NCBI RefSeq assembly: GCF_012912005.1
Contig: NZ_JABBEA010000001.1
Coordinates: 682,001 to 746,000, forward strand
DNA length: 64,000 nt
Source: Paenibacillus sp. SZ31
GTDB lineage: Bacteria; Bacillota; Bacilli; Paenibacillales; Paenibacillaceae
Direction: 5' to 3'
Shown: positions 1 to 64,000 of the stretch, in pieces
How positions within the stretch are numbered: the stretch's first letter is position 1
How the letters are laid out: each line of letters opens with the position of its first letter
The notes under the pieces: model-generated
Told to the model about the DNA's origin: nothing
The model's input: the letters and a program-made list of their open reading frames with translations, nothing else
Databases searched by the model: none
Program-made: the position numbers and the translations under genes

Positions 1-469
1 AAAAACCGGTATGTCCACTCTCTTGAAAATAAACAGGCAGCTCCTTATAGTCATACCTCACACCCAGCTTGAAGCAAGGTTGTCTGGGCTGACTGACCTG
101 CACCGTGGCTTCGCCCAACTCGTACACATCACCAATCCGGACGTCTTCTTCGGCACAGCCTTCAACCGTCAGATTTTCTCCACAAGCTCCCCAGTCCAGC
201 TTGCGATTCATCAGCTGTTCCAACGCCGGATAACGACTGTAATCGTATACACAAACGGCCTTGTCAGGTCCGCCATGATGCACCAGATCCGCCTGCGCAT
301 CCCCTGTCATTCCAGTGAATGACAGGAAAACCGCGTCGGATACAGGATGTTTGACAATGCCGCTCATCACTTCACGCTTCTGCCCAGGGAGCGCCTGCGG
401 CAGTCCTACATTAATGGCCAGAACTGCTGTGTTGCCTCCCCCTGGCTTTCGATCCGATGTGAGTGTCAT
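1..469 (-). CDS. MOSC domain protein, C-terminus cut by window edge
   Basis: The first about 156 codons of a MOSC (molybdenum cofactor sulfurase C-terminal) domain protein of the small stand-alone YiiM type. Seen: the family motif HHGGPDKAV at about residue 60, GENLTVEG, and the conserved cysteine in QPRQPCFKL. MOSC proteins bind or transfer sulfur or molybdenum cofactor; the substrate of this one cannot be told. Three in-frame ATGs lie at 478, 475 and 469. The GGGAGGT at 479-485 has its best spacing to 469. The gene follows the glycosidase gene by about 30 bases on the same strand and may be co-transcribed. The end lies beyond base 1. Confidence 0.85.
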   Translation of the reverse strand, partial: MTLTSDRKPGGGNTAVLAINVGLPQALPGQKREVMSGIVKHPVSDAVFLSFTGMTGDAQADLVHHGGPDKAVCVYDYSRYPALEQLMNRKLDWGACGENLTVEGCAEEDVRIGDVYELGEATVQVSQPRQPCFKLGVRYDYKELPVYFQESGHTGF

Positions 470-499
470 TTGCATCATACCTCCCATAATTACTTTCTT

Positions 500-1606
500 T
501 TAACGCACAGAGCCACCAAATACCAGTGCATTACTCAAGAGCCGGCCTGGAGAAGTCAGCATTTTGCCCCCGGCATACATGCCCGAGGATGCACCGCCAT
601 CCAGATTCATAGCCTGTTTGGCACCAAGCTTCTGCATCACCGCTGCCCACTCCTTGACTGTCGCTCCAGAAACGGTAGCCAGCATGACAGAACCATCCGC
701 CATGATGGCGATACCACTTCTGGCACCGGATGCGGTAAGAATCTTGGCATCCTTGAAACCTTCGCTCGTCGGATTTACAGCTACCTTACCGTCTTTTACC
801 AGACGTGGTCCTGCTCCAACAGCAGTCACTACATCTTGCCAAGGGATCTCTTTGCCTGCTGCGTTCGTATACTTATAATTCATTTCTACGGTTGAACCAA
901 CGGTGAAACGGTCCGAAGAAGACTTCTGATTACCTGTGAAGACCAATACTGAGCCATTCTTAGGAATCGCTACATTCGTATTGGGTACTTTTTTGGTCAC
1001 GACACCTTTTTCCATGACAACCGCAGTGCCACCTTTGAACCCGACTGTAGCACCTCGTTCAGGCGTATACAGCATCGTAATGCTGGCATTCGCTGAAGGT
1101 GTTCGATTAATAAAGGTGGCATACCAACTGCGTGATTTGCCTTTCGTATCCGTCACTTTACCTGTCAGGCTCACCTGAAGTGAATCCATGATCGCCGAGC
1201 CGTCTTCCTTAAATCCGATGGATGTTCCATATCTACCAATATGTATGACCTTACCATTTGCTATTAACATGCCATATGGATCTGGTGCTCCGTTATATGC
1301 TTCAAAAAATGCTCCGTTAATGGCTGCTTGTGCTCCATAGGCTTTCACGATCGATGGCAGTGTTGCCGTCTGGCCCACTTGCTTCTTCGCGAGTCCCACC
1401 GTAACCGGTGTTCCCTTAGGAATCGTAACCGTCTGTACGGTAAAATTGCGTCCTGCTGCTTTTACTTTCTGTACTTTGGTGCTAATTGCTGCTTTGGCAT
1501 CCACTGTCTGTGGCGCACTTACTGCTCCCGAAAGAATTACGGGTAAGGCCAGGACGAGGGCCATAGCCCCTGTCCACCACTTTTTACCTGTTCGTACGTT
1601 CTTCAT
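500..1606 (-). CDS. secreted phosphodiester glycosidase (NAGPA domain)
   Basis: About 368 residues. A basic N-terminus and a hydrophobic stretch ending near SAPQTVDAKA look like a Sec signal peptide, so the enzyme is probably exported. The body matches the NAGPA / DUF2233 family (N-acetylglucosamine-1-phosphodiester alpha-N-acetylglucosaminidase-like): INGAFFEAYNGAPDPYGM, TVGAGPRL-like segment, and the C-terminal signature MNLDGGASSGMY. The family cleaves phosphodiester-linked sugars; in Firmicutes wall teichoic acid or peptidoglycan sugars are plausible substrates, but this is inference. The reading frame extends upstream to 1636, but ATG 1606 has a GGGTGAG site eight bases away and begins the signal peptide. 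It starts just after the exonuclease stop and is likely in that transcript. Confidence 0.88.
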   Translation of the reverse strand: MKNVRTGKKWWTGAMALVLALPVILSGAVSAPQTVDAKAAISTKVQKVKAAGRNFTVQTVTIPKGTPVTVGLAKKQVGQTATLPSIVKAYGAQAAINGAFFEAYNGAPDPYGMLIANGKVIHIGRYGTSIGFKEDGSAIMDSLQVSLTGKVTDTKGKSRSWYATFINRTPSANASITMLYTPERGATVGFKGGTAVVMEKGVVTKKVPNTNVAIPKNGSVLVFTGNQKSSSDRFTVGSTVEMNYKYTNAAGKEIPWQDVVTAVGAGPRLVKDGKVAVNPTSEGFKDAKILTASGARSGIAIMADGSVMLATVSGATVKEWAAVMQKLGAKQAMNLDGGASSGMYAGGKMLTSPGRLLSNALVFGGSVR

Positions 1607-1611
1607 GTTGC

Positions 1612-2505
1612 TCACCCTATTGCCACTCCCATCCAAGAGCCAAGGCTCTTCATCTCAAGTTGTTCAAACTTGTCCATCACCATATGCGGATCAAGACGCA
1701 ATTCACAGATATCCAGCGCACAGGCAACCGGAACAGCACAATGAATCTCTGCCAGTTTGCGGGACAGATGAAGCATGTCCAAATCATTCTCAATCTTGTT
1801 ACGCACCGAAGGGGTCAGTTTATCCATGTTGCTCAGAATCCCTTCAATGGAGCCGTATTCCTGTACAAGCTTCAACGCTGTTTTCTCACCAATTCCCCGT
1901 ACTCCGGGATAATTGTCGCTGGCATCTCCCATCAGACCCTTCATGTCAATCACTTGACGAGGTGTCAGTTGTTTCTCTGCCATGAGCGTCTCAGGGTTGT
2001 ACACCATGTAGTTGCCATGGCCTTTTTTCATAATAATAATACTTGTGCGATCATTAATCAGTTGCAGCATGTCGTGGTCACCCGTCAGTACCATAACATT
2101 CATATCTGTCTCTTCGGTGTAATACTTCGCAAGCGTCCCGATGCAATCGTCGGCTTCGAATCCTTGTGCACCTATATTCGGAATACCCAAGCTATCCATG
2201 ACTTCACGAATCAGGGCAAACTGGGGAATCAGGTCATCCGGAGCTTCTGCCCGGTTGCCTTTGTAAGCTGCGTATTCTTCACCGCGGAACGTCTTACCGC
2301 CCATATCCCAACAACATACGACATGACTTGGCCCAAAAGTCTGAACCGCATCCCAGAAATAACGGATAAATCCGTAGACTGCGTTGGTAGGCAATCCTGC
2401 CTTTGTACGTCTGATATATCCGCTTGCAGATGTCGCATAAAAAGCACGGAACAACACCGCCATACCGTCTACCAGCAACAAAGTAGGTTCATTACGTTGA
2501 TTCAC
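1612..2505 (-). CDS. 5'-3' exonuclease (PolA N-terminal/FEN-like)
   Basis: 297 residues, the usual length of stand-alone bacterial 5'-3' exonucleases related to the Pol I N-terminal domain (B. subtilis YpcP type). Acidic metal-binding motifs are visible in order: LLLVDG near the N-terminus, WDMGGKTFRGEEYAAYKGNR, EADDCIGTLA, TGDHDML, and the helix-three-turn-helix segment GDASDNYPGVRGIGEKTA. Expected to remove RNA primers and 5' flaps in the cytoplasm. The start is GTG 2505. The stop is immediately followed by the ribosome site of the glycosidase gene, so the two are probably one transcript. Confidence 0.93.
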   Translation of the reverse strand: MNQRNEPTLLLVDGMAVLFRAFYATSASGYIRRTKAGLPTNAVYGFIRYFWDAVQTFGPSHVVCCWDMGGKTFRGEEYAAYKGNRAEAPDDLIPQFALIREVMDSLGIPNIGAQGFEADDCIGTLAKYYTEETDMNVMVLTGDHDMLQLINDRTSIIIMKKGHGNYMVYNPETLMAEKQLTPRQVIDMKGLMGDASDNYPGVRGIGEKTALKLVQEYGSIEGILSNMDKLTPSVRNKIENDLDMLHLSRKLAEIHCAVPVACALDICELRLDPHMVMDKFEQLEMKSLGSWMGVAIG

Positions 2506-2532
2506 TTGAATTTGTTCTCTCCTGTCCTGATT

Positions 2533-2728
2533 CTATAGAAATTAAACTAAAGTATATTTACACTTACCATTCCGATGACAGAACAACCTTCTGATCGCTG
2601 TTATCCCCAGATTTTTTTGATTCCCTTTTCCAAAGGGGAAAATCCGGGGATAAAGGCGAACGCTCCGCTTCTTCAGGTTATTTCTGTCCTCTCCATTTTC
2701 GTGTAAATGTTTAGTTCAATTTCTATAG
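2533..2728. repeat. 196-bp imperfect palindromic intergenic element
   Basis: The two ends are inverted copies: CTATAGAAATTAAACTAAA at 2533 and its near-perfect reverse complement ending in CTATAG at 2728, followed inward by TTTACAC arms, ACAGAA/TTCTGT arms, AACCT/AGGTT arms and TTATCCCC/GGGGATAA arms around a small AT-rich loop (about 2610-2645). Almost the entire element can fold as one long hairpin on either strand. It contains no open reading frame of note. It resembles a MITE or a bacterial interspersed palindromic repeat. There is no second copy in this window. It sits upstream of the exonuclease gene and downstream of the ArsC-like gene. Confidence 0.8.
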
Positions 2729-2836
2729 CAAATAAAATATCGAACTAATTCTATCATTATAGCATAGTTCCGCCAACCATCGTTCAGCCAAAAAAGCCCT
2801 GAATTTTGAACAATTCAAGGCTGATATTCAGCACGT

Positions 2837-3202
2837 TTATGCGTTATTCCATTCCTGCTCATACGTTTCTTCCTTGAATCCAACCGTTACCTTTTCTCCA
2901 TCCGTAACGATCGGACGTTTGATCAGACGACCATTGGAAGCCAACAAACGAATCTGTTCATCAGCGGACATGCCCGGAAGCTTGTCCTTCAGTTGTTGTT
3001 CCTTATACACTTCCCCGCTCGTATTAAAGAACTTCTTCACTTCCAATCCGCTTTTTTGGATCAGTTCTGTTAATTCAGATTCTGATGGCGGTGAGTCGAA
3101 AATGGGGATTAGCTCCAGCTCATGTCCTTGAGCTTCAAGCCATTTCACAGCTTTGCGGCATGTGCCGCATTTGGCATATTGATATACTTTTAAATTACTC
3201 AT
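2837..3202 (-). CDS. ArsC/Spx family protein (YusI-like)
   Basis: 121 residues of the arsenate reductase (ArsC)/Spx thioredoxin-fold family. A CxxC redox pair is seen in the motif KCGTCRKA at residues 12-15, and the family signature LIKRPIV is present near residue 92. The RP-containing motif is shared by Spx, MgsR and ArsC. With its single domain and a CGTC rather than the Spx CTSC motif it looks most like B. subtilis YusI, whose role is not well defined; a true arsenate reductase is possible but no ars genes are nearby. AGGAGGT lies just before ATG 3202. A promoter is visible at 3316-3344. Confidence 0.85.
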   Translation of the reverse strand: MSNLKVYQYAKCGTCRKAVKWLEAQGHELELIPIFDSPPSESELTELIQKSGLEVKKFFNTSGEVYKEQQLKDKLPGMSADEQIRLLASNGRLIKRPIVTDGEKVTVGFKEETYEQEWNNA

Positions 3203-3612
3203 TTTGTGTACCTCCTAGTGTGTGGCTCCGGTGTGGCTCCGGTTTCGACTTCTCGCTTCCCTTGGTTTGCTTCGCAAATCCAAAAGTCGCTCCAAATCGA
3301 TACCATCGCCATGTAATTTTACTGACTTTTGCGAATGAGATCAAAACACATTCGCTATATTTTTTGGATCAAGACCTTACAGCTTTAATATCTTTAAACG
3401 CTTTTACAGATTAGAAATTTTAAAATATTTAACATGAAACTGCTAATCATCAATACATTAGACCATGAAACCGTAAGAATAGCCTACGGCATGTTGTTCG
3501 GGTGCATGAAGCATCCCTCACACAAGTTAGCCAACCAGCGTTGTCCCAATCAGGACGGGCCGTGCAAAGAGCTGCGACATAGGGTGCACATCTAAGGCCC
3601 CGTCGCAGCTTC
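3203..3612 (-). promoter_or_regulatory. intergenic region with promoter and structured leader for the ArsC-like gene
   Basis: No gene is seen here. On the minus strand TTGATC (3339-3344), a 17-base spacer and TAAAAT (3316-3321) form a good sigma-A promoter for the ArsC-like gene. The leader contains a nested stem (about 3246-3289, CGACTTTTGG with pairing back to AAGTCG and an inner TTTGC-GCAAA hairpin) and a tandem 11-bp duplication GTGTGGCTCCG at 3220-3230 and 3231-3241. At 3570-3610 AGCTGCGAC and GTCGCAGCT form a stem just after the pseudouridine synthase stop, without a clear U-tract. Confidence 0.6.
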
Positions 3613-4596
3613 CTAAAGTTCTTCCCTTGGAGCTGCCTCCTCATTCAAACGCTTCTCCAGCGCAGCCATATCTGCTGGAAAAGGGGCTTGGAACGTTATG
3701 CGTTCCTTTAGAATTGGATGTTCGAACGTCAATTCACAAGCGTGTAATGCCTGGCGTTCGATCCAGCTGTCCCGTTCCTCCCGAACAGCTATGGTCTGCT
3801 CATCGATCTCGTGCACAGATAATGTCTTGTACATCCGGTCACCGATCAACGGGCATCCGATGGACGTCATATGTACCCTGATCTGATGGGTTCTGCCACT
3901 TTCCAGCTTGAGGCTTATCGCACTGGCGCTTCCCCCTGACCAACGTGTTGTGGTCGTGTACAACGTTCTTGCAGCGTAGCCATCAGGTGTTACGATTCGG
4001 CGGTGTGGCTCTTCAGGATCGCGATCGATCGGGCCATCCACTGACCCTTGTTCCGGGAGAGGACTGCCGTGCACAAGTGCAATATATTTCTTGTCCACTG
4101 TTCCAGCGATCATCTGCTCAGACACATGCTGATGCACATAGGGATTCTTGGCTATGGCTAGCACTCCTGACGTTTCCTGATCAAGTCGATGAATCGGTCT
4201 GAACCGGAATCGCTCGCCCTTGGATTTCCAGTAATGAACCACCCCATTCGCCAAAGTACCTGTGTAATGACCATGTGTCGGATGAACAATGATGCCCGCA
4301 TCTTTGTTGACAATAAGCAAGTGCTCGTCTTCATACAGAATAGTAAAGGGGATAGGTTCAGGCAAAATATCATCCGATTCCTCTTGCTCCATCCGAACTT
4401 CAACGACATCACCCGCAGCTACCTTGACGCTAATGTACACGCGCTCTCCATTTAGCATGACGCCTTGTTCTGTCAGCTTGATTTTGGACAAAAGCTTGCG
4501 CGACACCAGTAGCCGGCGCTGAAGCACGGTCTTCAGCAGCCAGCCATCTTCTTGCTCGGTCACCGTGTAGACAATAGGCGAATAGTAGTGGCTCAT
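3613..4596 (-). CDS. RluA-family 23S/tRNA pseudouridine synthase
   Basis: 327 residues. The catalytic motif HRLDQETSG lies at residues 136-144, with Asp139 the expected nucleophile. An N-terminal S4-like segment (about 15-70: KLLSKIKLTEQGVMLNGE) precedes it, as in RluD/YlyB/YjbO-type enzymes. The C-terminal RTHQIRVH motif that contacts RNA is present. Isomerises uridine to pseudouridine in structured RNA; which site cannot be decided. Its ATG overlaps the stop of the cobalamin adenosyltransferase gene by four bases (ATGA), so translation is likely coupled. Confidence 0.93.
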   Translation of the reverse strand: MSHYYSPIVYTVTEQEDGWLLKTVLQRRLLVSRKLLSKIKLTEQGVMLNGERVYISVKVAAGDVVEVRMEQEESDDILPEPIPFTILYEDEHLLIVNKDAGIIVHPTHGHYTGTLANGVVHYWKSKGERFRFRPIHRLDQETSGVLAIAKNPYVHQHVSEQMIAGTVDKKYIALVHGSPLPEQGSVDGPIDRDPEEPHRRIVTPDGYAARTLYTTTTRWSGGSASAISLKLESGRTHQIRVHMTSIGCPLIGDRMYKTLSVHEIDEQTIAVREERDSWIERQALHACELTFEHPILKERITFQAPFPADMAALEKRLNEEAAPREEL

Positions 4597-5168
4597 TCTT
4601 TGCGGCGGAATACTTTTTTGCTCCGCACATATTCAATATCGGCCACCTGTTGTCTCGCATTGGCTGTCCGCGCAACCACGAAGAAGTAATCAGACAGTCG
4701 GTTTAAATACCGTCGTACAGACGGGTTAATGTCCGTATGTTGTCCCAGTGTTACCGTGCGACGCTCTGCGCGGCGACATACGGTCCGGCACACATGTAGA
4801 GCAGAAGATAGCTGACTGCCACCGGGAATAATGAACCGTTCCACTTTCGGATTCTCTGCATCATATTGGTCGATCCATTGTTCCAGGCGCGTGACCATTT
4901 CATCTCTTACCTTATATTTGGACTCGCTAATCTTCACGAAGGCCAGATCGGATCCGCAATCAAACAGTTCCTGCTGAACTTCCAGCAGATGTTCACGCAG
5001 ATCTTCGAATTGCCCTTGAGCAGAGTCAATCAGGCTGATCGCCTGGCCGACAAAACAGTTCAATTCGTCAATCGTGCCATAGGCCTCAACTCGATCATCA
5101 TCCTTGATGACACGTCCACCGATAACCGAAGTCTGCCCTTCGTCACCTGTTCGTGTATATATACCCAT
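4593..5168 (-). CDS. cobO: PduO-type cob(I)alamin adenosyltransferase
   Basis: 191 residues, matching the PduO/MMAB type, not the CobA/BtuR type. Seen: N-terminal TRTGDEGQTS (ATP site), DELNCFVGQA, and the C-terminal RTVCRRAERR and NRLSDYFFVVAR motifs that line the active site. It adds the adenosyl group to corrinoid to make coenzyme B12. GGAGGG precedes ATG 5168. With cobU on the far side of dedA it suggests corrinoid salvage; no cobalamin riboswitch is visible. The symbol cobO is the usual functional label; pduO is equally apt. Confidence 0.93.
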   Translation of the reverse strand: MGIYTRTGDEGQTSVIGGRVIKDDDRVEAYGTIDELNCFVGQAISLIDSAQGQFEDLREHLLEVQQELFDCGSDLAFVKISESKYKVRDEMVTRLEQWIDQYDAENPKVERFIIPGGSQLSSALHVCRTVCRRAERRTVTLGQHTDINPSVRRYLNRLSDYFFVVARTANARQQVADIEYVRSKKVFRRKE

Positions 5169-5316
5169 CGTTATCCCTCCAATTGTTAATATAATAATGA
5201 ATACGAGAATGCCATTTTTTCAGAAACCAGTCTATCGCTTTACACGTATATAAGAATTGGTGTGCTCTGCCGAGTATACGACAAATCTTTGGAAACCAAA
5301 AGTAAAGGAGACGATT

Positions 5317-5928
5317 ATGCAAAACTGGATAACCGATTTCATGGAACAATACGGCTACATAGGCATTGCACTCATTATTGCTCTTGAGAACGTATTTCCC
5401 CCGATTCCATCCGAAATCATCTTGCCGTTTGGCGGATTCATGACCACCTATACCAGTCTCACCCTTCCAGGTGTGATTATTGCCGCTACCATCGGCTCCG
5501 TCCTTGGTGCTGTGATACTGTATGGTATTGGACTCCTCATTGACGTCGAACGCCTTGAGAAAATTGTGGAACGATGGGGACATGTTCTGCGCATCAAAAA
5601 AGAGGATATTCACCGTGTCGATGCATGGTTTGACAAATATGGCATGTGGACCGTATTGTTCTGTCGAATGGTTCCCCTCGTCCGTAGTCTCATCTCAATT
5701 CCTGCAGGCATGTCCAACATGAAATTTGGTTTATTCCTTCTCTTTACAACCATTGGCACACTGATCTGGAATGTCATTCTTGTCTCCGTTGGCGCTGCAC
5801 TTGGCGCATCATGGGAGAGCATTTTGCACTTTATGGATGTCTATTCCATTGTAGTGTATGTTATCCTGGCCATCATTGTCATCGGATGTATCATCTGGTG
5901 GATCAGACGTAGCAAAAAGCAGAAATAA
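5317..5928 (+). CDS. DedA family membrane protein
   Basis: 203 residues with the DedA/VTT domain. Motifs include the N-terminal ENVFPPIPSEIILPFGG (re-entrant loop) and FCRMVPLVRSLISIPAG, the conserved arginine-rich loop. Several membrane helices follow, ending with a basic tail. The family is linked to membrane homeostasis and undecaprenyl phosphate or phospholipid translocation. The frame is open from 5257, but AAAGGAG at 5305-5310 points to ATG 5317. It is divergent from cobO and convergent with cobU, sharing a bidirectional terminator. Confidence 0.93.
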   Translation: MQNWITDFMEQYGYIGIALIIALENVFPPIPSEIILPFGGFMTTYTSLTLPGVIIAATIGSVLGAVILYGIGLLIDVERLEKIVERWGHVLRIKKEDIHRVDAWFDKYGMWTVLFCRMVPLVRSLISIPAGMSNMKFGLFLLFTTIGTLIWNVILVSVGAALGASWESILHFMDVYSIVVYVILAIIVIGCIIWWIRRSKKQK

Positions 5929-5951
5929 AAAAAGGATAGACTTCATAAATA

Positions 5952-5989
5952 AAGCCTCCTTGCCACCATGATCGTGGTCGAGGAGGCTT
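5952..5989. terminator. bidirectional terminator between dedA and cobU
   Basis: AAGCCTCCT pairs with AGGAGGCTT around an inner ccACcatgatcGTgg stem. It lies between two convergent stops. Confidence 0.8.
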
Positions 5990-6017
5990 CTTCATATCAC
6001 CCGTTTATATCATCTCG

Positions 6018-6560
6018 TTACCGTTCGTCTTCATACCGCATTGCCTGACCCTTCAGATCAATAGCCAGACCGGATACCAGCATGTACATCTTTTCAGCAT
6101 GGATCTGCAGCATCCGGTTAACCGAGGCCATTCTCGCTGTAAAAATCCGTTCTTCCTCGGTAGGATGTAATGTGCCATGCATTTCATTCGTAATCACAAG
6201 CAACTTCCCCTGATAAGACAACAATGCATCGAGCAAAAGCTGAGTCTCTGAACGCTGATGATTCAGATCATCCGTTGCCCTGAAACCGGCAGCCATCCAT
6301 GAGGTCAAACTGTCCACAATTACAATTCGCTGATCCGCCAAAAACAGATTGGATTCCCGATTAATCTGGGTGATCACCTCTGTCAGTTGCTGACCGTTCC
6401 CGGCATGAATGGCACGATAATGAGCGGATGGTAATTCGGGAATAACGGGATCATGATCACCAGTGGATAAATATACGCCCTCTCGGCTAATCCCGGCTGC
6501 GTAATTGAGGGCAAACCGGGTTTTACCACTACCTATGCCGCCTGTGACCGTAATCAGCAA
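6018..6560 (-). CDS. cobU: adenosylcobinamide kinase / GTP guanylyltransferase
   Basis: 180 residues. The P-loop GGIGSGKT is at residues 7-14, followed by VDSLTSWM and VITNEMHGTLHP, which match the CobU VDCLTLWL and VSNEVGxGIVP motifs. The enzyme phosphorylates adenosylcobinamide and attaches GMP in late cobalamin assembly or salvage. The start is TTG 6560: GGAGGG lies eight bases upstream and no ATG is available. The usual catalytic His region is not obvious (I see no RIHRxRR motif), so some divergence is possible. It works with the nearby adenosyltransferase. Confidence 0.85.
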   Translation of the reverse strand: MLITVTGGIGSGKTRFALNYAAGISREGVYLSTGDHDPVIPELPSAHYRAIHAGNGQQLTEVITQINRESNLFLADQRIVIVDSLTSWMAAGFRATDDLNHQRSETQLLLDALLSYQGKLLVITNEMHGTLHPTEEERIFTARMASVNRMLQIHAEKMYMLVSGLAIDLKGQAMRYEDER

Positions 6561-6597
6561 TCCGCTTCCCTCCTTCCATAGCCATTCTGTATTTTCT

Positions 6598-7149
6598 CTA
6601 CTCTGTCAGCGCCTTCAGCACTTTCTTGGATTCTTCGACATTAGACGTGGATACCGGAATGGTGGCGAACAAATTGCTCGCAGCATATTCTACATCTTTA
6701 AACATTTTCATATCTTCGAGCGGAATGCCATACAGATGTGATTCTTGCTTGAGATCTGTACCTTCATCTCCTTCACCTTTCTCTACCAATACACCACCCT
6801 CAAATACACCCCGTTCAAACTTCTTTGGATCAAAGGTATCATCCAGCGGAATGTTGGAGCCATTACTTCCGTATTGTTTCATGTCGGATTCAGGCAAGAT
6901 GAAGATATCATGTCCGCCAGCCGCATACTCTACCATAATTTTCTGAACATCATACATCGCACTGGTGATCACTTCCACCTTAGGTTCCTCGCCCAGTTTC
7001 TGTTGCAGATTAGCCTGCAACTGCTCTGAGATTACAGATGGATTTCCTTGGTTATCGATAATGAAAATGGAAAAACCATCTTTACCACCACAACCCGCAA
7101 GCAGAAAAACAATAGAAATGATCGCAGTAAGCCCCCAAAATCTTTTCAT
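6598..7149 (-). CDS. putative lipoprotein of unknown function
   Basis: 183 residues. A signal peptide with lipobox LLAGC ends at Cys20, so it should be a membrane-anchored lipoprotein. The rest is soluble, with an alternating pattern (FSIFIIDNQGNPSV, VEVITSAMYDVQKIMVEYAAGGHDIFIL) that suggests a Rossmann-like or substrate-binding-like fold. I do not recognise a named family. GGGGGAAC precedes ATG 7149. It lies just upstream of cobU on the same strand, 37 bases away, and is possibly co-transcribed, but that does not establish a cobalamin role. Confidence 0.75.
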   Translation of the reverse strand: MKRFWGLTAIISIVFLLAGCGGKDGFSIFIIDNQGNPSVISEQLQANLQQKLGEEPKVEVITSAMYDVQKIMVEYAAGGHDIFILPESDMKQYGSNGSNIPLDDTFDPKKFERGVFEGGVLVEKGEGDEGTDLKQESHLYGIPLEDMKMFKDVEYAASNLFATIPVSTSNVEESKKVLKALTE

Positions 7150-7247
7150 TCCAGTTCCCCCTTTAGTCTCCTATGTCCAATATATCACAATTGTTCCACG
7201 CAAAAAAATAAGCTGTCTTATCGGGGGATCACCCTTGCTTTACACAC

Positions 7248-7272
7248 AAAAAAAGAAGACCCTCTCAGGTCT
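7248..7272 (-). terminator. intrinsic terminator after the spo0E-like gene
   Basis: On the minus strand AGACC, a six-base loop and GGTCT are followed by TTCTTTTTTT. Confidence 0.75.
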
Positions 7273-7317
7273 CCTTTCTAACTCAATAAAATGAAACGTT
7301 TCAATTCAACGAAAACG

Positions 7318-7584
7318 TTATTTTCCTTTAATCGGGTTAGCCTTCATGTATTCATTAATCTTTAGATCCAGCAAACTGCTGATTTCAATTACTATATCGG
7401 ATGTGAATGATTTCTCTTCGAGGAAGATCTGTTCCATCTTGCGACGAAGCATATGAATCTCATCTTCCAAGGAAATGTCATGCAAAGATGCGTTATCAGG
7501 TTTCACCGACCATCGGTCGCCATGATCGCCTTCTGCCAGATAGTGCCCACGATTAGTCGATAAATCATATTCAACACAAAACAA
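7318..7584 (-). CDS. Spo0E-like sporulation regulatory protein
   Basis: 88 residues. The C-terminal half matches Spo0E-like aspartyl-phosphate phosphatases: helix DEIHMLRRKMEQIF, a short turn, then helix IVIEISSLLDLKINEYMK carrying the SxxLD signature. Such proteins dephosphorylate Spo0A~P and delay sporulation. The N-terminal 40 residues (HYLAEGDHGDRWSVKPDNAS) are an extension not usual for the family. TTG 7584 is chosen because AAGGAGG sits eight bases upstream; TTG 7590 is too close. Monocistronic, with its own terminator. A phosphorelay-type kinase lies about 28 kb away. Confidence 0.72.
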   Translation of the reverse strand: MFCVEYDLSTNRGHYLAEGDHGDRWSVKPDNASLHDISLEDEIHMLRRKMEQIFLEEKSFTSDIVIEISSLLDLKINEYMKANPIKGK

Positions 7585-7727
7585 AGCCAACCCCTCCTTG
7601 GAAAAATGGTTTCCAAATATATGAAAACTTATTTCAAATTGAAATTATATCACAATATTTTGTAAAAGAAAGTTATTTTTTTCCAATGTTAACAATGTCA
7701 CATCTGTTAAAAGATTCTACTTTAGTA

Positions 7728-8936
7728 TTAACCCTCTTTTTGAAGTTTGTAAACAAAGTTTCCGATTCGTTCCAAAGCTTCATTCAATTGGGTTACGGAA
7801 GTAGCATACGAGCAGCGCAAGAAGCCTTCACCCTGAGGACCAAAAACATTCCCAGGAACAGCAGCAACTTTATTCTCCGTTAACAATCGCTCCGCAAACA
7901 GGTCGGAACTCATGCCTGTCTTTTGAATACTCGGAAATGCATAGAATGCGCCCTGAGGTTCATGACAATCGAGTCCAATATCCCGGAATCCCTGCACAAT
8001 CAAACGTCTGCGTTGATTATACGATTCTACCATCCGGTCTTTCTCACCCAAACCGTTCGTCAATGCCTCAAGTGCAGCAACTTGGCCCATGGCCGGCGCA
8101 CACATTACCGTATACTGATGGATTTTGAGCATGGCTGCAATAAGTTCAGGATGACCACACATGTACCCGATCCGCCATCCTGTCATTGCAAAAGCCTTGG
8201 AAAATCCGCTTACCAGAATGGTCCGCTCCTTCATGTCCGGAATAGCTGCAAAGCTGACATGCTTTTGCGTATACGTTAATTCAGCGTAAATTTCATCAGC
8301 GATCACAATCAGATCATGCTTTTTGATTACTTCAGCAATAGGCAGCCACTCTTCATACGTCATAATGGCTCCTGTGGGATTACTCGGATAACACAGAATA
8401 ACCACCTTCGACTTCGGTGTGATGCCAGCTTCAAGTGCTTCGGCCGTTAACTTGAACTGATCTTTCGCATAGGTTTCAACACCGACCGGTATACCTCCAC
8501 CGATGGAAGCGATTGGTGAATAAGCCACGTAAGAAGGTTCAGGAATGAGAATCTCGTCGCCGGGTACGATTAATGCACGCAAAGCCAAGTCAATCGCTTC
8601 ACTGCCACCCACGGTAACAATAATCTCATCCTTGGGATCGTATTTGGTATCAAACTGAGTATCCAGATAATCGCTGATGGCTTCTCTCAGCTTCGGCATG
8701 CCTGCGTTGGATGTGTAGCTGGTCATACCTCTTTCCAGCGAGTATACACAGGCTTCACGCATATGCCAAGGTGTAACAAAGTCAGGTTCACCCACACCCA
8801 AAGTGATTATATCCTTGTTGTCTCCAACCAGATCGAAAAATTTGCGGATTCCGGATGGAGGTATCTGTTGCACGAGAGGTGCCAGATAAGACGTCATATT
8901 CTTGTTGTTTCCGGTTGTCTGTTCATTCACTATCAT
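7728..8936 (-). CDS. alaT: class I/II aminotransferase (AlaT/YugH-like)
   Basis: 402 residues, PLP-dependent fold type I. Seen: LGVGEPDFVTPWHM near the N-terminus, YPSNPTGAIM, VIADEIYAELTY, and SGFSKAFAMTGWRIGY with the Schiff-base lysine in SKAFAMTG. It sits directly downstream of an Lrp-family regulator, the same arrangement as alaR-alaT (yugG-yugH) in B. subtilis, where the pair makes alanine from pyruvate. The substrate is therefore inferred; aromatic or other transaminase activity is possible. AAGGAAG precedes ATG 8936. Confidence 0.88.
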   Translation of the reverse strand: MIVNEQTTGNNKNMTSYLAPLVQQIPPSGIRKFFDLVGDNKDIITLGVGEPDFVTPWHMREACVYSLERGMTSYTSNAGMPKLREAISDYLDTQFDTKYDPKDEIIVTVGGSEAIDLALRALIVPGDEILIPEPSYVAYSPIASIGGGIPVGVETYAKDQFKLTAEALEAGITPKSKVVILCYPSNPTGAIMTYEEWLPIAEVIKKHDLIVIADEIYAELTYTQKHVSFAAIPDMKERTILVSGFSKAFAMTGWRIGYMCGHPELIAAMLKIHQYTVMCAPAMGQVAALEALTNGLGEKDRMVESYNQRRRLIVQGFRDIGLDCHEPQGAFYAFPSIQKTGMSSDLFAERLLTENKVAAVPGNVFGPQGEGFLRCSYATSVTQLNEALERIGNFVYKLQKEG

Positions 8937-8949
8937 GACACATCTTCCT

Positions 8950-9450
8950 TTACGGCGAGATCATGAGACGGTTGTCTTCCTGATGGTCTTCAAAGATAAT
9001 CCCGTCCTGCTTATATTTTTTAAGAATAAAATTCGTTTTGGTTGAAAGCACAGAGTCAATCGGAGACAATTTCTCCGACACAAAATTAGCGACTTCACGC
9101 AGGTTGCCACCTTCTACTTCAACGAGCAGATCGTATGCACCTGACATGAGATATACGGATTTCACTTGCGGATAGAGATAAATTCGTTCGGCAATCCCTT
9201 CAAAGCCACGACCACGCTCCGGCGTGATCTGCACCTCAATCAGGGCTGTTACTTTCTCATCATCTATTTTGCTCCAGTTCACGACGGTTGCGTATTTCAC
9301 GATGACGTGGTCTTGTTCAAGCTGTGCCACGGCGTTCTTGATCTTGTCTTCCGACTCCCCCAGCAGCGTCGACAGCAGTGCGGGAGTCCTTCTCGCGTCT
9401 TCCTTCAGCAGATCCAGAACTTTTAATTGCAGATCGTTCAAATCTTTCAT
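8950..9450 (-). CDS. alaR: Lrp/AsnC family regulator (AlaR-like)
   Basis: 166 residues: an N-terminal winged helix-turn-helix (about 1-60, DLLKEDARRTPALLSTLLGE) and a C-terminal RAM ligand-binding domain (about 65-150, VTALIEVQITPERGRGFEGI, VKSVYLMSGAYDLLVEVEG). GGAGGG precedes ATG 9450. Thirteen bases separate it from the aminotransferase gene, so the two form an operon; by analogy with B. subtilis it should control that operon in response to an amino acid. Confidence 0.9.
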   Translation of the reverse strand: MKDLNDLQLKVLDLLKEDARRTPALLSTLLGESEDKIKNAVAQLEQDHVIVKYATVVNWSKIDDEKVTALIEVQITPERGRGFEGIAERIYLYPQVKSVYLMSGAYDLLVEVEGGNLREVANFVSEKLSPIDSVLSTKTNFILKKYKQDGIIFEDHQEDNRLMISP

Positions 9451-9536
9451 GGTTTTCCCTCCAGCGTCATCCAGGTTCCTGAAAATGAATTAATACTTAT
9501 ATTACATGAATTTAACGTTGATGCAAAGACAAAAGA

Positions 9537-9563
9537 CCGCCTGCCCTGAATTCAGGCAAGCGG
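9537..9563 (-). terminator. terminator after coat-type gene
   Basis: CCGC(C)TGCC and GGCA(A)GCGG pair around CTGAATTCA; on the minus strand TCTTTTGTCTTT follows. Confidence 0.75.
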
Positions 9564-9610
9564 TGGTATGGTCTTGGTTAGCCAAGTGCTTCAAACCTCT
9601 TTTACACAGG

Positions 9611-10006
9611 TTACATGTAATAAGGGTTACCGTAATTCGGCTGATGCTGAGGCACATTAGGAGCTTGGCTATATGAACTGTTCTGCGTGTTCTTTTCCTG
9701 GATGAATTGCTGACACTTCTGTTGCGTCTGGTGTGCAGACTGGATTTGCTTGTCCACGTCTTGACGAAGTGCCTTGGACGAGACAGAATACATGTTGTTT
9801 TGCTGCATCAGATTGAACAGTTCCCCTTGTAATCTTAGGGTGTCATTTGTTAAATCTGTGAACATTCGGCGTGTCATGGGGCAGGCAGCTTCCGTTGTCG
9901 CAGTCGTATATTCGCGCGAGGTTCGTCTTAAATCTGCAAGAATCGACTTCAGCAGATCCTGCTCCTGCATAAAAGCGCCATTAGATGATAAAGATTGAGA
10001 ATACAT
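9611..10006 (-). CDS. CotF-type spore coat protein
   Basis: 131 residues of the coat protein F (CotF) family: EQDLLKSILADLRRTSREYTTATTE, CPMTRRMFTDLTNDTL, and a C-terminal tail rich in Gln, Asn, Pro and Tyr ending NPYYM. The helical body resembles ferritin-like small coat proteins. AGGAGG precedes ATG 10006. Expected to be made in the mother cell late in sporulation. The upstream gene encodes a second protein of the same general type. Confidence 0.88.
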   Translation of the reverse strand: MYSQSLSSNGAFMQEQDLLKSILADLRRTSREYTTATTEAACPMTRRMFTDLTNDTLRLQGELFNLMQQNNMYSVSSKALRQDVDKQIQSAHQTQQKCQQFIQEKNTQNSSYSQAPNVPQHQPNYGNPYYM

Positions 10007-10041
10007 GCGTTTTCCTCCTATACAGTTAGAGTTGACTTCAG

Positions 10042-10275
10042 TTACTGAACTTGTGCCGGTGCAAGAGATTGATGTTGCTGCAGCGCATTGACAAGGGTAT
10101 TCAGATGCTGTTCATGTGAGCGAACATAGTGATTCAGTGCCTGTTGAATTTGTGGGTTATGTGTGATGGAAGCTGTGGCTGCACACTGCTTGATCAGCAG
10201 TTCTTCATTGGTGATCGAGTCCGCAATGTAGTTCAATTCCTTGGGACTCAGCGCTTGCATAGCTTGATTCTGCAT
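10042..10275 (-). CDS. small CotF-like spore coat-associated protein
   Basis: 77 residues: AMQALSPKELNYIADSITNEELLIKQ, AATASITHNPQIQQALN, HEQHLNTLVNALQQHQ. This pattern (a short helical domain with an HEQHL-type segment) is the small coat-associated partner commonly encoded beside CotF proteins. The open frame reaches 10329, but GAGGAGG points to ATG 10275. Thirty-six bases separate it from the downstream cotF-like gene, so they are probably one operon. Confidence 0.78.
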   Translation of the reverse strand: MQNQAMQALSPKELNYIADSITNEELLIKQCAATASITHNPQIQQALNHYVRSHEQHLNTLVNALQQHQSLAPAQVQ

Positions 10276-10370
10276 TTCGGTGGCCTCCTCGGCATAAAGT
10301 TTATGCGCAATTATTGTTAGCCCGGTCACACAAAAGTATACAAATATAAATCATTAAGGAGATGTTTCTG

Positions 10371-11591
10371 ATGGATCTGGTCTATGGCACACCGTTCTGG
10401 CCTTCCACTTTTAATTCAACTTTCAATTATCCTGCTCTTCGAGAAGACATCTCGTGTGACTGCCTTATCATTGGCGGTGGTATGGGAGGCGCGCTAACTT
10501 CCAAACTACTCACAGAGCAGGGTGTGAACACAGTTGTTATTGATAAGCGAGATATTGCCCAAGGCAGTAGCTCTGCCAATACAGGTCTCTTGCAATACAC
10601 GAATGACAAGACCCTAACTTCATGTATCAACACCTTTGGCGAAGCAAAAGGCGTACGATTTTATGAACTTTGCCGGGAAGCCATGAAACAACTTACTCAA
10701 ATAGCAGACACGTTGGATACGGATCCTTGGTTTATTCCACGAACAAGTCTTTGTTTTGCAAGCAGTGAAGATGATGTTGCCCTATTGGAGGAAGAATATC
10801 AGACGCTGAAGCGCTACGGCTTTGAAGCCGAACTGTGGAATACCGACAAAATAAAAACACACTTCCCCTTCAGCAAACCAGCTGCACTGTATACGATGGG
10901 AGATGCGGAAGTGAATCCCTATCGATTCGTTCATGCCTTATTTGAATCTGCCAATAAGCGTGGGGCCCGAATCTATGGTCAGACCGAAATGGTACACTGT
11001 GATTACGTTGAAGATGGTGTAGTATGCCACACTTCCAACGTTAAAATCCGTGCCAACAAGGTCATATTTGCTGCCGGTTACGAGACACAGGATATCAAAA
11101 AGGATCGCGGAGCCTATCTGAAGACGACTTATGCCATTGCTACCAAACCGTTGCCTGATCTTAAGGAATGGTTTGAGCACAGCATGATTTGGGAGACAGC
11201 ACGCCCATATTTGTATATGCGAACAACACCGGATGGAAGAATTATCGCAGGCGGTTTGGATGAAGAAATACCTCCGGAGGATCAACGGGAAATTCGGGCA
11301 AAACACCGGGGAGATACACTTCTGGAAGAGGTCCGTTCCTACTTCCCTCTAGATGGTCTTGAAGTCGATTATGCCTGGGGTGCCGTGTTTGGTAATACGA
11401 ATGATGGTCTACCACTGATCGGTACACATCCCGATTATCCGCATTCTTACTTTGTGGAAGGGTATGGAGGTAACGGAACGGTGTACAGCATGATTGCTGC
11501 TTCCCTGATTGCAGATGCCATTACTGGCAAGCAGAATCCTGATATGGATCTATTCTCACTCACACGTACAAGTAAACCCTCTCCTGTATAA
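10371..11591 (+). CDS. FAD-dependent oxidoreductase (DadA/DAO family)
   Basis: 406 residues of the DAO (D-amino acid oxidase-like) family. Seen: the dinucleotide-binding motif CLIIGGGMGGALTSKLL at about residue 25, the SSSANTGLLQY segment, and a C-terminal FAD-binding stretch PLIGTHPDYPHSYFVEGYGGNG. Probably oxidises a secondary amine or deaminates a small amino compound; the substrate is unknown. AAGGAG ends at 10361, so ATG 10371 is preferred to ATG 10362. Monocistronic and convergent with the MFS gene. The conserved SSSANTG helix is like that of sarcosine/glycine oxidases. Confidence 0.88.
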   Translation: MDLVYGTPFWPSTFNSTFNYPALREDISCDCLIIGGGMGGALTSKLLTEQGVNTVVIDKRDIAQGSSSANTGLLQYTNDKTLTSCINTFGEAKGVRFYELCREAMKQLTQIADTLDTDPWFIPRTSLCFASSEDDVALLEEEYQTLKRYGFEAELWNTDKIKTHFPFSKPAALYTMGDAEVNPYRFVHALFESANKRGARIYGQTEMVHCDYVEDGVVCHTSNVKIRANKVIFAAGYETQDIKKDRGAYLKTTYAIATKPLPDLKEWFEHSMIWETARPYLYMRTTPDGRIIAGGLDEEIPPEDQREIRAKHRGDTLLEEVRSYFPLDGLEVDYAWGAVFGNTNDGLPLIGTHPDYPHSYFVEGYGGNGTVYSMIAASLIADAITGKQNPDMDLFSLTRTSKPSPV

Positions 11592-11638
11592 CATCCGATT
11601 TGAGCTGTAAATGAACTAGGTATGAGTTATAAATCATT

Positions 11639-11685
11639 AAGGGTACAGTCCCAGGAAAGAGATAACTTTCCCGGAACTGTACCCT
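11639..11685. terminator. bidirectional terminator
   Basis: AAGGGTACAGT and ACTGTACCCTT form an 11-bp stem, with a T-tract on the plus side and A-rich flank on the other. It separates two convergent genes. Confidence 0.85.
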
Positions 11686-11716
11686 TTTGGTTAAAAACCT
11701 ATATATTGATGGCCCT

Positions 11717-12931
11717 CTATGTGGACGGCTCTTGCCCTTCCGTTCGATTCAATAATTTGTGCATAAAGATCCAGCCGATTAGCGGAAAAGCACCGAGGAC
11801 AATAATAAGCCAGGTTAACATGCGTAGAGACGGAGCATTCATGACCGTTACAATAAATACGGCCAATCCAAAAAGCCTGCCAAGCATCAGGCATAACTCT
11901 CTCAAAACGACAAGTTCAACCCTTTTCTCCACATTTTCGCCACTCGTGCCCATCATGTCGAATCCCGCTGATATCATTGGCAATACATATAGTGGCATTG
12001 CGACAGCACTCCCAATCCCCATGATTAACAACGTACCATAGGTGACTTTCCAGAGAAGAGGAAGGAGCACCACCAGCAGAATCAGGGCACCGATGAACAT
12101 GCCTCTCGATCTATACTGCGGTTTAAACCATTTCCCTGCTGCCCAATAACTTACTAATGCCACGGCTGAGGTGATGAGTGAGAACTGCCCCAATTTGTAC
12201 TCCTGTGCTGTAGCCACGTAGACAAGCAGTGCAATCAAGAAGGCAAAGACACCCTCACGCGCACCCTGAGCGAACAAACCCAAAGCCAAGGTTCTCCAGG
12301 GACTATCCGGTTGGGATAGCTGTGTCCAGGGCTCCGACCACCGGTATGTACCGCTCACCTTTCTTTTCTTGAGAAAAAAACTGAAGACTACCGCTATGAC
12401 ATAAATGACGAGCGATATCGTAAATATAAACCGATACCCCGTGTTGTCTGTCATACGGGTAATAATAAGACCGGAGAACCAAGGACCTATAATTCCTGTC
12501 ATCGAGCCAAGTAACCCAACCCAGCCATTGAATAGATCCCTGTTTGCCCGATCCGTTATTTCAAAATACACGACATTAAATGCGATCCAGAATAACCCGA
12601 GCGAACAACCCAGCAGTATGCCCAAAGGCCAAATCCAGTCTACAGCTTTGGATCCAGCCCAGAGGACAATCATATAGAAAAGGCCGGACAGCGCAGTACC
12701 CAGTCGTAACGCACTCATTTTATTGTGTTCCTTAACCCATTTGCCAGCAAGCCAGAACGTGAGTCCAATAGCCAGTTGCTGACTGATGGTAAACCAACCT
12801 AACATGGCATAATCCGGACGGCTTTTCCACAGAAACACATTCAAAAAGGTTCCTGACAATGCTCCGGCTAACGCAAACAATCCATTCACGCCCAAAAGCA
12901 GAATGGATTGTCGGCCTAAAGTAATCTTCAT
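11717..12931 (-). CDS. MFS transporter
   Basis: 404 residues with about 12 predicted membrane helices in two halves joined by a basic loop (FFLKKRKVSGTYRWSEPW, about 195-215). General major facilitator fold; LLLGVNGLFALAGALSGTF forms helix 1 and the YRSRGMF loop lies in the second half. Substrate unknown. AAGGAGGAG at about eight bases points to ATG 12931, though the frame is open to 13012. It ends at the bidirectional terminator. Confidence 0.85.
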   Translation of the reverse strand: MKITLGRQSILLLGVNGLFALAGALSGTFLNVFLWKSRPDYAMLGWFTISQQLAIGLTFWLAGKWVKEHNKMSALRLGTALSGLFYMIVLWAGSKAVDWIWPLGILLGCSLGLFWIAFNVVYFEITDRANRDLFNGWVGLLGSMTGIIGPWFSGLIITRMTDNTGYRFIFTISLVIYVIAVVFSFFLKKRKVSGTYRWSEPWTQLSQPDSPWRTLALGLFAQGAREGVFAFLIALLVYVATAQEYKLGQFSLITSAVALVSYWAAGKWFKPQYRSRGMFIGALILLVVLLPLLWKVTYGTLLIMGIGSAVAMPLYVLPMISAGFDMMGTSGENVEKRVELVVLRELCLMLGRLFGLAVFIVTVMNAPSLRMLTWLIIVLGAFPLIGWIFMHKLLNRTEGQEPST

Positions 12932-13060
12932 CTGCTCCTCCTTAATCCACCTGAAGTGAACTGTACACAGGTAGGTCTCAGGGTTAACGTGCCCCAAGCA
13001 AGAGGAAAACATGATGAATCTTCAGGATTGCTATGAAATTAGTTTAAATCTCCAGAATGC

Positions 13061-13624
13061 TTATTTCTGCGTACTTAGATTCTGGATCAGACGCAGACGA
13101 TCATTCTCAGACAGACTGTATTGAACTTGGAAACATCCAGAGCACACATAGGTTAGCACCTTAAAAGGTGTGGACAATAGTGACCCTTCACCTGAAGCAG
13201 CGTTAGCAACTGGTGTGAAGTTATCCTGCGTTGCAGCTTGTGTACCTGCGAGAATCATGAATTCCCGGCAATTCGGGCACTCTGGTACTTCTTCCTGATG
13301 ATCAAGTTGCTTCTGTACACCTTGTTCATACTGAATGAGATCATTACCTTCATCCGCGTATTTGGTTAACGTTCGCAACTCCGGCAATTTGAGTTCGACT
13401 TCATCACCCCACAGATCAGAAAGATCCGTAGTCTGTTTCTCGTTCGTTACATCGTCTACATCATAGATGTCATCCTCAGTTTCATTCTCTTCATCATCGA
13501 TGTTAATATTTAGCGTACGATATCCTTTTAACTCATTGTGGCAATAAGGACACTCTTCTTCAGGACCGAGCTCCTCATCCCATACAATCTCCGTCTGACA
13601 CCAAGGGCATACTGTTGTTTCCAT
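13061..13624 (-). CDS. zinc-ribbon protein of unknown function
   Basis: 187 residues. Three CxxC-type pairs are visible: CPWCQ (4-8) and CPYCH at about residue 30, CPNC near 115, and CSGC near 165, enough for two zinc ribbons. Between them is a strongly acidic linker (IDDEENETEDDIYDVDD). I do not recognise a specific family. ATG 13624 has AGAAAGG nine bases away; a TTG at 13633 is a weaker option. It is the last gene of the mutS2-DUF350-micropeptide group. Confidence 0.75.
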   Translation of the reverse strand: METTVCPWCQTEIVWDEELGPEEECPYCHNELKGYRTLNINIDDEENETEDDIYDVDDVTNEKQTTDLSDLWGDEVELKLPELRTLTKYADEGNDLIQYEQGVQKQLDHQEEVPECPNCREFMILAGTQAATQDNFTPVANAASGEGSLLSTPFKVLTYVCSGCFQVQYSLSENDRLRLIQNLSTQK

Positions 13625-13651
13625 ATTGATCAACCTTTCTCTTTCATATAA

Positions 13652-13732
13652 TCATGTATTCATTACATAGATGACTCCAATGGCAAAGAACACAATCGAT
13701 GCCGCAAACAGAATCCGTATCAATATTTTCAT
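13652..13732 (-). CDS. 26-residue single-pass membrane peptide
   Basis: A short frame reading MKILIRILFAASIVFFAIGV then IYVMNT. AGGGGGACC lies nine bases before the ATG, stronger than many sites in this window. A basic N-terminus and a 20-residue hydrophobic helix suggest one membrane segment. It begins 12 bases after the DUF350 stop and ends just before the zinc-ribbon gene, so it lies inside an apparent operon. Function unknown; conservation would decide whether it is real. Confidence 0.55.
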   Translation of the reverse strand: MKILIRILFAASIVFFAIGVIYVMNT

Positions 13733-13743
13733 GACCGGTCCCC

Positions 13744-14163
13744 CTAGATAATGCTCGCGCCAATAACAAACGACAACGAGACGGAAATAATCATGGATAT
13801 CAATCCGACAGCTCGGTTATCCGCTTCGATCTCCTTATCAATGGAGAACACGGGTGTGAGGAATTCGAACAAAAAATAGGCAACAAGCAGAAGGATAAAT
13901 CCGACAAACGACCACGTCATGGCTTCATACACCGAAGATTTAGCCTGTATGCAGAAACGCAGTACGTTACAGATCCCGAAAATCTTGCCTCCAGTGGCCA
14001 TCGCAACGGCCACATTGCCCTTCTTGATCTCAGTCCAGCATTTATATTTGGTCACCAGTTCGAAGCAAGCCAGAAACACAAGCAGCTCCATAATCGCTAC
14101 CGAGAAAAAACCGAGTACCATCCCCAAGGGATGAGACAGCAATTGGTCGACGCTTTCTTTCAC
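13744..14163 (-). CDS. DUF350 family membrane protein
   Basis: About 139 residues with four membrane helices, matching the DUF350/YjfL family (MELLVFLACFELVTKY, GNVAVAMATGGKIFGI, DNRAVGLISMIISVSLSFVIG). The family has no firm function; some members neighbour polyamine or membrane stress genes. GTG 14163 has GAGAGGGG eight bases upstream and gives VKESVDQLL; ATG 14184 with GAAGG is an alternative. It follows mutS2 by about 70 bases. Confidence 0.82.
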   Translation of the reverse strand: MKESVDQLLSHPLGMVLGFFSVAIMELLVFLACFELVTKYKCWTEIKKGNVAVAMATGGKIFGICNVLRFCIQAKSSVYEAMTWSFVGFILLLVAYFLFEFLTPVFSIDKEIEADNRAVGLISMIISVSLSFVIGASII

Positions 14164-14234
14164 GCACCGTTCCCCTCTCCACATCTGCGACCTTCATGCA
14201 TAAGGCCGCAGAATATCATTGATTCATGGTCCGG

Positions 14235-16601
14235 CTATTCCAATTCTGCGACGGTCACACCGTTCCCGCCTTCTCCGTAATTGCCCAGCCGGTAACTTTT
14301 AATATGTTTATGCTTACGCAGGTAATCCTGAATACCGGAACGCAAAATTCCTGTACCTTTACCGTGAATAATATACACTTGGCCCAAGTTGGCAAGGAAA
14401 GCTTCATCAATGAAACGGTCTGTCTCCATCAGAGCTTCTTCTAGGTTGGTGCCACGCAGATCCAGTTCACTCTTCACGTTGTCATCACGCGTGCGCTTCA
14501 TGCCAGTTACCGGTTTTTGCTTCGGTTTGGCTGCGGGAGCAGATTGCTGCAGTTCCAGGTCATCCAGAGATACTTTCATTTTCATGATCCCCAGCTGCAC
14601 CATGGCGTCTTTGCTACCCGACATCTCCACAACATGGCCTTTTTGATTCAAACTATAGACCAGCACTTCATCACCAGGACCGATGGCACGCGTTTTCGGT
14701 GCTGCTGCCGTCTTCTTGACGGTCTTCCGGCGCTTCTCCGGTTCAGCTTCATCCAGCTGTTTACGGGCGGCAATAAGTTTGTGCTCCTTCACGGAAGCAC
14801 CTTCTTCCATAGCCAACAGACGAAGATCTGCGATAATCTTCTCCGCTTCGGCACGAGCCTTGTCCACAATATTACGTGCATCATCTTCTGCTTTTTCAAT
14901 CCGACGATCACGCTGCTGTTCCAGCTTTTCCAGTTCCGTCTGATGACGACTGCGTAATTTCTCCATGTCCTGGCGCAAGCTCTCTGCCTTCTCACGCTCT
15001 TGTTCAGCCGTAAGACGGTTCTCTTCAAGAGAAGCAATCATGTGCTCGATCCGTTGATCCTCTTCCTTCACTTCGCCACGGGCGTAATCGAGAATGTAAC
15101 CCGGCAGTCCCAGTCGCTCTGCAATGGCAAATGCATTACTTCGTCCAGGTACACCCACCAGAAGGCGATACGTCGGACTCAATGTATTAATGTCAAATTC
15201 CATGCTGGCATTAATGACGCCTTTACGCTCATATGCATATGCTTTTAGTTCACTGTAGTGGGTGGTTGCAACCATGCGACACCCCGTCCGGTGCATATGC
15301 TCGAGCATGGAGATCGCCAGTGCGGACCCTTCAGCCGGGTCTGTTCCCGCTCCAAGTTCATCAAGCAATACTAGGCTTTTTGGCGTCATGTTCTTCAGAA
15401 TGCGAATGATGTTCGTCATATGGCTGGAAAAAGTACTCAGATTCTGCTCAATACTCTGCTCGTCCCCAATGTCTGCATAGATCGCATCAAATACACATAG
15501 CTGGCTGCCATCCTCTGCCGGAACAAATAAACCGGACATTGCCATCAGGCTCAGCAAGCCAATCGTTTTGAGCGTTACCGTCTTACCACCCGTATTCGGA
15601 CCTGTCACGATAATGGATGTGTAATCATTGCCCAGCTCAATGTCGATTGGAACCACGTTTTCGATCGGTATCAACGGATGACGGCCTTTTTTCAGTTTGA
15701 GGAATCCGCGGTCATTCATGCGTGGTAGCGTTGCTTTCAGTTCACGAGCCAGACGTGCTTTGGCAAAAATAAAATCAAGCGATCCCAGCAAGTCGACATC
15801 ATACAGCAGCCATTCTCCCTGTTCACTGACAAGTGCCGTCAATTTCTGCAAAATAATTTCTATTTCGCGTTCTTCCCGAATCCGGGTTTCGCGCAATTTG
15901 TTGTTCATTGCAACGATGGATTCCGGCTCAATGAACAATGTGGCCCCCGAACCGGATTGATCATGCACAATCCCACCGAAGTACGAACGATATTCGGCTT
16001 TCACGGGGATAACAAAACGATCCCCTCTGATCGTGATCAGCTGATCCTGCAACATCTTGGATACGGTGGAGGATCGAATCATGGAATCCAGCTTCTCACG
16101 AATCCGCGCTTCTCCGCCTCGCAGCTCACGACGAATCTGCGCAAGCGTTACGCTTGCACTGTCGGCAACTTCTGCATTATCGTCGATACAGATTTTAATG
16201 GCATCCTCAAGCGTCTTTTGCTCTGACAGTTGATCACTGATATAGAACAAGGATTCAATGGGTTCATCTTCATGCAGAGTAGCAATCAGACGTTTCAATC
16301 GTCGTGCCGCAAAGGTCGTATTGGATATTCCCAAAAGCTCGTGAGGGTTAAGTGTGCCTCCAATTTCAGCACGTTTGATGGAGGCCGTAATGTCTACAAT
16401 CCCTCCAAAAGACGGCGAGCCTTTCAAGCGATCAAATGTAAAGGCTTCATCGGTTTGCTGAAGCAACCGATTCACTTCTTCAAGTTCACTGATCGGTTCA
16501 AGTTGCTCCGCTTTCTTTTTACCCATCGTGGTCTGGGCATAGCTAAGCAATGTATTTAAAATTTTGCGATATTCCAGTGTGTGTAAAATTTTCGTGTCCA
16601 A
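14235..16601 (-). CDS. mutS2: endonuclease MutS2
   Basis: 788 residues, close to the 785 of B. subtilis MutS2. In order: N-terminal helical core, the P-loop GPNTGGKT near residue 335, the Walker B/signature region ELGAGTDPAEGSAL, a long coiled-coil clamp (about 510-640), and a C-terminal Smr nuclease domain beginning SELDLRGTNLEEALME with IIHGKGTGILR and ending NGVTVAELE. MutS2 suppresses recombination and, in B. subtilis, acts on collided ribosomes to split them. TTG 16601 is chosen: GGAAGGAG lies eight bases upstream. Confidence 0.97.
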   Translation of the reverse strand: MDTKILHTLEYRKILNTLLSYAQTTMGKKKAEQLEPISELEEVNRLLQQTDEAFTFDRLKGSPSFGGIVDITASIKRAEIGGTLNPHELLGISNTTFAARRLKRLIATLHEDEPIESLFYISDQLSEQKTLEDAIKICIDDNAEVADSASVTLAQIRRELRGGEARIREKLDSMIRSSTVSKMLQDQLITIRGDRFVIPVKAEYRSYFGGIVHDQSGSGATLFIEPESIVAMNNKLRETRIREEREIEIILQKLTALVSEQGEWLLYDVDLLGSLDFIFAKARLARELKATLPRMNDRGFLKLKKGRHPLIPIENVVPIDIELGNDYTSIIVTGPNTGGKTVTLKTIGLLSLMAMSGLFVPAEDGSQLCVFDAIYADIGDEQSIEQNLSTFSSHMTNIIRILKNMTPKSLVLLDELGAGTDPAEGSALAISMLEHMHRTGCRMVATTHYSELKAYAYERKGVINASMEFDINTLSPTYRLLVGVPGRSNAFAIAERLGLPGYILDYARGEVKEEDQRIEHMIASLEENRLTAEQEREKAESLRQDMEKLRSRHQTELEKLEQQRDRRIEKAEDDARNIVDKARAEAEKIIADLRLLAMEEGASVKEHKLIAARKQLDEAEPEKRRKTVKKTAAAPKTRAIGPGDEVLVYSLNQKGHVVEMSGSKDAMVQLGIMKMKVSLDDLELQQSAPAAKPKQKPVTGMKRTRDDNVKSELDLRGTNLEEALMETDRFIDEAFLANLGQVYIIHGKGTGILRSGIQDYLRKHKHIKSYRLGNYGEGGNGVTVAELE

Positions 16602-16789
16602 GTGTACAACTCCTTCCAAACTATATCTGTATTATAACGAAAGAAACTTTCTTGCGCTATTTAACGAATCCTTCCACACATAACTTCAACCATAGCATCA
16701 CAAACTACAAGTGTCAGGATTGTGCAACCTCTCCGAGCCCCTTGGAGTTGCCATGCTCAGTTCAATCCGAATAAAAGGAGGTACACACC

Positions 16790-17149
16790 ATGAATTTCCT
16801 GGGACATGTCGTGCGATTTGTCATCGCTGCAATTGTATTAATGGTGGTCAGCTGGATCGTTCCCGGTTTCGCCGTTGGTGGCTTCTGGAGCGCTCTGTTG
16901 CTTGCTCTCGTCATTGCCCTGCTCGGCTGGATCGTTGAAGGTATCTTCGGCAAAAGGGTCAACCCGTTTGGGCGCGGTATTGTCGGATTTATCGTTAGCG
17001 CACTGGTGATTTGGCTAGGTCAATATGTTGTAGATCATGTTGAGGTCAGCCTGCTCGGCGCCATTCTCGCTGCGCTGGTTATCGGGATTATCGACCTCTT
17101 CATCCCGGTATCCACCCCTTTTGATGCCGGACGAAGCTCCAAAAGCTAA
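16790..17149 (+). CDS. small holin-superfamily IV (YvlD-like) membrane protein
   Basis: 119 residues with four hydrophobic helices and the pattern of the 4TM YvlD/phage holin superfamily IV: VLMVVSWIVPGFAVGGFWSA, WIVEGIFGKRVNPFGRGIVG, LGAILAALVIGIIDLF. Despite the name, chromosomal members of this family are not known lysis proteins. AAGGAGG precedes ATG 16790. Divergent from mutS2 and followed by its own terminator. Confidence 0.85.
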   Translation: MNFLGHVVRFVIAAIVLMVVSWIVPGFAVGGFWSALLLALVIALLGWIVEGIFGKRVNPFGRGIVGFIVSALVIWLGQYVVDHVEVSLLGAILAALVIGIIDLFIPVSTPFDAGRSSKS

Positions 17150-17185
17150 TCCCAGCTTCTCCTTTTCATCCCCATGAATGCTTCT

Positions 17186-17217
17186 AAACCTCTGAAGGCC
17201 TGTGCCGGATGAGGTTT
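17186..17217 (+). terminator. probable terminator after YvlD-like gene
   Basis: AAACCTC and GAGGTTT pair with an inner GGCC-like stem; TATTTCATTT follows. Confidence 0.55.
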
Positions 17218-17370
17218 ATTTCATTTGAAGACGTAATGAACCATTCACTCAAGCATGTACAATTTTCAACAAAACGACATACGCAGCGTGTACAGGCATC
17301 CACATATTGCGGTATGATGACTGGAGCAATCATTCACATTTTATCCATATCACGCTTAAGGAGGCACATG

Positions 17371-17757
17371 ATGAAGAAAGGCATAGCATGGCTTGCTGCC
17401 TGTATGTTAATTCTCGTCCTCGCTGCATGCGGAGGGGCGAATCAGTCTGCAGACTCTGGCAGTAATGGGTCCGATTCTGGTGTTACAGCCAGCGAAGAAC
17501 TGGTCATCAAGGCAAGCAACTACGAATTCGATCAACCCGAGTACCATCTTAAAAAAGGTGTCCCGGTTAACATTGTTTATGAAAATGTAAACGGAAATCA
17601 CGGAATACTCGTGCCTGAGCTGAATCTTATGCTGGACACCAGAAACAGTTCCAAAGTGATTACCCCGGACAAAGTCGGTGAGTTTGAAATGTCCTGTTCG
17701 GTCTTCTGTGGTTCGGGACACAGCAGCATGATCTCCAAAATTATCGTTGAAGAATAG
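17371..17757 (+). CDS. cupredoxin lipoprotein with CuA-type motif
   Basis: About 128 residues. A signal peptide with lipobox LAAC is followed by a Ser/Gly/Asp-rich linker and one cupredoxin domain (about 45-128). The motif CSVFCGSGHSSM fits C-x3-C-x3-H-x2-M, the CuA site of cytochrome c oxidase subunit II, with an upstream His in GNHGI. It lacks the COX2 transmembrane hairpin, so it is a free-standing outer-face lipoprotein that may bind copper for electron transfer or for delivery. GGAGG at 17360-17364 best fits ATG 17371; ATG 17368 is three bases away. No other respiratory gene is adjacent. Confidence 0.85.
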   Translation: MKKGIAWLAACMLILVLAACGGANQSADSGSNGSDSGVTASEELVIKASNYEFDQPEYHLKKGVPVNIVYENVNGNHGILVPELNLMLDTRNSSKVITPDKVGEFEMSCSVFCGSGHSSMISKIIVEE

Positions 17758-17767
17758 TATTCAAGAC

Positions 17768-17797
17768 AAGGAGCCCCCGCAGCGACGGGAGCTCCTT
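17768..17797. terminator. bidirectional terminator
   Basis: AAGGAGC and GCTCCTT with inner CCC/GGG form a strong stem between the cupredoxin gene and the convergent ZapA-like gene. Confidence 0.75.
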
Positions 17798-17861
17798 CTT
17801 TAGTATAACAAATTGTACCAGAGTGCGTTGCCCACGAGCCAGTTCTGCTACAATCATTCCG

Positions 17862-20570
17862 CTAGGTCTGGTCCTGTTCAATCAATTCAATCCATTCGTT
17901 ATATTCCGTCTGCAATTTCGTATATTCATCATGCAACTGACGATATTCCGTATTCAGCTGCTCTGCCTTTTCCTGCTCCATCCCACGTTCAACCTGCAAC
18001 AAACGTAATTGATTGGCCGCTAGTTCGTAACGTTCACTCATCTCAAGCAGTTCATTTTCCATGATCTGTTTCTCTTGAGTCGCTTCTGCCCGTGATTGGT
18101 CCAGCTGCTGTCGTTCTTGCTCCAGTCCCTCTAGCAACTCGCTACTTGCCGCACTTTCTCTCTTCCATACTGTCAGTTCATTCTCAAGCGCAGCCCACCG
18201 TTCCTGCCAGGATTGTTCCTGAGCTGCCCATTCATCTGCACGGCGTTGCCACACTTGGTCGTTCTGCTCTGCTTGTGCAACGCTGGAGCGGAGTTCTTCT
18301 TCACGTCTCGTCAACTGCTCCAGACGGGATGACAACTCGGCCTGTTTGGCTGACAACTCTTCGTGTTTGATCTGCCACTCCAACGCTTCTTCCTCAGTCT
18401 GGGCTAGCCGGCTCTCTTGCTCCGAGTAGCGCTCGGACAGTTTCGCTGAAGATTGTCTTGCTTCTTCAAGCGCTCTTACAATCTCTTGCTTCTCCGTACT
18501 CAATTCATCCAGCTTGGAACTGTAATTCTCTTCTCGTTGTAATGCATCACTGTAGTCGTTACGGATTTGTTTATAATTATCCTGAAGTCGGTTCAACTCT
18601 TCCCGCACAACATTTAGCTCCACTTCAAGCTGTTTGCGTTGTTCTTCTAAAAGCTCTGCTTCCTTCTGATAATGCACAGCCTCTTCATGGTTGAAACGAG
18701 ACTCTTCCTTCACCACGGATAATTCATCATGAAGGGATTGCACACCAGACTCCAGCGTTTCATTTTGTTCAGCAACTTCGAGAATCTGATTCTCCAGGTC
18801 GCCGATCTCAGCCAGTCGCTGCTCAGCAAGGTCTTTCAAGGACTGCTCACGTTCCGTAAGTGTGCCGATCTCATTCTGCAATGTACGCACCGCAGCATGA
18901 GCCTGTTCTAGCACCTTATGCAACCTGCGCTGTTCCTCTTCCGACTTCACTTCAGCCTCACGAAGGTTTTGGGCTTCCTGTTCAAGCTGTGTATGTTGTT
19001 CCTGAAGTTTGCGCAACTGTGCTGTGAGAGAGGTTTCTCTATCCACAGTTTCGTTATACTTCTGCTTCCATTGTTCCTGTGCATCACGGGATTGCTGGGC
19101 AGCTTGCTCCGTCTCACGCAGAAGCTCCTGCAACTGGGAACGATCCTCTTTTAACTGTTCCAATTGCTGCTCCAGTTCCGTGATTCGGCGAGTCTGAACT
19201 TCCTGCTCCTGTTTACGGACCCCATGCTCATGACGCAATGTTTCCAATTGACCACGCTCGTGCTGAAGCTGCTGTTCTTGCTCTGCAACCACGTCCTGTG
19301 CACTGATGAGCTGAGTCATCACTTCTTCCAATTGCTCTTCGACATCTAATAGTCGAGTCTCCGCCTGTTTACGTTGTTCCTCAAGCTGCTGCTTGAGCTT
19401 GCCACGTTCTTCTTGCAATAAGGCCTCTGCCGCCGATGCGGCTTCTGTTGCGCGGGATGCTGCTGCTTCCTTGGCTTGCTGCAATTGTTCCTCGAGGGCT
19501 GCTTCTTTCTCCATCCATTCGAGTTCCGACTGCTCGGATAACGCTTTGAACTCCGCATTCAATTGATTCACTTGAGTCAGGCGCTTCTGCTCCGCTTGCT
19601 CCTGCAAAGTAGCGCGCTCTTGATTCGATTGATCCGTCAGAGCCTGAGTCTGTTCCAGCGCTTTTTCTTCAGCCTGCTGGAGGCGAAGTTCCATCTGTTG
19701 TTGAAGTTCATTATATTGCAGTGCCGCTTCTTCCTGGGCTTTCTTCAAATTGGCCTCAGCCTGCTCCAACTCGGACAGTATGGCGGATTCGGCTTCTTCC
19801 TTGGCTGTCTGAACTTGCTGTGCAGCCTTGGCTTCAATTTGTTGACGTTCTGCAACGGCACGACTTTCGGCTTCTTTCAATTGAGCTGCAGTCTTGTCCT
19901 GCAATTCTTTATATTGCGCGGCAGCTTTGGCCTGTGCTTGTTGCAGTTCGGCTACAGAACGATTCTGAGCTTCTTTAAGCTGTGAAGCGGCCTGTGCCTG
20001 TGCAGTTTTAAACTGATTTGCCGCTTTTTCTTCCATTTCCTTCAGCTGTCTCGCTGCCTTGGCTTCTGCTTCCTTGAGTTGTGCCGTAGTTTGAGACTGC
20101 AATTTCTGCACTCGCTCTGTTGCCTGGGCACGCTCCTGCTCAAGCAATGTGTTTAACTTAGCCATTTCTGCTTGCTTGTCCGTTTCGGCCTTCTGCAGCG
20201 CCTGCTCTGCTTGAAGCTTCAGCTTCTGCAATTCAGCAAGAGACTGGTCACGTCGTTCCAATTCTTGTTGATGTTCATTTTGTATGGCGTTCAACCGATT
20301 CAATTCGTTTCTCAGTTCTGTACGTTCTCCAGTAAGCATCTTCAGTTCATTCCGGATTTCCTGAGTCTGAAGAGACTGTTCAGCCATATGTACAGCCGCC
20401 AGTACCGCAATACGCGGAGTATCCAGACGGGAATTTTGCTTGGAGATCGCGCTCATACGCTCATCTACCAGGTTAGCTACTTGTTTCATATAGTCGGCAC
20501 TGCTGCCAACCAGTTTATAGGAAGTCCCGTATATATCTACGGTGACGCGTGTACGATCAGGTGTAGTCAC
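17862..20570 (-). CDS. ZapA-domain protein fused to giant coiled coil
   Basis: 902 residues. The N-terminal 85 or so match ZapA, the FtsZ-ring stabiliser: VTVDIYGTSYKLVGSSADYM, ANLVDERMSAI, DTPRIAVLAAVHMAEQ. B. subtilis ZapA ends there (about 85 residues). Here about 800 more residues of Gln/Glu/Leu-rich coiled coil follow, without a membrane segment or signal peptide. A run of 11-residue repeats occupies about residues 163-305; the remainder is heptad-like. GTG 20570 is chosen because AAGGAGG lies eight bases upstream. It sits next to pheT, as zapA does in B. subtilis, supporting orthology of the N-terminus. Likely a cytosolic division-ring cross-linker, by inference. It has its own transcription unit. 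Confidence 0.88.
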   Translation of the reverse strand: MTTPDRTRVTVDIYGTSYKLVGSSADYMKQVANLVDERMSAISKQNSRLDTPRIAVLAAVHMAEQSLQTQEIRNELKMLTGERTELRNELNRLNAIQNEHQQELERRDQSLAELQKLKLQAEQALQKAETDKQAEMAKLNTLLEQERAQATERVQKLQSQTTAQLKEAEAKAARQLKEMEEKAANQFKTAQAQAASQLKEAQNRSVAELQQAQAKAAAQYKELQDKTAAQLKEAESRAVAERQQIEAKAAQQVQTAKEEAESAILSELEQAEANLKKAQEEAALQYNELQQQMELRLQQAEEKALEQTQALTDQSNQERATLQEQAEQKRLTQVNQLNAEFKALSEQSELEWMEKEAALEEQLQQAKEAAASRATEAASAAEALLQEERGKLKQQLEEQRKQAETRLLDVEEQLEEVMTQLISAQDVVAEQEQQLQHERGQLETLRHEHGVRKQEQEVQTRRITELEQQLEQLKEDRSQLQELLRETEQAAQQSRDAQEQWKQKYNETVDRETSLTAQLRKLQEQHTQLEQEAQNLREAEVKSEEEQRRLHKVLEQAHAAVRTLQNEIGTLTEREQSLKDLAEQRLAEIGDLENQILEVAEQNETLESGVQSLHDELSVVKEESRFNHEEAVHYQKEAELLEEQRKQLEVELNVVREELNRLQDNYKQIRNDYSDALQREENYSSKLDELSTEKQEIVRALEEARQSSAKLSERYSEQESRLAQTEEEALEWQIKHEELSAKQAELSSRLEQLTRREEELRSSVAQAEQNDQVWQRRADEWAAQEQSWQERWAALENELTVWKRESAASSELLEGLEQERQQLDQSRAEATQEKQIMENELLEMSERYELAANQLRLLQVERGMEQEKAEQLNTEYRQLHDEYTKLQTEYNEWIELIEQDQT
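19656..20084 (-). repeat. 13 in-phase 11-residue coding repeats in the ZapA-like protein
   Basis: Reading the protein from this point, successive 11-residue blocks align without gaps: AQLKEAEAKAA, RQLKEMEEKAA, NQFKTAQAQAA, SQLKEAQNRSV, AELQQAQAKAA, AQYKELQDKTA, AQLKEAESRAV, AERQQIEAKAA, QQVQTAKEEAE, then four weaker ones to LRLQQAEEKAL. The first nine cover about 19788-20084. Hendecad periodicity differs from the heptads around it. Confidence 0.85.
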
Positions 20571-20622
20571 AGTTGTGCCCTCCTTCAAGTCTGTATGTTG
20601 ATTCTAAGCTGTAATCACAAAA

Positions 20623-20664
20623 AAGTCACATCGATCCTCTAATGCTAAGGATTCGATGTGACTT
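20623..20664 (-). terminator. terminator between pheT and the ZapA-like gene
   Basis: AAGTCACATCGA and TCGATGTGACTT form a 12-bp stem; on the minus strand TTTTTT follows. Confidence 0.88.
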
Positions 20665-20708
20665 CAAACAATTCCTGCTAATCTTTGTTCAAAAAATCTT
20701 CTTCTGGC

Positions 20709-23162
20709 CTATTTACGCAATTCCGCTCCGAATTGCTCTTCCAGACGAGCCACTACACGGGCATGAACTTCAGTAACTTCCTCATCAGTCAGTGTACGTT
20801 CACGATTCCGGTACACCAGCGCCATCGCCACGCTCTTCTTGTTTTCGCCCAGTTTGCTGCCCGTGAATATATCGAATACCTGTACGGTTTGCAGCAACTC
20901 ACCCGCTGATTCACGAATGGCGCGCAGCATATCTCCAGCTTCAATATCCTCATTCACAACAACCGCGATATCACGTTCCATGGCTGGGAAACGCGGAAGT
21001 TCACGATAACGTATGTCAGCGTCTGCTTCATTGTAGATCGATTCAAGTACAATCTCTGCGATGTACACATCATTCAGATCATACTGCTGTTGCAGTTCCG
21101 GATGCAATTGACCCAATGTACCGATCAATGTGCCTTCTCCGCCATCCTTCCCTTCCAGATAAACCGATGCAGAACGTCCCGGATGGAAACCTTCAGGACT
21201 GTTTGCTACCAAGCGAATGCGTTGTTCCAAACCCACATAGGCGAACAGATGCTCAAGCGCACCTTTCAGATCGAAGAAGTCTACTTTCTCCGCTCCAACA
21301 TTCCATTGCTGGCTTGCACGATTCCCGGTAAGCAGCAAGCCCAATACCGGAATCTCATGTGGTTGCTTGGTCAATTGATCTTCTTCAGTGAAGAATACAT
21401 TGCCCACTTCAAATACAGCCAGTGAATCCTGTTTACGGTTCATATTATACACCGCTGCATCCAGCATTTGCGGCAAAATACTCGTACGAAGCACACTGCG
21501 GTCCTCACTCATAGGCATCGCGAGCTTCACGGCTTTACTTCCTTGTGTCAGCGCCGGGAACAGAGTCGCTTTATCCGGGTGTACAAAGGAGTAACTAATC
21601 ATTTCCTGCCAGCCACTGCCTGAGAGCAATCCACGAATCGTACGACGCATCGCTTGAGAGCGTGTATACGCACCCGGAGTCGTCGGTCCTTCAATCCAAG
21701 TGGTTGGAATGTTGTCATATCCGTACAGTCGTGCAATCTCTTCAAACAAGTCTACGTCGAGCGTAATATCCCCTCTGCGTGTGGGTACTTCCACATCCAG
21801 CAATCCTTGATCAGCATCACCACATGCAAAGTGCAAGCGAGCGAAGATGGTTTTCACCTCAAGCAATGACAGATCTGTTCCCAGATAACGATTCAGTCGG
21901 TCCAGCGACAATTGAATTACACGTTTCTCCGCAGCTTCTGCTCCAGCTTCCACAATTCCCTGGTGCACTTCACCTTCAGCATAACGCTGAATCAGTTCAG
22001 CCGCACGATCCAAAGCCGTAATGACCGCACCCGGATCTACTTCCTTCTCAAAACGCATGCTTGCTTCGGAACGCAGCCCCAGTTGGCGCGACGTTTTCCG
22101 AACGGTTCCGCCGTCGAACTTGGCGGACTCCAGCAACAGATTTACCGTGCTTTCCGACACCTCGGAATTCTCGCCACCCATAACCCCAGCGATGGCTACC
22201 GGTTTCACGCCATCTGTGATAAGCAACATATGTGGCTCCAGCTTACGCTCTTGGCCATCCAACGTAACAATCGTTTCGCCTTCGTTGGCCATCCGCACTT
22301 CAATATGACCTTTTTCCAGCTTATCCGCATCGAATGCATGTAGCGGTTGGCCGTATTCCAGCATGACATAGTTCGTGATATCAACGATGTTATTGATCGG
22401 ACGAACACCTGCAGCCATCAGACGGTTTTGCATCCACAGCGGGGAAGCACCCAGCTTAATGCCGGTTACATAACGAGCTGCATAGTGACTGCATTGCTCT
22501 TGTGCCTTAATCTCTACCGAGATATGATTCGCAGCCGCATCACCAACCTCAACCAGTTGGTCTTTGGGACTCGGCAGCTTCACTTCACGACCCAGGATGG
22601 CACCCACTTCATAAGCTGCACCACGCATGCTGAGACAGTCGGAACGGTTCGGTGTCAGGTCCAGTTCAAGCACATGATCGTCGAGACCAAGAACCTGGCT
22701 GATTGGCGTGCCAACCTCCGTTTGTTCTGGCAGAACGAGAATACCTTCCTGCTGATCTTTCGGCAGCAATTTGTCGTTCATGCCCAGTTCTTTGGCGGAA
22801 CAGATCATGCCCAGGGAGACAACACCGCGCAGTTTTGCTTTTTTGATATCCAATCCACCAGGGAGCTTCGCTCCAACCAGGGCTACGACTACTTTTTGGC
22901 CTGCATCCACATTTTTCGCGCCACACACGATTTGCAGATCTTCTTCCTGACCAGCATCGATGACACATACATTAAGTTTGTCGGCATCCGGGTGTTTCTC
23001 CTTGCTCTTCACATAACCCACAACAACTTTATTCACGCCCTTGTTGCGGTTCTCCACTACATCAATTTCTACTCCCGCACGGGTGATTTTCTCTGCCAAT
23101 TCCTGTGGCGTCACACCTTCAAGGGAAATATAATCAGACAGCCAATCTGTCGATACTCTCAT
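20709..23162 (-). CDS. pheT: phenylalanyl-tRNA synthetase beta subunit
   Basis: 817 residues, normal length. In order: N-terminal EMAP/tRNA-binding fold (about 40-150, GYVKSKEKHPDADKLNVC), B3/B4 editing domain, B5 domain with RGDITLDVDLFEEIARLYGY, the catalytic-like core, and the C-terminal FDX-ACB anticodon domain (RFPAMERDIAVVV). Joins PheS in an alpha2-beta2 enzyme charging tRNA-Phe. It follows pheS by 82 bases in the T-box operon. GAAGGAAG precedes ATG 23162. Confidence 0.98.
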   Translation of the reverse strand: MRVSTDWLSDYISLEGVTPQELAEKITRAGVEIDVVENRNKGVNKVVVGYVKSKEKHPDADKLNVCVIDAGQEEDLQIVCGAKNVDAGQKVVVALVGAKLPGGLDIKKAKLRGVVSLGMICSAKELGMNDKLLPKDQQEGILVLPEQTEVGTPISQVLGLDDHVLELDLTPNRSDCLSMRGAAYEVGAILGREVKLPSPKDQLVEVGDAAANHISVEIKAQEQCSHYAARYVTGIKLGASPLWMQNRLMAAGVRPINNIVDITNYVMLEYGQPLHAFDADKLEKGHIEVRMANEGETIVTLDGQERKLEPHMLLITDGVKPVAIAGVMGGENSEVSESTVNLLLESAKFDGGTVRKTSRQLGLRSEASMRFEKEVDPGAVITALDRAAELIQRYAEGEVHQGIVEAGAEAAEKRVIQLSLDRLNRYLGTDLSLLEVKTIFARLHFACGDADQGLLDVEVPTRRGDITLDVDLFEEIARLYGYDNIPTTWIEGPTTPGAYTRSQAMRRTIRGLLSGSGWQEMISYSFVHPDKATLFPALTQGSKAVKLAMPMSEDRSVLRTSILPQMLDAAVYNMNRKQDSLAVFEVGNVFFTEEDQLTKQPHEIPVLGLLLTGNRASQQWNVGAEKVDFFDLKGALEHLFAYVGLEQRIRLVANSPEGFHPGRSASVYLEGKDGGEGTLIGTLGQLHPELQQQYDLNDVYIAEIVLESIYNEADADIRYRELPRFPAMERDIAVVVNEDIEAGDMLRAIRESAGELLQTVQVFDIFTGSKLGENKKSVAMALVYRNRERTLTDEEVTEVHARVVARLEEQFGAELRK

Positions 23163-23244
23163 GGACGTTCACTTCCTTCATCTATAAATTGGTGTTCACG
23201 GTTCATTCGCTTGCTCTATATGGTTAATCTATTTTGTCTTAAAA

Positions 23245-24279
23245 TTACAGCCGTCCGAATTGCTTCAGGAAGGTCAGATCACTATTGTAGAAGTGACGGA
23301 TATCATCCACCCCATACTTCAGCATGGCGATACGTTCTACGCCCATACCAAATGCGAAACCACTGTATTTCTCCGGATCATAGCCGCCCATTTCAAGCAC
23401 TTTCGGGTGAACCATACCGCCGCCCAAAATTTCGAGCCAGCCTGTTTGCTTACACACCCGACAGCCGCTGCCGCCACATTGTACACAAGTTACATCCACT
23501 TCCGCACTTGGCTCTGTGAACGGGAAGAAGCTTGGACGCAGACGAATTTCCGTGTGGGAACCGAACATTTCGCGCACGAATTGCAGCAGGGTTCCTTTCA
23601 GATCGCTCATACGAATGTTTTCGCTGATGACCAATCCTTCAACCTGGTTGAATTGGAAAGAGTGCGTCGCATCGTCGTCATCACGGCGGTATACTTTACC
23701 TGGGCAGATGACTTTGACAGGCACTTCGCCCTTCATGCTCTGCATGGTACGTACTTGAACCGGAGACGTATGGGTACGCATCAACAAGTCTTCTGTAACA
23801 TAGAAGGAATCCTGCATATCGCGCGCCGGGTGATTCTTCGGGAGATTCAATGCTTCAAAGTTGTAATAATCCATTTCGACTTCAGGACCTTCCGCTACGC
23901 GGTATCCCATACCGATGAAAATATCTTCGATCTCCTGTACCACTTTGGTCAGTGGATGCAGTCCGCCTTGACGTCCACGACGTCCTGGCAGGGTCACATC
24001 AATTTTCTCGGATTGCAGACGCTTCGCTGTCTCTTCCTTCTGGAACTGATCCTGCTTGCTGTCGATGACTTCCTCAATGGCAGCCCGAACATCATTGGCT
24101 ACTTGACCAATAACTGGACGTTCCTCTGCACTAAGCGCACCCATTCCGCGCAAAATTTCAGTCAATGCACCCTTTTTCCCCAAATACTTCACACGCAGAT
24201 CACTGAGCGTCTGCGGATCATTCACACCAGACAACTGCTCCAGCGCTTCGATCTTTAATGCCTCTAAACGTTCTTTCAT
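23245..24279 (-). CDS. pheS: phenylalanyl-tRNA synthetase alpha subunit
   Basis: 344 residues. An N-terminal coiled coil (about 1-85, tRNA binding) precedes the class II catalytic core with [40 protein letters not shown] and the final [18 protein letters not shown]. The GGGGG site points to ATG 24279; the upstream open frame belongs to the leader. The gene is controlled by the T-box immediately upstream. Confidence 0.98.
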
Positions 24280-24310
24280 GTGTAATTGCCCCCTTTTTGT
24301 GGTGTTTTTG

Positions 24311-24607
24311 CAACAAAAAAAGGCCTTCTCTCCCCTGAAGGGACGAAAAGACCGTGGTACCACCCTTGTTAGATATCCCTTGCTGCACGGCCCCTTTGGC
24401 CTGCAACTCGTTCTATCTCACTTTGTACGGAATAACGACCGTTAACCGTTTGCCCCTACTGTTGCCTCTGTGTCTGCACACAAACAGGTTCAGGGAACCG
24501 CTTCGGAGTGAATTTCGGCAGCCTTGTTCTACAGAAACGCTCTCAATCTACGGCGCTTCCTCCCTGTCCAGAGGCACTGCTTACTTATCTCCATCATCAC
24601 GTTTGCT
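24311..24607 (-). promoter_or_regulatory. T-box riboswitch, tRNA-Phe (UUC)
   Basis: The T-box core AGGGTGGTACCACGG is at 24352-24366 (minus). Downstream at about 24314-24350 the terminator stem is followed by TTTTTTT. Aligned with the ilvB leader in this window, the specifier position reads TTC (24510-24512) in the context AAATTCACTCC, where the ilvB leader has CTC. TTC encodes Phe, as expected for pheST. Uncharged tRNA-Phe binding should permit readthrough. Confidence 0.93.
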
Positions 24608-24619
24608 TTTAAGTTAAAC

Positions 24620-24800
24620 CTCTAGAGGTTGTCAAAAAGTCCGCTTTTGATTACGAATGATGCCTTGTGGCATCATCAGCATCGAATATGGCATTCAGCC
24701 GAAATGTCCGTTGCTCACGTAGTTTCCCTACGCTCCGCTACTCCATTTCTATCTTCATCCCATCTTCTCGGTACTGAAAACCGCTCTTTTTGAACACATA
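24620..24800. repeat. about 180-bp intergenic repeat-like element
   Basis: GTCAAAAAGTCCGCTTTT at the left and CCGCTCTTTTTGAAC at the right are inverted ends. Between them are hairpins GATGCC-TTGT-GGCATC (about 24660-24675) and GTAGTTTCCCTAC (about 24719-24732). No reading frame fits. The arrangement looks like a mobile or amplified non-coding element. Only one copy is in the window. Its left end lies at the probable -35 of the pheS leader. Confidence 0.6.
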
Positions 24801-24875
24801 CTCATATCGATGTAATCATCGATGATCGTTCATAATTATATGCAAAATAGATCGAAATAGCAAGCCGTCCATGTT

Positions 24876-26765
24876 CTAATTTATGCTTGCACCCTTATCT
24901 TTCAATTGTTTCAGGCGCTGCTGGATTTCGCGAATCTCCGTTGCCTCGACTGCTCGTTCACTCTCGTGTTCAGGCAGTGTCAGACTGTCTTTTCCAGCAG
25001 TGCTCACAGGAGACAGTAACTCGGATAAGCGCATCTCCAATCGCAATCGTTCGTCATCGGATTCCCGGGTCTCGAGCGCCAGCTCCCGAAGTTTAATGGA
25101 CTCCTCCCAATCCGGCACACTTCCTTCAAACAGGGTTGCTGTGCCACCAGCCTCCAGATCGCATAACCGATTCGCGAGTGACTTCGTCAGCATCCGGTCA
25201 TGAGATACAAGTACCAAAGCACCTGAAGCTTGTTTCAGTACATTCTCCATGACTTCCTGGGTATCGATGTCCAGATAGTTGGTCGGCTCATCCAGCACCA
25301 GCAGATTCGCTCCGCCAAAGTACAGCCTCAGAAATGCCACTCTGCACTTTTCTCCCATACTCAAATCCCCGATCTGCTTGAACACATCATCCCTGGAAAA
25401 CAGGAAACATCCCAGAATGGTACGTGCCGCACTTTGTGTCATGGATGGAAGGGTAAGCAAGCTGTCCAGCAGCGTCAGATTCTCGGGAAGTCCTTCCAAC
25501 TCCTGTGAAAAGTAACCGATTCTCAGCTGATGATGCCGCGTCACCTTGCCTTGCGAGGGTTCCAGCTCACCAATCATCAGCTTCAACAGTGTCGTCTTGC
25601 CCGTTCCATTAGGACCTCGTACGGCAAGACGGTCTCCACGTTCAACAGTGATTCGAAGGTCGCGAAGCAAGGGCTGGTTACCCGTATATGAAAAACTCAC
25701 CTCTTCCAGCGCAAGCAGCTGGCGTGCAGCCAGTGTATTCATCTGCAGTTCCATGTTTAACTTGGTGGCTTCACGCGGTTTATCCACCCGTTCCTTTTCC
25801 AACCGCTCCAACTGTTTTTGTTTCGCATGGTAACGTGAAATATTCTTGTTGGCTTTGGCCTTGTAGAAGCTCTGGGTGATCTTCACCTCCACATCGGTCG
25901 CTGAGTTATGCGCTTTATGGAACCATTCCTGATAATTACGAATCGTCTCTTCCAGCGCCTTTCGTTCCAACTCCTGCCTGCGGTAGATCGTTTCCTGTTC
26001 CCGTAATTCACGCTCTTTGTGGATCTTGTACTCGGAGTACCCGCCCTTGTATTTGGTCAAAGCCTCTGAACTGAACTCAATCACTCCTGTTGCTACCTGA
26101 TCAATAAACGTACGATCGTGAGATACAAATAACAGCGTACCTTCATATGAGGATAACCATTCTTCAAGCCAACGCATGCTTCCCTCATCCAGATGATTCG
26201 TGGGTTCATCCAGGATCAGGAATTTGGGCTTGCTGACGAGCAGTCCTGCCAAACGAGCCTTTGTTTTTTGTCCACCGCTCAAGGAATGATAGGGTCTGTT
26301 CCAATGCTCTGCGGATAAACCAAGGCGTGTCAGTACCTTCTCTACCTCGGTCTCCCACATATATCCGTTAAGCTGTTCATATTGATCCATCACTTTTGTG
26401 TAGGCTGCAAGTAGCTCATCATCAGCCTCACTGCTGATGCTCAAGCGTTGTTCCAGTTCTTCCAATTTCCATTTCACTTCATAGATCTGACCGCTCTCAC
26501 ACCGGACCGCATCCAGTACATTCATGCCATCCTCAATCTCCGAGCGCTGGCGCATGAATCCCCATTCCTGCTGCGGGATATGACGTTCAATTCTTCCACC
26601 ACCATGCTCTTCACCCAAAATGATGCGTAACAACGTTGTCTTGCCGCATCCGTTGCGACCTAGAATGGCGAGTCTCTCGCCCTCATTAATCTCCAAATTT
26701 AATCCTGTAAACAATTCAATACCGTTCCACTCTTTTGATACTTCATGTAAGCGTACCAATGTCAT
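24876..26765 (-). CDS. ABC-F family ATPase, possible ribosome-protection type
   Basis: About 629 residues with two ABC domains and no membrane segments. P-loops are GRNGCGKTT (about 37-45) and GPNGTGKTT (about 375); signatures SLSGGQKTKARLAGLL and DLSMGEKCRVAFLRL (the second has SMGEK in place of SGGQ/SGGE). Walker B LDEPTNHLD and LDEPTNYLD. An extended charged linker of roughly 80 residues joins the domains, with a C-terminal coil. ABC-F proteins act on ribosomes as translation factors or protect them from antibiotics. The attenuator leader upstream favours the antibiotic-protection type; this is inference. ATG 26768 is also possible. Confidence 0.9.
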   Translation of the reverse strand: MTLVRLHEVSKEWNGIELFTGLNLEINEGERLAILGRNGCGKTTLLRIILGEEHGGGRIERHIPQQEWGFMRQRSEIEDGMNVLDAVRCESGQIYEVKWKLEELEQRLSISSEADDELLAAYTKVMDQYEQLNGYMWETEVEKVLTRLGLSAEHWNRPYHSLSGGQKTKARLAGLLVSKPKFLILDEPTNHLDEGSMRWLEEWLSSYEGTLLFVSHDRTFIDQVATGVIEFSSEALTKYKGGYSEYKIHKERELREQETIYRRQELERKALEETIRNYQEWFHKAHNSATDVEVKITQSFYKAKANKNISRYHAKQKQLERLEKERVDKPREATKLNMELQMNTLAARQLLALEEVSFSYTGNQPLLRDLRITVERGDRLAVRGPNGTGKTTLLKLMIGELEPSQGKVTRHHQLRIGYFSQELEGLPENLTLLDSLLTLPSMTQSAARTILGCFLFSRDDVFKQIGDLSMGEKCRVAFLRLYFGGANLLVLDEPTNYLDIDTQEVMENVLKQASGALVLVSHDRMLTKSLANRLCDLEAGGTATLFEGSVPDWEESIKLRELALETRESDDERLRLEMRLSELLSPVSTAGKDSLTLPEHESERAVEATEIREIQQRLKQLKDKGASIN

Positions 26766-26779
26766 CATGAGGCCTCATC

Positions 26780-27145
26780 CTTCCTGCATCCTTTTTGCTG
26801 AACAAAAAAAACCGCTGGCATCAGCCGGCGGTTTGGCAATTCAGGGTTGGATCAAGCATTCAAAGACAGATCTAAGGTAAGCTACGGCATGAACAAAGAA
26901 ACCCCAAATACAGGGTACACGTAAACCTCAAAGGCTTACTTGCTCCATACCTTTTCCCATAGCTGAATTTGGACACACGAATCCCCTCATTGCTCAGCCG
27001 CTCTGGCTGACTGCGTCATAAAACCGTCTGCAGTTAACTGGGGTTCAATTCATGTGTTTTACTTCATGGGACGTATGGTTACCTCTCATTCATGTGTAGT
27101 ATCAATTTCTCCGTTATTGTACCAGATCATTGTTAAAAAGCAAAG
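26780..27145 (-). promoter_or_regulatory. long attenuator leader and promoter of the ABC-F gene
   Basis: Minus-strand promoter TTGCTT (27138-27143), 16-base spacer, TACAAT (27116-27121). About 330 nucleotides follow before the ABC-F start, ending in a perfect intrinsic terminator at 26809-26834 (AAACCGC and GCGGTTT with inner GGC/GCC, then T8). Short frames occur early (MNER* at 27079-27093, MK* at 27059-27067, MN* at 27045-27053), none with a strong ribosome site. TCAGCC near 27005-27010 can pair either with GGCTGA at about 26994 or with the identical GGCTGA inside the terminator. Confidence 0.7.
26809..26834 (-). terminator. leader terminator (attenuator) before the ABC-F gene
   Basis: AAACCGC-C-GGC and GCC-A-GCGGTTT stem, loop TGAT, followed on the minus strand by TTTTTTTT, 40 bases upstream of the ABC-F start. 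Confidence 0.88.
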
Positions 27146-27170
27146 GTTACCCTCATATTTCTTTTCGGGC

Positions 27171-27200
27171 AAAAGAAAAAGCCCCTGCATCGCAAGGGCT
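27171..27200 (-). terminator. terminator after tRNA-Gly
   Basis: AGCCCTTGC and GCAGGGGCT pair on the minus strand, followed by TTTTTCTTTT. Confidence 0.8.
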
Positions 27201-27218
27201 CTGGGTACTGCTTCGTTA

Positions 27219-27289
27219 AGCGGGTGATGGGAATCGAACCCACGCTATTAGCTTGGAAGGCTAAAGTTCTACCATTGAACTACACCCGC
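27219..27289 (-). tRNA. tRNA-Gly (anticodon TCC)
   Basis: 71 nucleotides. Acceptor GCGGGTG pairs with CACCCGC; D-arm GTTCAATGGTAGAAC; anticodon arm TTAGC-CTTCCAA-GCTAA with anticodon TCC; T-arm TGGGTTCGATTCCCA. CCA is not encoded; a T follows as discriminator. It reads GGA/GGG codons. Confidence 0.97.
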
Positions 27290-27420
27290 ATGATTGACGA
27301 TCAATTGTTAAGTTCCGTTCAGAAGTTAACAGTGATTTTACAAAGAATAATATACCATGATCCTCCATAGCATGCAAGTCATATTTACCATTTTTTTCAT
27401 TACGCATCCATCTATAAAAA

Positions 27421-27442
27421 ACAGGAGCACTCACGTGCCCCC
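27421..27442 (-). terminator. terminator after GGDEF-EAL gene
   Basis: GGGGCAC-GTGA-GTGCTCC on the minus strand, followed by TGTTTTTT, 10 bases past the stop. Confidence 0.8.
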
Positions 27443-27450
27443 GCTTTTCT

Positions 27451-29577
27451 CTATCCTGTAGGTTTATCCACATCTCTCAAAAACCGCTTTTCAAAATCAG
27501 CGGCTTCAATCGGTTTACTGAAGAAATATCCTTGAGCCTCGTGACAATGCTGATTGCGAAGAAAGACCATCTGATCTTCGTTCTCCACGCCCTCAGCTGT
27601 TACTTTCAGATGTAAATGATGTGCCATTGAAGTGATGGTGGATACGATCGCAGCGTTATTGCTGTCCTCCATGACCTCATTAACGAATGAACGGTCAATC
27701 TTAAGCCGATCAATCGGCAGATCCTTCAGATAATGCAACGAGCTGTATCCCGTTCCAAAATCATCAATACTGATATGCACACCAATTTCTTTGATTTTAC
27801 GTAACTGCTCGAATGCCCGGTCTTTATCAAATGTCATACTTTCTGTAATCTCCAGTTCAAGCCATACCGGCTCAAGCCCAGTCTCCTTGAGAATGCCATT
27901 GATATTGTCCAATAGATGCGAATGCCTGAACTGTCTCATGGACAGATTCACCGATACACACAGTTTACGATAACCGGCTTCCTGCCACTGCTTATTCTGT
28001 GCACATGCTTCACGAAGCACCCATTCGCCAAGCGGTACAATCAGCCCACTCTCTTCTGCAAGAGGAATAAATTCAGCCGGAGATACCGAACCTCGCTGCG
28101 GATGCTGCCAGCGCACCAATGCTTCCATACCGACGATTAACCCACTTTGCAGATTAACCTGCGGCTGGTAGACCAGGTAGAACTGTCCTCGATCCAACGC
28201 CTTGCGCAGATCATTCTCAAGCTGCAAACGCTCCTGTGCTTTCATCTGCATCGCATGAGCATAACGGTTCAATTCCATGCCCTGTTCTTTGGCATTGTGC
28301 AGAGCCGTATCTGCATTCTGAATAATCTCCTGTGGTGACTCACCATCATGCGGGAAAATCGCCATGCCGATTCCAAGTGTAAGATGATACTCATTACCGT
28401 CAACCAGGACCGGCTTCTCGAAGAGTTGTAAAATAGATCTTGTTCTCCGCAACGCTGTATCGGTTGTGCTGAAATCTGTCATCGTCAATGCAAACTCATC
28501 TCTTCCCAGGCCAAATACTTCTTCTCCTGGAAGTGACGAATGTTTCAGACGTTGACCTACCTGGCGAAGAACCCGGTTAGCTGCTTGCTGTCCGAGCGAA
28601 TCATTAATGGTCTTGAACCGATTAATATTCAGGACCAGCACACCGACAAGCTGTTCCTCCACCACAGCATCATCCATCATCATTTTCAACCGCTGCGAAA
28701 GGCGACGACGGTTTGGAAGCCCCGTCACATCCTCATGATGAGCAATGTAATTCATCTTGGCTTCAGCAACCTGCTGTTGCAGAAACGGCGTGTCCACAAC
28801 GGACGTGTACAACCCTTTTTGGATGAAAAAATATGCCATACAGTTACTCAACAATCCAAACAGTAGATTGAGGTCGTTCACCCCTGTTGCGGAAATAAAG
28901 TAACATTCCCCAAAGAAGAAACACAGAATACCGCATAGAATGGATGGCAAGTCACCATCCTTGGTTTTTTTCCATTGTACAAACAAAATAACGGCAATAA
29001 TGCCATACAGCAATCCGACCATAAAATGAACCCGGGTGAAAATCCCGCCAAGTACTTCACCCTCAAGCATATTCGGCAATATACTCCATTCCTGAATAGC
29101 CAATGTGTATAGAATAACAAAGGTACCCAACGTCCCACTGAACAGTAAGAATTTGCGTGGTAATGCAATTTCCTTCTCAGTTATGGTGTACACGAGCAGT
29201 AAACCTACTGAACATACCAAAGACCCCATAGTAGACATCATCAAGGAGAATTCCGATTCCATCATCGCTCCGTTCGGAATCTCTTCTGCAAAAGAAACGA
29301 TATGAACCAGTTCAAACAGTCCAATCAATAAAAAGAGTGTTGTCAATAACACCCTCCGAAGGGTCAGCTTCTGCGTACGAAACAACCAGCTTTGATTATA
29401 AATGCCGATACAAGCCGCCGCCGCAGCGAATCCACCCAAGAGTGTCAAAACAGGGTAACCCGATATGATCAGATCAGAGCTTGAAGAAGAACGAAACCAT
29501 TGACTTGCGAGGAAACACAATAAGCCGCATATAGCGACCCAACCTATTTTTCTCTGATCTTGCAGATTAACCTTCAT
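27451..29577 (-). CDS. membrane-bound GGDEF-EAL c-di-GMP protein
   Basis: 708 residues. The N-terminal 255 contain about eight membrane helices of a 7TM/MASE-like sensor. A GGDEF domain follows (about 275-440) with GLGRDEF at the active site, so the first Gly of GGDEF is intact in spacing but the second is Arg; cyclase activity is doubtful. The EAL domain (about 455-700) keeps MEALVRW, EITES, DDFGTGYSSL, LKIDRSFV, AEGVE and QGYFFSKP, so phosphodiesterase activity is expected. The enzyme should lower c-di-GMP at the membrane, perhaps with the GGDEF as GTP-binding regulator. GGGAAGG precedes ATG 29577. Confidence 0.93.
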   Translation of the reverse strand: MKVNLQDQRKIGWVAICGLLCFLASQWFRSSSSSDLIISGYPVLTLLGGFAAAAACIGIYNQSWLFRTQKLTLRRVLLTTLFLLIGLFELVHIVSFAEEIPNGAMMESEFSLMMSTMGSLVCSVGLLLVYTITEKEIALPRKFLLFSGTLGTFVILYTLAIQEWSILPNMLEGEVLGGIFTRVHFMVGLLYGIIAVILFVQWKKTKDGDLPSILCGILCFFFGECYFISATGVNDLNLLFGLLSNCMAYFFIQKGLYTSVVDTPFLQQQVAEAKMNYIAHHEDVTGLPNRRRLSQRLKMMMDDAVVEEQLVGVLVLNINRFKTINDSLGQQAANRVLRQVGQRLKHSSLPGEEVFGLGRDEFALTMTDFSTTDTALRRTRSILQLFEKPVLVDGNEYHLTLGIGMAIFPHDGESPQEIIQNADTALHNAKEQGMELNRYAHAMQMKAQERLQLENDLRKALDRGQFYLVYQPQVNLQSGLIVGMEALVRWQHPQRGSVSPAEFIPLAEESGLIVPLGEWVLREACAQNKQWQEAGYRKLCVSVNLSMRQFRHSHLLDNINGILKETGLEPVWLELEITESMTFDKDRAFEQLRKIKEIGVHISIDDFGTGYSSLHYLKDLPIDRLKIDRSFVNEVMEDSNNAAIVSTITSMAHHLHLKVTAEGVENEDQMVFLRNQHCHEAQGYFFSKPIEAADFEKRFLRDVDKPTG

Positions 29578-29868
29578 GCCGTGTTTTCCTTCCCGGGATC
29601 ACCTATCCAGAATTACATTAACCAAACTTGCCCTGCCCGCTACACAATTCGACAAAAAAACATATTTACCAACGTTCAATTCACATGCATGCACATGCTA
29701 TCTGGTACATAATAACATTTAATTCTGTATACGTGAACTAAAAAATAGTTACTCCTAGGAATATTTATTCATAAAAATGGAGAAAAACAAGGCATTAAGA
29801 ACTAAAAAAACATGGATCTCCAGGGAGATTCCATGTTTTTCTCGTTTGCAACTGTATTTCAGACTATA
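29578..29868. other. intergenic region, terminator only
   Basis: AT-rich, without a gene. The only clear signal is the bidirectional hairpin at 29806-29840; the promoter of the GGDEF-EAL gene must lie in 29590-29800 but no unambiguous hexamers were found. Confidence 0.6.
29806..29840. terminator. bidirectional terminator after aldolase gene
   Basis: AAAAACATGGA and CCATGTTTTT with an inner CTCC/GGGAG stem. Confidence 0.85.
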
Positions 29869-30825
29869 TTACTTGTCGAAATTCACTTCTGGTGTTGTTA
29901 ATTTATCATAGAAATCAACAACCTTGTCCTTGTCTTCCGATGAACGAAGCGCCATCGCCGAACGTGGATGCTCGTCCAATGCACCTGTGATCATGTAAGG
30001 CAGGATGTAGCCCCACTCTTCTTTTTCTCTAAGGGGTACCATCAACTGTTCCAGTACACCGAGGACTGGGCGCAGATTGTATTTCGTACCTTTCAGATGA
30101 GCTACGAGCAATTCGGTTGGGCAGTTACCTGCCGCACGTCCCATACCATATACAGAAGCATCAAGCAGTTCAACTCCCAGTTCCGCAGCAACCAATGTGT
30201 TGGAGAACGCGAGCTGCATGTTGTTATGGGTGTGAACGCCAAGACGCTTGTTAGGCAAATGAGTTTTGAACTTCTCTACCAGGTATTTCACATCATTATG
30301 ATCCAGGCTACCGTAGGAATCTACAATGTAGACCACATCTACGGAGCTTTCTTTGATCAATTCAAATGCTTCCAGCAACTCATTCTCCATAACATTGGAG
30401 AGTGCCATAATATTCAGTGTTGTTTCATATCCACGATCATGGAATGTTTGAACCAGTGCAAGTGCCTTGTCTACATCTTTGCTGTAGCAGGCAACCCGGA
30501 TCAGATCCAGCATGCTCTCGCTGCGAGGCAAGATGTCGTTCTCATCCACACGTCCAACGTCAACCAGTGCAGACAGTTTGGTATTACCTTTTTGAGGAAT
30601 AACTTTACGCAAGAAATCATCATTAAGGAAACGCCAAGGTCCTGCTTCCTCCGCACCTTTCAGCAACTTCGGAGAGTTCTTATATCCAATTTCCATATAA
30701 TCAACGCCAGCTTCATTCAATCCAGCATACAGCTGTTGAACAAAGTCCACGCTAAAGTCCCAATTATTCACCAATCCGCCATCACGGATCGTACAATCTA
30801 CAATTTTGCAATGATTTGTCTTCAT
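29869..30825 (-). CDS. DRE-TIM metallolyase (HMGL-like aldolase)
   Basis: 318 residues of the HMG-CoA lyase-like / 4-hydroxy-2-oxovalerate aldolase-related group. The N-terminal VDCTIRDGGLVNNW carries the catalytic Arg-Asp pair, and HTHNNMQLAFSN supplies the two metal-binding His. VYIVDSYGSLD and GMGRAAGNCPTELL are also conserved. It probably makes or breaks a C-C bond next to a 2-oxo acid; the substrate is unknown. No partner dehydrogenase (as in catechol pathways) is adjacent. AAAGGAG precedes ATG 30825. Confidence 0.85.
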   Translation of the reverse strand: MKTNHCKIVDCTIRDGGLVNNWDFSVDFVQQLYAGLNEAGVDYMEIGYKNSPKLLKGAEEAGPWRFLNDDFLRKVIPQKGNTKLSALVDVGRVDENDILPRSESMLDLIRVACYSKDVDKALALVQTFHDRGYETTLNIMALSNVMENELLEAFELIKESSVDVVYIVDSYGSLDHNDVKYLVEKFKTHLPNKRLGVHTHNNMQLAFSNTLVAAELGVELLDASVYGMGRAAGNCPTELLVAHLKGTKYNLRPVLGVLEQLMVPLREKEEWGYILPYMITGALDEHPRSAMALRSSEDKDKVVDFYDKLTTPEVNFDK

Positions 30826-30908
30826 TAATGTCTGCTCCTTTTCTGACCAACTTGTGTATTCCTCTCATGATACTTGAACGTGACAAGAAAAGTAAAGGGA
30901 TTCCGGAC

Positions 30909-32222
30909 TTATTTACTTCGATAAGATTTCCAGATTCGGTCAATCTCAACCATATCGGAATGATCCGGAACTTTTCCTCCATAACGCACGCTGTTATACG
31001 TATCTGGCAGTCTCGCAGACAGCTCATCTTCCTCTTGCTTCACACCATTCTGAATAATGGTCTGTGCAGCCTCCAGCGGAGTGTGCGTCCCCTGTATTCC
31101 CACTCCTCGATGAGCAGCCTTATCAATCCAAGTCCGATAGTAATACCGGACACGCTCAGCATCCTGCACAGGTGGCACTTCTTTCTTCCGAAACCAAGTC
31201 TTTCGAACTTTCTCCGGCGCCTCAAGCGTCTCACTGACATCCATATACTCCGTCCGTGGTTCTGCTTTCTTTACGCCTGGTTGTAACATCCCCTTGAATC
31301 GATCCAAAAATCTGTTTATCGTTTTTTGTCCGAACCTCAGAAGCAGCCACAGGATTGCTCCTGCTAAAGCACACATCACTACCCATCCAAGAATGTTCCA
31401 TAAGATTGAGGGCTCGGAGGGCGATTCTCTCCACTCCCTCGGTATATTTAGCGGCTGATTAGGGGCGTCCATTGGTAGTGGTGGCTCCTCGCCGGAAATC
31501 GGGCCAAACCATCCCCTGATCCATGCGAGTAAACGGTCGCGTAGCGGTCTCAACCATGCAGCCAAACTTGGGAAAGCACCAATAGCGACGATGACAATAA
31601 ACATCCACATGAACCGCTGATGATTCGCACGAGCAAAATCGCGCAATACTAATTTTCGCTTGCCATCATTAAGTATTGCCCGGTCCAGTTGTAATATATA
31701 TCGTCCAACCAGCCAGAAGGCAAAGCTGATTACTCCTGCAATATAGATCCACATGGTGTAGGCTTGTATCGGCTGCATAAACTCCAAGCGGTTCGAAGCA
31801 ACCGTAAGCACGATCGCACTGATTACCCCCACAATCTGCAAACGCCATAACAAAACAGAATGAAAGGCTGGCTCGAAGGTCAGACCTGCATAAGCGGAGA
31901 TGACTCCACACAATACCAATGTAATGATATTCGGCAACGGGAGAATGAGGCTCATTCCAACAACGAGTCCGAAGAGAAGCCCTATGACGAGTGCCGTTAC
32001 TCCACGAATGAATGTACTTTTCTCGCTAAATCCCGGGATTTTATGCTGAATGAATTGTCCCAACCAACCCGCGAGAACAACCAGGATGAATAATGTGTAC
32101 GGCAAATGTTCCATGGCGTAGAATGAAGCAAGCGTAAATATCGGAAAAAGGTATATGGCCGCCATCAAGACGGCAAGCATCGCTATAAGTCCCTTAGTCG
32201 TCGCTACCTGTCTGTCCCTCAT
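30909..32222 (-). CDS. membrane protein with C-terminal DUF4129-like domain
   Basis: 437 residues: six or so N-terminal helices (to about 235), a Pro-rich extracellular segment (GEEPPLPMDAPNQPLNIPRE), another helix near 285, and a cytosolic C-terminus where YYYRTWIDKAAHRGVG, THTPLEAAQ and YNSVRYGG match DUF4129. This position in MoxR-DUF58 operons is usually taken by a transglutaminase-containing TgpA-type protein; here no Cys-His-Asp core is seen. Its ATG overlaps the DUF58 stop (ATGA). Confidence 0.75.
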   Translation of the reverse strand: MRDRQVATTKGLIAMLAVLMAAIYLFPIFTLASFYAMEHLPYTLFILVVLAGWLGQFIQHKIPGFSEKSTFIRGVTALVIGLLFGLVVGMSLILPLPNIITLVLCGVISAYAGLTFEPAFHSVLLWRLQIVGVISAIVLTVASNRLEFMQPIQAYTMWIYIAGVISFAFWLVGRYILQLDRAILNDGKRKLVLRDFARANHQRFMWMFIVIVAIGAFPSLAAWLRPLRDRLLAWIRGWFGPISGEEPPLPMDAPNQPLNIPREWRESPSEPSILWNILGWVVMCALAGAILWLLLRFGQKTINRFLDRFKGMLQPGVKKAEPRTEYMDVSETLEAPEKVRKTWFRKKEVPPVQDAERVRYYYRTWIDKAAHRGVGIQGTHTPLEAAQTIIQNGVKQEEDELSARLPDTYNSVRYGGKVPDHSDMVEIDRIWKSYRSK

Positions 32223-33334
32223 GCACTCACCGCCTTCGTATCACCCTTCACGTCCTCTACCGGGAGAATCGTCACGCGATGCCCTTGTTCGTGCAGACGC
32301 GCAATCTCGTGCTCCATAGCGGCAGATACATAGGATGTGATCAGCAGATAGCTGCGGATTTGCTGTGCTTCTTCATTCAGACGTACTTCATCATTCAGGA
32401 ATTGCTCCATGGGCACCATGCATTTCAACTCGGTCTCAGCCATAGCTTCCAGTACCCTTTCCAGATGAGGTGTTCCATAATCCGGCTCAATCCGAACTGC
32501 ATCGCGACCTCCACCCACATGATAACCATTATGGGCGAAGCCTGCCGGCAACCCTCTACTTATGGCATCCACTGCAGCCGTGGCAGCGTAACGAAGTGCC
32601 CGTTCAATCTTCTCTGGTCGAGTAACTACACTCCACATATCTGCAGACTCCTGAATGTTAACTACAATCCATGATTGCGGATCTGCTGTCCATCCCTGCT
32701 TGTAGACTTGTAATTCACCCGTACGTGCGCTCGCTTTCCAATGAATACGATTCATCGGGTCGCCTGCACCATAAGGGCGAACACCAAGAATCAGGAACGG
32801 ATCTTCGACGATCCATCGCGATACTTCTACTTCCCCCTGCCACACTTGATAAATGGCGGGAAGATCCTCTGCATTCACTAGTGATGGATATACGACCATG
32901 GACATATGCAACGGAATCGGTTTGGTGGAACGCCACACGCCAAAGAGGTCCCCACCTGTCATGCTTGCTGTATTGAGTGGATAGATGCCACGCTGGGTAC
33001 ATGCAAACGGATGCTTGCGTGTAATACGCGTAAACGGTTTCAATGTGAAAATACTCTTATGGTTCTGATAGATTTCGCCTTGGCTAATATCCATACCTGA
33101 ACCAGAACGAAATACAAACGACACAGGCATCATTGCTTCAAGTCTAAGCCACGGAACGGAGACTCGTTTTTCATTCGATATCGTCTCCACCATCTCAAGT
33201 TCATCTCCAGCATAACAACGCAGCTTGCTGAATTGTCTGCTGTACTTGAGCTTTCGCAGTGCAGGTCGTCCGAACCATACACCGTGTATGCCAACGACAA
33301 TGCCTCCTACAAGGACAAGCCATAATAATGCCAT
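32219..33334 (-). CDS. DUF58 domain protein
   Basis: 371 residues. One N-terminal membrane helix (LLWLVLVGGIVVGI), then a soluble body with the DUF58 hallmark RPYGAGDPMNRIHWKASARTGEL near 195 and a vWA-like C-terminal half. DUF58 proteins pair with MoxR AAA+ ATPases, possibly as metal-ion-containing adaptors for protein maturation. The gene starts four bases after the moxR stop without a strong ribosome site, suggesting translational coupling, and overlaps the next gene by four bases. Confidence 0.9.
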   Translation of the reverse strand: MALLWLVLVGGIVVGIHGVWFGRPALRKLKYSRQFSKLRCYAGDELEMVETISNEKRVSVPWLRLEAMMPVSFVFRSGSGMDISQGEIYQNHKSIFTLKPFTRITRKHPFACTQRGIYPLNTASMTGGDLFGVWRSTKPIPLHMSMVVYPSLVNAEDLPAIYQVWQGEVEVSRWIVEDPFLILGVRPYGAGDPMNRIHWKASARTGELQVYKQGWTADPQSWIVVNIQESADMWSVVTRPEKIERALRYAATAAVDAISRGLPAGFAHNGYHVGGGRDAVRIEPDYGTPHLERVLEAMAETELKCMVPMEQFLNDEVRLNEEAQQIRSYLLITSYVSAAMEHEIARLHEQGHRVTILPVEDVKGDTKAVSA

Positions 33335-33338
33335 AAGA

Positions 33339-34304
33339 CTAACGCCCGCTTGTAGCGAGGTTCTCCGTTGGCACTTCTGTCTGATTCAGAAGTTCCTGGA
33401 TGATACGCTCCGCCAAGCCTTCTTGTTGTCTGATCCGGTTACGGAATACAAGTCGGTGGGCCAGCACAGGCTCCGCCAGAACTTTAATATCATCCGGCAA
33501 AACAAAGTCTCTGCCATGCAGTGCAGCCCAAGCCTGACTTGCCTTGAGTAATGCCTGAGCCCCTCGTGGACTTACGCCAAGCGAGAGCTCGGGATGTTGC
33601 CTTGTCGCTTCGGTTAACTGAATGATATATCGTAGCAAATCTTCGTTGATTTGCACTGTTTTATACATATCCTGTGCCTTCAAAAGTTCTTCACGACTGA
33701 TCACTGCCGACAAATCATCAACAGAGCGGCTTGCCACCGTACGTCTCAAAATTTCTACACTCTCTTCACTACTTGGATAACCCATACGAATTTTCATCAT
33801 AAAGCGATCCATCTGCGCTTCAGGTAGCGGAAAAGTTCCCTGGTTATCTACAGGGTTCTGGGTGGCAATAACGATAAATGGCCGTTCCAACTGTCTCGTT
33901 GAACCGTCGATACTGATCTGGCGCTCTTCCATGCACTCCAGCAAGCTTGATTGCGTACGCGGTGTAGCACGGTTAATCTCATCGGCTAATACAAGATTAG
34001 CGAACAAGGGGCCGGGTCTGAACTCAAAATCCCCTTCTTTTTGATTAAAGAAATGAATCCCTGTCAAGTCAGATGGCAGCAAGTCCGGTGTGAACTGTAT
34101 ACGCTGGAATGTGCAGTCCAATGAGGAGGCTACCGATTTGGCGAGCATCGTTTTCCCGGTACCCGGTACATCCTCCAGCAACACATGTCCTGAAGCTATG
34201 ATCGCTGTCATCACCAGCTCTATGGTATGCTCTTTGCCCACGATCACTTTTCCCACGTGATCCATCAATTGTTGATTCATTCGTTCCATTCCTTGGATAT
34301 CCAT
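33339..34304 (-). CDS. MoxR family AAA+ ATPase
   Basis: 321 residues. Walker A EDVPGTGKTMLAKS (about 44), Walker B LVLADEINRATPRTQSSLLE, sensor 1 FIVIATQNPVDNQGTFPLPEAQ and arginine-finger region DRFMMKIRMGYP are all intact. MoxR ATPases remodel or activate target proteins with DUF58/vWA partners, encoded next in this operon. Possible sites of action include the cell envelope and spore formation, but the client is unknown. ATG 34304 is used; ATG 34289 is an alternative. Confidence 0.93.
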   Translation of the reverse strand: MDIQGMERMNQQLMDHVGKVIVGKEHTIELVMTAIIASGHVLLEDVPGTGKTMLAKSVASSLDCTFQRIQFTPDLLPSDLTGIHFFNQKEGDFEFRPGPLFANLVLADEINRATPRTQSSLLECMEERQISIDGSTRQLERPFIVIATQNPVDNQGTFPLPEAQMDRFMMKIRMGYPSSEESVEILRRTVASRSVDDLSAVISREELLKAQDMYKTVQINEDLLRYIIQLTEATRQHPELSLGVSPRGAQALLKASQAWAALHGRDFVLPDDIKVLAEPVLAHRLVFRNRIRQQEGLAERIIQELLNQTEVPTENLATSGR

Positions 34305-34385
34305 CGTATCTCATCCTTCCGTTAATGGAGCTTATGTATTCGCATTCATTACTAACTATAACCCTTTTTGGCAACAAAAAACAAA

Positions 34386-34408
34386 GGAGTCGGCCAATTG
34401 CCGACTCC
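34386..34408 (-). terminator. terminator after histidine kinase gene
   Basis: GGAGTCGGC-CAATT-GCCGACTCC, with TTTGTTTTTTG on the minus-strand 3' side. Confidence 0.88.
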
Positions 34409-34425
34409 TCTACGTCCCGCTCTTC

Positions 34426-35532
34426 TCAATATACCAAAGGTAACATAATCATAAACCGCGTACCTTCGCCTTTTTTGCTATCTACCGAGATGGTACCTCC
34501 GTGGTTCTTGATGATCCGGTAACTCACCGAGAGTCCCAGTCCCGTTCCACTTTCCTTGGTCGTGAAGAATGGATCAAACAGACGAACAAGTGTGTTATGG
34601 TCCATCCCCTGACCGTTATCGGCGATGGAGATCTGCACGAATTTATTTTCCGTAGCAGTAGATATCCGAATCAGACCGGTATGTTCTTCGCCGACTTCCT
34701 CAATAGCATCCATTGCATTTTTCACCATATTCAAAATAACCTGCTTAATCTGTTTGACATCGATGGACACATTCAGCGGAGCATTCCCTTCATCCAACGT
34801 GATCTCGCATCCCTTCATCAATCCTTCGCTCTCTGTCAGCAAGACCACCTCTTTAAGCAAAGAGTCGACAGACATCACAGTCTTCTGTGGCGCTGACGGT
34901 TTGGAAGAATTCAAGAATTCGTAGATGATGTCGTTCGCCCGATCAATCTCTGTAAGTATGATGCGAGCGTACTCGTCTTTGCCAAGCTGCAGCAGATGGG
35001 GCCGAAGCAACTGGATGAACCCACGGATTGCGGTTAACGGATTACGAATTTCATGAGCAATAGATGCTGAAATGCGCCCCAGCATCGCAAGTTTGTCATT
35101 TTGATAAGCGGTCTGTTCAATCTGTTTATAATCAGATACATCCTTGACACTGAACAAGAAGTCTCCGTCCATCTGATCCCCGTACGTCACAGTAACCAGC
35201 CAATGCCTTCCGTACTCATCAATCAACTCATGATAGCGCTTACGGTGGAAGATGGTTTCCCGATAAATACGTAAAATTTTCTTTTTCTTGAATCGGCTCA
35301 TCTGGGGATGATGCAGCATTTGCATCAGGGTGCAGCCGCTCAACAGACTTCTGGGAAGTTCCAACAACTTTGCCATCTGAACGTTAATAAACGTCAATAC
35401 ACCGTGACTGTCAAACAACATAATACCGCTATCCAGATGTTCCAGTACATTCTCATACTTGTTGTTATCCAGATGTACGGGCGGGAATCCATCCGTTGGT
35501 TGAGGCACTGTATCCTGAAATTCACTAATCAT
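34426..35532 (-). CDS. PAS histidine kinase, phosphorelay type
   Basis: 368 residues, no membrane segment. A PAS domain (about 28-140, VLEHLDSGIMLFDSHGVLTF) precedes HisKA with SIAHEIRNPLTAIRGFIQLL, where the His in HEIRNP is the phosphosite, and a HATPase domain with NMVKNAMDAIEE, DNGQGM and FFTTKESGTGLGLSV. The HisKA sequence is of the kind found in Spo0A phosphorelay kinases such as KinA-KinE. No response regulator gene is adjacent, as is usual for those kinases. AAAAGGAGG points to ATG 35532; the frame is open upstream to 35622 and beyond. Confidence 0.9.
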   Translation of the reverse strand: MISEFQDTVPQPTDGFPPVHLDNNKYENVLEHLDSGIMLFDSHGVLTFINVQMAKLLELPRSLLSGCTLMQMLHHPQMSRFKKKKILRIYRETIFHRKRYHELIDEYGRHWLVTVTYGDQMDGDFLFSVKDVSDYKQIEQTAYQNDKLAMLGRISASIAHEIRNPLTAIRGFIQLLRPHLLQLGKDEYARIILTEIDRANDIIYEFLNSSKPSAPQKTVMSVDSLLKEVVLLTESEGLMKGCEITLDEGNAPLNVSIDVKQIKQVILNMVKNAMDAIEEVGEEHTGLIRISTATENKFVQISIADNGQGMDHNTLVRLFDPFFTTKESGTGLGLSVSYRIIKNHGGTISVDSKKGEGTRFMIMLPLVY

Positions 35533-35621
35533 GTCAGGTTCCTCCTTTTCACGTAAATGATAAACTTGCCATTCGGACATCATATCATCACAGAAACAGG
35601 AAGGGCCGATTTTATTTTTCA

Positions 35622-35741
35622 TTACCGGTGCCCTTTCGTTGGGGGGCTGAGCCGAAAATATGGATGGCATGTCCGGAACTCAAGCTGGTCTATTCCCGGT
35701 AACCAACAATCGATCCGGAAAATCATATACGTTTGTTCCAT
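35622..35741 (-). CDS. candidate 39-residue upstream ORF of the kinase
   Basis: AATAGGAG lies nine bases before an ATG that opens a frame starting MEQTYMIFRIDCWLPGIDQL and ending PPTKGHR. Its TAA overlaps by one base (TAATG) another ATG that is in frame with the kinase (MKNKIGPSC). So it could couple to an N-terminally extended kinase, or be a leader peptide, or be chance. No homology is recognised. Confidence 0.3.
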   Translation of the reverse strand: MEQTYMIFRIDCWLPGIDQLEFRTCHPYFRLSPPTKGHR

Positions 35742-35903
35742 TCTGACATTCTCCTATTCCCAAACACGAACATTTTTTGCTCCGCCTCTTTTGCAAGTCT
35801 GTTTTTATCATAGACAAGTTTATAGAAGAGAGTCAATCGGAGAAAGTGTCGAATGGAAATTATTTTAAAAAAAACCTCGAATTAGTTCCAGATCAATGCA
35901 CAA

Positions 35904-35944
35904 AAACGAAGCCATTTCACCCAACGGGCAAATCAGCTTCGTTT
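35904..35944 (-). terminator. terminator after the zinc-ribbon gene
   Basis: AAACGAAGC and GCTTCGTTT with inner CCC/GGG; TTTTTG follows on the minus strand. Confidence 0.75.
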
Positions 35945-35979
35945 CTATTATCTTTACGTTATGAAATATCCGAGATCAT

Positions 35980-36396
35980 CTATAGTCCGGTCTTATTATG
36001 CTGAATTTTCAGTCTGCGCTGACTCATCACAGCTAATCGACGTTTAAGTTCGCTTTCCCACTTCTCGTCTTTTGTTTCTTTCGCGAGCCTGAGCAGATCC
36101 AGAGCCATATCAATCTGGCGCTGCACAATGACCATAGCATCCTCACTCTCACGGTTTACACAGTTTTCGAAAATCGCATCCTCATCTTCTGTTACATAAT
36201 CTTGAAAATCGATCTCGGACGCACCGTCTCCATGCGCATATTCAGCGAGAATTTCATATTCATTTTCTACTTTATAATGCACCTCAACCCGATGACACAC
36301 CGGGCAAAACAGCAGGGGAACATTATGAACCTGGGTGCGGTAATGCTTCAGCGTGCCCTTCGTTCCAACCATACTTGCCCCACAACAGTAACTCAT
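35980..36396 (-). CDS. YgiT-like zinc-ribbon protein, unknown function
   Basis: 138 residues. Two Cys pairs (the N-terminal YCCGA and FCPVCH at about 30) could bind one zinc, as in YgiT-type zinc fingers. An acidic middle (EIDFQDYVTEDEDAIFENC) and a C-terminal helical segment rich in Lys/Arg/Glu follow. I recognise no specific family. AAGGAGG precedes ATG 36396. It is transcribed alone. Confidence 0.7.
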   Translation of the reverse strand: MSYCCGASMVGTKGTLKHYRTQVHNVPLLFCPVCHRVEVHYKVENEYEILAEYAHGDGASEIDFQDYVTEDEDAIFENCVNRESEDAMVIVQRQIDMALDLLRLAKETKDEKWESELKRRLAVMSQRRLKIQHNKTGL

Positions 36397-36752
36397 TTTT
36401 GTTCACCCTCCTTATTACGTGCCGGGACTTTTTATTTAAAATGCAATCCCGTACACTTCCAGCACTTCCGAAAAGGAATAGTTCCATCAGTGTATCACAT
36501 TCATGTACAGATTATAAATGCAGAGCACCGGAATATTTACCGGGTTTCCATACCCTATTCGCCTTGAAGGCCATCAATTCCTCTTTCAACAGATAAAAAG
36601 AAGACTTTCTTCTAATACATCATTAACACGTTTAGCTGCTTGTTCAAACACTTTTAATTAACTTCGTGATAACTTCCGGCAAAAGGGTGCAAAAAGCCCT
36701 CAATCCCTAACGGGATGAGGGCTTGAACAAAAAACGTTCAAGTTAACCTGGT
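36397..36752. other. intergenic region
   Basis: No gene. It holds the peroxiredoxin terminator at 36694-36724. The stretch 36400-36690 should carry the zinc-ribbon gene promoter, but no clear hexamers were found. Confidence 0.5.
36694..36724 (-). terminator. terminator after peroxiredoxin gene
   Basis: AAGCCCTCA-tCCC and GGGAT-TGAGGGCTT around TAAC; TTTTTG follows on the minus strand. Confidence 0.88.
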
Positions 36753-37292
36753 TTACAGGTTAGTGTCGCCTGGTTTCCAGTTCATTGCACACAATCCACC
36801 GGATTGCAGTGCTTGCAGTACGCGAAGTGTTTCTTCAACACTACGGCCTACATCGTTGTGGTTAACTACTTGATATTTCAGTTCGCCTTCTGGATCGATG
36901 ATGAACAGACCGCGCAATGCTACGCCTTCTTCTTCGATCAGAACGCCGTAATCTTTAGCCACTTGCTTCGTGATGTCGGAAGCCAATGGGAAGTTCAATT
37001 GACCCAGACCATTGCTGTCTACAGGTGTATTGATCCAAGCTTTGTGGCTGTGTACGGAGTCTACACTCACGCCAAGGATTTCAGTATCCAAAGCTTTGAA
37101 TTGCTCGGAAGCAACGCTCAAAGCTGTAATTTCAGTTGGGCACACAAATGTGAAGTCCAAAGGATAAAAGAAGAATACGAGCCATTTGCCACGATAATCG
37201 GACAGTTTAACGGAACCAAAGTCTTGTCCGTCTCCCGATACTGTTTCCATTGCGAAATCCGGTGCTGGTCTACCTACCAAACGTTCTGCCAT
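36753..37292 (-). CDS. 2-Cys peroxiredoxin (AhpC/TSA family)
   Basis: 179 residues. The peroxidatic Cys51 lies in DFTFVCPTEI and the resolving Cys168 in GGLCAMNW; PLDFTF and LRGLFIIDPEG are typical AhpC/Prx1 features. It reduces hydrogen and organic peroxides in the cytosol. No ahpF is adjacent, so thioredoxin or another reductase would recycle it. AAAGGAGG precedes ATG 37292. The promoter at 37414-37442 is preceded by two PerR-like boxes, which fits peroxide induction. Confidence 0.95.
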   Translation of the reverse strand: MAERLVGRPAPDFAMETVSGDGQDFGSVKLSDYRGKWLVFFFYPLDFTFVCPTEITALSVASEQFKALDTEILGVSVDSVHSHKAWINTPVDSNGLGQLNFPLASDITKQVAKDYGVLIEEEGVALRGLFIIDPEGELKYQVVNHNDVGRSVEETLRVLQALQSGGLCAMNWKPGDTNL

Positions 37293-37413
37293 AACTAAAA
37301 ATTCCTCCTTTGGGATTATGTAAGCATCCTTGCGGATTGCTCATCATCAAGAAAAACGCGTACGCATTTCCTGTAATTAAAATGTTTGAACCTTGATAAC
37401 AAGTACAAGTAAA

Positions 37414-37476
37414 ATGTTATCATCCGGACTTCCCAAAGTCAAGATTATAAACATTATTTTTTTATAATCATTATAA
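37414..37476 (-). promoter_or_regulatory. peroxiredoxin promoter with tandem PerR-like boxes
   Basis: Promoter TTGACT (37437-37442), 17-base spacer, TAACAT (37414-37419). Immediately upstream, TTATAATCATTATAA at 37462-37476 matches the PerR consensus TTATAATNATTATAA at every defined position, and 37445-37459 is a weaker copy matching 11 of 14. Confidence 0.85.
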
Positions 37477-37509
37477 ATAAGGATTTTTCGTGCCAAAATT
37501 ATAAAGGAA

Positions 37510-37548
37510 CAGCCCTCTGTACATTCCATAATTGGAAACAAAGGGCTG
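37510..37548 (-). terminator. terminator after leuB
   Basis: CAGCCCT and AGGGCTG with inner TTCCAATTATGGAA; TTCCTTT follows on the minus strand. Confidence 0.7.
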
Positions 37549-37568
37549 CCATGTTGTTGGGAATATAA

Positions 37569-38654
37569 TTACGCCTGTTTCTGAATAGCCGCGACGATCA
37601 AATCGCCCATTTCAGTTGTACTGATCGCTGTGCTCTTGTCTACAGCAATATCACTCGTGCGATGTCCTGCGTTCAGTACATCAGACACAGCTGCTTCAAT
37701 AGCATCCGCGCCTTCTGCATAACCAAAGGTTGTGCGGAACATCAACGCCAAAGAGAGAATAGTTGCAATCGGGTTAGCAAGGCCTTGACCTGCGATATCC
37801 GGTGCAGAACCGTGTACCGGCTCATAGAGTCCAAAGCTACCCTCTCCCAGTGATGCAGATGCCAGCATGCCGATGGAACCCGTCAGCATCGCTGCTTCAT
37901 CACTCAGGATATCTCCGAACATATTTTCCGTAACGATAACATCGAAGCTGGCTGGACGGCGCAATAATTGCATCGCGCAGTTGTCCACAAGTACATGCTC
38001 CAGTTCAACATCCGGATAATCCGGTGCTACCCGGTTCACGACTTCACGCCAGAGACGGGAAGTTTCCAATACATTGGCTTTGTCTACCGAAGCCAGCTTT
38101 TTGCGACGTCCTTGCGCAATTTCGAATGCCTGACGAACGATTCGCTCCACTTCCGTTACATTATATGCACAAGTATCTACTGCCTCTTCGCCCTGTGCAC
38201 TTTCACGTCTGAACTTCTCACCGAAGTAGATCCCACCAGTCAACTCACGTACCACCATCAGATCCGTACCTTCCAGTACTTCAGGCTTCAGAGTTGAAGC
38301 ATCCTTCAGGCAATCAAATACGACAGCCGGACGCAGGTTAGAGAACAATCCGAGCGCTTTACGAATACCCAGCAAGCCTGTTTCCGGACGAAGTTCCTTG
38401 CTGTTGTTATCCCATTTTGGACCGCCAACCGCTCCAAGCAGGACCGCATCTGCACTTTTACATACCGTCAGTGTTTCTTCTGGAAGAGGTGTACCCTTCT
38501 CATCAATCGCGATTCCACCAAACAACGCATGCTCTGTCTCAAAACGGTAACCGAATACTTCCTCTGTACGTTTAAGAACTTTCTCAGCCTCAGCTACGAC
38601 TTCAGGACCGATTCCGTCACCTGCAATAACTGCAATTTTTTTCACGTCTGCCAT
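37569..38654 (-). CDS. leuB: 3-isopropylmalate dehydrogenase
   Basis: 361 residues. NAD-dependent beta-decarboxylating dehydrogenase: [13 protein letters not shown] at the N-terminus, [39 protein letters not shown] and [15 protein letters not shown] are the family motifs. Oxidises 3-isopropylmalate in leucine synthesis. It is separated from leuA by a plus-strand aldo/keto reductase gene, and leuC/leuD are not in the window. AAGGAG precedes ATG 38654. Confidence 0.97.
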
Positions 38655-38816
38655 GGGTTGTCCACTCCTTATATTTCATTCATTAATTATTCATAAAGTA
38701 ACGTCTCATATTAACTCTCTCTTTTGTATCATATTCCAAGGTCATTTGACCAAGATATACAATCTATGACTTTAATAGATTTTACCTATAAGCTAATAGA
38801 GATTAGCTTTCTCAAG

Positions 38817-38851
38817 TTGTTCCCGACCCTCCCGGTAGGGTAAAATATAGC
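38817..38851 (+). promoter_or_regulatory. promoter with dyad in the spacer, MerR-like layout
   Basis: TTGTTC (38817-38822) and TAAAAT (38841-38846) are 18 bases apart, and the perfect dyad ACCCT-CCCGGT-AGGGT fills 38826-38841. Long-spacer promoters with a dyad between the hexamers are the mark of MerR-family control. Confidence 0.45.
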
Positions 38852-38886
38852 TGAATTCAAATCAGTACGCAGGAGGGATAGTTAAC

Positions 38887-39867
38887 ATGCAATATTCGTA
38901 TTTGGGTAAATCAGGCCTTAAGGTCAGCCGAATCTGTCTTGGTACCATGAATTTCGGGCCTGCTACAGATGAGAAAGAAGCTTTCCGCATTATGGACGCA
39001 GCACTCGATGCAGGCGTGAACTTTTTTGATACCGCTAACATCTACGGCTGGGGTGAGAATTCCGGACTTACCGAAGAAATTATCGGACGCTGGTTCAATC
39101 AGGGCGGTGGCAGACGTGAAAAAGTAGTGCTGGCCACCAAAGTCTATGGCTCCATGCATGATGATACAGACGGCCCCAACAACGAAGCCGGACTATCCGC
39201 CTATAAAATCAGACGTCATCTGGAGGGTTCCCTCCGCCGCTTGCAGACGGATCATATCGAACTGTACCAGATGCACCATGTGGACCCTGCCATATCGTGG
39301 GACGAGCTGTGGGGTTCGTTCGAGAATGCCGTTCATCAGGGGAAAATCGGTTATGTAGGGTCTAGTAACTTTGCTGCATGGCAGATTGCAATCGCTCAAA
39401 GTGAAGCCAAGAATCGCCATTTCCTCGGCCTGGTTTCCGAACAACATAAATATAGCCTCAACTGTCGTTTGCCTGAACTGGAAGTATTGCCTGCCGCCAA
39501 AGAACTGGGTCTCGGCGTCATCCCATGGAGTCCACTGGATGGTGGATTATTGGGACGTAATGCGCTTCAAAAACTGGAAGGAACACGCAGCGCAGGCATC
39601 GCTGGACGGATCGAGCAGCAGCAAACTCAGCTTGAAGACTTCGCAGCACTCTGTCGTGATCTCGGTGAACCACAGGATACAGTAGCTTTGGCATGGGTTG
39701 CAGCCAATCCCGCAGTGACTGCCCCGATTATCGGACCGCGTACACTGGAGCAATTTGAAACCGCACTCAAAAGTCTGGATGTGACTTTGGATGAAGCCGT
39801 ACTCCAACGTCTGGATGAGATTTTCCCGGGTCCAGGTGGACATGCACCTAATGCTTACGCGTGGTAA
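38887..39867 (+). CDS. aldo/keto reductase
   Basis: 326 residues of the AKR TIM-barrel family. Catalytic residues are in place: Asp48 and Tyr53 in FFDTANIYGWG, Lys in VVLATKVYG, and His in YQMHHVD. The C-terminal NADPH-site stretch APIIGPRTLEQFE is typical of the YhdN/Tas-like group. It reduces an aldehyde or ketone with NADPH; natural substrate unknown. GGAGGG precedes ATG 38887. It is transcribed opposite to leuB and leuA, and converges on leuA at a terminator. Confidence 0.92.
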   Translation: MQYSYLGKSGLKVSRICLGTMNFGPATDEKEAFRIMDAALDAGVNFFDTANIYGWGENSGLTEEIIGRWFNQGGGRREKVVLATKVYGSMHDDTDGPNNEAGLSAYKIRRHLEGSLRRLQTDHIELYQMHHVDPAISWDELWGSFENAVHQGKIGYVGSSNFAAWQIAIAQSEAKNRHFLGLVSEQHKYSLNCRLPELEVLPAAKELGLGVIPWSPLDGGLLGRNALQKLEGTRSAGIAGRIEQQQTQLEDFAALCRDLGEPQDTVALAWVAANPAVTAPIIGPRTLEQFETALKSLDVTLDEAVLQRLDEIFPGPGGHAPNAYAW

Positions 39868-39951
39868 CAGCTTGATAGCGTAAGCTGAAGCAATAGATAG
39901 CCGTATAACATGCACTGTTGTTCTACTGCCATAATCATATAAATAAAAGCA

Positions 39952-39988
39952 AAAGAGTCTGACCCTCCATAAGAGAGTCAGACTCTTT
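39952..39988. terminator. bidirectional terminator between AKR and leuA
   Basis: AAAGAGTCTGAC and GTCAGACTCTTT form a perfect 12-bp stem. Confidence 0.9.
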
Positions 39989-40128
39989 ATGTACCTCACT
40001 GAACGGAGCAAAGCAGGCCGAACGATCTTCTATATCCATTAAGATTAAAACAGATCATCCTGGCAGTTTACATGCGTTCCAGCTTGAAATTCAGTTCAAT
40101 GAAGGATTCGTGCTTACTGCACCGGAAC

Positions 40129-41670
40129 TTACAGGTTCACGTTTACACGGTTCGTATATGTTTTGCGTTTCTCAATCAATTGGTTCAGACCGTCCACATA
40201 GGCACGTGCACTTGCACCCAGTATATCCGTGCTCACGCCACGTCCTTGTACCGAAACCTGATTTTGAGTCAGCACAACATGTACTTCACCCAATGCATCC
40301 TTACCGTGCGTTACCGATTTGATAGAATAGTCAGACAATGTTACCTCTTCCCCACTCACCTGATCAATCGCATTGTAGATTGCATCTACCGATCCATTAC
40401 CCTCTGCTTGCTTCTCAACCGTATCCCCGTCAAGCGTCGCAATGCGAACTTTGGCCGTTGGTACCGATTCATCTCCGTACGTAACGAAAATCGATTCCAG
40501 TTTATACACCTCAGGTGCATCCTGCAATTTCTCTTCAATTACCGCCAGCAGATCTTCGTCAGTCACTTCTTTCTTCTTATCAGCCAGATCTTTGAACTGG
40601 GCAAAAGCGCGATTCAACGCTTCTTCTTCCAGCTCATATCCCAGATCAATCAACCGCTCACGGAACGCATGACGACCGGAATGTTTACCCAGTACGAGCT
40701 TGCTTTCTTTCAAACCGATGGACTCTGGAGTCATGATCTCGTACGTGGTTTTTTCCTTCAACATACCATCCTGGTGAATACCGGATTCATGTGCGAAGGC
40801 GTTTGCTCCAACAATGGCTTTGTTTCCAGGTACAACCATACCTGTCAAACGGCTAACCAGACGACTGGTCCGTGCAATCTCAGACAACTGCAACGATGTT
40901 TTTGCCTGGAAAAATTCCTGACGTGTCTCCAGCGCCATAGCAATCTCTTCGATCGCCGTGTTCCCAGCACGTTCACCAATGCCATTGATCGTACCTTCGA
41001 TCTGATCGGCTCCGTTGAGAATGGCTGCAAGTGTGTTGGCTGTCGCCATACCCAAGTCATTATGACAGTGGGCACTCAGCTGTACCTTTTCAATACCGTG
41101 CACATTCTCCTTGAGATGTTTGAAAATGTTTCCGTATTCATATGGGCTCAGGTAGCCGACTGTATCCGGAATATTCACCACAGCCGCACCCTCTTCAACA
41201 GCCATATTCACCATTTCTACGAGGAAATCATACTCGGTACGACCTGCATCCTCAAGTGAGAATTCGATCTTCGAGAATGTTTTCTTCGCATAACGAATTG
41301 CGGAACGAGCTGTATCCAGTACTTGCGCTTTGTCCATACGCAATTTATGTTGGCGGTGAATAGGTGAAGTTGCCAGGAAAACGTGAATGCACGGATCCTG
41401 TGCACCTTTAAGTGCTTCCTTAACCGCATCAATATCTTGCTCTCTGGAACGGGACAAGCCAATTACGGTCACATTTTTGACCGCATTTGCGACTGCATTG
41501 ACAGCTGCCAGGTCACCTGGAGATGCCGCCGGGAAACCAGCTTCCATCCGGTCAATGCCAAGCCGCTCGAGCTGATGGGCAATTTCCACCTTTTCACGAG
41601 TGTTCAGATTGACTCCCGGGGATTGCTCTCCATCACGCAGCGTTGTGTCAAATACATAGATTTTACGCAC
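40129..41670 (-). CDS. leuA: 2-isopropylmalate synthase
   Basis: 513 residues. The DRE-TIM core begins IYVFDTTLRDGEQSPG and contains LSAHCHNDLGMATAN (metal-binding HxH) and NGIGERAGN; a C-terminal LeuA allosteric domain (about 390-513) should bind leucine. It condenses 2-oxoisovalerate with acetyl-CoA. GTG 41670 has AGGAGG eight bases upstream; the longer open frame to 41739 has no ribosome site. It follows ilvC by 140 bases, separated by the stem-loop at 41717-41749. Confidence 0.97.
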   Translation of the reverse strand: MRKIYVFDTTLRDGEQSPGVNLNTREKVEIAHQLERLGIDRMEAGFPAASPGDLAAVNAVANAVKNVTVIGLSRSREQDIDAVKEALKGAQDPCIHVFLATSPIHRQHKLRMDKAQVLDTARSAIRYAKKTFSKIEFSLEDAGRTEYDFLVEMVNMAVEEGAAVVNIPDTVGYLSPYEYGNIFKHLKENVHGIEKVQLSAHCHNDLGMATANTLAAILNGADQIEGTINGIGERAGNTAIEEIAMALETRQEFFQAKTSLQLSEIARTSRLVSRLTGMVVPGNKAIVGANAFAHESGIHQDGMLKEKTTYEIMTPESIGLKESKLVLGKHSGRHAFRERLIDLGYELEEEALNRAFAQFKDLADKKKEVTDEDLLAVIEEKLQDAPEVYKLESIFVTYGDESVPTAKVRIATLDGDTVEKQAEGNGSVDAIYNAIDQVSGEEVTLSDYSIKSVTHGKDALGEVHVVLTQNQVSVQGRGVSTDILGASARAYVDGLNQLIEKRKTYTNRVNVNL

Positions 41671-41716
41671 GCTTCGCACCTCCTGTACTTGTATTATATT
41701 GTTTCTCTGAACCAGC

Positions 41717-41749
41717 AATAGCGGCTCACGCATAAGCACGGCCGCTATT
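41717..41749 (-). other. stem-loop between ilvC and leuA
   Basis: AATAGCGGC and GCCGCTATT form a 9-bp stem with a 15-base loop. No T-tract follows on the minus strand, so it is more likely an mRNA processing or stabilising structure than a terminator. Confidence 0.55.
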
Positions 41750-41809
41750 CCCAGTTAAAGCTCTAATTTTACTTAAATACCTTAAAGTGCATGTTTTAAA
41801 AGTTAATGC

Positions 41810-42931
<1,122 letters not shown>

Positions 42932-43065
42932 TGCGGGAATGTAGCTATATTTTCAAGCGTTACATCACTAAAATGTTACATTACAACTGTTAAGGGACTG
43001 ACACTCTCACATAAGATCAACTATATATGTTAGCTAACCGTCGCCCCTTTTTATTCATTATAACC

Positions 43066-43548
43066 TTATACGTTGCCGCGTACCAATGCAGTTATACCTG
43101 TACGAGATAATTCGCGAATGCCGTATGGCTTGAGCAATTCAATCATCGCATCAATTTTATCCGTATCTCCGACTACCTGAACAATCAGGCTGCCTGGACC
43201 AACATCTACAACAGATGCGCGGAATGTTTCAACCACACCCAGAATTTCTGGACGTTCGGAAGGCTCAGCTTTTACCTTAATCAATGCAAGTTCACGAGCT
43301 ACCATCGGTTTCAGGCTGAAATCAACCACTTTAATGACATCGATGATTTTGTACAGTTGTTTCTCAATCTGCTCCAGCGTTTTATCGTCACCAATGGTGA
43401 CAATTACCATCCGGGAGAGTCCGGGTTCTTCCGATTGACCTACTGTAATACTCTCAATGTTAAATCCGCGTCGACCGAACAACCCTGATACACGCTGAAG
43501 GACGCCTGGCTGATCGTTTACCAATATTGAAATCGTATGTCTAATCAT
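43066..43548 (-). CDS. ilvN: acetolactate synthase small (regulatory) subunit
   Basis: 160 residues: an N-terminal ACT domain (HTISILVNDQPGVLQRVSGL, GFNIESITVG) and the C-terminal ALS small-subunit domain. It confers valine feedback on the large subunit. The ATG overlaps the ilvB stop by four bases. Called ilvH in B. subtilis. Confidence 0.97.
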   Translation of the reverse strand: MIRHTISILVNDQPGVLQRVSGLFGRRGFNIESITVGQSEEPGLSRMVIVTIGDDKTLEQIEKQLYKIIDVIKVVDFSLKPMVARELALIKVKAEPSERPEILGVVETFRASVVDVGPGSLIVQVVGDTDKIDAMIELLKPYGIRELSRTGITALVRGNV

Positions 43549-45296
43549 TCCTCAGCATCCCCCATCAACATTTGATCAATTGTTGCTCCCTGCGGAACCA
43601 TTGGATACACATTTTCATCCTTGCGTACTACGAATTCGACAACGACTGGTCCTGGTGTATCCAGAGCTTCCTGCCAAGCACGCGCCGCTTCTTCTTTATT
43701 CGTTGCACGCAATCCTTTCACGCCATATGCTTCAGCCAGTTTTACAAAATCCGGACTTCCTGCCAGATCAATGTGGCTGTAACGGTTCTCATAGATGAGT
43801 TCCTGCCATTGGCGAACCATTCCGAGTACCTGATTGTTAATGATCACAATTTTTACCGGTATATTGTTAATGGCACAGATTGCGAGTTCTTGGGAACACA
43901 TCTGCATTCCGCCATCACCGTTAATGGAGATAACGAGTCTGTCCGGATTGGCCATCTGAGCACCAATGGCAGAAGGGAATCCAAAGCCCATCGTTCCGAG
44001 ACCACCCGAAGTTACCCATGAACGTGGTTGATTAAACTTGTAATATTGTGCCGCCCACATCTGATGTTGTCCCACATCCGTAGTCACAATCGCTTCACCT
44101 TTGGTTGTATCATTCAACATTTCAACAACCCACTGCGGTTTCAGCACTTCGTCTGAATCCTTATAGCTGTAAGGCTTCTCTTGTTTCCACTGCTTGATCT
44201 GGTCTCTCCATGCATCTGCACGCTCTGCACGTCCAACTTCTTTGTTGGCTATTTCAAGCACCGTCTTCACATCACCAACGATTGGAATATCGGTTGCAAT
44301 GTTTTTACCAATCTCAGCCGGATCAATATCGATATGAACGATTTTGGCATGTGGAGCGAATCCGTCCAGCTTACCTGTTACCCGATCATCGAATCGTGCC
44401 CCGATGTTAATCAGCAGATCCGACTGTTGGATGGCCAGGTTAGATGTGTATGTTCCGTGCATTCCCGGCATCCCTGTCCATAGTTCATGCCCACTTGGGA
44501 ATGCACCAAGACCCAGAAGGGTTGTCGTAATTGGAATGCCTGTCTTCTCAACAAACTCGAACAGTTCTTCATGTCCTCCCGAGTATACCACACCGCCACC
44601 GGCCAGAATCATTGGACGTTCTGCTTCCTGAATGGCCTGAGCCAAACGGTCAACCTGCAGTTTGTTTGGTACTGTCCGTGGATTGTACCCTCTTAATGTA
44701 ACAGGTTCAGTACTCGGTTCAAACAAGGTTTTGTTGGCTGAGACATCTTTCGGAATGTCGATCAGTACAGGACCTTTACGGCCGGTGTTGGCAATATGGA
44801 ATGCCTCATGAATGATACTCGACAAATCTTTAACATCTTTTACCAGATAGCTGTGTTTGGTGATCGGCATTGTAATCCCGGTAATATCCGCTTCCTGGAA
44901 AGCATCCGAGCCAATCAGGCTGGAATTGACATTTCCCGTAATGACAACCAGCGGCACGGAATCCATATATGCCGTGGCTATTCCAGTAACCAGATTGGTT
45001 GCTCCCGGCCCGGAGGTAGCGATACAAACACCGACTTTGCCGCTTGCACGTGCATATCCGTCAGCTGCATGAATTGCACCTTGTTCGTGACGGGTTAAGA
45101 CGTGTTTGAAGTCCTCGAAACCATACATTGCATCGTAAATGTACAACACTGCGCCACCCGGGTAACCAAATACGCAATCCACACCTTCAAGCAACAAGCT
45201 TCTCAGCAAAATCTCGGAACCGCTAATGACCTCCGGCTTCATCCATTTTTCACGTAATTCATCTGTCGATCGTACTTCTGGAATTTGAGCTCCCAT
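43545..45296 (-). CDS. ilvB: acetolactate synthase large subunit
   Basis: 583 residues. TPP enzyme with the N-terminal Pyr domain (FGYPGGAVLYIYDA, HEQGAIHAADGYARASGKVG containing the catalytic Glu), the central FAD/TH3 domain (ILAGGGVVYSG) and the PP domain (GDGGMQMCSQELA and the NN motif INNQVLGMVRQWQ). First step of branched-chain synthesis. GAGAGGAGG precedes ATG 45296. It heads the operon and is controlled by the T-box. Confidence 0.98.
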   Translation of the reverse strand: MGAQIPEVRSTDELREKWMKPEVISGSEILLRSLLLEGVDCVFGYPGGAVLYIYDAMYGFEDFKHVLTRHEQGAIHAADGYARASGKVGVCIATSGPGATNLVTGIATAYMDSVPLVVITGNVNSSLIGSDAFQEADITGITMPITKHSYLVKDVKDLSSIIHEAFHIANTGRKGPVLIDIPKDVSANKTLFEPSTEPVTLRGYNPRTVPNKLQVDRLAQAIQEAERPMILAGGGVVYSGGHEELFEFVEKTGIPITTTLLGLGAFPSGHELWTGMPGMHGTYTSNLAIQQSDLLINIGARFDDRVTGKLDGFAPHAKIVHIDIDPAEIGKNIATDIPIVGDVKTVLEIANKEVGRAERADAWRDQIKQWKQEKPYSYKDSDEVLKPQWVVEMLNDTTKGEAIVTTDVGQHQMWAAQYYKFNQPRSWVTSGGLGTMGFGFPSAIGAQMANPDRLVISINGDGGMQMCSQELAICAINNIPVKIVIINNQVLGMVRQWQELIYENRYSHIDLAGSPDFVKLAEAYGVKGLRATNKEEAARAWQEALDTPGPVVVEFVVRKDENVYPMVPQGATIDQMLMGDAEE

Positions 45297-45344
45297 TAGT
45301 CATCCTCCTCTCGGAATTTACACCATTCTGACATTTAAAGTTAC

Positions 45345-45744
45345 AAAAAAAACCTTCCATCCCCTGCAAACAAGTTCATGCTTGCGAGGGACGAAAGGTT
45401 ATCGCTTCCGTGGTACCACCCAACTTTGTCCGAAATTTCGCAATAACGGACCTTACCAGGTATAACAAAACGAATAGCTCAAACGAACATAGTCGTTTCC
45501 CATACCTGTTGTCTGTAACGCAGACATACGATTTTCCCTAATACGCGAAAGGAGTGACATCCAGTGCTTTTCAGGAAAACAGCTCCGAGGTGAGCTCGTA
45601 TATAAGGGATAATGGTGGTGGTTTCAGCAATTCCAGCCACTCTCTGAGCAAAAGAGCCCTTAAAACTTCGTCCTCTTCATAGCCGATGAAATATTCTCGT
45701 TAAATGTTAGGAACATTATATGATTCCTCTAACCGATAAGTCAA
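45345..45744 (-). promoter_or_regulatory. promoter and T-box riboswitch, tRNA-Leu (CUC)
   Basis: Promoter TTGACT (45739-45744), 18-base spacer, TATAAT (45715-45720). The T-box core GGGTGGTACCACGG is at 45408-45421. The terminator (AACCTTTCGTCCC with GGGATGGAAGGTT then T8) is at about 45346-45400. In the stem I region the specifier reads CTC (45592-45594) in GAGCTCACCTCGG, aligned with the TTC of the pheS leader. CTC is leucine, as in the B. subtilis ilv-leu operon. Confidence 0.93.
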
Positions 45745-45897
45745 TACCTGTTTTGCATAAAAATTCAGAGCACCTTCCATCCTCCCTCTTCAGCCTTTAA
45801 GGTTGCCCTAATCCCAGCGCTTCATTCAGTCACCTTTTATCTTGCTTCGGGCATAGGATATACGAGCAGCACGACTGGTCCTGAAAGGAGGCTCCGC

Positions 45898-46344
45898 ATG
45901 GTGATTCGGCAACGCACATCCAAGCTGGATGATGGCGCCATCATGAAGCTGATTGACACTCAACTTGTTCCTTTATCCCATATGAGCGAAAAGGAAATTA
46001 ATAAAATCCGCAAAGAAATACCCCTGCGAATGAACAGGGGCATGACCTTTGTTGTCTCGCCGGAGCCAGACAAAGCTGCTGTGGCATTCATCCATTTTCT
46101 CATGCATGGGGAATTGCTCTATGTCGATATGATGGCTGTTAGTCCGAAAGAACAACGCAAACGTTATGGGCAAACTTTGTTGCTCAAAGCAGAGAGCTTT
46201 GCGGCGTCTCGGGGGTGTAAAAGATCGAAAGTTATGGTGGATGAAGGCAATACCAAAGGACTTCATTTTTATCAAAAAAATGGATATATTGCGATTCGAT
46301 ACATTATGATAAGCCGTTGCTACGAATTGGAAAAAACATTATAG
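45898..46344 (+). CDS. GNAT family N-acetyltransferase
   Basis: 148 residues of the GNAT fold. The acetyl-CoA motif is SPKEQRKRYGQTLLLKAESFA, followed by VMVDEGNTKGLHFYQKNGY, typical of the C-terminal half. Small-molecule or protein N-acetyltransferase; substrate unknown. AAAGGAGG lies before ATG 45898. Divergent from the ilvB operon, it begins about 150 bases from the T-box promoter. Confidence 0.88.
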   Translation: MVIRQRTSKLDDGAIMKLIDTQLVPLSHMSEKEINKIRKEIPLRMNRGMTFVVSPEPDKAAVAFIHFLMHGELLYVDMMAVSPKEQRKRYGQTLLLKAESFAASRGCKRSKVMVDEGNTKGLHFYQKNGYIAIRYIMISRCYELEKTL

Positions 46345-46350
46345 AATGTC

Positions 46351-46740
46351 CTAGAAAAATCCTGGTGGGCGTGGACCTGGACCATAAGGGCCGAATCCAG
46401 GACCCGGTCCAAATCCGCCACCAGGTCCTCCAGGTCCATATCCCGGTCCGTAGCCTGGACCATATCCAGGGCCTGGTTTTGGTCCAGGTCCATATCCGGG
46501 ACCGAAGCCGGGACCACCTCCATAAGCATAAGGCAGAGTGGCAATAGCAAGCAGATCAAACAATACCAGTGGCAGAATCGCTTTTGTACGTACTTTTTTG
46601 CCATTCAAACGCTTCAGTACCAGTTTGTTGCCCGATACTTTCAACAGCTTTCCCGTAACCCGAGTGCCGTCTTTTTTGATTGCAACAATATTTTTACCTA
46701 TTAATTTCATCGCTTCATCACGCGTAACTTGTTGTTTCAT
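46351..46740 (-). CDS. Gly/Pro/Tyr-rich repeat protein, unknown function
   Basis: 129 residues. Residues 1-52 are basic and beta-like (NIVAIKKDGTRVTGKLLKVS, an SH3/Sm-like pattern). A hydrophobic stretch at about 55-72 (AILPLVLFDLLAIATLP) may be a membrane helix. Residues 73-129 are almost only Gly, Pro and Tyr/Phe in GPGYGP-like repeats. Such tails occur in coat and surface proteins, so a spore-coat role is possible but unproven. GGAGGGG precedes ATG 46740. Convergent with the GNAT gene. Confidence 0.78.
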   Translation of the reverse strand: MKQQVTRDEAMKLIGKNIVAIKKDGTRVTGKLLKVSGNKLVLKRLNGKKVRTKAILPLVLFDLLAIATLPYAYGGGPGFGPGYGPGPKPGPGYGPGYGPGYGPGGPGGGFGPGPGFGPYGPGPRPPGFF

Positions 46741-46887
46741 ACTTTCCCCTCCTCCTCGGATCGTTCAAAACAGTGTATTCGTCCATCACTGAATTCGCCT
46801 GTTTCTTTGTCCCTACCTGAAAATATGGGTATCTGCACGAGAACCAAGTTAAGCATGTAAAAGTCGATGGGCGTTCAAGAAAACAAA

Positions 46888-46913
46888 AAAGGCCCGCACA
46901 AGGCGGACCCTTT
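46888..46913 (-). terminator. terminator after the nucleoside importer operon
   Basis: AAAGGGTCCGCC and GCGGGCCTTT on the minus strand with loop TTGT, followed by TTTGTTTTC. Confidence 0.8.
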
Positions 46914-46953
46914 ATCAAAACTCTGAATAGCTAAACTGATATGGAAAAGGTTG

Positions 46954-47916
46954 TTACCTTTTACCCGGATCATATGCTTCACCGAGTGCAGACGGAGCCG
47001 AAGAACGTCCAACCGCTGCAACGAGAACGATGATGGTAAGCAGGTAAGGCAACATAAAAATAATTTCCTGGGGAATACTTTGTGACCATTCAAACAACTG
47101 TACATAGTTTCGGATCGCTTGTGAGAATCCAAAGAAGACAGCCGCACCAAAGGCACCAATCGGATTCCACTTACCAAAGATCATAGCTGCAATGGCAATA
47201 TAACCTTGGCCGGAAACCGTATTGTGTGAGAATGTACCCGTAGTCGTCAACGTAATTGCAGCTCCACCAATGGCCGCAAGCGCACCACTGATCATAACGC
47301 CAATATAGCGATAACGAAGCACTTTAACACCAACCGTATCAGCCGCACTTGGATGTTCACCTACAGAACGAAGGCGCAGACCAAATGGCGTTTTGAACAT
47401 GATGTAATACGTTAGGAATACGAACAGAATAGCCAGATATGTCGTTGGATATACGTTCTTGAAGAAGGCTTCTCCAAGCAAAGGAATCTCTTTCAACAAT
47501 GGCACATCAAACTTGCTGAAGCCTTGAACCAACGGTGAATCACCAGAACCTTCAAACAACAGTTTAACCAAGTACAACGTACTTCCTGCTGCCAAAAAGT
47601 TAATGACGATACCACTGATAATCTGGTCTGCCTTAAATGTGATAGACGCAACGGCATGAATCAGCGATACCAGTACGCCCAATACAATCGCGAGCAAAAC
47701 CCCCATCCAGGCCGATGTCGTTCCACCCATGCCCGCTTCTTGGGCATAATGCGCCCCGATTCCAGCTGCAAAGGCACCAAAGACCATAAAACCTTCAAGT
47801 CCAAGGTTAGTTACACCTGATTTTTCCGAAAAAATTCCGCCGAGTGATGCAAAAATCAATGCCGTAGCAAAGACAAGCGTCGTATTGATAATTTGCCCAA
47901 TTGTCAACAAGTCCAT
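46954..47916 (-). CDS. nupQ: BMP-type nucleoside ABC transporter, permease 2
   Basis: 320 residues, about ten helices, of the nucleoside/BMP (BPD_transp_2) permease family: TNLGLEGFMVFGAFAAGIGA, RSVGEHPSAADTVGVKVLRYR (the EAA-like cytosolic loop), and GMIFGKWNPIGAFGAA-like C-terminal segment. Corresponds to B. subtilis NupQ/YufQ. It begins right after the nupP stop and is the last gene of the operon. The partners upstream supply the other permease, ATPase and lipoprotein. Confidence 0.92.
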   Translation of the reverse strand: MDLLTIGQIINTTLVFATALIFASLGGIFSEKSGVTNLGLEGFMVFGAFAAGIGAHYAQEAGMGGTTSAWMGVLLAIVLGVLVSLIHAVASITFKADQIISGIVINFLAAGSTLYLVKLLFEGSGDSPLVQGFSKFDVPLLKEIPLLGEAFFKNVYPTTYLAILFVFLTYYIMFKTPFGLRLRSVGEHPSAADTVGVKVLRYRYIGVMISGALAAIGGAAITLTTTGTFSHNTVSGQGYIAIAAMIFGKWNPIGAFGAAVFFGFSQAIRNYVQLFEWSQSIPQEIIFMLPYLLTIIVLVAAVGRSSAPSALGEAYDPGKR

Positions 47917-48996
47917 CTACAACACCTTCTCTTTCTTACGCTTCGAATAGAACGGTTTAAGTATCCAGCGCACGATGCCTTGTGCCGCAATAAAGAAGAT
48001 AATCGAACCGATCACAATCCGAATAATCTCAGGCGGAACATCCGCAGCAAAACTCATACCTGCAGATCCGTACGTGAGGGTACCGAACAGCACTGCTCCC
48101 AATAACACCCCAAACGGATGATTCAAACCAATCAGGGCAACCGCAATTCCGTCAAAACCTGTTCCCGGTGAACCTGACATTACAGTCTGGTACTGGAACA
48201 CCCCGAGCACCTGGAATGCACCACCAAGACCTGCAAGCATACCACTGATGAACATCGCTTTTACGATATTCCGGTTAACATGCATACCTGCATATTCAGC
48301 TGCATTAGGGTTGTAACCTACCGCCCGGATTTCATAACCCTGTTTTGTTTTCCACATATAGATATAAAAGAGCACAGCCATCACAATGGCAATCAGCGTT
48401 CCCATGTGCACACGGGAGTTGCCCATCAGTTCAGAGAGCCATGTCAAACTAATCGAAGCCGATTCGCTGATATTCACGGAACGATTCTCACCTTTTAACA
48501 GCAAGAATTGGCGAACGATAAGATTGGCCAAATACAGACCAATCCAGTTCAACATGATACTACTGATAACTTCATTGACCCCACGTGCTGCTTTCAGATA
48601 ACCAGCAATCGCGGCCCAAAGACCACCAAACAATGCACCGGCAATCAAAGCCAGTGGCGCATGGAGGTAGATCGGCAAACCTGCAAACTTAACACCAACA
48701 AATGTTGCAGCGGTCATACCGACGAGAAATTGACCTTCTCCCCCGATGTTGAACAGCCCTGCACGCGATGCAAATGCAAATGCAAGTCCAGTCATGATCA
48801 GTGGTGTCATTTCACGTACCGCTTCACCAAAGTTGTACATGTCTCCAAATACCTTGGTGAACAATGCGCCATAGGCTTCAATCGGATTGTAACCACCGAT
48901 CAGCATGACAACCCCACCGAGAATCAGACCCATAACAATGGCGACTACAGGCAAAATAAATGAATCTCGGGTAAACCATTTCAATACGTTATTCAT
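47917..48996 (-). CDS. nupP: BMP-type nucleoside ABC transporter, permease 1
   Basis: 359 residues with about ten helices. FNIGGEGQFLVGMTAATFVG, RAVGYNPNAAEYAGMHVNRN (cytosolic coupling loop) and GSPGTGFDGIAVALIGLNHPFG match NupP-type permeases. It overlaps the ATPase gene by eight bases and abuts the second permease, so stoichiometric translation is likely. Confidence 0.92.
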   Translation of the reverse strand: MNNVLKWFTRDSFILPVVAIVMGLILGGVVMLIGGYNPIEAYGALFTKVFGDMYNFGEAVREMTPLIMTGLAFAFASRAGLFNIGGEGQFLVGMTAATFVGVKFAGLPIYLHAPLALIAGALFGGLWAAIAGYLKAARGVNEVISSIMLNWIGLYLANLIVRQFLLLKGENRSVNISESASISLTWLSELMGNSRVHMGTLIAIVMAVLFYIYMWKTKQGYEIRAVGYNPNAAEYAGMHVNRNIVKAMFISGMLAGLGGAFQVLGVFQYQTVMSGSPGTGFDGIAVALIGLNHPFGVLLGAVLFGTLTYGSAGMSFAADVPPEIIRIVIGSIIFFIAAQGIVRWILKPFYSKRKKEKVL

Positions 48997-50527
48997 GCGC
49001 AGTACCTCTCTTTTGGGTGCTGCCCGCCATCATCAAGCCGAGCTCCCTGTCATTGGTTTCTTCTGGCAGCACCTCGCCAACGATCTGGCCTTCATAGATA
49101 ACAGCAATTCGGTCAGATACATTGATAATCTCATCAAGCTCAAATGAAATCAGCAGAACAGCCTTGCCTTGATCGCGTTGTGCAATCAGTTGCTTTTGCA
49201 CGAACTCAATAGCCCCTACGTCCAAACCACGCGTTGGTTGGGCAGCAATAAGCAGTTCAGGGTTTTTATCCACCTCACGGGCGATAATGGCCTTCTGCTG
49301 GTTTCCTCCGGACAAGGAACGAGCTTTGGTCTCGATGCTTGGTGTACGCACGTCAAATGCCTCCACAAGCCGCTTCGCCTGCTTTTTGATCGCATCGAAG
49401 TTAAGGAACCCTTTACGGGTGTATGGTGCCTTATAGTACGATTCCAGAACGATATTTTCACTCACTGAAAAATCAAGTACAAGTCCGTGTTTATGTCGAT
49501 CTTCTGGAATGTGGGCTACACCCGACTCCGAAATATGGCGCGGAGAATGATTGGACAGCTCCTTGCCCTCCAACAGAATCGAACCGCTCTCTACTTTACG
49601 CAGTCCGGTAAGAGCTTCAATCAGTTCACTTTGACCGTTACCATCCACGCCTGCGATTCCGACAATCTCTCCTGCACGTACGTTCAGGTTAAGTTGGTTC
49701 AGAACCGAAATGCCTTCTTTATTCTTGGCGGTTAGTTTGCTGACTTCGAGCACATTGGCTCCAGGTGTAGCCGGTTTTTTGTCCACTTTGAATGTGACAT
49801 TCCGACCTACCATCTTCTCTGCCAATTCATTCGGATTGGTTTCCGATGTTTTGACCGAATCAATTACTTTACCCCGACGGATAATCGTTACCGTATCGGA
49901 GATTTCCATGATCTCTTTCAGTTTGTGCGTGATCAGAATAATCGATTTGCCTTCGGCAACGAGCTTCTTCATGATGGTCATCAGTTCTTTGATCTCTTGA
50001 GGAGTCAATACGGCTGTAGGCTCGTCAAAAATCAAAATATCTGCACCGCGATACAACGTTTTAACAATCTCTACACGTTGCTGCATTCCGACAGAGATAT
50101 CATGAATTTTGGCATGAGGATTTACCTTAAGTCCATACTGTTCGGACAGACGCTGAACTTCAGCAGCTGCTTTTTTATAGTTAATATTGAGACCCTTCGT
50201 TGGTTCAGATCCCAAAATAATGTTCTCTGTTACCGTGAACGGCTGTACAAGCTTAAAGTGCTGATGCACCATGCCGATGCCAAGATCGATCGCTCGGTTA
50301 GGGCTGTCGATGATGACAGGCTTGCCATTCACTTCAATGGAACCTTCATCTGGCTGATAGAGACCAAATACAATATTCATCAACGTTGACTTACCAGCGC
50401 CATTTTCGCCCAGTAGCGCATGGATCTCGCCTTTACGAAGCTGAAGGCTGATGGCGTCGTTGGCAACAATGCCTGGGAAACGCTTCGTAATTTGTTTTAA
50501 CTCAACGACGGGGGTTGCTGCACCCAT
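48989..50527 (-). CDS. nupO: nucleoside ABC transporter ATP-binding protein
   Basis: 512 residues with two nucleotide-binding domains in one chain, the format of BMP/ribose-type importers. First P-loop GENGAGKSTLMN near 40, signature ISVGMQQRVEIVK and Walker B ILIFDEPTAVLTPQE; second domain VDGNGQSELI (degenerate P-loop) and signature SGGNQQKAIIAREV. It drives the two permeases. It is separated from nupN by 184 bases with a strong hairpin. Confidence 0.95.
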   Translation of the reverse strand: MGAATPVVELKQITKRFPGIVANDAISLQLRKGEIHALLGENGAGKSTLMNIVFGLYQPDEGSIEVNGKPVIIDSPNRAIDLGIGMVHQHFKLVQPFTVTENIILGSEPTKGLNINYKKAAAEVQRLSEQYGLKVNPHAKIHDISVGMQQRVEIVKTLYRGADILIFDEPTAVLTPQEIKELMTIMKKLVAEGKSIILITHKLKEIMEISDTVTIIRRGKVIDSVKTSETNPNELAEKMVGRNVTFKVDKKPATPGANVLEVSKLTAKNKEGISVLNQLNLNVRAGEIVGIAGVDGNGQSELIEALTGLRKVESGSILLEGKELSNHSPRHISESGVAHIPEDRHKHGLVLDFSVSENIVLESYYKAPYTRKGFLNFDAIKKQAKRLVEAFDVRTPSIETKARSLSGGNQQKAIIAREVDKNPELLIAAQPTRGLDVGAIEFVQKQLIAQRDQGKAVLLISFELDEIINVSDRIAVIYEGQIVGEVLPEETNDRELGLMMAGSTQKRGTAHE

Positions 50528-50660
50528 GTAATCACCCTTATAACTGATATAGTGTGGTTCCGCAAACGAAAGAAAAGCTCCTACCGGAGCGTTGATATAC
50601 AGTGACCTTGTACAATTGTTATGATGACTTGATCAAATGTTCCTGTTCTTGCAATCATAA

Positions 50661-50678
50661 GGCCGGTCAAGACCGGCC
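50661..50678 (-). other. hairpin between nupN and nupO
   Basis: GGCCGGTC-AA-GACCGGCC is a perfect 8-bp stem without a T-tract. It could stabilise the nupN message relative to the transporter genes. A smaller GCTCC-TACC-GGAGC hairpin lies at about 50577-50590. Confidence 0.65.
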
Positions 50679-50711
50679 CCAATGATTATTCTTTATGACA
50701 CGAAGATCAAA

Positions 50712-51752
50712 TTACTCAGTAGGTACTTTGATTTCGCCGCTGATGATTTTTTCTTTGTACTCTTCTACTTTTGCAAGTGTATCAGCAGATACGTTCGCAG
50801 TAGAAGTATCAGCAATACCTACGCCGTTTTCTTTCAACGTCAGGTTTTCGGAACCGCCAGCAAATGTACCGTCGATTACTTCTTGGTTAACGCGCTTAAC
50901 AGCTTCGTCAACTTTTTTGATCATGGAAGTCAAAGTGATCTCATCACCAAACTCAAGAGATTGGTCTTTGTCAACACCGATAACCCATACATCTTGACCT
51001 TGTTTCTTACGAGCACTTGCTTCGTTAAACACACCGTTACCTGTTGCGCCAGAAGCGTGGAAGATAATATCTACGCCTTCATTGTAAAGTGTTGCTGCTG
51101 CTGCTTTACCCAAGTCAGGTTTATCAAAAGCACCTGTGTAGTTAGAAATGAATTGAGCATCAGGGTTAACTGCTTTAACGCCTTCTCTGAATCCTACTTC
51201 AAACTTTTTGATCAGTGGGCTTTCCATACCGCCTACAAAACCAATTTTGTTCGTTTTTGTTGTCAGACCGGCAACAACACCAACCAAGAAAGATCCTTCT
51301 TCTTCAGCAAATGTTACGGATTTAACGTTAGGAACATCAACTACGCTGTCAATGATCGCGAGTTTAGCATCAGGATTTTGCTCCGCAACAGTCTTGATTG
51401 CATCAGCCAATTGGAAACCAATACCCCAAGTCAGGTCATATCCACCTTTAACGAATTCGTTCAGGTTAGGAATGTACTCTTCATCGGATTTACTTTGCAG
51501 ATATTTAACTGCAGTACCTGTTTCTGTTTCAGTCGCTTGTAGAGCTTCCCAAGCGGATTGGTTAAAGGATTTGTCATTAACTCCACCTACGTCAGTAACC
51601 ATACCGATGTTGAGATCGGATTTCGCTTCAGTGGATGTGCCACCTGTATCTCCTCCGGCATTTGTTTCTTCTTTCGGTTTGCTACCGCAACCTGCGAGCA
51701 TAACCGATACCGCCAGCAACATTACCAAAGACAAGCTGAGCATCTTTTTCAT
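50712..51752 (-). CDS. nupN: BMP family nucleoside-binding lipoprotein
   Basis: 346 residues. Signal peptide with lipobox MLAGC, a Gly/Thr-rich linker, then the BMP (Med/BmpA) binding domain: GMVTDVGGVNDKSFNQSAW, GGYDLTWGIGFQLADA, FVGGMESPLIKKFEVGF, IFHASGATGNGVF, VIGVDKDQ. It captures nucleosides outside the cell for NupOPQ. GGGGGAAAAAG precedes ATG 51752. The substrate is inferred from the B. subtilis counterpart. Confidence 0.93.
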   Translation of the reverse strand: MKKMLSLSLVMLLAVSVMLAGCGSKPKEETNAGGDTGGTSTEAKSDLNIGMVTDVGGVNDKSFNQSAWEALQATETETGTAVKYLQSKSDEEYIPNLNEFVKGGYDLTWGIGFQLADAIKTVAEQNPDAKLAIIDSVVDVPNVKSVTFAEEEGSFLVGVVAGLTTKTNKIGFVGGMESPLIKKFEVGFREGVKAVNPDAQFISNYTGAFDKPDLGKAAAATLYNEGVDIIFHASGATGNGVFNEASARKKQGQDVWVIGVDKDQSLEFGDEITLTSMIKKVDEAVKRVNQEVIDGTFAGGSENLTLKENGVGIADTSTANVSADTLAKVEEYKEKIISGEIKVPTE

Positions 51753-52290
51753 TTCTCTTTTTCCCCCTTAATGATATATCCTCATTCCAATCCAGCCTAC
51801 AATTGAACGGTTAACAGATAGCAGGAATGACTTTTATGCAGAATGTATGGTTTCTTCGACATTAAAAGCGCATTCTCACCCTTGAAGCATCCAATCATCT
51901 GTCGAAAAACCGAACATTATGACATGGAGAGAAAAATTAGGACTAGCCTACTAGAGGTGATTATACAATCAACCAGTGTTAAAATCCAGATGTTTCATCA
52001 CCAAATATCACATATTTTTGTTCTTTTTTTATTGAAAACGCTTAATAATTTAGCGATTTAACACACTAACGTTACAGCGATGTGATGTTATATAACAAAA
52101 ACATACCGCAAACTTTAGTGATGTATGGAATTCACCTGTTTTCGTTTGTATTATTTCACCGTTCGTATTTTATGTATTCCCATGGTTTGTTATTCACCAG
52201 TTATCTGGTTTCATTGTTCCCTTGCAGACTATAGCCTATTCGCTCTACTCATTCAGAGATTCATCTTCGATTTCTTCCAAGCCGTAAAAA
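51753..52290. other. long intergenic region upstream of nupN
   Basis: No gene. A TATAAT is at 51960-51965 (minus) without a convincing -35; a cre-like TGAAAACGCTTAAT at 52033-52046 differs from the consensus at one defined position. The 200-base leader shows no recognised riboswitch, and in particular no purine riboswitch core. Confidence 0.45.
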
Positions 52291-52316
52291 AAGCCGCCAT
52301 ATAGGTACGGCGGCTT
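52291..52316 (-). terminator. terminator after rplT
   Basis: AAGCCGCC and GGCGGCTT pair around ATATAGGTAC; TTTTTTTA follows on the minus strand. Confidence 0.92.
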
Positions 52317-52328
52317 GTATCATACAAT

Positions 52329-52688
52329 TTAAGCGTTGATTTTGCCTTTAGCTACAGTAGCCAAAGAGTTGAACGCATTGATGTCGTTAACGGCCAGATC
52401 AGCCAACATTTTGCGGTTCATGTCTACTCCAGCAAGTTTCAAACCATGGATCAGTTTGTTGTAAGACAAACCATTCATACGTGCTGCAGCATTGATACGA
52501 ACGATCCACAGTCTGCGGAAGTTACGTTTCGTGTTGCGACGGTCACGGTATGCGTATACCAGGGATTTCATTACTTGCTCGTTAGCTGTTTTAAAAATAC
52601 GGTGTTTGGAACCGAAATAACCTCTTGCCAGTTTCAAAACCTTTTTATGACGACGACGTACTACAAAACCGCCTTTTACTCTTGCCAT
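52329..52688 (-). CDS. rplT: 50S ribosomal protein L20
   Basis: 119 residues, exact family length. [40 protein letters not shown] and [12 protein letters not shown] are hallmark L20 segments. Binds 23S rRNA early in assembly and represses this operon through its leader. GGGAGGTTC precedes ATG 52688. Confidence 0.98.
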
Positions 52689-52776
52689 ATCAAAGAACCT
52701 CCCAAATAAATATAAATGTATCCGTGGTATGTGTACGGCCGTAGCCGATCCCCCATACGGAATGTACTAATTAGAA

Positions 52777-52980
52777 TTAGCCTTTCAAGTTAGCCAAACC
52801 TTGTTTCAAACGTCTAACATCCCCGGCAGCCATAACTGGGTTACCGTTCAGAACGCGCTTAGCACGTTTGGATTTGTGGGAAAGCAAGTGGTTTTTGTGA
52901 GCTTTGTAACGAAGGACTTTACCGGAACCGGTAATTTTGAAGCGTCCTTTCAAACTGCTGTGTGTTTTCATTTTAGGCAT
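52777..52980 (-). CDS. rpmI: 50S ribosomal protein L35
   Basis: 67 residues: MPKMKTHSSLKGRFKITGSG and a basic body with HLLSHKSKRAKR, standard L35. Sits between infC and rplT as usual. GGAGGAAAC precedes ATG 52980. Confidence 0.98.
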   Translation of the reverse strand: MPKMKTHSSLKGRFKITGSGKVLRYKAHKNHLLSHKSKRAKRVLNGNPVMAAGDVRRLKQGLANLKG

Positions 52981-53004
52981 TTTGTGTTTCCTCCTCCAAT
53001 GTTA

Positions 53005-53514
53005 TCAGGCTTTAGGAGCCAAAATCATGATCATACTGCGGCCTTCCAATTTCGGTTGACGTTCAATAGTACAAAGTTCTGCAACTTCTACCTTCACGCG
53101 CTCCAAAATCCGTTGACCAATCGCGGCATGTGCAATTTCACGTCCGCGGTAACGAACAGAACATTTCACTTTGTCGCCTTCGTTCAAAAACTTAACTACA
53201 TTACGAAGCTTCGTTTGATAATCGTGCTCCTCAATATTGGAACGGAACCATACTTCTTTAATGTCAACAATTTTCTGGTTCTTACGGGCTTCTTTTTCTT
53301 TCTTTTGTTGCTCATAGCGGAATTTGCCATAGTCCATAATGCGACACACCGGCGGTTTAGCCTGTGGTGCCACATTGACCAGATCCAAATTCAGGTCAAT
53401 CGCCATTTGCAGTGCTTCGCGAATGGGCGTAATCCCAATTTGTTCTCCTTCAGCTCCGACAAGGCGTACTTCCTTCGCCCGAATCTCATCATTAATCATG
53501 TGATCTTTACTAAT
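53005..53514 (-). CDS. infC: translation initiation factor IF-3 (AUU start)
   Basis: About 169 residues: N-terminal domain INDEIRAKEVRLVGAEGEQI and C-terminal domain FRSNIEEHDYQTKLRNVVKF, VRYRGREIAHAAIG. The start is ATT 53514, nine bases after GGAGG, giving the sequence (I/M)SKDHMINDEIRAKE that matches other IF-3 N-termini. An AUU start lets IF-3 repress itself, a conserved trait. The frame continues upstream without a better start. Translated from a leader with an L20-type attenuator. Confidence 0.95.
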   Translation of the reverse strand: MSKDHMINDEIRAKEVRLVGAEGEQIGITPIREALQMAIDLNLDLVNVAPQAKPPVCRIMDYGKFRYEQQKKEKEARKNQKIVDIKEVWFRSNIEEHDYQTKLRNVVKFLNEGDKVKCSVRYRGREIAHAAIGQRILERVKVEVAELCTIERQPKLEGRSMIMILAPKA

Positions 53515-53544
53515 AACCGTCCACCTCCAGGTCATTTTGAATAT

Positions 53545-53769
53545 CCTGTTACACAAAAATAAAAGGGATGCCGGTCAAGCTACCGACATCCCTGTAATCA
53601 ACACAATTCTTCATGAGTATACACTTCATAAATTATTGGGATCGTTGACCAGCCAACATAGTGTTGATCAGGTGAGAAGTCGGACTTCTACTTGTGATTC
53701 CATTGCTATTCGTTTCAAAGCCGTTTTAAAGCACTTGAATACTATAACACCCACGAAATGCATTGTCAA
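53545..53769 (-). promoter_or_regulatory. infC promoter and L20-type leader attenuator
   Basis: Promoter TTGACA (53764-53769), 17-base spacer, TATAGT (53741-53746). The leader ends in the terminator AGGGATG-CGGT and ACCG-CATCCCT at 53564-53593, followed on the minus strand by TTTTATTTTTG. Position and layout match the Firmicute L20 leader, in which L20 binding favours termination. No sequence search was possible to confirm the anti-terminator. Confidence 0.82.
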
Positions 53770-53844
53770 CATCTTTATAACTTCATTTTCGAAAATTATA
53801 CATTTGTTTATATCAGATGCCGACAAAGCATGCTTGCATGTTCC

Positions 53845-55083
53845 TTACCCTTGTTTGCTCTGTACCTCATCCAGCCGAACAACACGAGTGTGTTGCGTGT
53901 GGCTCCACTGTTTGTTGTTCTGCGTAAAGAAAGCGTAGAACGTGATCGGGTACCATGACAGCAGGTAAATCGGGAACAAAATCAGGTATAGATACACTTT
54001 GGCAAAGGTAACTTTCTCCAGCGCCATGGACAACAGGAACGTCAGAATATTCAGACCAATGGCCACGAATCCGACCCATAACGGGAAGTATCCATAAATA
54101 TTCGCAATATGCGGACCTTTGAATATCGCCATGTCTACCCACATCGCAGCAGTCATCAGGAATGTAAGCAATACAACATAGACATTGGCTCCATAGATAG
54201 CAAGGTCGAATTTCACCAAGCTTCTTTCCTTAATGGACTGCCAGAGCAGTGGGAAGAAGTATCTACGCGCAACTGTAAAGTGGCCTTGCATCCAGCGCAG
54301 ACGTTGTCGCGCTGAAGCTTTGAACGTTAATGGTTTCTCATCAAATACTTTGGCGTCATAGTTGAAAACAGGATACACATTACGTTGCACACTGCGCATC
54401 GTAAACTCCAGATCCTCAACCAGACTTGTTGCGCCCCAGCCAATTTCCTTCAACAGGTTGGTTTCAAAGCACATTCCGGTGCCTCCGAGGAAGTTCGCCA
54501 TATTCAAGTTATGACGAGACAACTGCCACAGACGGTTGATGTACCAGTAAGATACACCGTATGCTGCAGTAATCCAGGAATCCTCCGGATTTTTCGTATC
54601 AATGTATCCTTGGATAACACGCGAACCATTGTTCAAGTCATCATTCATCTCAAGCAAGAAGTTACGGTCAACCAGGTTATCCGCGTCAAACATGACAACT
54701 GCGTCATACTGACGTGGCAATTTCCACAGGTATTTAAGCATCCATTCGATGGCATACCCTTTACCTCTCAGATCGGCATTGGTACGTACGCAGGCATTCA
54801 ACCCATGTTCTCTGACAATTTGAGCCGTACCATCCGTACAGTTGTCACAGATGACGAACACATCATACAGATCTTCCGGATAATCAAGTTGTTTCAAGTT
54901 CTCCATCAAAGCACCAATGACCTGTTCCTCATTGTGTGCTGCGACGAGTACAGCGAATGATTTTGTCGCCGGATAATGTTTCTTTTTCTTTTTCTTAATC
55001 AGACCGAACAGCGAAAACGTGAATTGGTACACGGCTAGCAGTGCCAGAATGACCTGCATCGTGACGAATATAGCGTCCAACAT
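53845..55083 (-). CDS. processive family 2 glycosyltransferase
   Basis: 412 residues. An N-terminal membrane helix, then a GT-A domain with VLVAAHNEEQVIGALM, VMFDADNLVDRNFL (DxD), VEDLEFTM (the ED catalytic base region) and ARQRLRWMQGHF, the QxxRW motif of processive synthases, followed by several C-terminal helices. Polymer synthases such as poly-GlcNAc or hyaluronan type are the closest relatives; the product is unknown. A GGGGG site lies 12 bases before ATG 55083. No c-di-GMP PilZ domain is seen. Confidence 0.9.
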   Translation of the reverse strand: MLDAIFVTMQVILALLAVYQFTFSLFGLIKKKKKKHYPATKSFAVLVAAHNEEQVIGALMENLKQLDYPEDLYDVFVICDNCTDGTAQIVREHGLNACVRTNADLRGKGYAIEWMLKYLWKLPRQYDAVVMFDADNLVDRNFLLEMNDDLNNGSRVIQGYIDTKNPEDSWITAAYGVSYWYINRLWQLSRHNLNMANFLGGTGMCFETNLLKEIGWGATSLVEDLEFTMRSVQRNVYPVFNYDAKVFDEKPLTFKASARQRLRWMQGHFTVARRYFFPLLWQSIKERSLVKFDLAIYGANVYVVLLTFLMTAAMWVDMAIFKGPHIANIYGYFPLWVGFVAIGLNILTFLLSMALEKVTFAKVYLYLILFPIYLLSWYPITFYAFFTQNNKQWSHTQHTRVVRLDEVQSKQG

Positions 55084-55795
55084 CGTTCTCTGTTACCCCC
55101 TTTTTTTCAAAACCCAGTTTACTTAAGCATTTCTCTTCCTGATTCTGCAATTTTTTTTTTTGTAATCTGCAGAATATGACCCTGTTCTTTTGTGTACTAC
55201 GTGAATATATCAGGCAATGTTTCAAAGCTTGGTTGCTATCAGTTGGCTGCTTTATCGATTCTGTATTCTTTTCAGTCATTTGTCAAAACCCCAATTCCAC
55301 TTTCTGAAGCAGAAATGTGATCTTTAAACGCTGAATAGACACTTCGTGATACCACAACCTCGCATTCATGCCTGTTATATCTTATTTTCAGCCTTTTACT
55401 TGATTTTTATTTCTAAAGTCCCTGCTTTTTTCATCAGCATGTTATTCTTCGTCAGAGGCTCTATAACAAATAACGCAACCAGACCTCAAAAAGTTTAAAC
55501 CAAAACTCACATTTTTTTTACCTCATTTCAGCCATGTTGAATCATTGTATCTTTTTTGGCTGACCCAAGTCAAAAAGTTAAGATGGGTATATATCCACTC
55601 TTTAACATGAATTTTACGTTCTTTACATGTGTTCTTCTTGAAAAGGACAACATTTAAAAATATGATAAACATATACCTGAAATAACCTCAAGTTCTCGAA
55701 AAACGGTTATATACTAATCAGGACGAAACCGGATGCAGAAAAATCACCGGAAATACTGCCGCCATTACGGGCGGCCTGACTGGCAGGAGGCCAAT
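55084..55795. other. long intergenic region, nothing recognised
   Basis: About 700 AT-rich bases, no convincing gene or structural RNA. Poly-T runs at about 55149-55158 and 55509-55519. It separates two divergent transcription units. Confidence 0.5.
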
Positions 55796-56323
55796 ATGAG
55801 CCGTTTATTCTTAAAGTTTCAAGATTATGATCGAAATGTTTTTATGTGGATCAACGGCCGACTTCATAATCGTTTTATGAATTTTTGGCTGTATTATTTC
55901 ACCCATCTGGGTGGAGCAACTTCTTCTATTGCAGTATCCTTGTTAATCTGGCTGCTCGCTCCAGCTCCATGGAGCACAACAGGACTTCAGGCTTGCATCG
56001 CTCTTGCGGTCAGCCACATTCCTGTAGCCATCGCGAAAAAATTGTATCCCCGCATTCGGCCTTATCTGGCCTTGCCGGATACCATCACGTTCCGTAACCC
56101 CCTGACGGACCACTCGTTTCCCTCAGGACACACGACTGCCATTTTTTCGGTCACGGTTCCATTTATGACCACTGATCCAATCTTATTGCTAATATTGTTG
56201 CCTGTGGCTCTTATTGTCGGATTCTCTCGAATTTATCTGGGATTACACTATCCTTCCGATGTTCTGGCAGGTGCCACAATAGGTACTTTAGTCGCACTTG
56301 CAACAGTTGCATTCTGGTCTTAA
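55796..56323 (+). CDS. PAP2-family phosphatase
   Basis: 175 residues, five to six helices. All three PAP2 motifs are present: KKLYPRIRP, PSGHTT and SRIYLGLHYPSD. Probably dephosphorylates undecaprenyl pyrophosphate or a phosphatidate-type lipid at the outer face of the membrane. GGAGG lies five bases before ATG 55796; the open frame from 55733 is not used. The following glycosyltransferase gene is 50 bases away, likely co-transcribed. Confidence 0.92.
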   Translation: MSRLFLKFQDYDRNVFMWINGRLHNRFMNFWLYYFTHLGGATSSIAVSLLIWLLAPAPWSTTGLQACIALAVSHIPVAIAKKLYPRIRPYLALPDTITFRNPLTDHSFPSGHTTAIFSVTVPFMTTDPILLLILLPVALIVGFSRIYLGLHYPSDVLAGATIGTLVALATVAFWS

Positions 56324-56373
56324 AGCCGATATGTTAGACTCAGAAAAACCTAGCAGGAACAGGTGAAGCAAGC

Positions 56374-57525
56374 GTGGAGAAAAAAAGAGTATTACTATTA
56401 TCTGAAGGCTTTGGTACGGGTCATACTCAAGCCGCCTATGCACTGTCCAGCACTTTGCGAAAGCTGTCGCCAGACGTGCAGACGAAAGTGCTTGAACTTG
56501 GGAGTTTTTTAAATCCCAAGGTTGCACCTCTTATTATAACGGCGTACAAAAAAACGGTTACCAACCAACCCAAACTCGTCGGATATGTGTACAGACATCA
56601 ATATAAAAAATCATTGAACCGGCTGACAACACTGGCGCTGCATAAACTGTTCTATACCCATACACGCAGCGTCGTGCGTCAGTTACGTCCCAATGTGATC
56701 GTCTGTACCCATCCGATCCCAAGTGCTGTCATATCCAGACTGAAACGTCTGGGTGTGCAGGTTCCCCTATGCACAGTCATCACCGACTATGATGCACATG
56801 GGACATGGATTAACCGTGAAGTAGATCTTTATCTGGTTTCTTCAGATGAGGTTAAGTCCAAACTAATGCTGCGTGGCGTACCAATAGACAAAATTCGAGT
56901 CACAGGCATTCCTGTGCATCCAAACTTCTGGGAGCATCCAGGACGAGATGAGATCCGAAGCAGATTCAACCTCAAGAACATGCCCACTGTACTGGTCATG
57001 GGAGGCGGTTGGGGAATGTTAAGTGACAAATTGGTCCATCCGTTGCTCACTCGCTGGCACGAAGACATTCAAATCATTTTTTGTCTCGGTCGCAATGATA
57101 AAGCGCGGATCAGCATGGAGCAGAACTCCATGTATCGCAAAGAAAACATTCATATTATCGGGTACACAAACGAAATCGACAAATTGATGGAAGTATCAGA
57201 CCTGTTGATCACCAAACCTGGGGGAATGACTTGCAGCGAAGGCTTGGCCAAAGGAATTCCAATGTTGTTTCACAATCCCATCCCCGGTCAGGAAGAAGAA
57301 AACGTCCATTATTTTACCGCAAGAGGTTTGGGAGAACCCATAACTTCGCTCGACGTAGTGGTCAAATGGATGAACAAACTGCTGCATCACTACCCGGATG
57401 TCGTACGTAAACGCAAACGCCATCTGGCGGAAATCGCGAAGGTTCATCCGATGGAGAGCGCTCAAAGTATTATCGATCTTCTGGAAGACGTTCGTCCTTC
57501 ATCCGCAGAAGAGGCTCGTTTATGA
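56374..57525 (+). CDS. GT28-type lipid glycosyltransferase (UgtP/MGDG synthase-like)
   Basis: 383 residues of the MurG-like GT-B fold: VLLLSEGFGTGHTQAAYAL (MGDG-synthase N-domain), IVCTHPIPSAVISRLK, VLVMGGGWGM, and LLITKPGGMTCSEGLAKG with the donor-binding glutamate. Family members add sugar to diacylglycerol using UDP-sugars (UgtP type). Membrane-associated, without transmembrane helices. The start is GTG 56374 with AGGTGAAG upstream, a weak site. Ends before a bidirectional terminator. Confidence 0.88.
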   Translation: MEKKRVLLLSEGFGTGHTQAAYALSSTLRKLSPDVQTKVLELGSFLNPKVAPLIITAYKKTVTNQPKLVGYVYRHQYKKSLNRLTTLALHKLFYTHTRSVVRQLRPNVIVCTHPIPSAVISRLKRLGVQVPLCTVITDYDAHGTWINREVDLYLVSSDEVKSKLMLRGVPIDKIRVTGIPVHPNFWEHPGRDEIRSRFNLKNMPTVLVMGGGWGMLSDKLVHPLLTRWHEDIQIIFCLGRNDKARISMEQNSMYRKENIHIIGYTNEIDKLMEVSDLLITKPGGMTCSEGLAKGIPMLFHNPIPGQEEENVHYFTARGLGEPITSLDVVVKWMNKLLHHYPDVVRKRKRHLAEIAKVHPMESAQSIIDLLEDVRPSSAEEARL

Positions 57526-57613
57526 TTTTATCTCAAACGGGAAGATGCTTCCCGCAGGTTTCGTCCAATCAAGCCTCTAACCAACGGCTTCAAACAAGCC
57601 TGCAACCACATTG

Positions 57614-57645
57614 AAAAGGTGCCTTCGGATCTGAAGGCACCTTTT
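57614..57645. terminator. bidirectional terminator
   Basis: AAAAGGTGCCTTC and GAAGGCACCTTTT, a 13-bp perfect stem between convergent genes. Confidence 0.93.
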
Positions 57646-57666
57646 CTGTATGAAGGAAAGTACAAA

Positions 57667-59214
57667 CTATTGGATGCCCGCTGACTTCAAGTACTCCTGC
57701 CACTGCTTGGTATACTCTGCCTGAATTTTTTCCAATCCTGCTTGCTTAGCCTTCTCCATGAATGTGTTCAATCCAGCCTCCACGTCTGCTACCAATCCCA
57801 CATTAAGTGGATACAAATATTGTTTTTCCACTTGCTCTAATGCAGCCTTCTCGGCTTGGTACGGAGTCCAGTCTTCAGCAAATCCGGTGAAAATATCCGG
57901 CTTTTTGATTTTGTCGAGATCTTCAAACATGGTCAGTACATCATCAAAGGTTTTATCATAGAGCATGAATTCCGGATTACGCCATGCCCAGCCATTCATG
58001 CCTTCACGCGGGAAGCCGTTCGTTTGTGCATCACCGACCATTTTGTAGTAACCATTATCCACCTCAAAGTTTTTACCCTCAACGCCGTATTCAGTCAACC
58101 AGTTGTAGCGTTTGTCTGTCACGAGCTTCTCATAAAACGCCAATGCTTTTTCCGGGTTTTTACTGCTACGCGGAATCGCAAATCCGTTATGGATCGGGTG
58201 AACCGGTTGTGCAAACCCTTTCGCATTCGGATATGGGAAATAAGCCAGTTTCCAATCTGGATGCGTAGACTGCACCTTGATTACATCTGCATTAAATTTG
58301 TTCGGGTTCTCCCCGGAGAGAACAACTGCCGCTTTTCCATTTTGCAGCAACGAGTTGGAAGTATCCTTTACATTCAGTACGTTTTTCGGGAAGAAGCCTT
58401 TGTCCATCCAACGCTTGTATGTTTTCAGGTCTTCCAGATGCTGCGCCGATCCCCAGTAGGACGTCACGGTCGATGGTGAGTCATACATAATATCCAGTCC
58501 ATATGGGAGTTGACCTGCTGTATTAACCAGCTTTGATGTCAATTGACGGATACCATGAGTATGGTTGGCATTGCTATCCGCAATCGGAATCATATTGGGT
58601 TCGTTAGCTTTGATACCCTCCAGATACGCTTCGAGCGTCTCCAACGATTCCGGCTTCGGAAGATTGTACTTCTCGCGCAAGTCCTCACGATACGCAATTC
58701 CCTCTGTTACATACTCAATCCATGTCGATGGAACCGTATAGATTTTGTCATTGATTTTGACTGCATTCCACATATCTTCAGGTACATGAGCCTTCAGTGC
58801 TGGCGCTGCTGTTGGCAGCATTTCATCCAGCGGCAGGAACGCACCCTTCTTCGCATAGGACTGGTAGAATGTCCAATCCGCTGTAAAGATCAGATCGATC
58901 GGCTGTCCGGAAGACAGCAGCAGTTTATATTTTTGATCCCAGTCGGTCCAGGAGGTGTAGTTGAATTTCACATTGACGTTCAGATCAGCCTCAGCCAGCT
59001 TGTTGATCTCGGATTCAATGACAGGCAGATCTTTGGGAGCATCCCCAAGCATGTAAAATTGAAGCGTTACTTTCTCGCCTTTGCTCTCGGACGCTCCTCC
59101 CTGCTCACTTCCTTGCGTCGATCCCCCCGAACCGTTATTACATGCGGCAAGCACCCCGGCGAATAACATCAGGGCAAGTACCAGAGACAGGTGCCGAATT
59201 GTTTTGTTACGCAT
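57667..59214 (-). CDS. sugar ABC transporter binding lipoprotein (LplA-like)
   Basis: 515 residues, the size of the large Paenibacillus family 1 binding proteins. Signal peptide with lipobox VLAAC, then a Gly/Ser/Glu linker and a two-lobe body (KVTLQFYMLGDAPKDLPV at its start). Ends in a helical segment. It should bind an oligosaccharide. GGAGG abuts the ATG at 59220, so ATG 59214 with six-base spacing is preferred. Last in a permease-permease-binding-protein operon without its own ATPase; a shared MsmX-type ATPase is presumed. Confidence 0.9.
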   Translation of the reverse strand: MRNKTIRHLSLVLALMLFAGVLAACNNGSGGSTQGSEQGGASESKGEKVTLQFYMLGDAPKDLPVIESEINKLAEADLNVNVKFNYTSWTDWDQKYKLLLSSGQPIDLIFTADWTFYQSYAKKGAFLPLDEMLPTAAPALKAHVPEDMWNAVKINDKIYTVPSTWIEYVTEGIAYREDLREKYNLPKPESLETLEAYLEGIKANEPNMIPIADSNANHTHGIRQLTSKLVNTAGQLPYGLDIMYDSPSTVTSYWGSAQHLEDLKTYKRWMDKGFFPKNVLNVKDTSNSLLQNGKAAVVLSGENPNKFNADVIKVQSTHPDWKLAYFPYPNAKGFAQPVHPIHNGFAIPRSSKNPEKALAFYEKLVTDKRYNWLTEYGVEGKNFEVDNGYYKMVGDAQTNGFPREGMNGWAWRNPEFMLYDKTFDDVLTMFEDLDKIKKPDIFTGFAEDWTPYQAEKAALEQVEKQYLYPLNVGLVADVEAGLNTFMEKAKQAGLEKIQAEYTKQWQEYLKSAGIQ

Positions 59215-59320
59215 ACGCATCCTCCCTTTTTGTGGTGAACCTTTATATGTTAGCGCAGACTCGCCATGCTTCAGACCGAAGATGATGCCAATGGCCTGAC
59301 ACCCACAGCGTGTTCACGTT

Positions 59321-60250
59321 CTAACCTTTCACTGCACCAATCGTAAGTCCTTTAACAAAATAACGTTGTACAAACGGATAAAGGAACAAAATCGGCCCCG
59401 TCACAACGATAGCCATCGCCATCTTGGTTGATTCCGTAGGCACATCCTGACTGAGCGTGATCCCTGTGCCAATCGCCATCTGGTCAATAAAAGTAATCGT
59501 GTTCATCGTGTTATAGAGATAAAATTGCAGCTGGTACATATCCGGGTTGTTAATGAAAAGGGATGAAGTAAACCAGTCATTCCAGTAACCCAGTGCCAGA
59601 AATAGACCTACGGTTGCGATACCAGGCATCGCCAGTTTCAACACAATGCTGAAATAGATGCGGAAGTCATTCGCTCCATCAATTTTAGCGGACTCAATCA
59701 ACTCATCCGGCACAGCCGAACGAATAAAGTTTTTCATCAGGATAATGAGAAATGGCGTCATCAACCCCGGGAAAATCAGTACCGTGTACGTATCCATAAG
59801 GTTGAAATAGTTCGCCAGCATAATGTACCAAGGCACGAGCCCTCCACCAAACAACGTTGTGAAGTAGATGAAAAACGAGAAGGTATTCCGATACTTGAAG
59901 TCCTTACGCTGGAGTACAAATCCGGCCATCGTGATGAGGAAAAGTCCAAGCGTAGTCCCCACAACCGTTGTAAAGACCGTTACCCCATAAGCCTTGAGTA
60001 CCTTTGTTGGGAATGTAAAAACCATTTTGTAGCCTTCCAGGGAAAAGTCCGTCGGAAAGAGGTGATACCCATCCCTCACAATGGACTCGTTGCTGCTGAA
60101 TGAACCCGATAATATTAGTAGAAACGGTAGCAGACACATGATCGATAAAATGATGATGACGCTGTAGGCAATCAGTTGAAACATGAAGGTGAATTCCGAA
60201 TCTCTGAGACGAGTATTCGTTCGCGTGTGAGTATTCATTGGCGTGTTCAT
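59321..60250 (-). CDS. carbohydrate ABC permease (LplC/YtcP-like)
   Basis: 309 residues, six helices. The cytosolic EAA loop ESAKIDGANDFRIYFSIVLK is intact, after the PFLIILMKNFIRSAVPDEL segment. CUT1-type MalG-like partner of the permease encoded upstream. GGAGGGAG precedes ATG 60250. Confidence 0.92.
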   Translation of the reverse strand: MNTPMNTHTRTNTRLRDSEFTFMFQLIAYSVIIILSIMCLLPFLLILSGSFSSNESIVRDGYHLFPTDFSLEGYKMVFTFPTKVLKAYGVTVFTTVVGTTLGLFLITMAGFVLQRKDFKYRNTFSFFIYFTTLFGGGLVPWYIMLANYFNLMDTYTVLIFPGLMTPFLIILMKNFIRSAVPDELIESAKIDGANDFRIYFSIVLKLAMPGIATVGLFLALGYWNDWFTSSLFINNPDMYQLQFYLYNTMNTITFIDQMAIGTGITLSQDVPTESTKMAMAIVVTGPILFLYPFVQRYFVKGLTIGAVKG

Positions 60251-60280
60251 GATCGTTCTCCCTCCTGCCCTGCGGGCGTT

Positions 60281-61186
60281 CTAGAACAAGGCGTAGTCCT
60301 CATTTACTTTGCGAATAATATAGTTGACGGTCATGATTAAAATAAATCCGAATAACGACTGATACAAACCGGCAGCTGTTGCCATCCCGATATCAAATGT
60401 TACTTTCAGTGAACGATACACATACGTATCAATGATATCCGTCGCGTTGTACAGCACCCCGTTATTACCGATCAGTTGATAGAAAAGGTCGAACTGACCC
60501 TTCATAATGCTGCCGAGCGAGAACAACAGCAGGATGACAAAGGTTGGCTTCAGCATCGGTACCGTGATGTACCAGATTCGCTGAAAAATATTGGCCCCAT
60601 CGATCCGGGCAGCCTCATAGTACTCGTCACTGATCCCCGTTATCGCAGCCAGATAGATGACCATACTGTATCCAAGATTTTTCCACAGATAAAAAATGAT
60701 GATCAGGAACACCCAGATCCAGGGTGTGTTATAAATGTCGACCGGTCCGGCCTCGAAACGTTTGAGCACCGTGTTCACGAAACCTGATTCATAGTTAAAC
60801 ATGTTGTAAGCGATTACACTTAATAGTACAAACGAGATGAAATACGGCAAGAACATGACGGATTGCGTAATTTTTTTGAATAACCTACCCCGGATTTCGC
60901 TAAGCATGATCGCACAGAAGATCGCCAGTCCGTTTCCTAATATAATGAAGGCGAGATTGTAACCCACGGTGTTGGTTGTGAGCTTCAGCAGCATTCCGGA
61001 TTGCCATAGGAACTTAAAGTTCTCCAGACCGACAAATGGACTGCCGAATAATCCTCCTTCAAAATCATACCGGGTAAACGCATAATAGATGCCGACCATC
61101 GGAAAATACGAGTTAATCAGAAAAAAGATCAGCGTGGGCAACAGCATCAGAAACATGATTTTGTTCTTGTTCAATTCTTTGAGCAT
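60281..61186 (-). CDS. sugar ABC permease (LplB/YteP-like)
   Basis: 301 residues, six helices. EAA loop EAARIDGANIFQRIWYITVP is present. MalF-like, first gene of the operon, GGGAGGG before ATG 61186. It is divergent from the AraC regulator gene. Thirty bases separate it from the next permease. Confidence 0.92.
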   Translation of the reverse strand: MLKELNKNKIMFLMLLPTLIFFLINSYFPMVGIYYAFTRYDFEGGLFGSPFVGLENFKFLWQSGMLLKLTTNTVGYNLAFIILGNGLAIFCAIMLSEIRGRLFKKITQSVMFLPYFISFVLLSVIAYNMFNYESGFVNTVLKRFEAGPVDIYNTPWIWVFLIIIFYLWKNLGYSMVIYLAAITGISDEYYEAARIDGANIFQRIWYITVPMLKPTFVILLLFSLGSIMKGQFDLFYQLIGNNGVLYNATDIIDTYVYRSLKVTFDIGMATAAGLYQSLFGFILIMTVNYIIRKVNEDYALF

Positions 61187-61594
61187 GGCTCGATCCCTCC
61201 CGAATTTCTTGCGGTGCTGCGTGGTGGAGCTCTCTTTTTATTGTAGATGCTCGCTCCGCTCACGGATACTGAAGCTTCCCGTCAGAAAATGAACGATTCT
61301 GCGAAATGAACTATGAACAAAACGAACGAACCATGAAATGAACAGACATCCTCACACATCCGTTCACAAATGTTGATATCGTGCATAGGCTAAACCTAGT
61401 GAAAAATCCAGCGAAAGTTGAACTTTATATAGAGAAAGCAGGCAAAACAGCCTGTCCAGCATTGATGTAAACGCATACATAATATATAATTCAAGATACT
61501 CTTGCTCTTCTGCTCATCCATATATGAAATCTAGCGTATGTATATGAAGTTCTACGTTGTTCACCCAAAACAGAAGGTCCGAGGGGGAAAGGGA
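61187..61594. promoter_or_regulatory. divergent control region with cre-like site
   Basis: Plus-strand promoter TTGATG (61462-61467), 17-base spacer, TATAAT (61485-61490) for the regulator. TGTAAACGCATACA at 61466-61479 sits between the hexamers and matches the CcpA cre pattern TGWAANCGNTNWCA except for one position. The minus-strand operon promoter is not obvious. The rest shows no gene. Confidence 0.65.
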
Positions 61595-63847
61595 ATGCGT
61601 AAACGTTCAGAAGACAGTCAGAAGGTCTTCACACGGATTCTGATCGGCATTATTATCAGTACCGTTGCGACCTTGCTTGTGGCTTCTGCCATTTTGTACG
61701 TCAATTATAATCGTATTGCTCTTCGTCAGGTATATCGGACAGATATGAACAGTCTTACTCAAACCAGCCGTGAAGTGGCCAAAATGACCGAGACTGCAAA
61801 ATCATTGTCATATCAGATTTATCAAGACTACACCATCTCTTCATTGCTGCTCTATTCCAAACCGAATATCTATGAGATCACATCGGCGATGGAGCAGCTC
61901 GACAACTACCGTATGTCCCTTCCTTTTATCGAATCCATCTATGTCTATAACTCCAAAAGCAATGAATTCTTTATCAGTTCCAACGTGCGCAATGGGCAGC
62001 AGTCCCTCTCGGAGATCGACGATCAGGGGATTACAAGTATCCTACAACGCTTCCATGACTATAAACCTTTTGTGCCCATCCCGCGTACATATCAGGTTGG
62101 CTCTACTGAAGCAACAGAGGTTAACAGCTACACCTATCTCTGTTATGACACGATCAATGACAACGCCAAATTAAACTATGCTGTCATCGTTAATATCAAG
62201 GATGATTGGCTCAGTCCGAATATGAATGCTGTCGATCAACCAGGCAAGACCTTTATCGTGAATGAGAATGGAGACCTTTTATCTGACTTTGGCGACCGTG
62301 CATTGATGAAAAACCTCTCCAGCGAAGCATTTATGCAGCCGATCATGCAGGACATGCAGCAGTCCGCTTACTTTACGGAGGAGGTTGACGGAGAAAAATC
62401 ACTCATTACGTACACCGCTCCTGATGACCTGGGCTGGCGTTATGTGAGAATAACACCGTATGATCTAATTACCTCAGATATACGGAGTATGCGCACACAT
62501 ACCATTCTGTTTTGTGTCGGACTTCTCATCGCAGGCTTGCTGCTCTCCTACCTTGTGTCCCGAAAACTGTATCATCCCATTGATAAGGTGCTTGTTCGTT
62601 TGCGTGTGATGGAAGCGGAGCGACGTGGCAGTCTTCATTTGTTACGGCAGGATTTTCTGCGAGGGGCTCTGCAGGGCCGTGAAACAGTAACCGGAGGTAT
62701 GCTGGAAGAACGAATGAAGTTCTATGGTTCCTCCATTGACGTTCAACATGCATCCAGGCTGGTGCTGCTGCGCATTGACCATTTTACCGAATTCAATGAA
62801 ACGTATCGTGACGAGACCCAGCTTGTAAAATACGCCATGATGAACATATGCACCGAGACGGCGGATCTCCACTACAATGCGGAAGCGGTAGACATGGGTG
62901 GCGATCTGATCACACTCATCTTCAATGAAAAAGAGGAACTCCCTGAACTCGGCCAACCTGCTCCTAACCAGATCGAAGAATTGCTACGTATGATGCAGGC
63001 TGCTGTAATGACCCATTTAAAATGCTCCATCTCCTGCACCATCGGCACGAAAGAAGATTCATTGGAAGACAGTATTGCATCCTACACCAGATCAGCCGAA
63101 GCCTCACTGCATCGTTTGTTCATGGGACCAGGCTGTCTAATCTATACCGCTGACATCATGGCTTATCACACCAAAGAATACGCATTCCCGGCAGGTAAGG
63201 AAAGACAACTTGTCGATTATCTAATGACAGGCAAGACGAGAGAAGCCAAACAAGTCTATGCAGACATCGTCGGCGAGACAGCCGCATACCCGTTTACCGT
63301 CTTCCAGCTAGCATTATCCCATCTGACAATGACACTGAATCATGTACGGAACACCCTCAAGAAGAACAATCAGCTTACGCTTGATTCAGTCTCGGATGGT
63401 CTAATGCTTCCTGTCAAAGACGCTGAAGACATCAGTGAAGTACATGAACACTTCTATCGGATGTTCGATGAGCTTGGTTCCAAAGTCGAGGAGAAACGCA
63501 CACTGAAGCATGAAGAGTTGATTCGTAAAATCAATGGCATTATCGAGCGGGACTATGCCGATCCCAATCTCTGTCTAACTTCGATTGCAGATGAACTGGG
63601 CATGTCGCCCATCTATGTGAGCAGGCTCTACAAACAACTCACCCTGAAAGGGCTCACGGATGTGATTAACGAAACCCGGATAGCTAAAGCTCAACATTTG
63701 CTGGTAGAGACAGAGAACTCCGTTGCCGATATTGCCGAGAGAACCGGATTCACCAACAGTTCCTACTTCTACCGCATGTTCAAAAAGTTCAACGGTGTTA
63801 CACCGAACGATTATCGCCGCAAAGAGTTTCATTCAGAGAACTTTTGA
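61595..63847 (+). CDS. AraC family regulator with membrane sensor domain
   Basis: 750 residues. A cytosolic start, one membrane helix (FTRILIGIIISTVATLLVAS), an extracytoplasmic dCache-like region (about 50-295), a second helix (TILFCVGLLIAGLLLSYLVS), a middle GGDEF-like/effector segment, and a C-terminal AraC DNA-binding domain with two helix-turn-helices (LTSIADELGMSPIYVSRLYK, VADIAERTGFTNSSYFYRMF). The YesS/YtdP-like layout is common for regulators beside Lpl-type sugar importers; it probably senses the transported sugar and activates that operon. GGGGGAAAGG precedes ATG 61595. Confidence 0.93.
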   Translation: MRKRSEDSQKVFTRILIGIIISTVATLLVASAILYVNYNRIALRQVYRTDMNSLTQTSREVAKMTETAKSLSYQIYQDYTISSLLLYSKPNIYEITSAMEQLDNYRMSLPFIESIYVYNSKSNEFFISSNVRNGQQSLSEIDDQGITSILQRFHDYKPFVPIPRTYQVGSTEATEVNSYTYLCYDTINDNAKLNYAVIVNIKDDWLSPNMNAVDQPGKTFIVNENGDLLSDFGDRALMKNLSSEAFMQPIMQDMQQSAYFTEEVDGEKSLITYTAPDDLGWRYVRITPYDLITSDIRSMRTHTILFCVGLLIAGLLLSYLVSRKLYHPIDKVLVRLRVMEAERRGSLHLLRQDFLRGALQGRETVTGGMLEERMKFYGSSIDVQHASRLVLLRIDHFTEFNETYRDETQLVKYAMMNICTETADLHYNAEAVDMGGDLITLIFNEKEELPELGQPAPNQIEELLRMMQAAVMTHLKCSISCTIGTKEDSLEDSIASYTRSAEASLHRLFMGPGCLIYTADIMAYHTKEYAFPAGKERQLVDYLMTGKTREAKQVYADIVGETAAYPFTVFQLALSHLTMTLNHVRNTLKKNNQLTLDSVSDGLMLPVKDAEDISEVHEHFYRMFDELGSKVEEKRTLKHEELIRKINGIIERDYADPNLCLTSIADELGMSPIYVSRLYKQLTLKGLTDVINETRIAKAQHLLVETENSVADIAERTGFTNSSYFYRMFKKFNGVTPNDYRRKEFHSENF

Positions 63848-63902
63848 ATTCATACCAGACATGAGTTCTATAGAGCATTGTCCATTGAGCGTTGACGCAA
63901 AA

Positions 63903-63948
63903 AAGAGCGACCTATGAGAATGAACCATTCACCTCATCTGACGCTCTT
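63903..63948. terminator. probable bidirectional terminator
   Basis: AAGAGCG and CGCTCTT close a stem with inner TGAGAATGAA/TTCACCTCA pairing, between the AraC gene and the gene that ends near 63978. Confidence 0.65.
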
Positions 63949-63977
63949 CTTGTATAAATTTAATTTTGATTTCGATT

Positions 63978-64000
63978 TTATTCCTGATCCTGATCTTCGC
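63978..64000 (-). CDS. possible C-terminal end of a gene beyond the window
   Basis: On the minus strand the frame reads EDQDQE then TAA at 63978-63980, followed by the hairpin at 63903-63948. Position relative to the terminator is the only support; the product cannot be named. Confidence 0.3.

Follow-up and report, generated by a model that had tools for sequence, protein, structure and literature searches.

A long coil on the only ZapA of Paenibacillus and its order: a candidate long-reach cross-linker of the Z-ring

The only ZapA encoded by Paenibacillus sp. SZ31 is a protein of 902 residues, in which a ZapA head continues into a coil of about 800 residues that ends in a short conserved tip. 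Comparison across genomes indicates that this is no one-off fusion: the long form is the only ZapA that the order has. We put the probability at roughly one half that the protein, with a predicted FtsZ-binding head on a stalk of about 120 nm, serves as a long-reach cross-linker of the Z-ring, flexible rather than a ruler. As such it may link division filaments beyond the reach of any known ZapA. The gene lies within a stretch of 64,000 nucleotides, here called the window, with the following features of interest:

17862 to 20570, minus strand: long zapA gene, 902 aa, GTG start and TAG stop; intact open reading frame, with the VTTPDR start conserved in congeners
20579 to 20585, minus strand: ribosome binding site AAGGAGG, 8 nt before the GTG at 20570 (from the sequence)
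20373 to 20570, minus strand: ZapA head, residues 1-66, an FtsZ-binding dimer head by homology (Pfam, AlphaFold2 model, Foldseek matches 2mmv, 1w2e, 4p1m and 9isk)
19266 to 20285, minus strand: proximal coil, residues 96-435, mostly hendecad with period 3.67 (Fourier scan)
19722 to 20084, minus strand: eleven consecutive 11-residue repeats, residues 163-283, beginning AQLKEAEAKAA (identity at lags 11, 22 and 33 of 0.33-0.37)
17931 to 19325, minus strand: distal coil, residues 416-880, heptad with period 3.5 (Fourier scan)
17877 to 17927, minus strand: conserved tip, residues 882-898, EYTKLQTEYNEWIELIE, like the terminal helix of short ZapAs (family comparison, profile scans)
20709 to 23162, minus strand: pheT, the conserved upstream neighbour (locus comparison)
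14235 to 16619, minus strand: mutS2, the downstream neighbour in most loci (locus comparison)
20605 to 20670, minus strand: hairpin followed by T6 between pheT and zapA (RNA fold -24.5 kcal/mol, z -5.6)

The assignment to ZapA rests on several properties of the head. Pfam ZapA (PF05164) matches residues 9-94 with 50.3 bits against a curated cut-off of 23.8. The NCBIfam equivalog PRK14126 matches residues 3-78 with 58 bits, below its cut-off of 80; as this is a model of short ZapA, the low score weakens a claim of equivalence for the long protein but not its homology. Modelled with AlphaFold2 on the basis of 31 Paenibacillus sequences, residues 1-140 form two strands, a helix at 25-45 and a helix at 52-139 (pLDDT 85), which is the order of elements in ZapA. 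The seven best PDB matches of this model in Foldseek are all ZapA, with modest scores (2mmv best, E 1.6e-3, then among others 1w2e, 4p1m, 1t3u, 9isk and 9isj). The protein is also the sole PF05164 match in a genome that is 99.99% complete, and its gene follows pheT. Its size departs from that of a ZapA, 902 residues instead of about 85-110. By domain, fold, locus and copy number, and not by size, it is thus classified from its sequence as a ZapA variant for which FtsZ binding is predicted. Matches to SMC models were confined to the coil (42.6 bits against a cut-off of 567), and ATPase heads flanking it were not found. Neither PF06160 nor the N-terminal membrane anchor of EzrA was detected, Pfam returning ZapA only.

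The order pheS-pheT-zapA, in most cases with mutS2 downstream, is kept in nearly all of 120 related loci. The hairpin with its T6 tract is probably the pheST terminator, and together with a promoter-like site between pheT and zapA (20629-20601, minus strand) it suggests that zapA is transcribed apart from pheST. Between zapA and mutS2, on the strand opposite to zapA (16790-17757, plus strand), lie genes for a Phage_holin_4_2-type membrane protein and a lipoprotein-like protein of cupredoxin type; most relatives have both of them near zapA.

A gene of this length could owe its single frame to a frameshift, a mis-assembly or chance. Five of the fetched relatives (L068, L200, L210, L211 and L213, of which L210 and L211 are two contigs from one assembly) indeed carry a shifted frame in the coil, either by sequencing error or by recent decay, though the tip continues in another frame. 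Against an artefact in the 902-residue frame stand the 31 aligned congeners, at least 68% identical, which keep one frame, the conservation of the far end, and dN/dS values of 0.08-0.12 for the coil and 0.04-0.09 for the tip. These observations refute the artefact reading for practical purposes. The low coil dN/dS of about 0.1 and the sizes of the indels described below indicate that the coil is under selection. An earlier note, made from the letters of this DNA, had proposed an N-terminal ZapA domain, and had named as fatal to its proposal a split gene, a domain search that places the first 85 residues elsewhere, and homologues without the ZapA part. The Pfam match and the PDB matches of the head model bear the domain out, the open reading frame is intact and under purifying selection, and the family-wide comparison produced no homologues lacking the head.

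Beyond about residue 52 the whole chain is predicted to be helical. The 807 residues past the head contain no proline, no cysteine and eight glycines, and the highest 19-residue Kyte-Doolittle mean is 0.64, so that a membrane anchor is not indicated. A whole-chain model from the single sequence was poor (pLDDT 62); it was used for helix content alone and set aside as a structure. The periodicity of the coil changes along its length. Hydrophobic periodicity near 11/3 is significant in the windows 96-195, 176-275 and 336-435, while that of 256-355 is weaker than in shuffled sequences, and the distal part is heptad. The same polarity recurs in the family, where the final fifth of the coil is 92% heptad and hendecad-like periodicity makes up about 62% of the first two fifths; two members of genus g7, with heptads throughout, are exceptions. 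An antiparallel arrangement with full overlap would pair unlike halves, which makes it more likely that the two chains of the stalk run parallel. A continuous coil of 831 residues at 0.1485 nm per residue would measure about 123 nm. The coil of about 800 residues and the lack of a membrane anchor had both been claimed before, as had a reach of 100 nm or more if the coil is continuous, and all three agree with these values.

Changes in coil length have respected its phase. In a set of 32 proteins with at least 68% identity (the distant L224, at 36%, was left out because its alignment gave spurious gaps) there are 13 distinct alignment gaps with lengths of 4, 7, 11, 21, 22, 28, 33 or 42 residues. 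They represent whole helical turns, coming in elevens where the coil is hendecad and in sevens where it is heptad. Since slippage of repeat units can give the same sizes, the indels show preservation of phase and not necessarily selection on length. The 29,151 coil residues of 38 long ZapAs include 13 prolines, several of which sit in the last residues of the chain. Column identity in the clade is 0.95 for the head and 0.94 for the tip, with 0.57-0.83 for the coil between them.

The tip offers a view of how the length may have arisen. The sequence EYxKLQxEYNEWIELIE or a close variant ends all 38 extracted full-length family members, which come from 17 of the 19 genera and span 275-1616 residues. 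The terminal helices of 39 distinct short ZapAs from other families (EYFKLRQEYEELIKLLE, directly after AVNIAD) were turned into a position-specific profile, which was scored against a background composed of the coils themselves. In 36 of the 38 long ZapAs this profile places the tip ahead of every other coil window (mean z 5.4). Its reversed version achieves this in one of 38, and column shuffles in 0.5 on average, though one shuffle reached 27. Conversely, a profile built from the tip hits the terminal helix of 39 out of 42 short ZapAs, and in all 35 long ones compared the tip scores higher than the segment next to the head. Because the 38 tips are nearly identical they are not independent, and the location carries an effective weight of about one in several hundred. 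Among 30 proteins from the sister families of the order, 26 have their best profile window no more than 40 residues from the C-terminus. Two sister-family proteins (L282, L308) retain an ancestral-looking segment beside the head in addition to a tip, which weakens a pure insertion between head and terminal helix; duplication of that helix followed by stretching fits better. In family f54 (L278, L287, L291, L301) a proline-containing linker separates coil and conserved tip. The tip is therefore a module of its own, and a continuous coil is not universal. Long ZapA thus appears to have grown from within, its own terminal helix being stretched or duplicated while the tip was kept at the far end. 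Of the earlier description as a ZapA fused to a coil, the head on a coil stands, but a simple one-off C-terminal fusion does not suffice, as the far end is a conserved module of 17-20 residues that resembles ZapA itself.

A survey of ZapA lengths, which had been proposed as a check, gives a long form in the family, graded lengths in the order and short proteins elsewhere in the class. The nearest named relatives belong to the Paenibacillus amylolyticus/xylanexedens group, of which L176 and L177 show 97% identity along the entire protein. On the strength of these names, the family of the window is taken to be Paenibacillaceae and its order Paenibacillales. Each of the 75 genomes in the genus encodes a single ZapA, in an open frame of 369-1066 residues; the shortest is a frameshifted copy. 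In the family of the window (f1, 247 genomes in 19 genera) 246 genomes pass the first ZapA search. Frames span 275-1616 residues among the matches listed, and every member listed or re-checked is long; this range rests on those members, about 80 weaker matches not being listed individually. When 16 family genomes, chiefly those with the weakest matches, were re-examined, 15 showed frames of 400-1346 residues, and G167 showed no match despite its match in the first search. The other families of the order form a graded series with the same tip, from 129 to 1746 residues: 129 (f50), 149-189 (f58), 160-698 (f55), 176-177 (f56), 195 (f57), 219-419 (f54), 221 (f51), 220 (f59), 266 (f52), 828 (f49) and 137-1746 (f53). 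The order thereby reaches up to about twenty times the usual ZapA length. Frames in the rest of the class measure 74-258 residues, in many cases with unread upstream codons counted in. Family f25 (L107, L142, L141, L150) shows a second series of growing ZapAs, smaller and apparently independent of the long-ZapA order, with 99-104, 133 and 219 residues. L107 carries tandem RRERDEL heptads and keeps an LLLDE-type end. Lengths differ about sixfold within the family and by a factor of more than ten within the order, which makes a precise molecular ruler unlikely, and that function was rejected.

From studies on other ZapAs it is known that the heads bind the N-terminal tail of FtsZ, where Phe4 has been proposed as the hook in Gram-positives (PMC12216130), and that the tetramer has the shape of a dumbbell whose two ends are dimer heads (PMC12216130, PMC12754632). 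This tetramer cross-links FtsZ filaments into ladders (PMC12216130), and in E. coli tetramerisation is essential for function (PMC12754632). The FtsZ of the present genome starts MLEFDFE and has Phe at the hook position. In the cross-linker reading, two heads of long ZapA would dimerise and bind FtsZ as other ZapAs do, the chains would run parallel in the stalk, and the tips would join one another or some other partner. The resemblance of the tip to the terminal helix of ZapA itself points to self-association, and we infer tip-to-tip pairing. A tetramer at the tip is not required, since the short ZapA of Bacillota may go no further than a dimer (the title of PDB 2mmv names a mutant dimer). Pairing would hold head pairs about 120 to 250 nm apart, and the protein, with a reach far above that of the short tetramer, would gather the FtsZ filaments of the Z-ring into bundles or set their spacing. 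The wide variation in length favours a flexible long-reach cross-linker over a ruler. The long-reach Z-ring organiser of the earlier note agrees with all sequence tests that were run and is plausible. A more far-reaching version, which we regard as tentative and rather unlikely, is an order-wide conversion of the only ZapA, in which parallel stalks of about 100-250 nm with self-pairing tips build an FtsZ super-lattice and take over the spacing work done elsewhere by EzrA or ZapB. If true, such a lattice would organise the Z-ring at a scale set by one protein.

Other arrangements of the same parts should be considered. The stalk could point away from the ring, with the heads on FtsZ, the parallel coil extending into the cytoplasm and the tip bound to a nucleoid-associated or divisome protein, so that one chain performs the work of ZapA, ZapB and MatP. 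The suggested parallel polarity agrees with such a tether, as does a tip that is far better conserved than the coil and persists behind the flexible linker of f54, and in E. coli and Caulobacter ZapA is tied to the chromosome via coiled-coil partners (PMC12754632). The likeness of the tip to ZapA's own helix, however, favours self-association; we consider the tether possible but on the unlikely side. Known tetramers, with a dimer head at either end (PMC12216130, PMC12754632), would have their closest counterpart in a giant antiparallel dumbbell of fully overlapping chains with heads about 120 nm apart. This would pair the half of period 3.67 with the half of period 3.5, an asymmetry that recurs family-wide, and renders the dumbbell improbable.

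The length itself might be largely neutral, produced by slippage of in-phase 21- and 33-bp units in a tolerant helix and without function. Wide length differences within families and gap sizes that slippage alone can produce are compatible with neutral growth, but a coil dN/dS near 0.1, the near absence of proline and the lack of any return to the short form in the family speak against it, and we give it little credence. A similarly low probability is assigned to replacement of EzrA. EzrA is a long, spectrin-like FtsZ-binding protein of other Bacilli, many families of which score 160-660 bits for it. The present genome lacks it, with best matches of 15.7-16.1 bits, one of them a chemoreceptor. 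A diverged EzrA in the family was also considered and dismissed: the EzrA-scoring proteins examined are other coiled-coil proteins, L061-L063 having N-terminal domains of their own and L173 being a chemoreceptor. However, families f6, f7, f17 and f18 lack EzrA and have a short ZapA, so that EzrA loss does not predict long ZapA; as a cause it was rejected, there being no correlation across the families of the class. The class-wide search also revealed, in several Bacilli families, EzrA-like frames of about 740-885 residues with weaker matches than the classical EzrA of about 570 residues, possibly a further example of a lengthened division coil.

Long ZapA is of interest for how the spacing and coherence of FtsZ filaments depend on cross-linkers of the ZapA type. 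A natural series of linkers from about 130 to about 1750 residues, with a constant head and the tip in nearly all, makes the role of linker length directly testable, with a bearing on Z-ring width, filament spacing and constriction. The order includes common soil and insect-associated bacteria, and a tenfold larger core division protein throughout it constitutes a gap in the annotation of bacterial division. No description of a long ZapA was found in the literature on ZapA with Paenibacillus, Paenibacillaceae or hendecads, a search that covered few subscription journals.

In comparison with known systems, the protein is closest to the ZapA of Bacillota (the B. subtilis type; 2mmv is from Geobacillus), with which it shares head sequence, fold, pheT neighbourhood and single copy. 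These proteins have about 90 residues instead of 902, whereas in long ZapA the terminal helix appears stretched or duplicated and the tip lies some 800 residues away. The ZapA tetramers of E. coli, K. pneumoniae and P. aeruginosa (4p1m, 9isk, 1w2e) likewise consist of a head followed by a C-terminal coil, but their coil measures tens of residues with a head at each end, while the long form is probably parallel. EzrA of Bacilli is also long, coil-rich and associated with FtsZ, as predicted here for long ZapA. The analogy is functional only: a sequence relation was not found, and EzrA is membrane-anchored and absent from this genome. The ZapA-ZapB-MatP system of E. coli, a linkage made by separate proteins, offers an analogy, in that ZapA is extended inward there by coiled coil, as it may be here.
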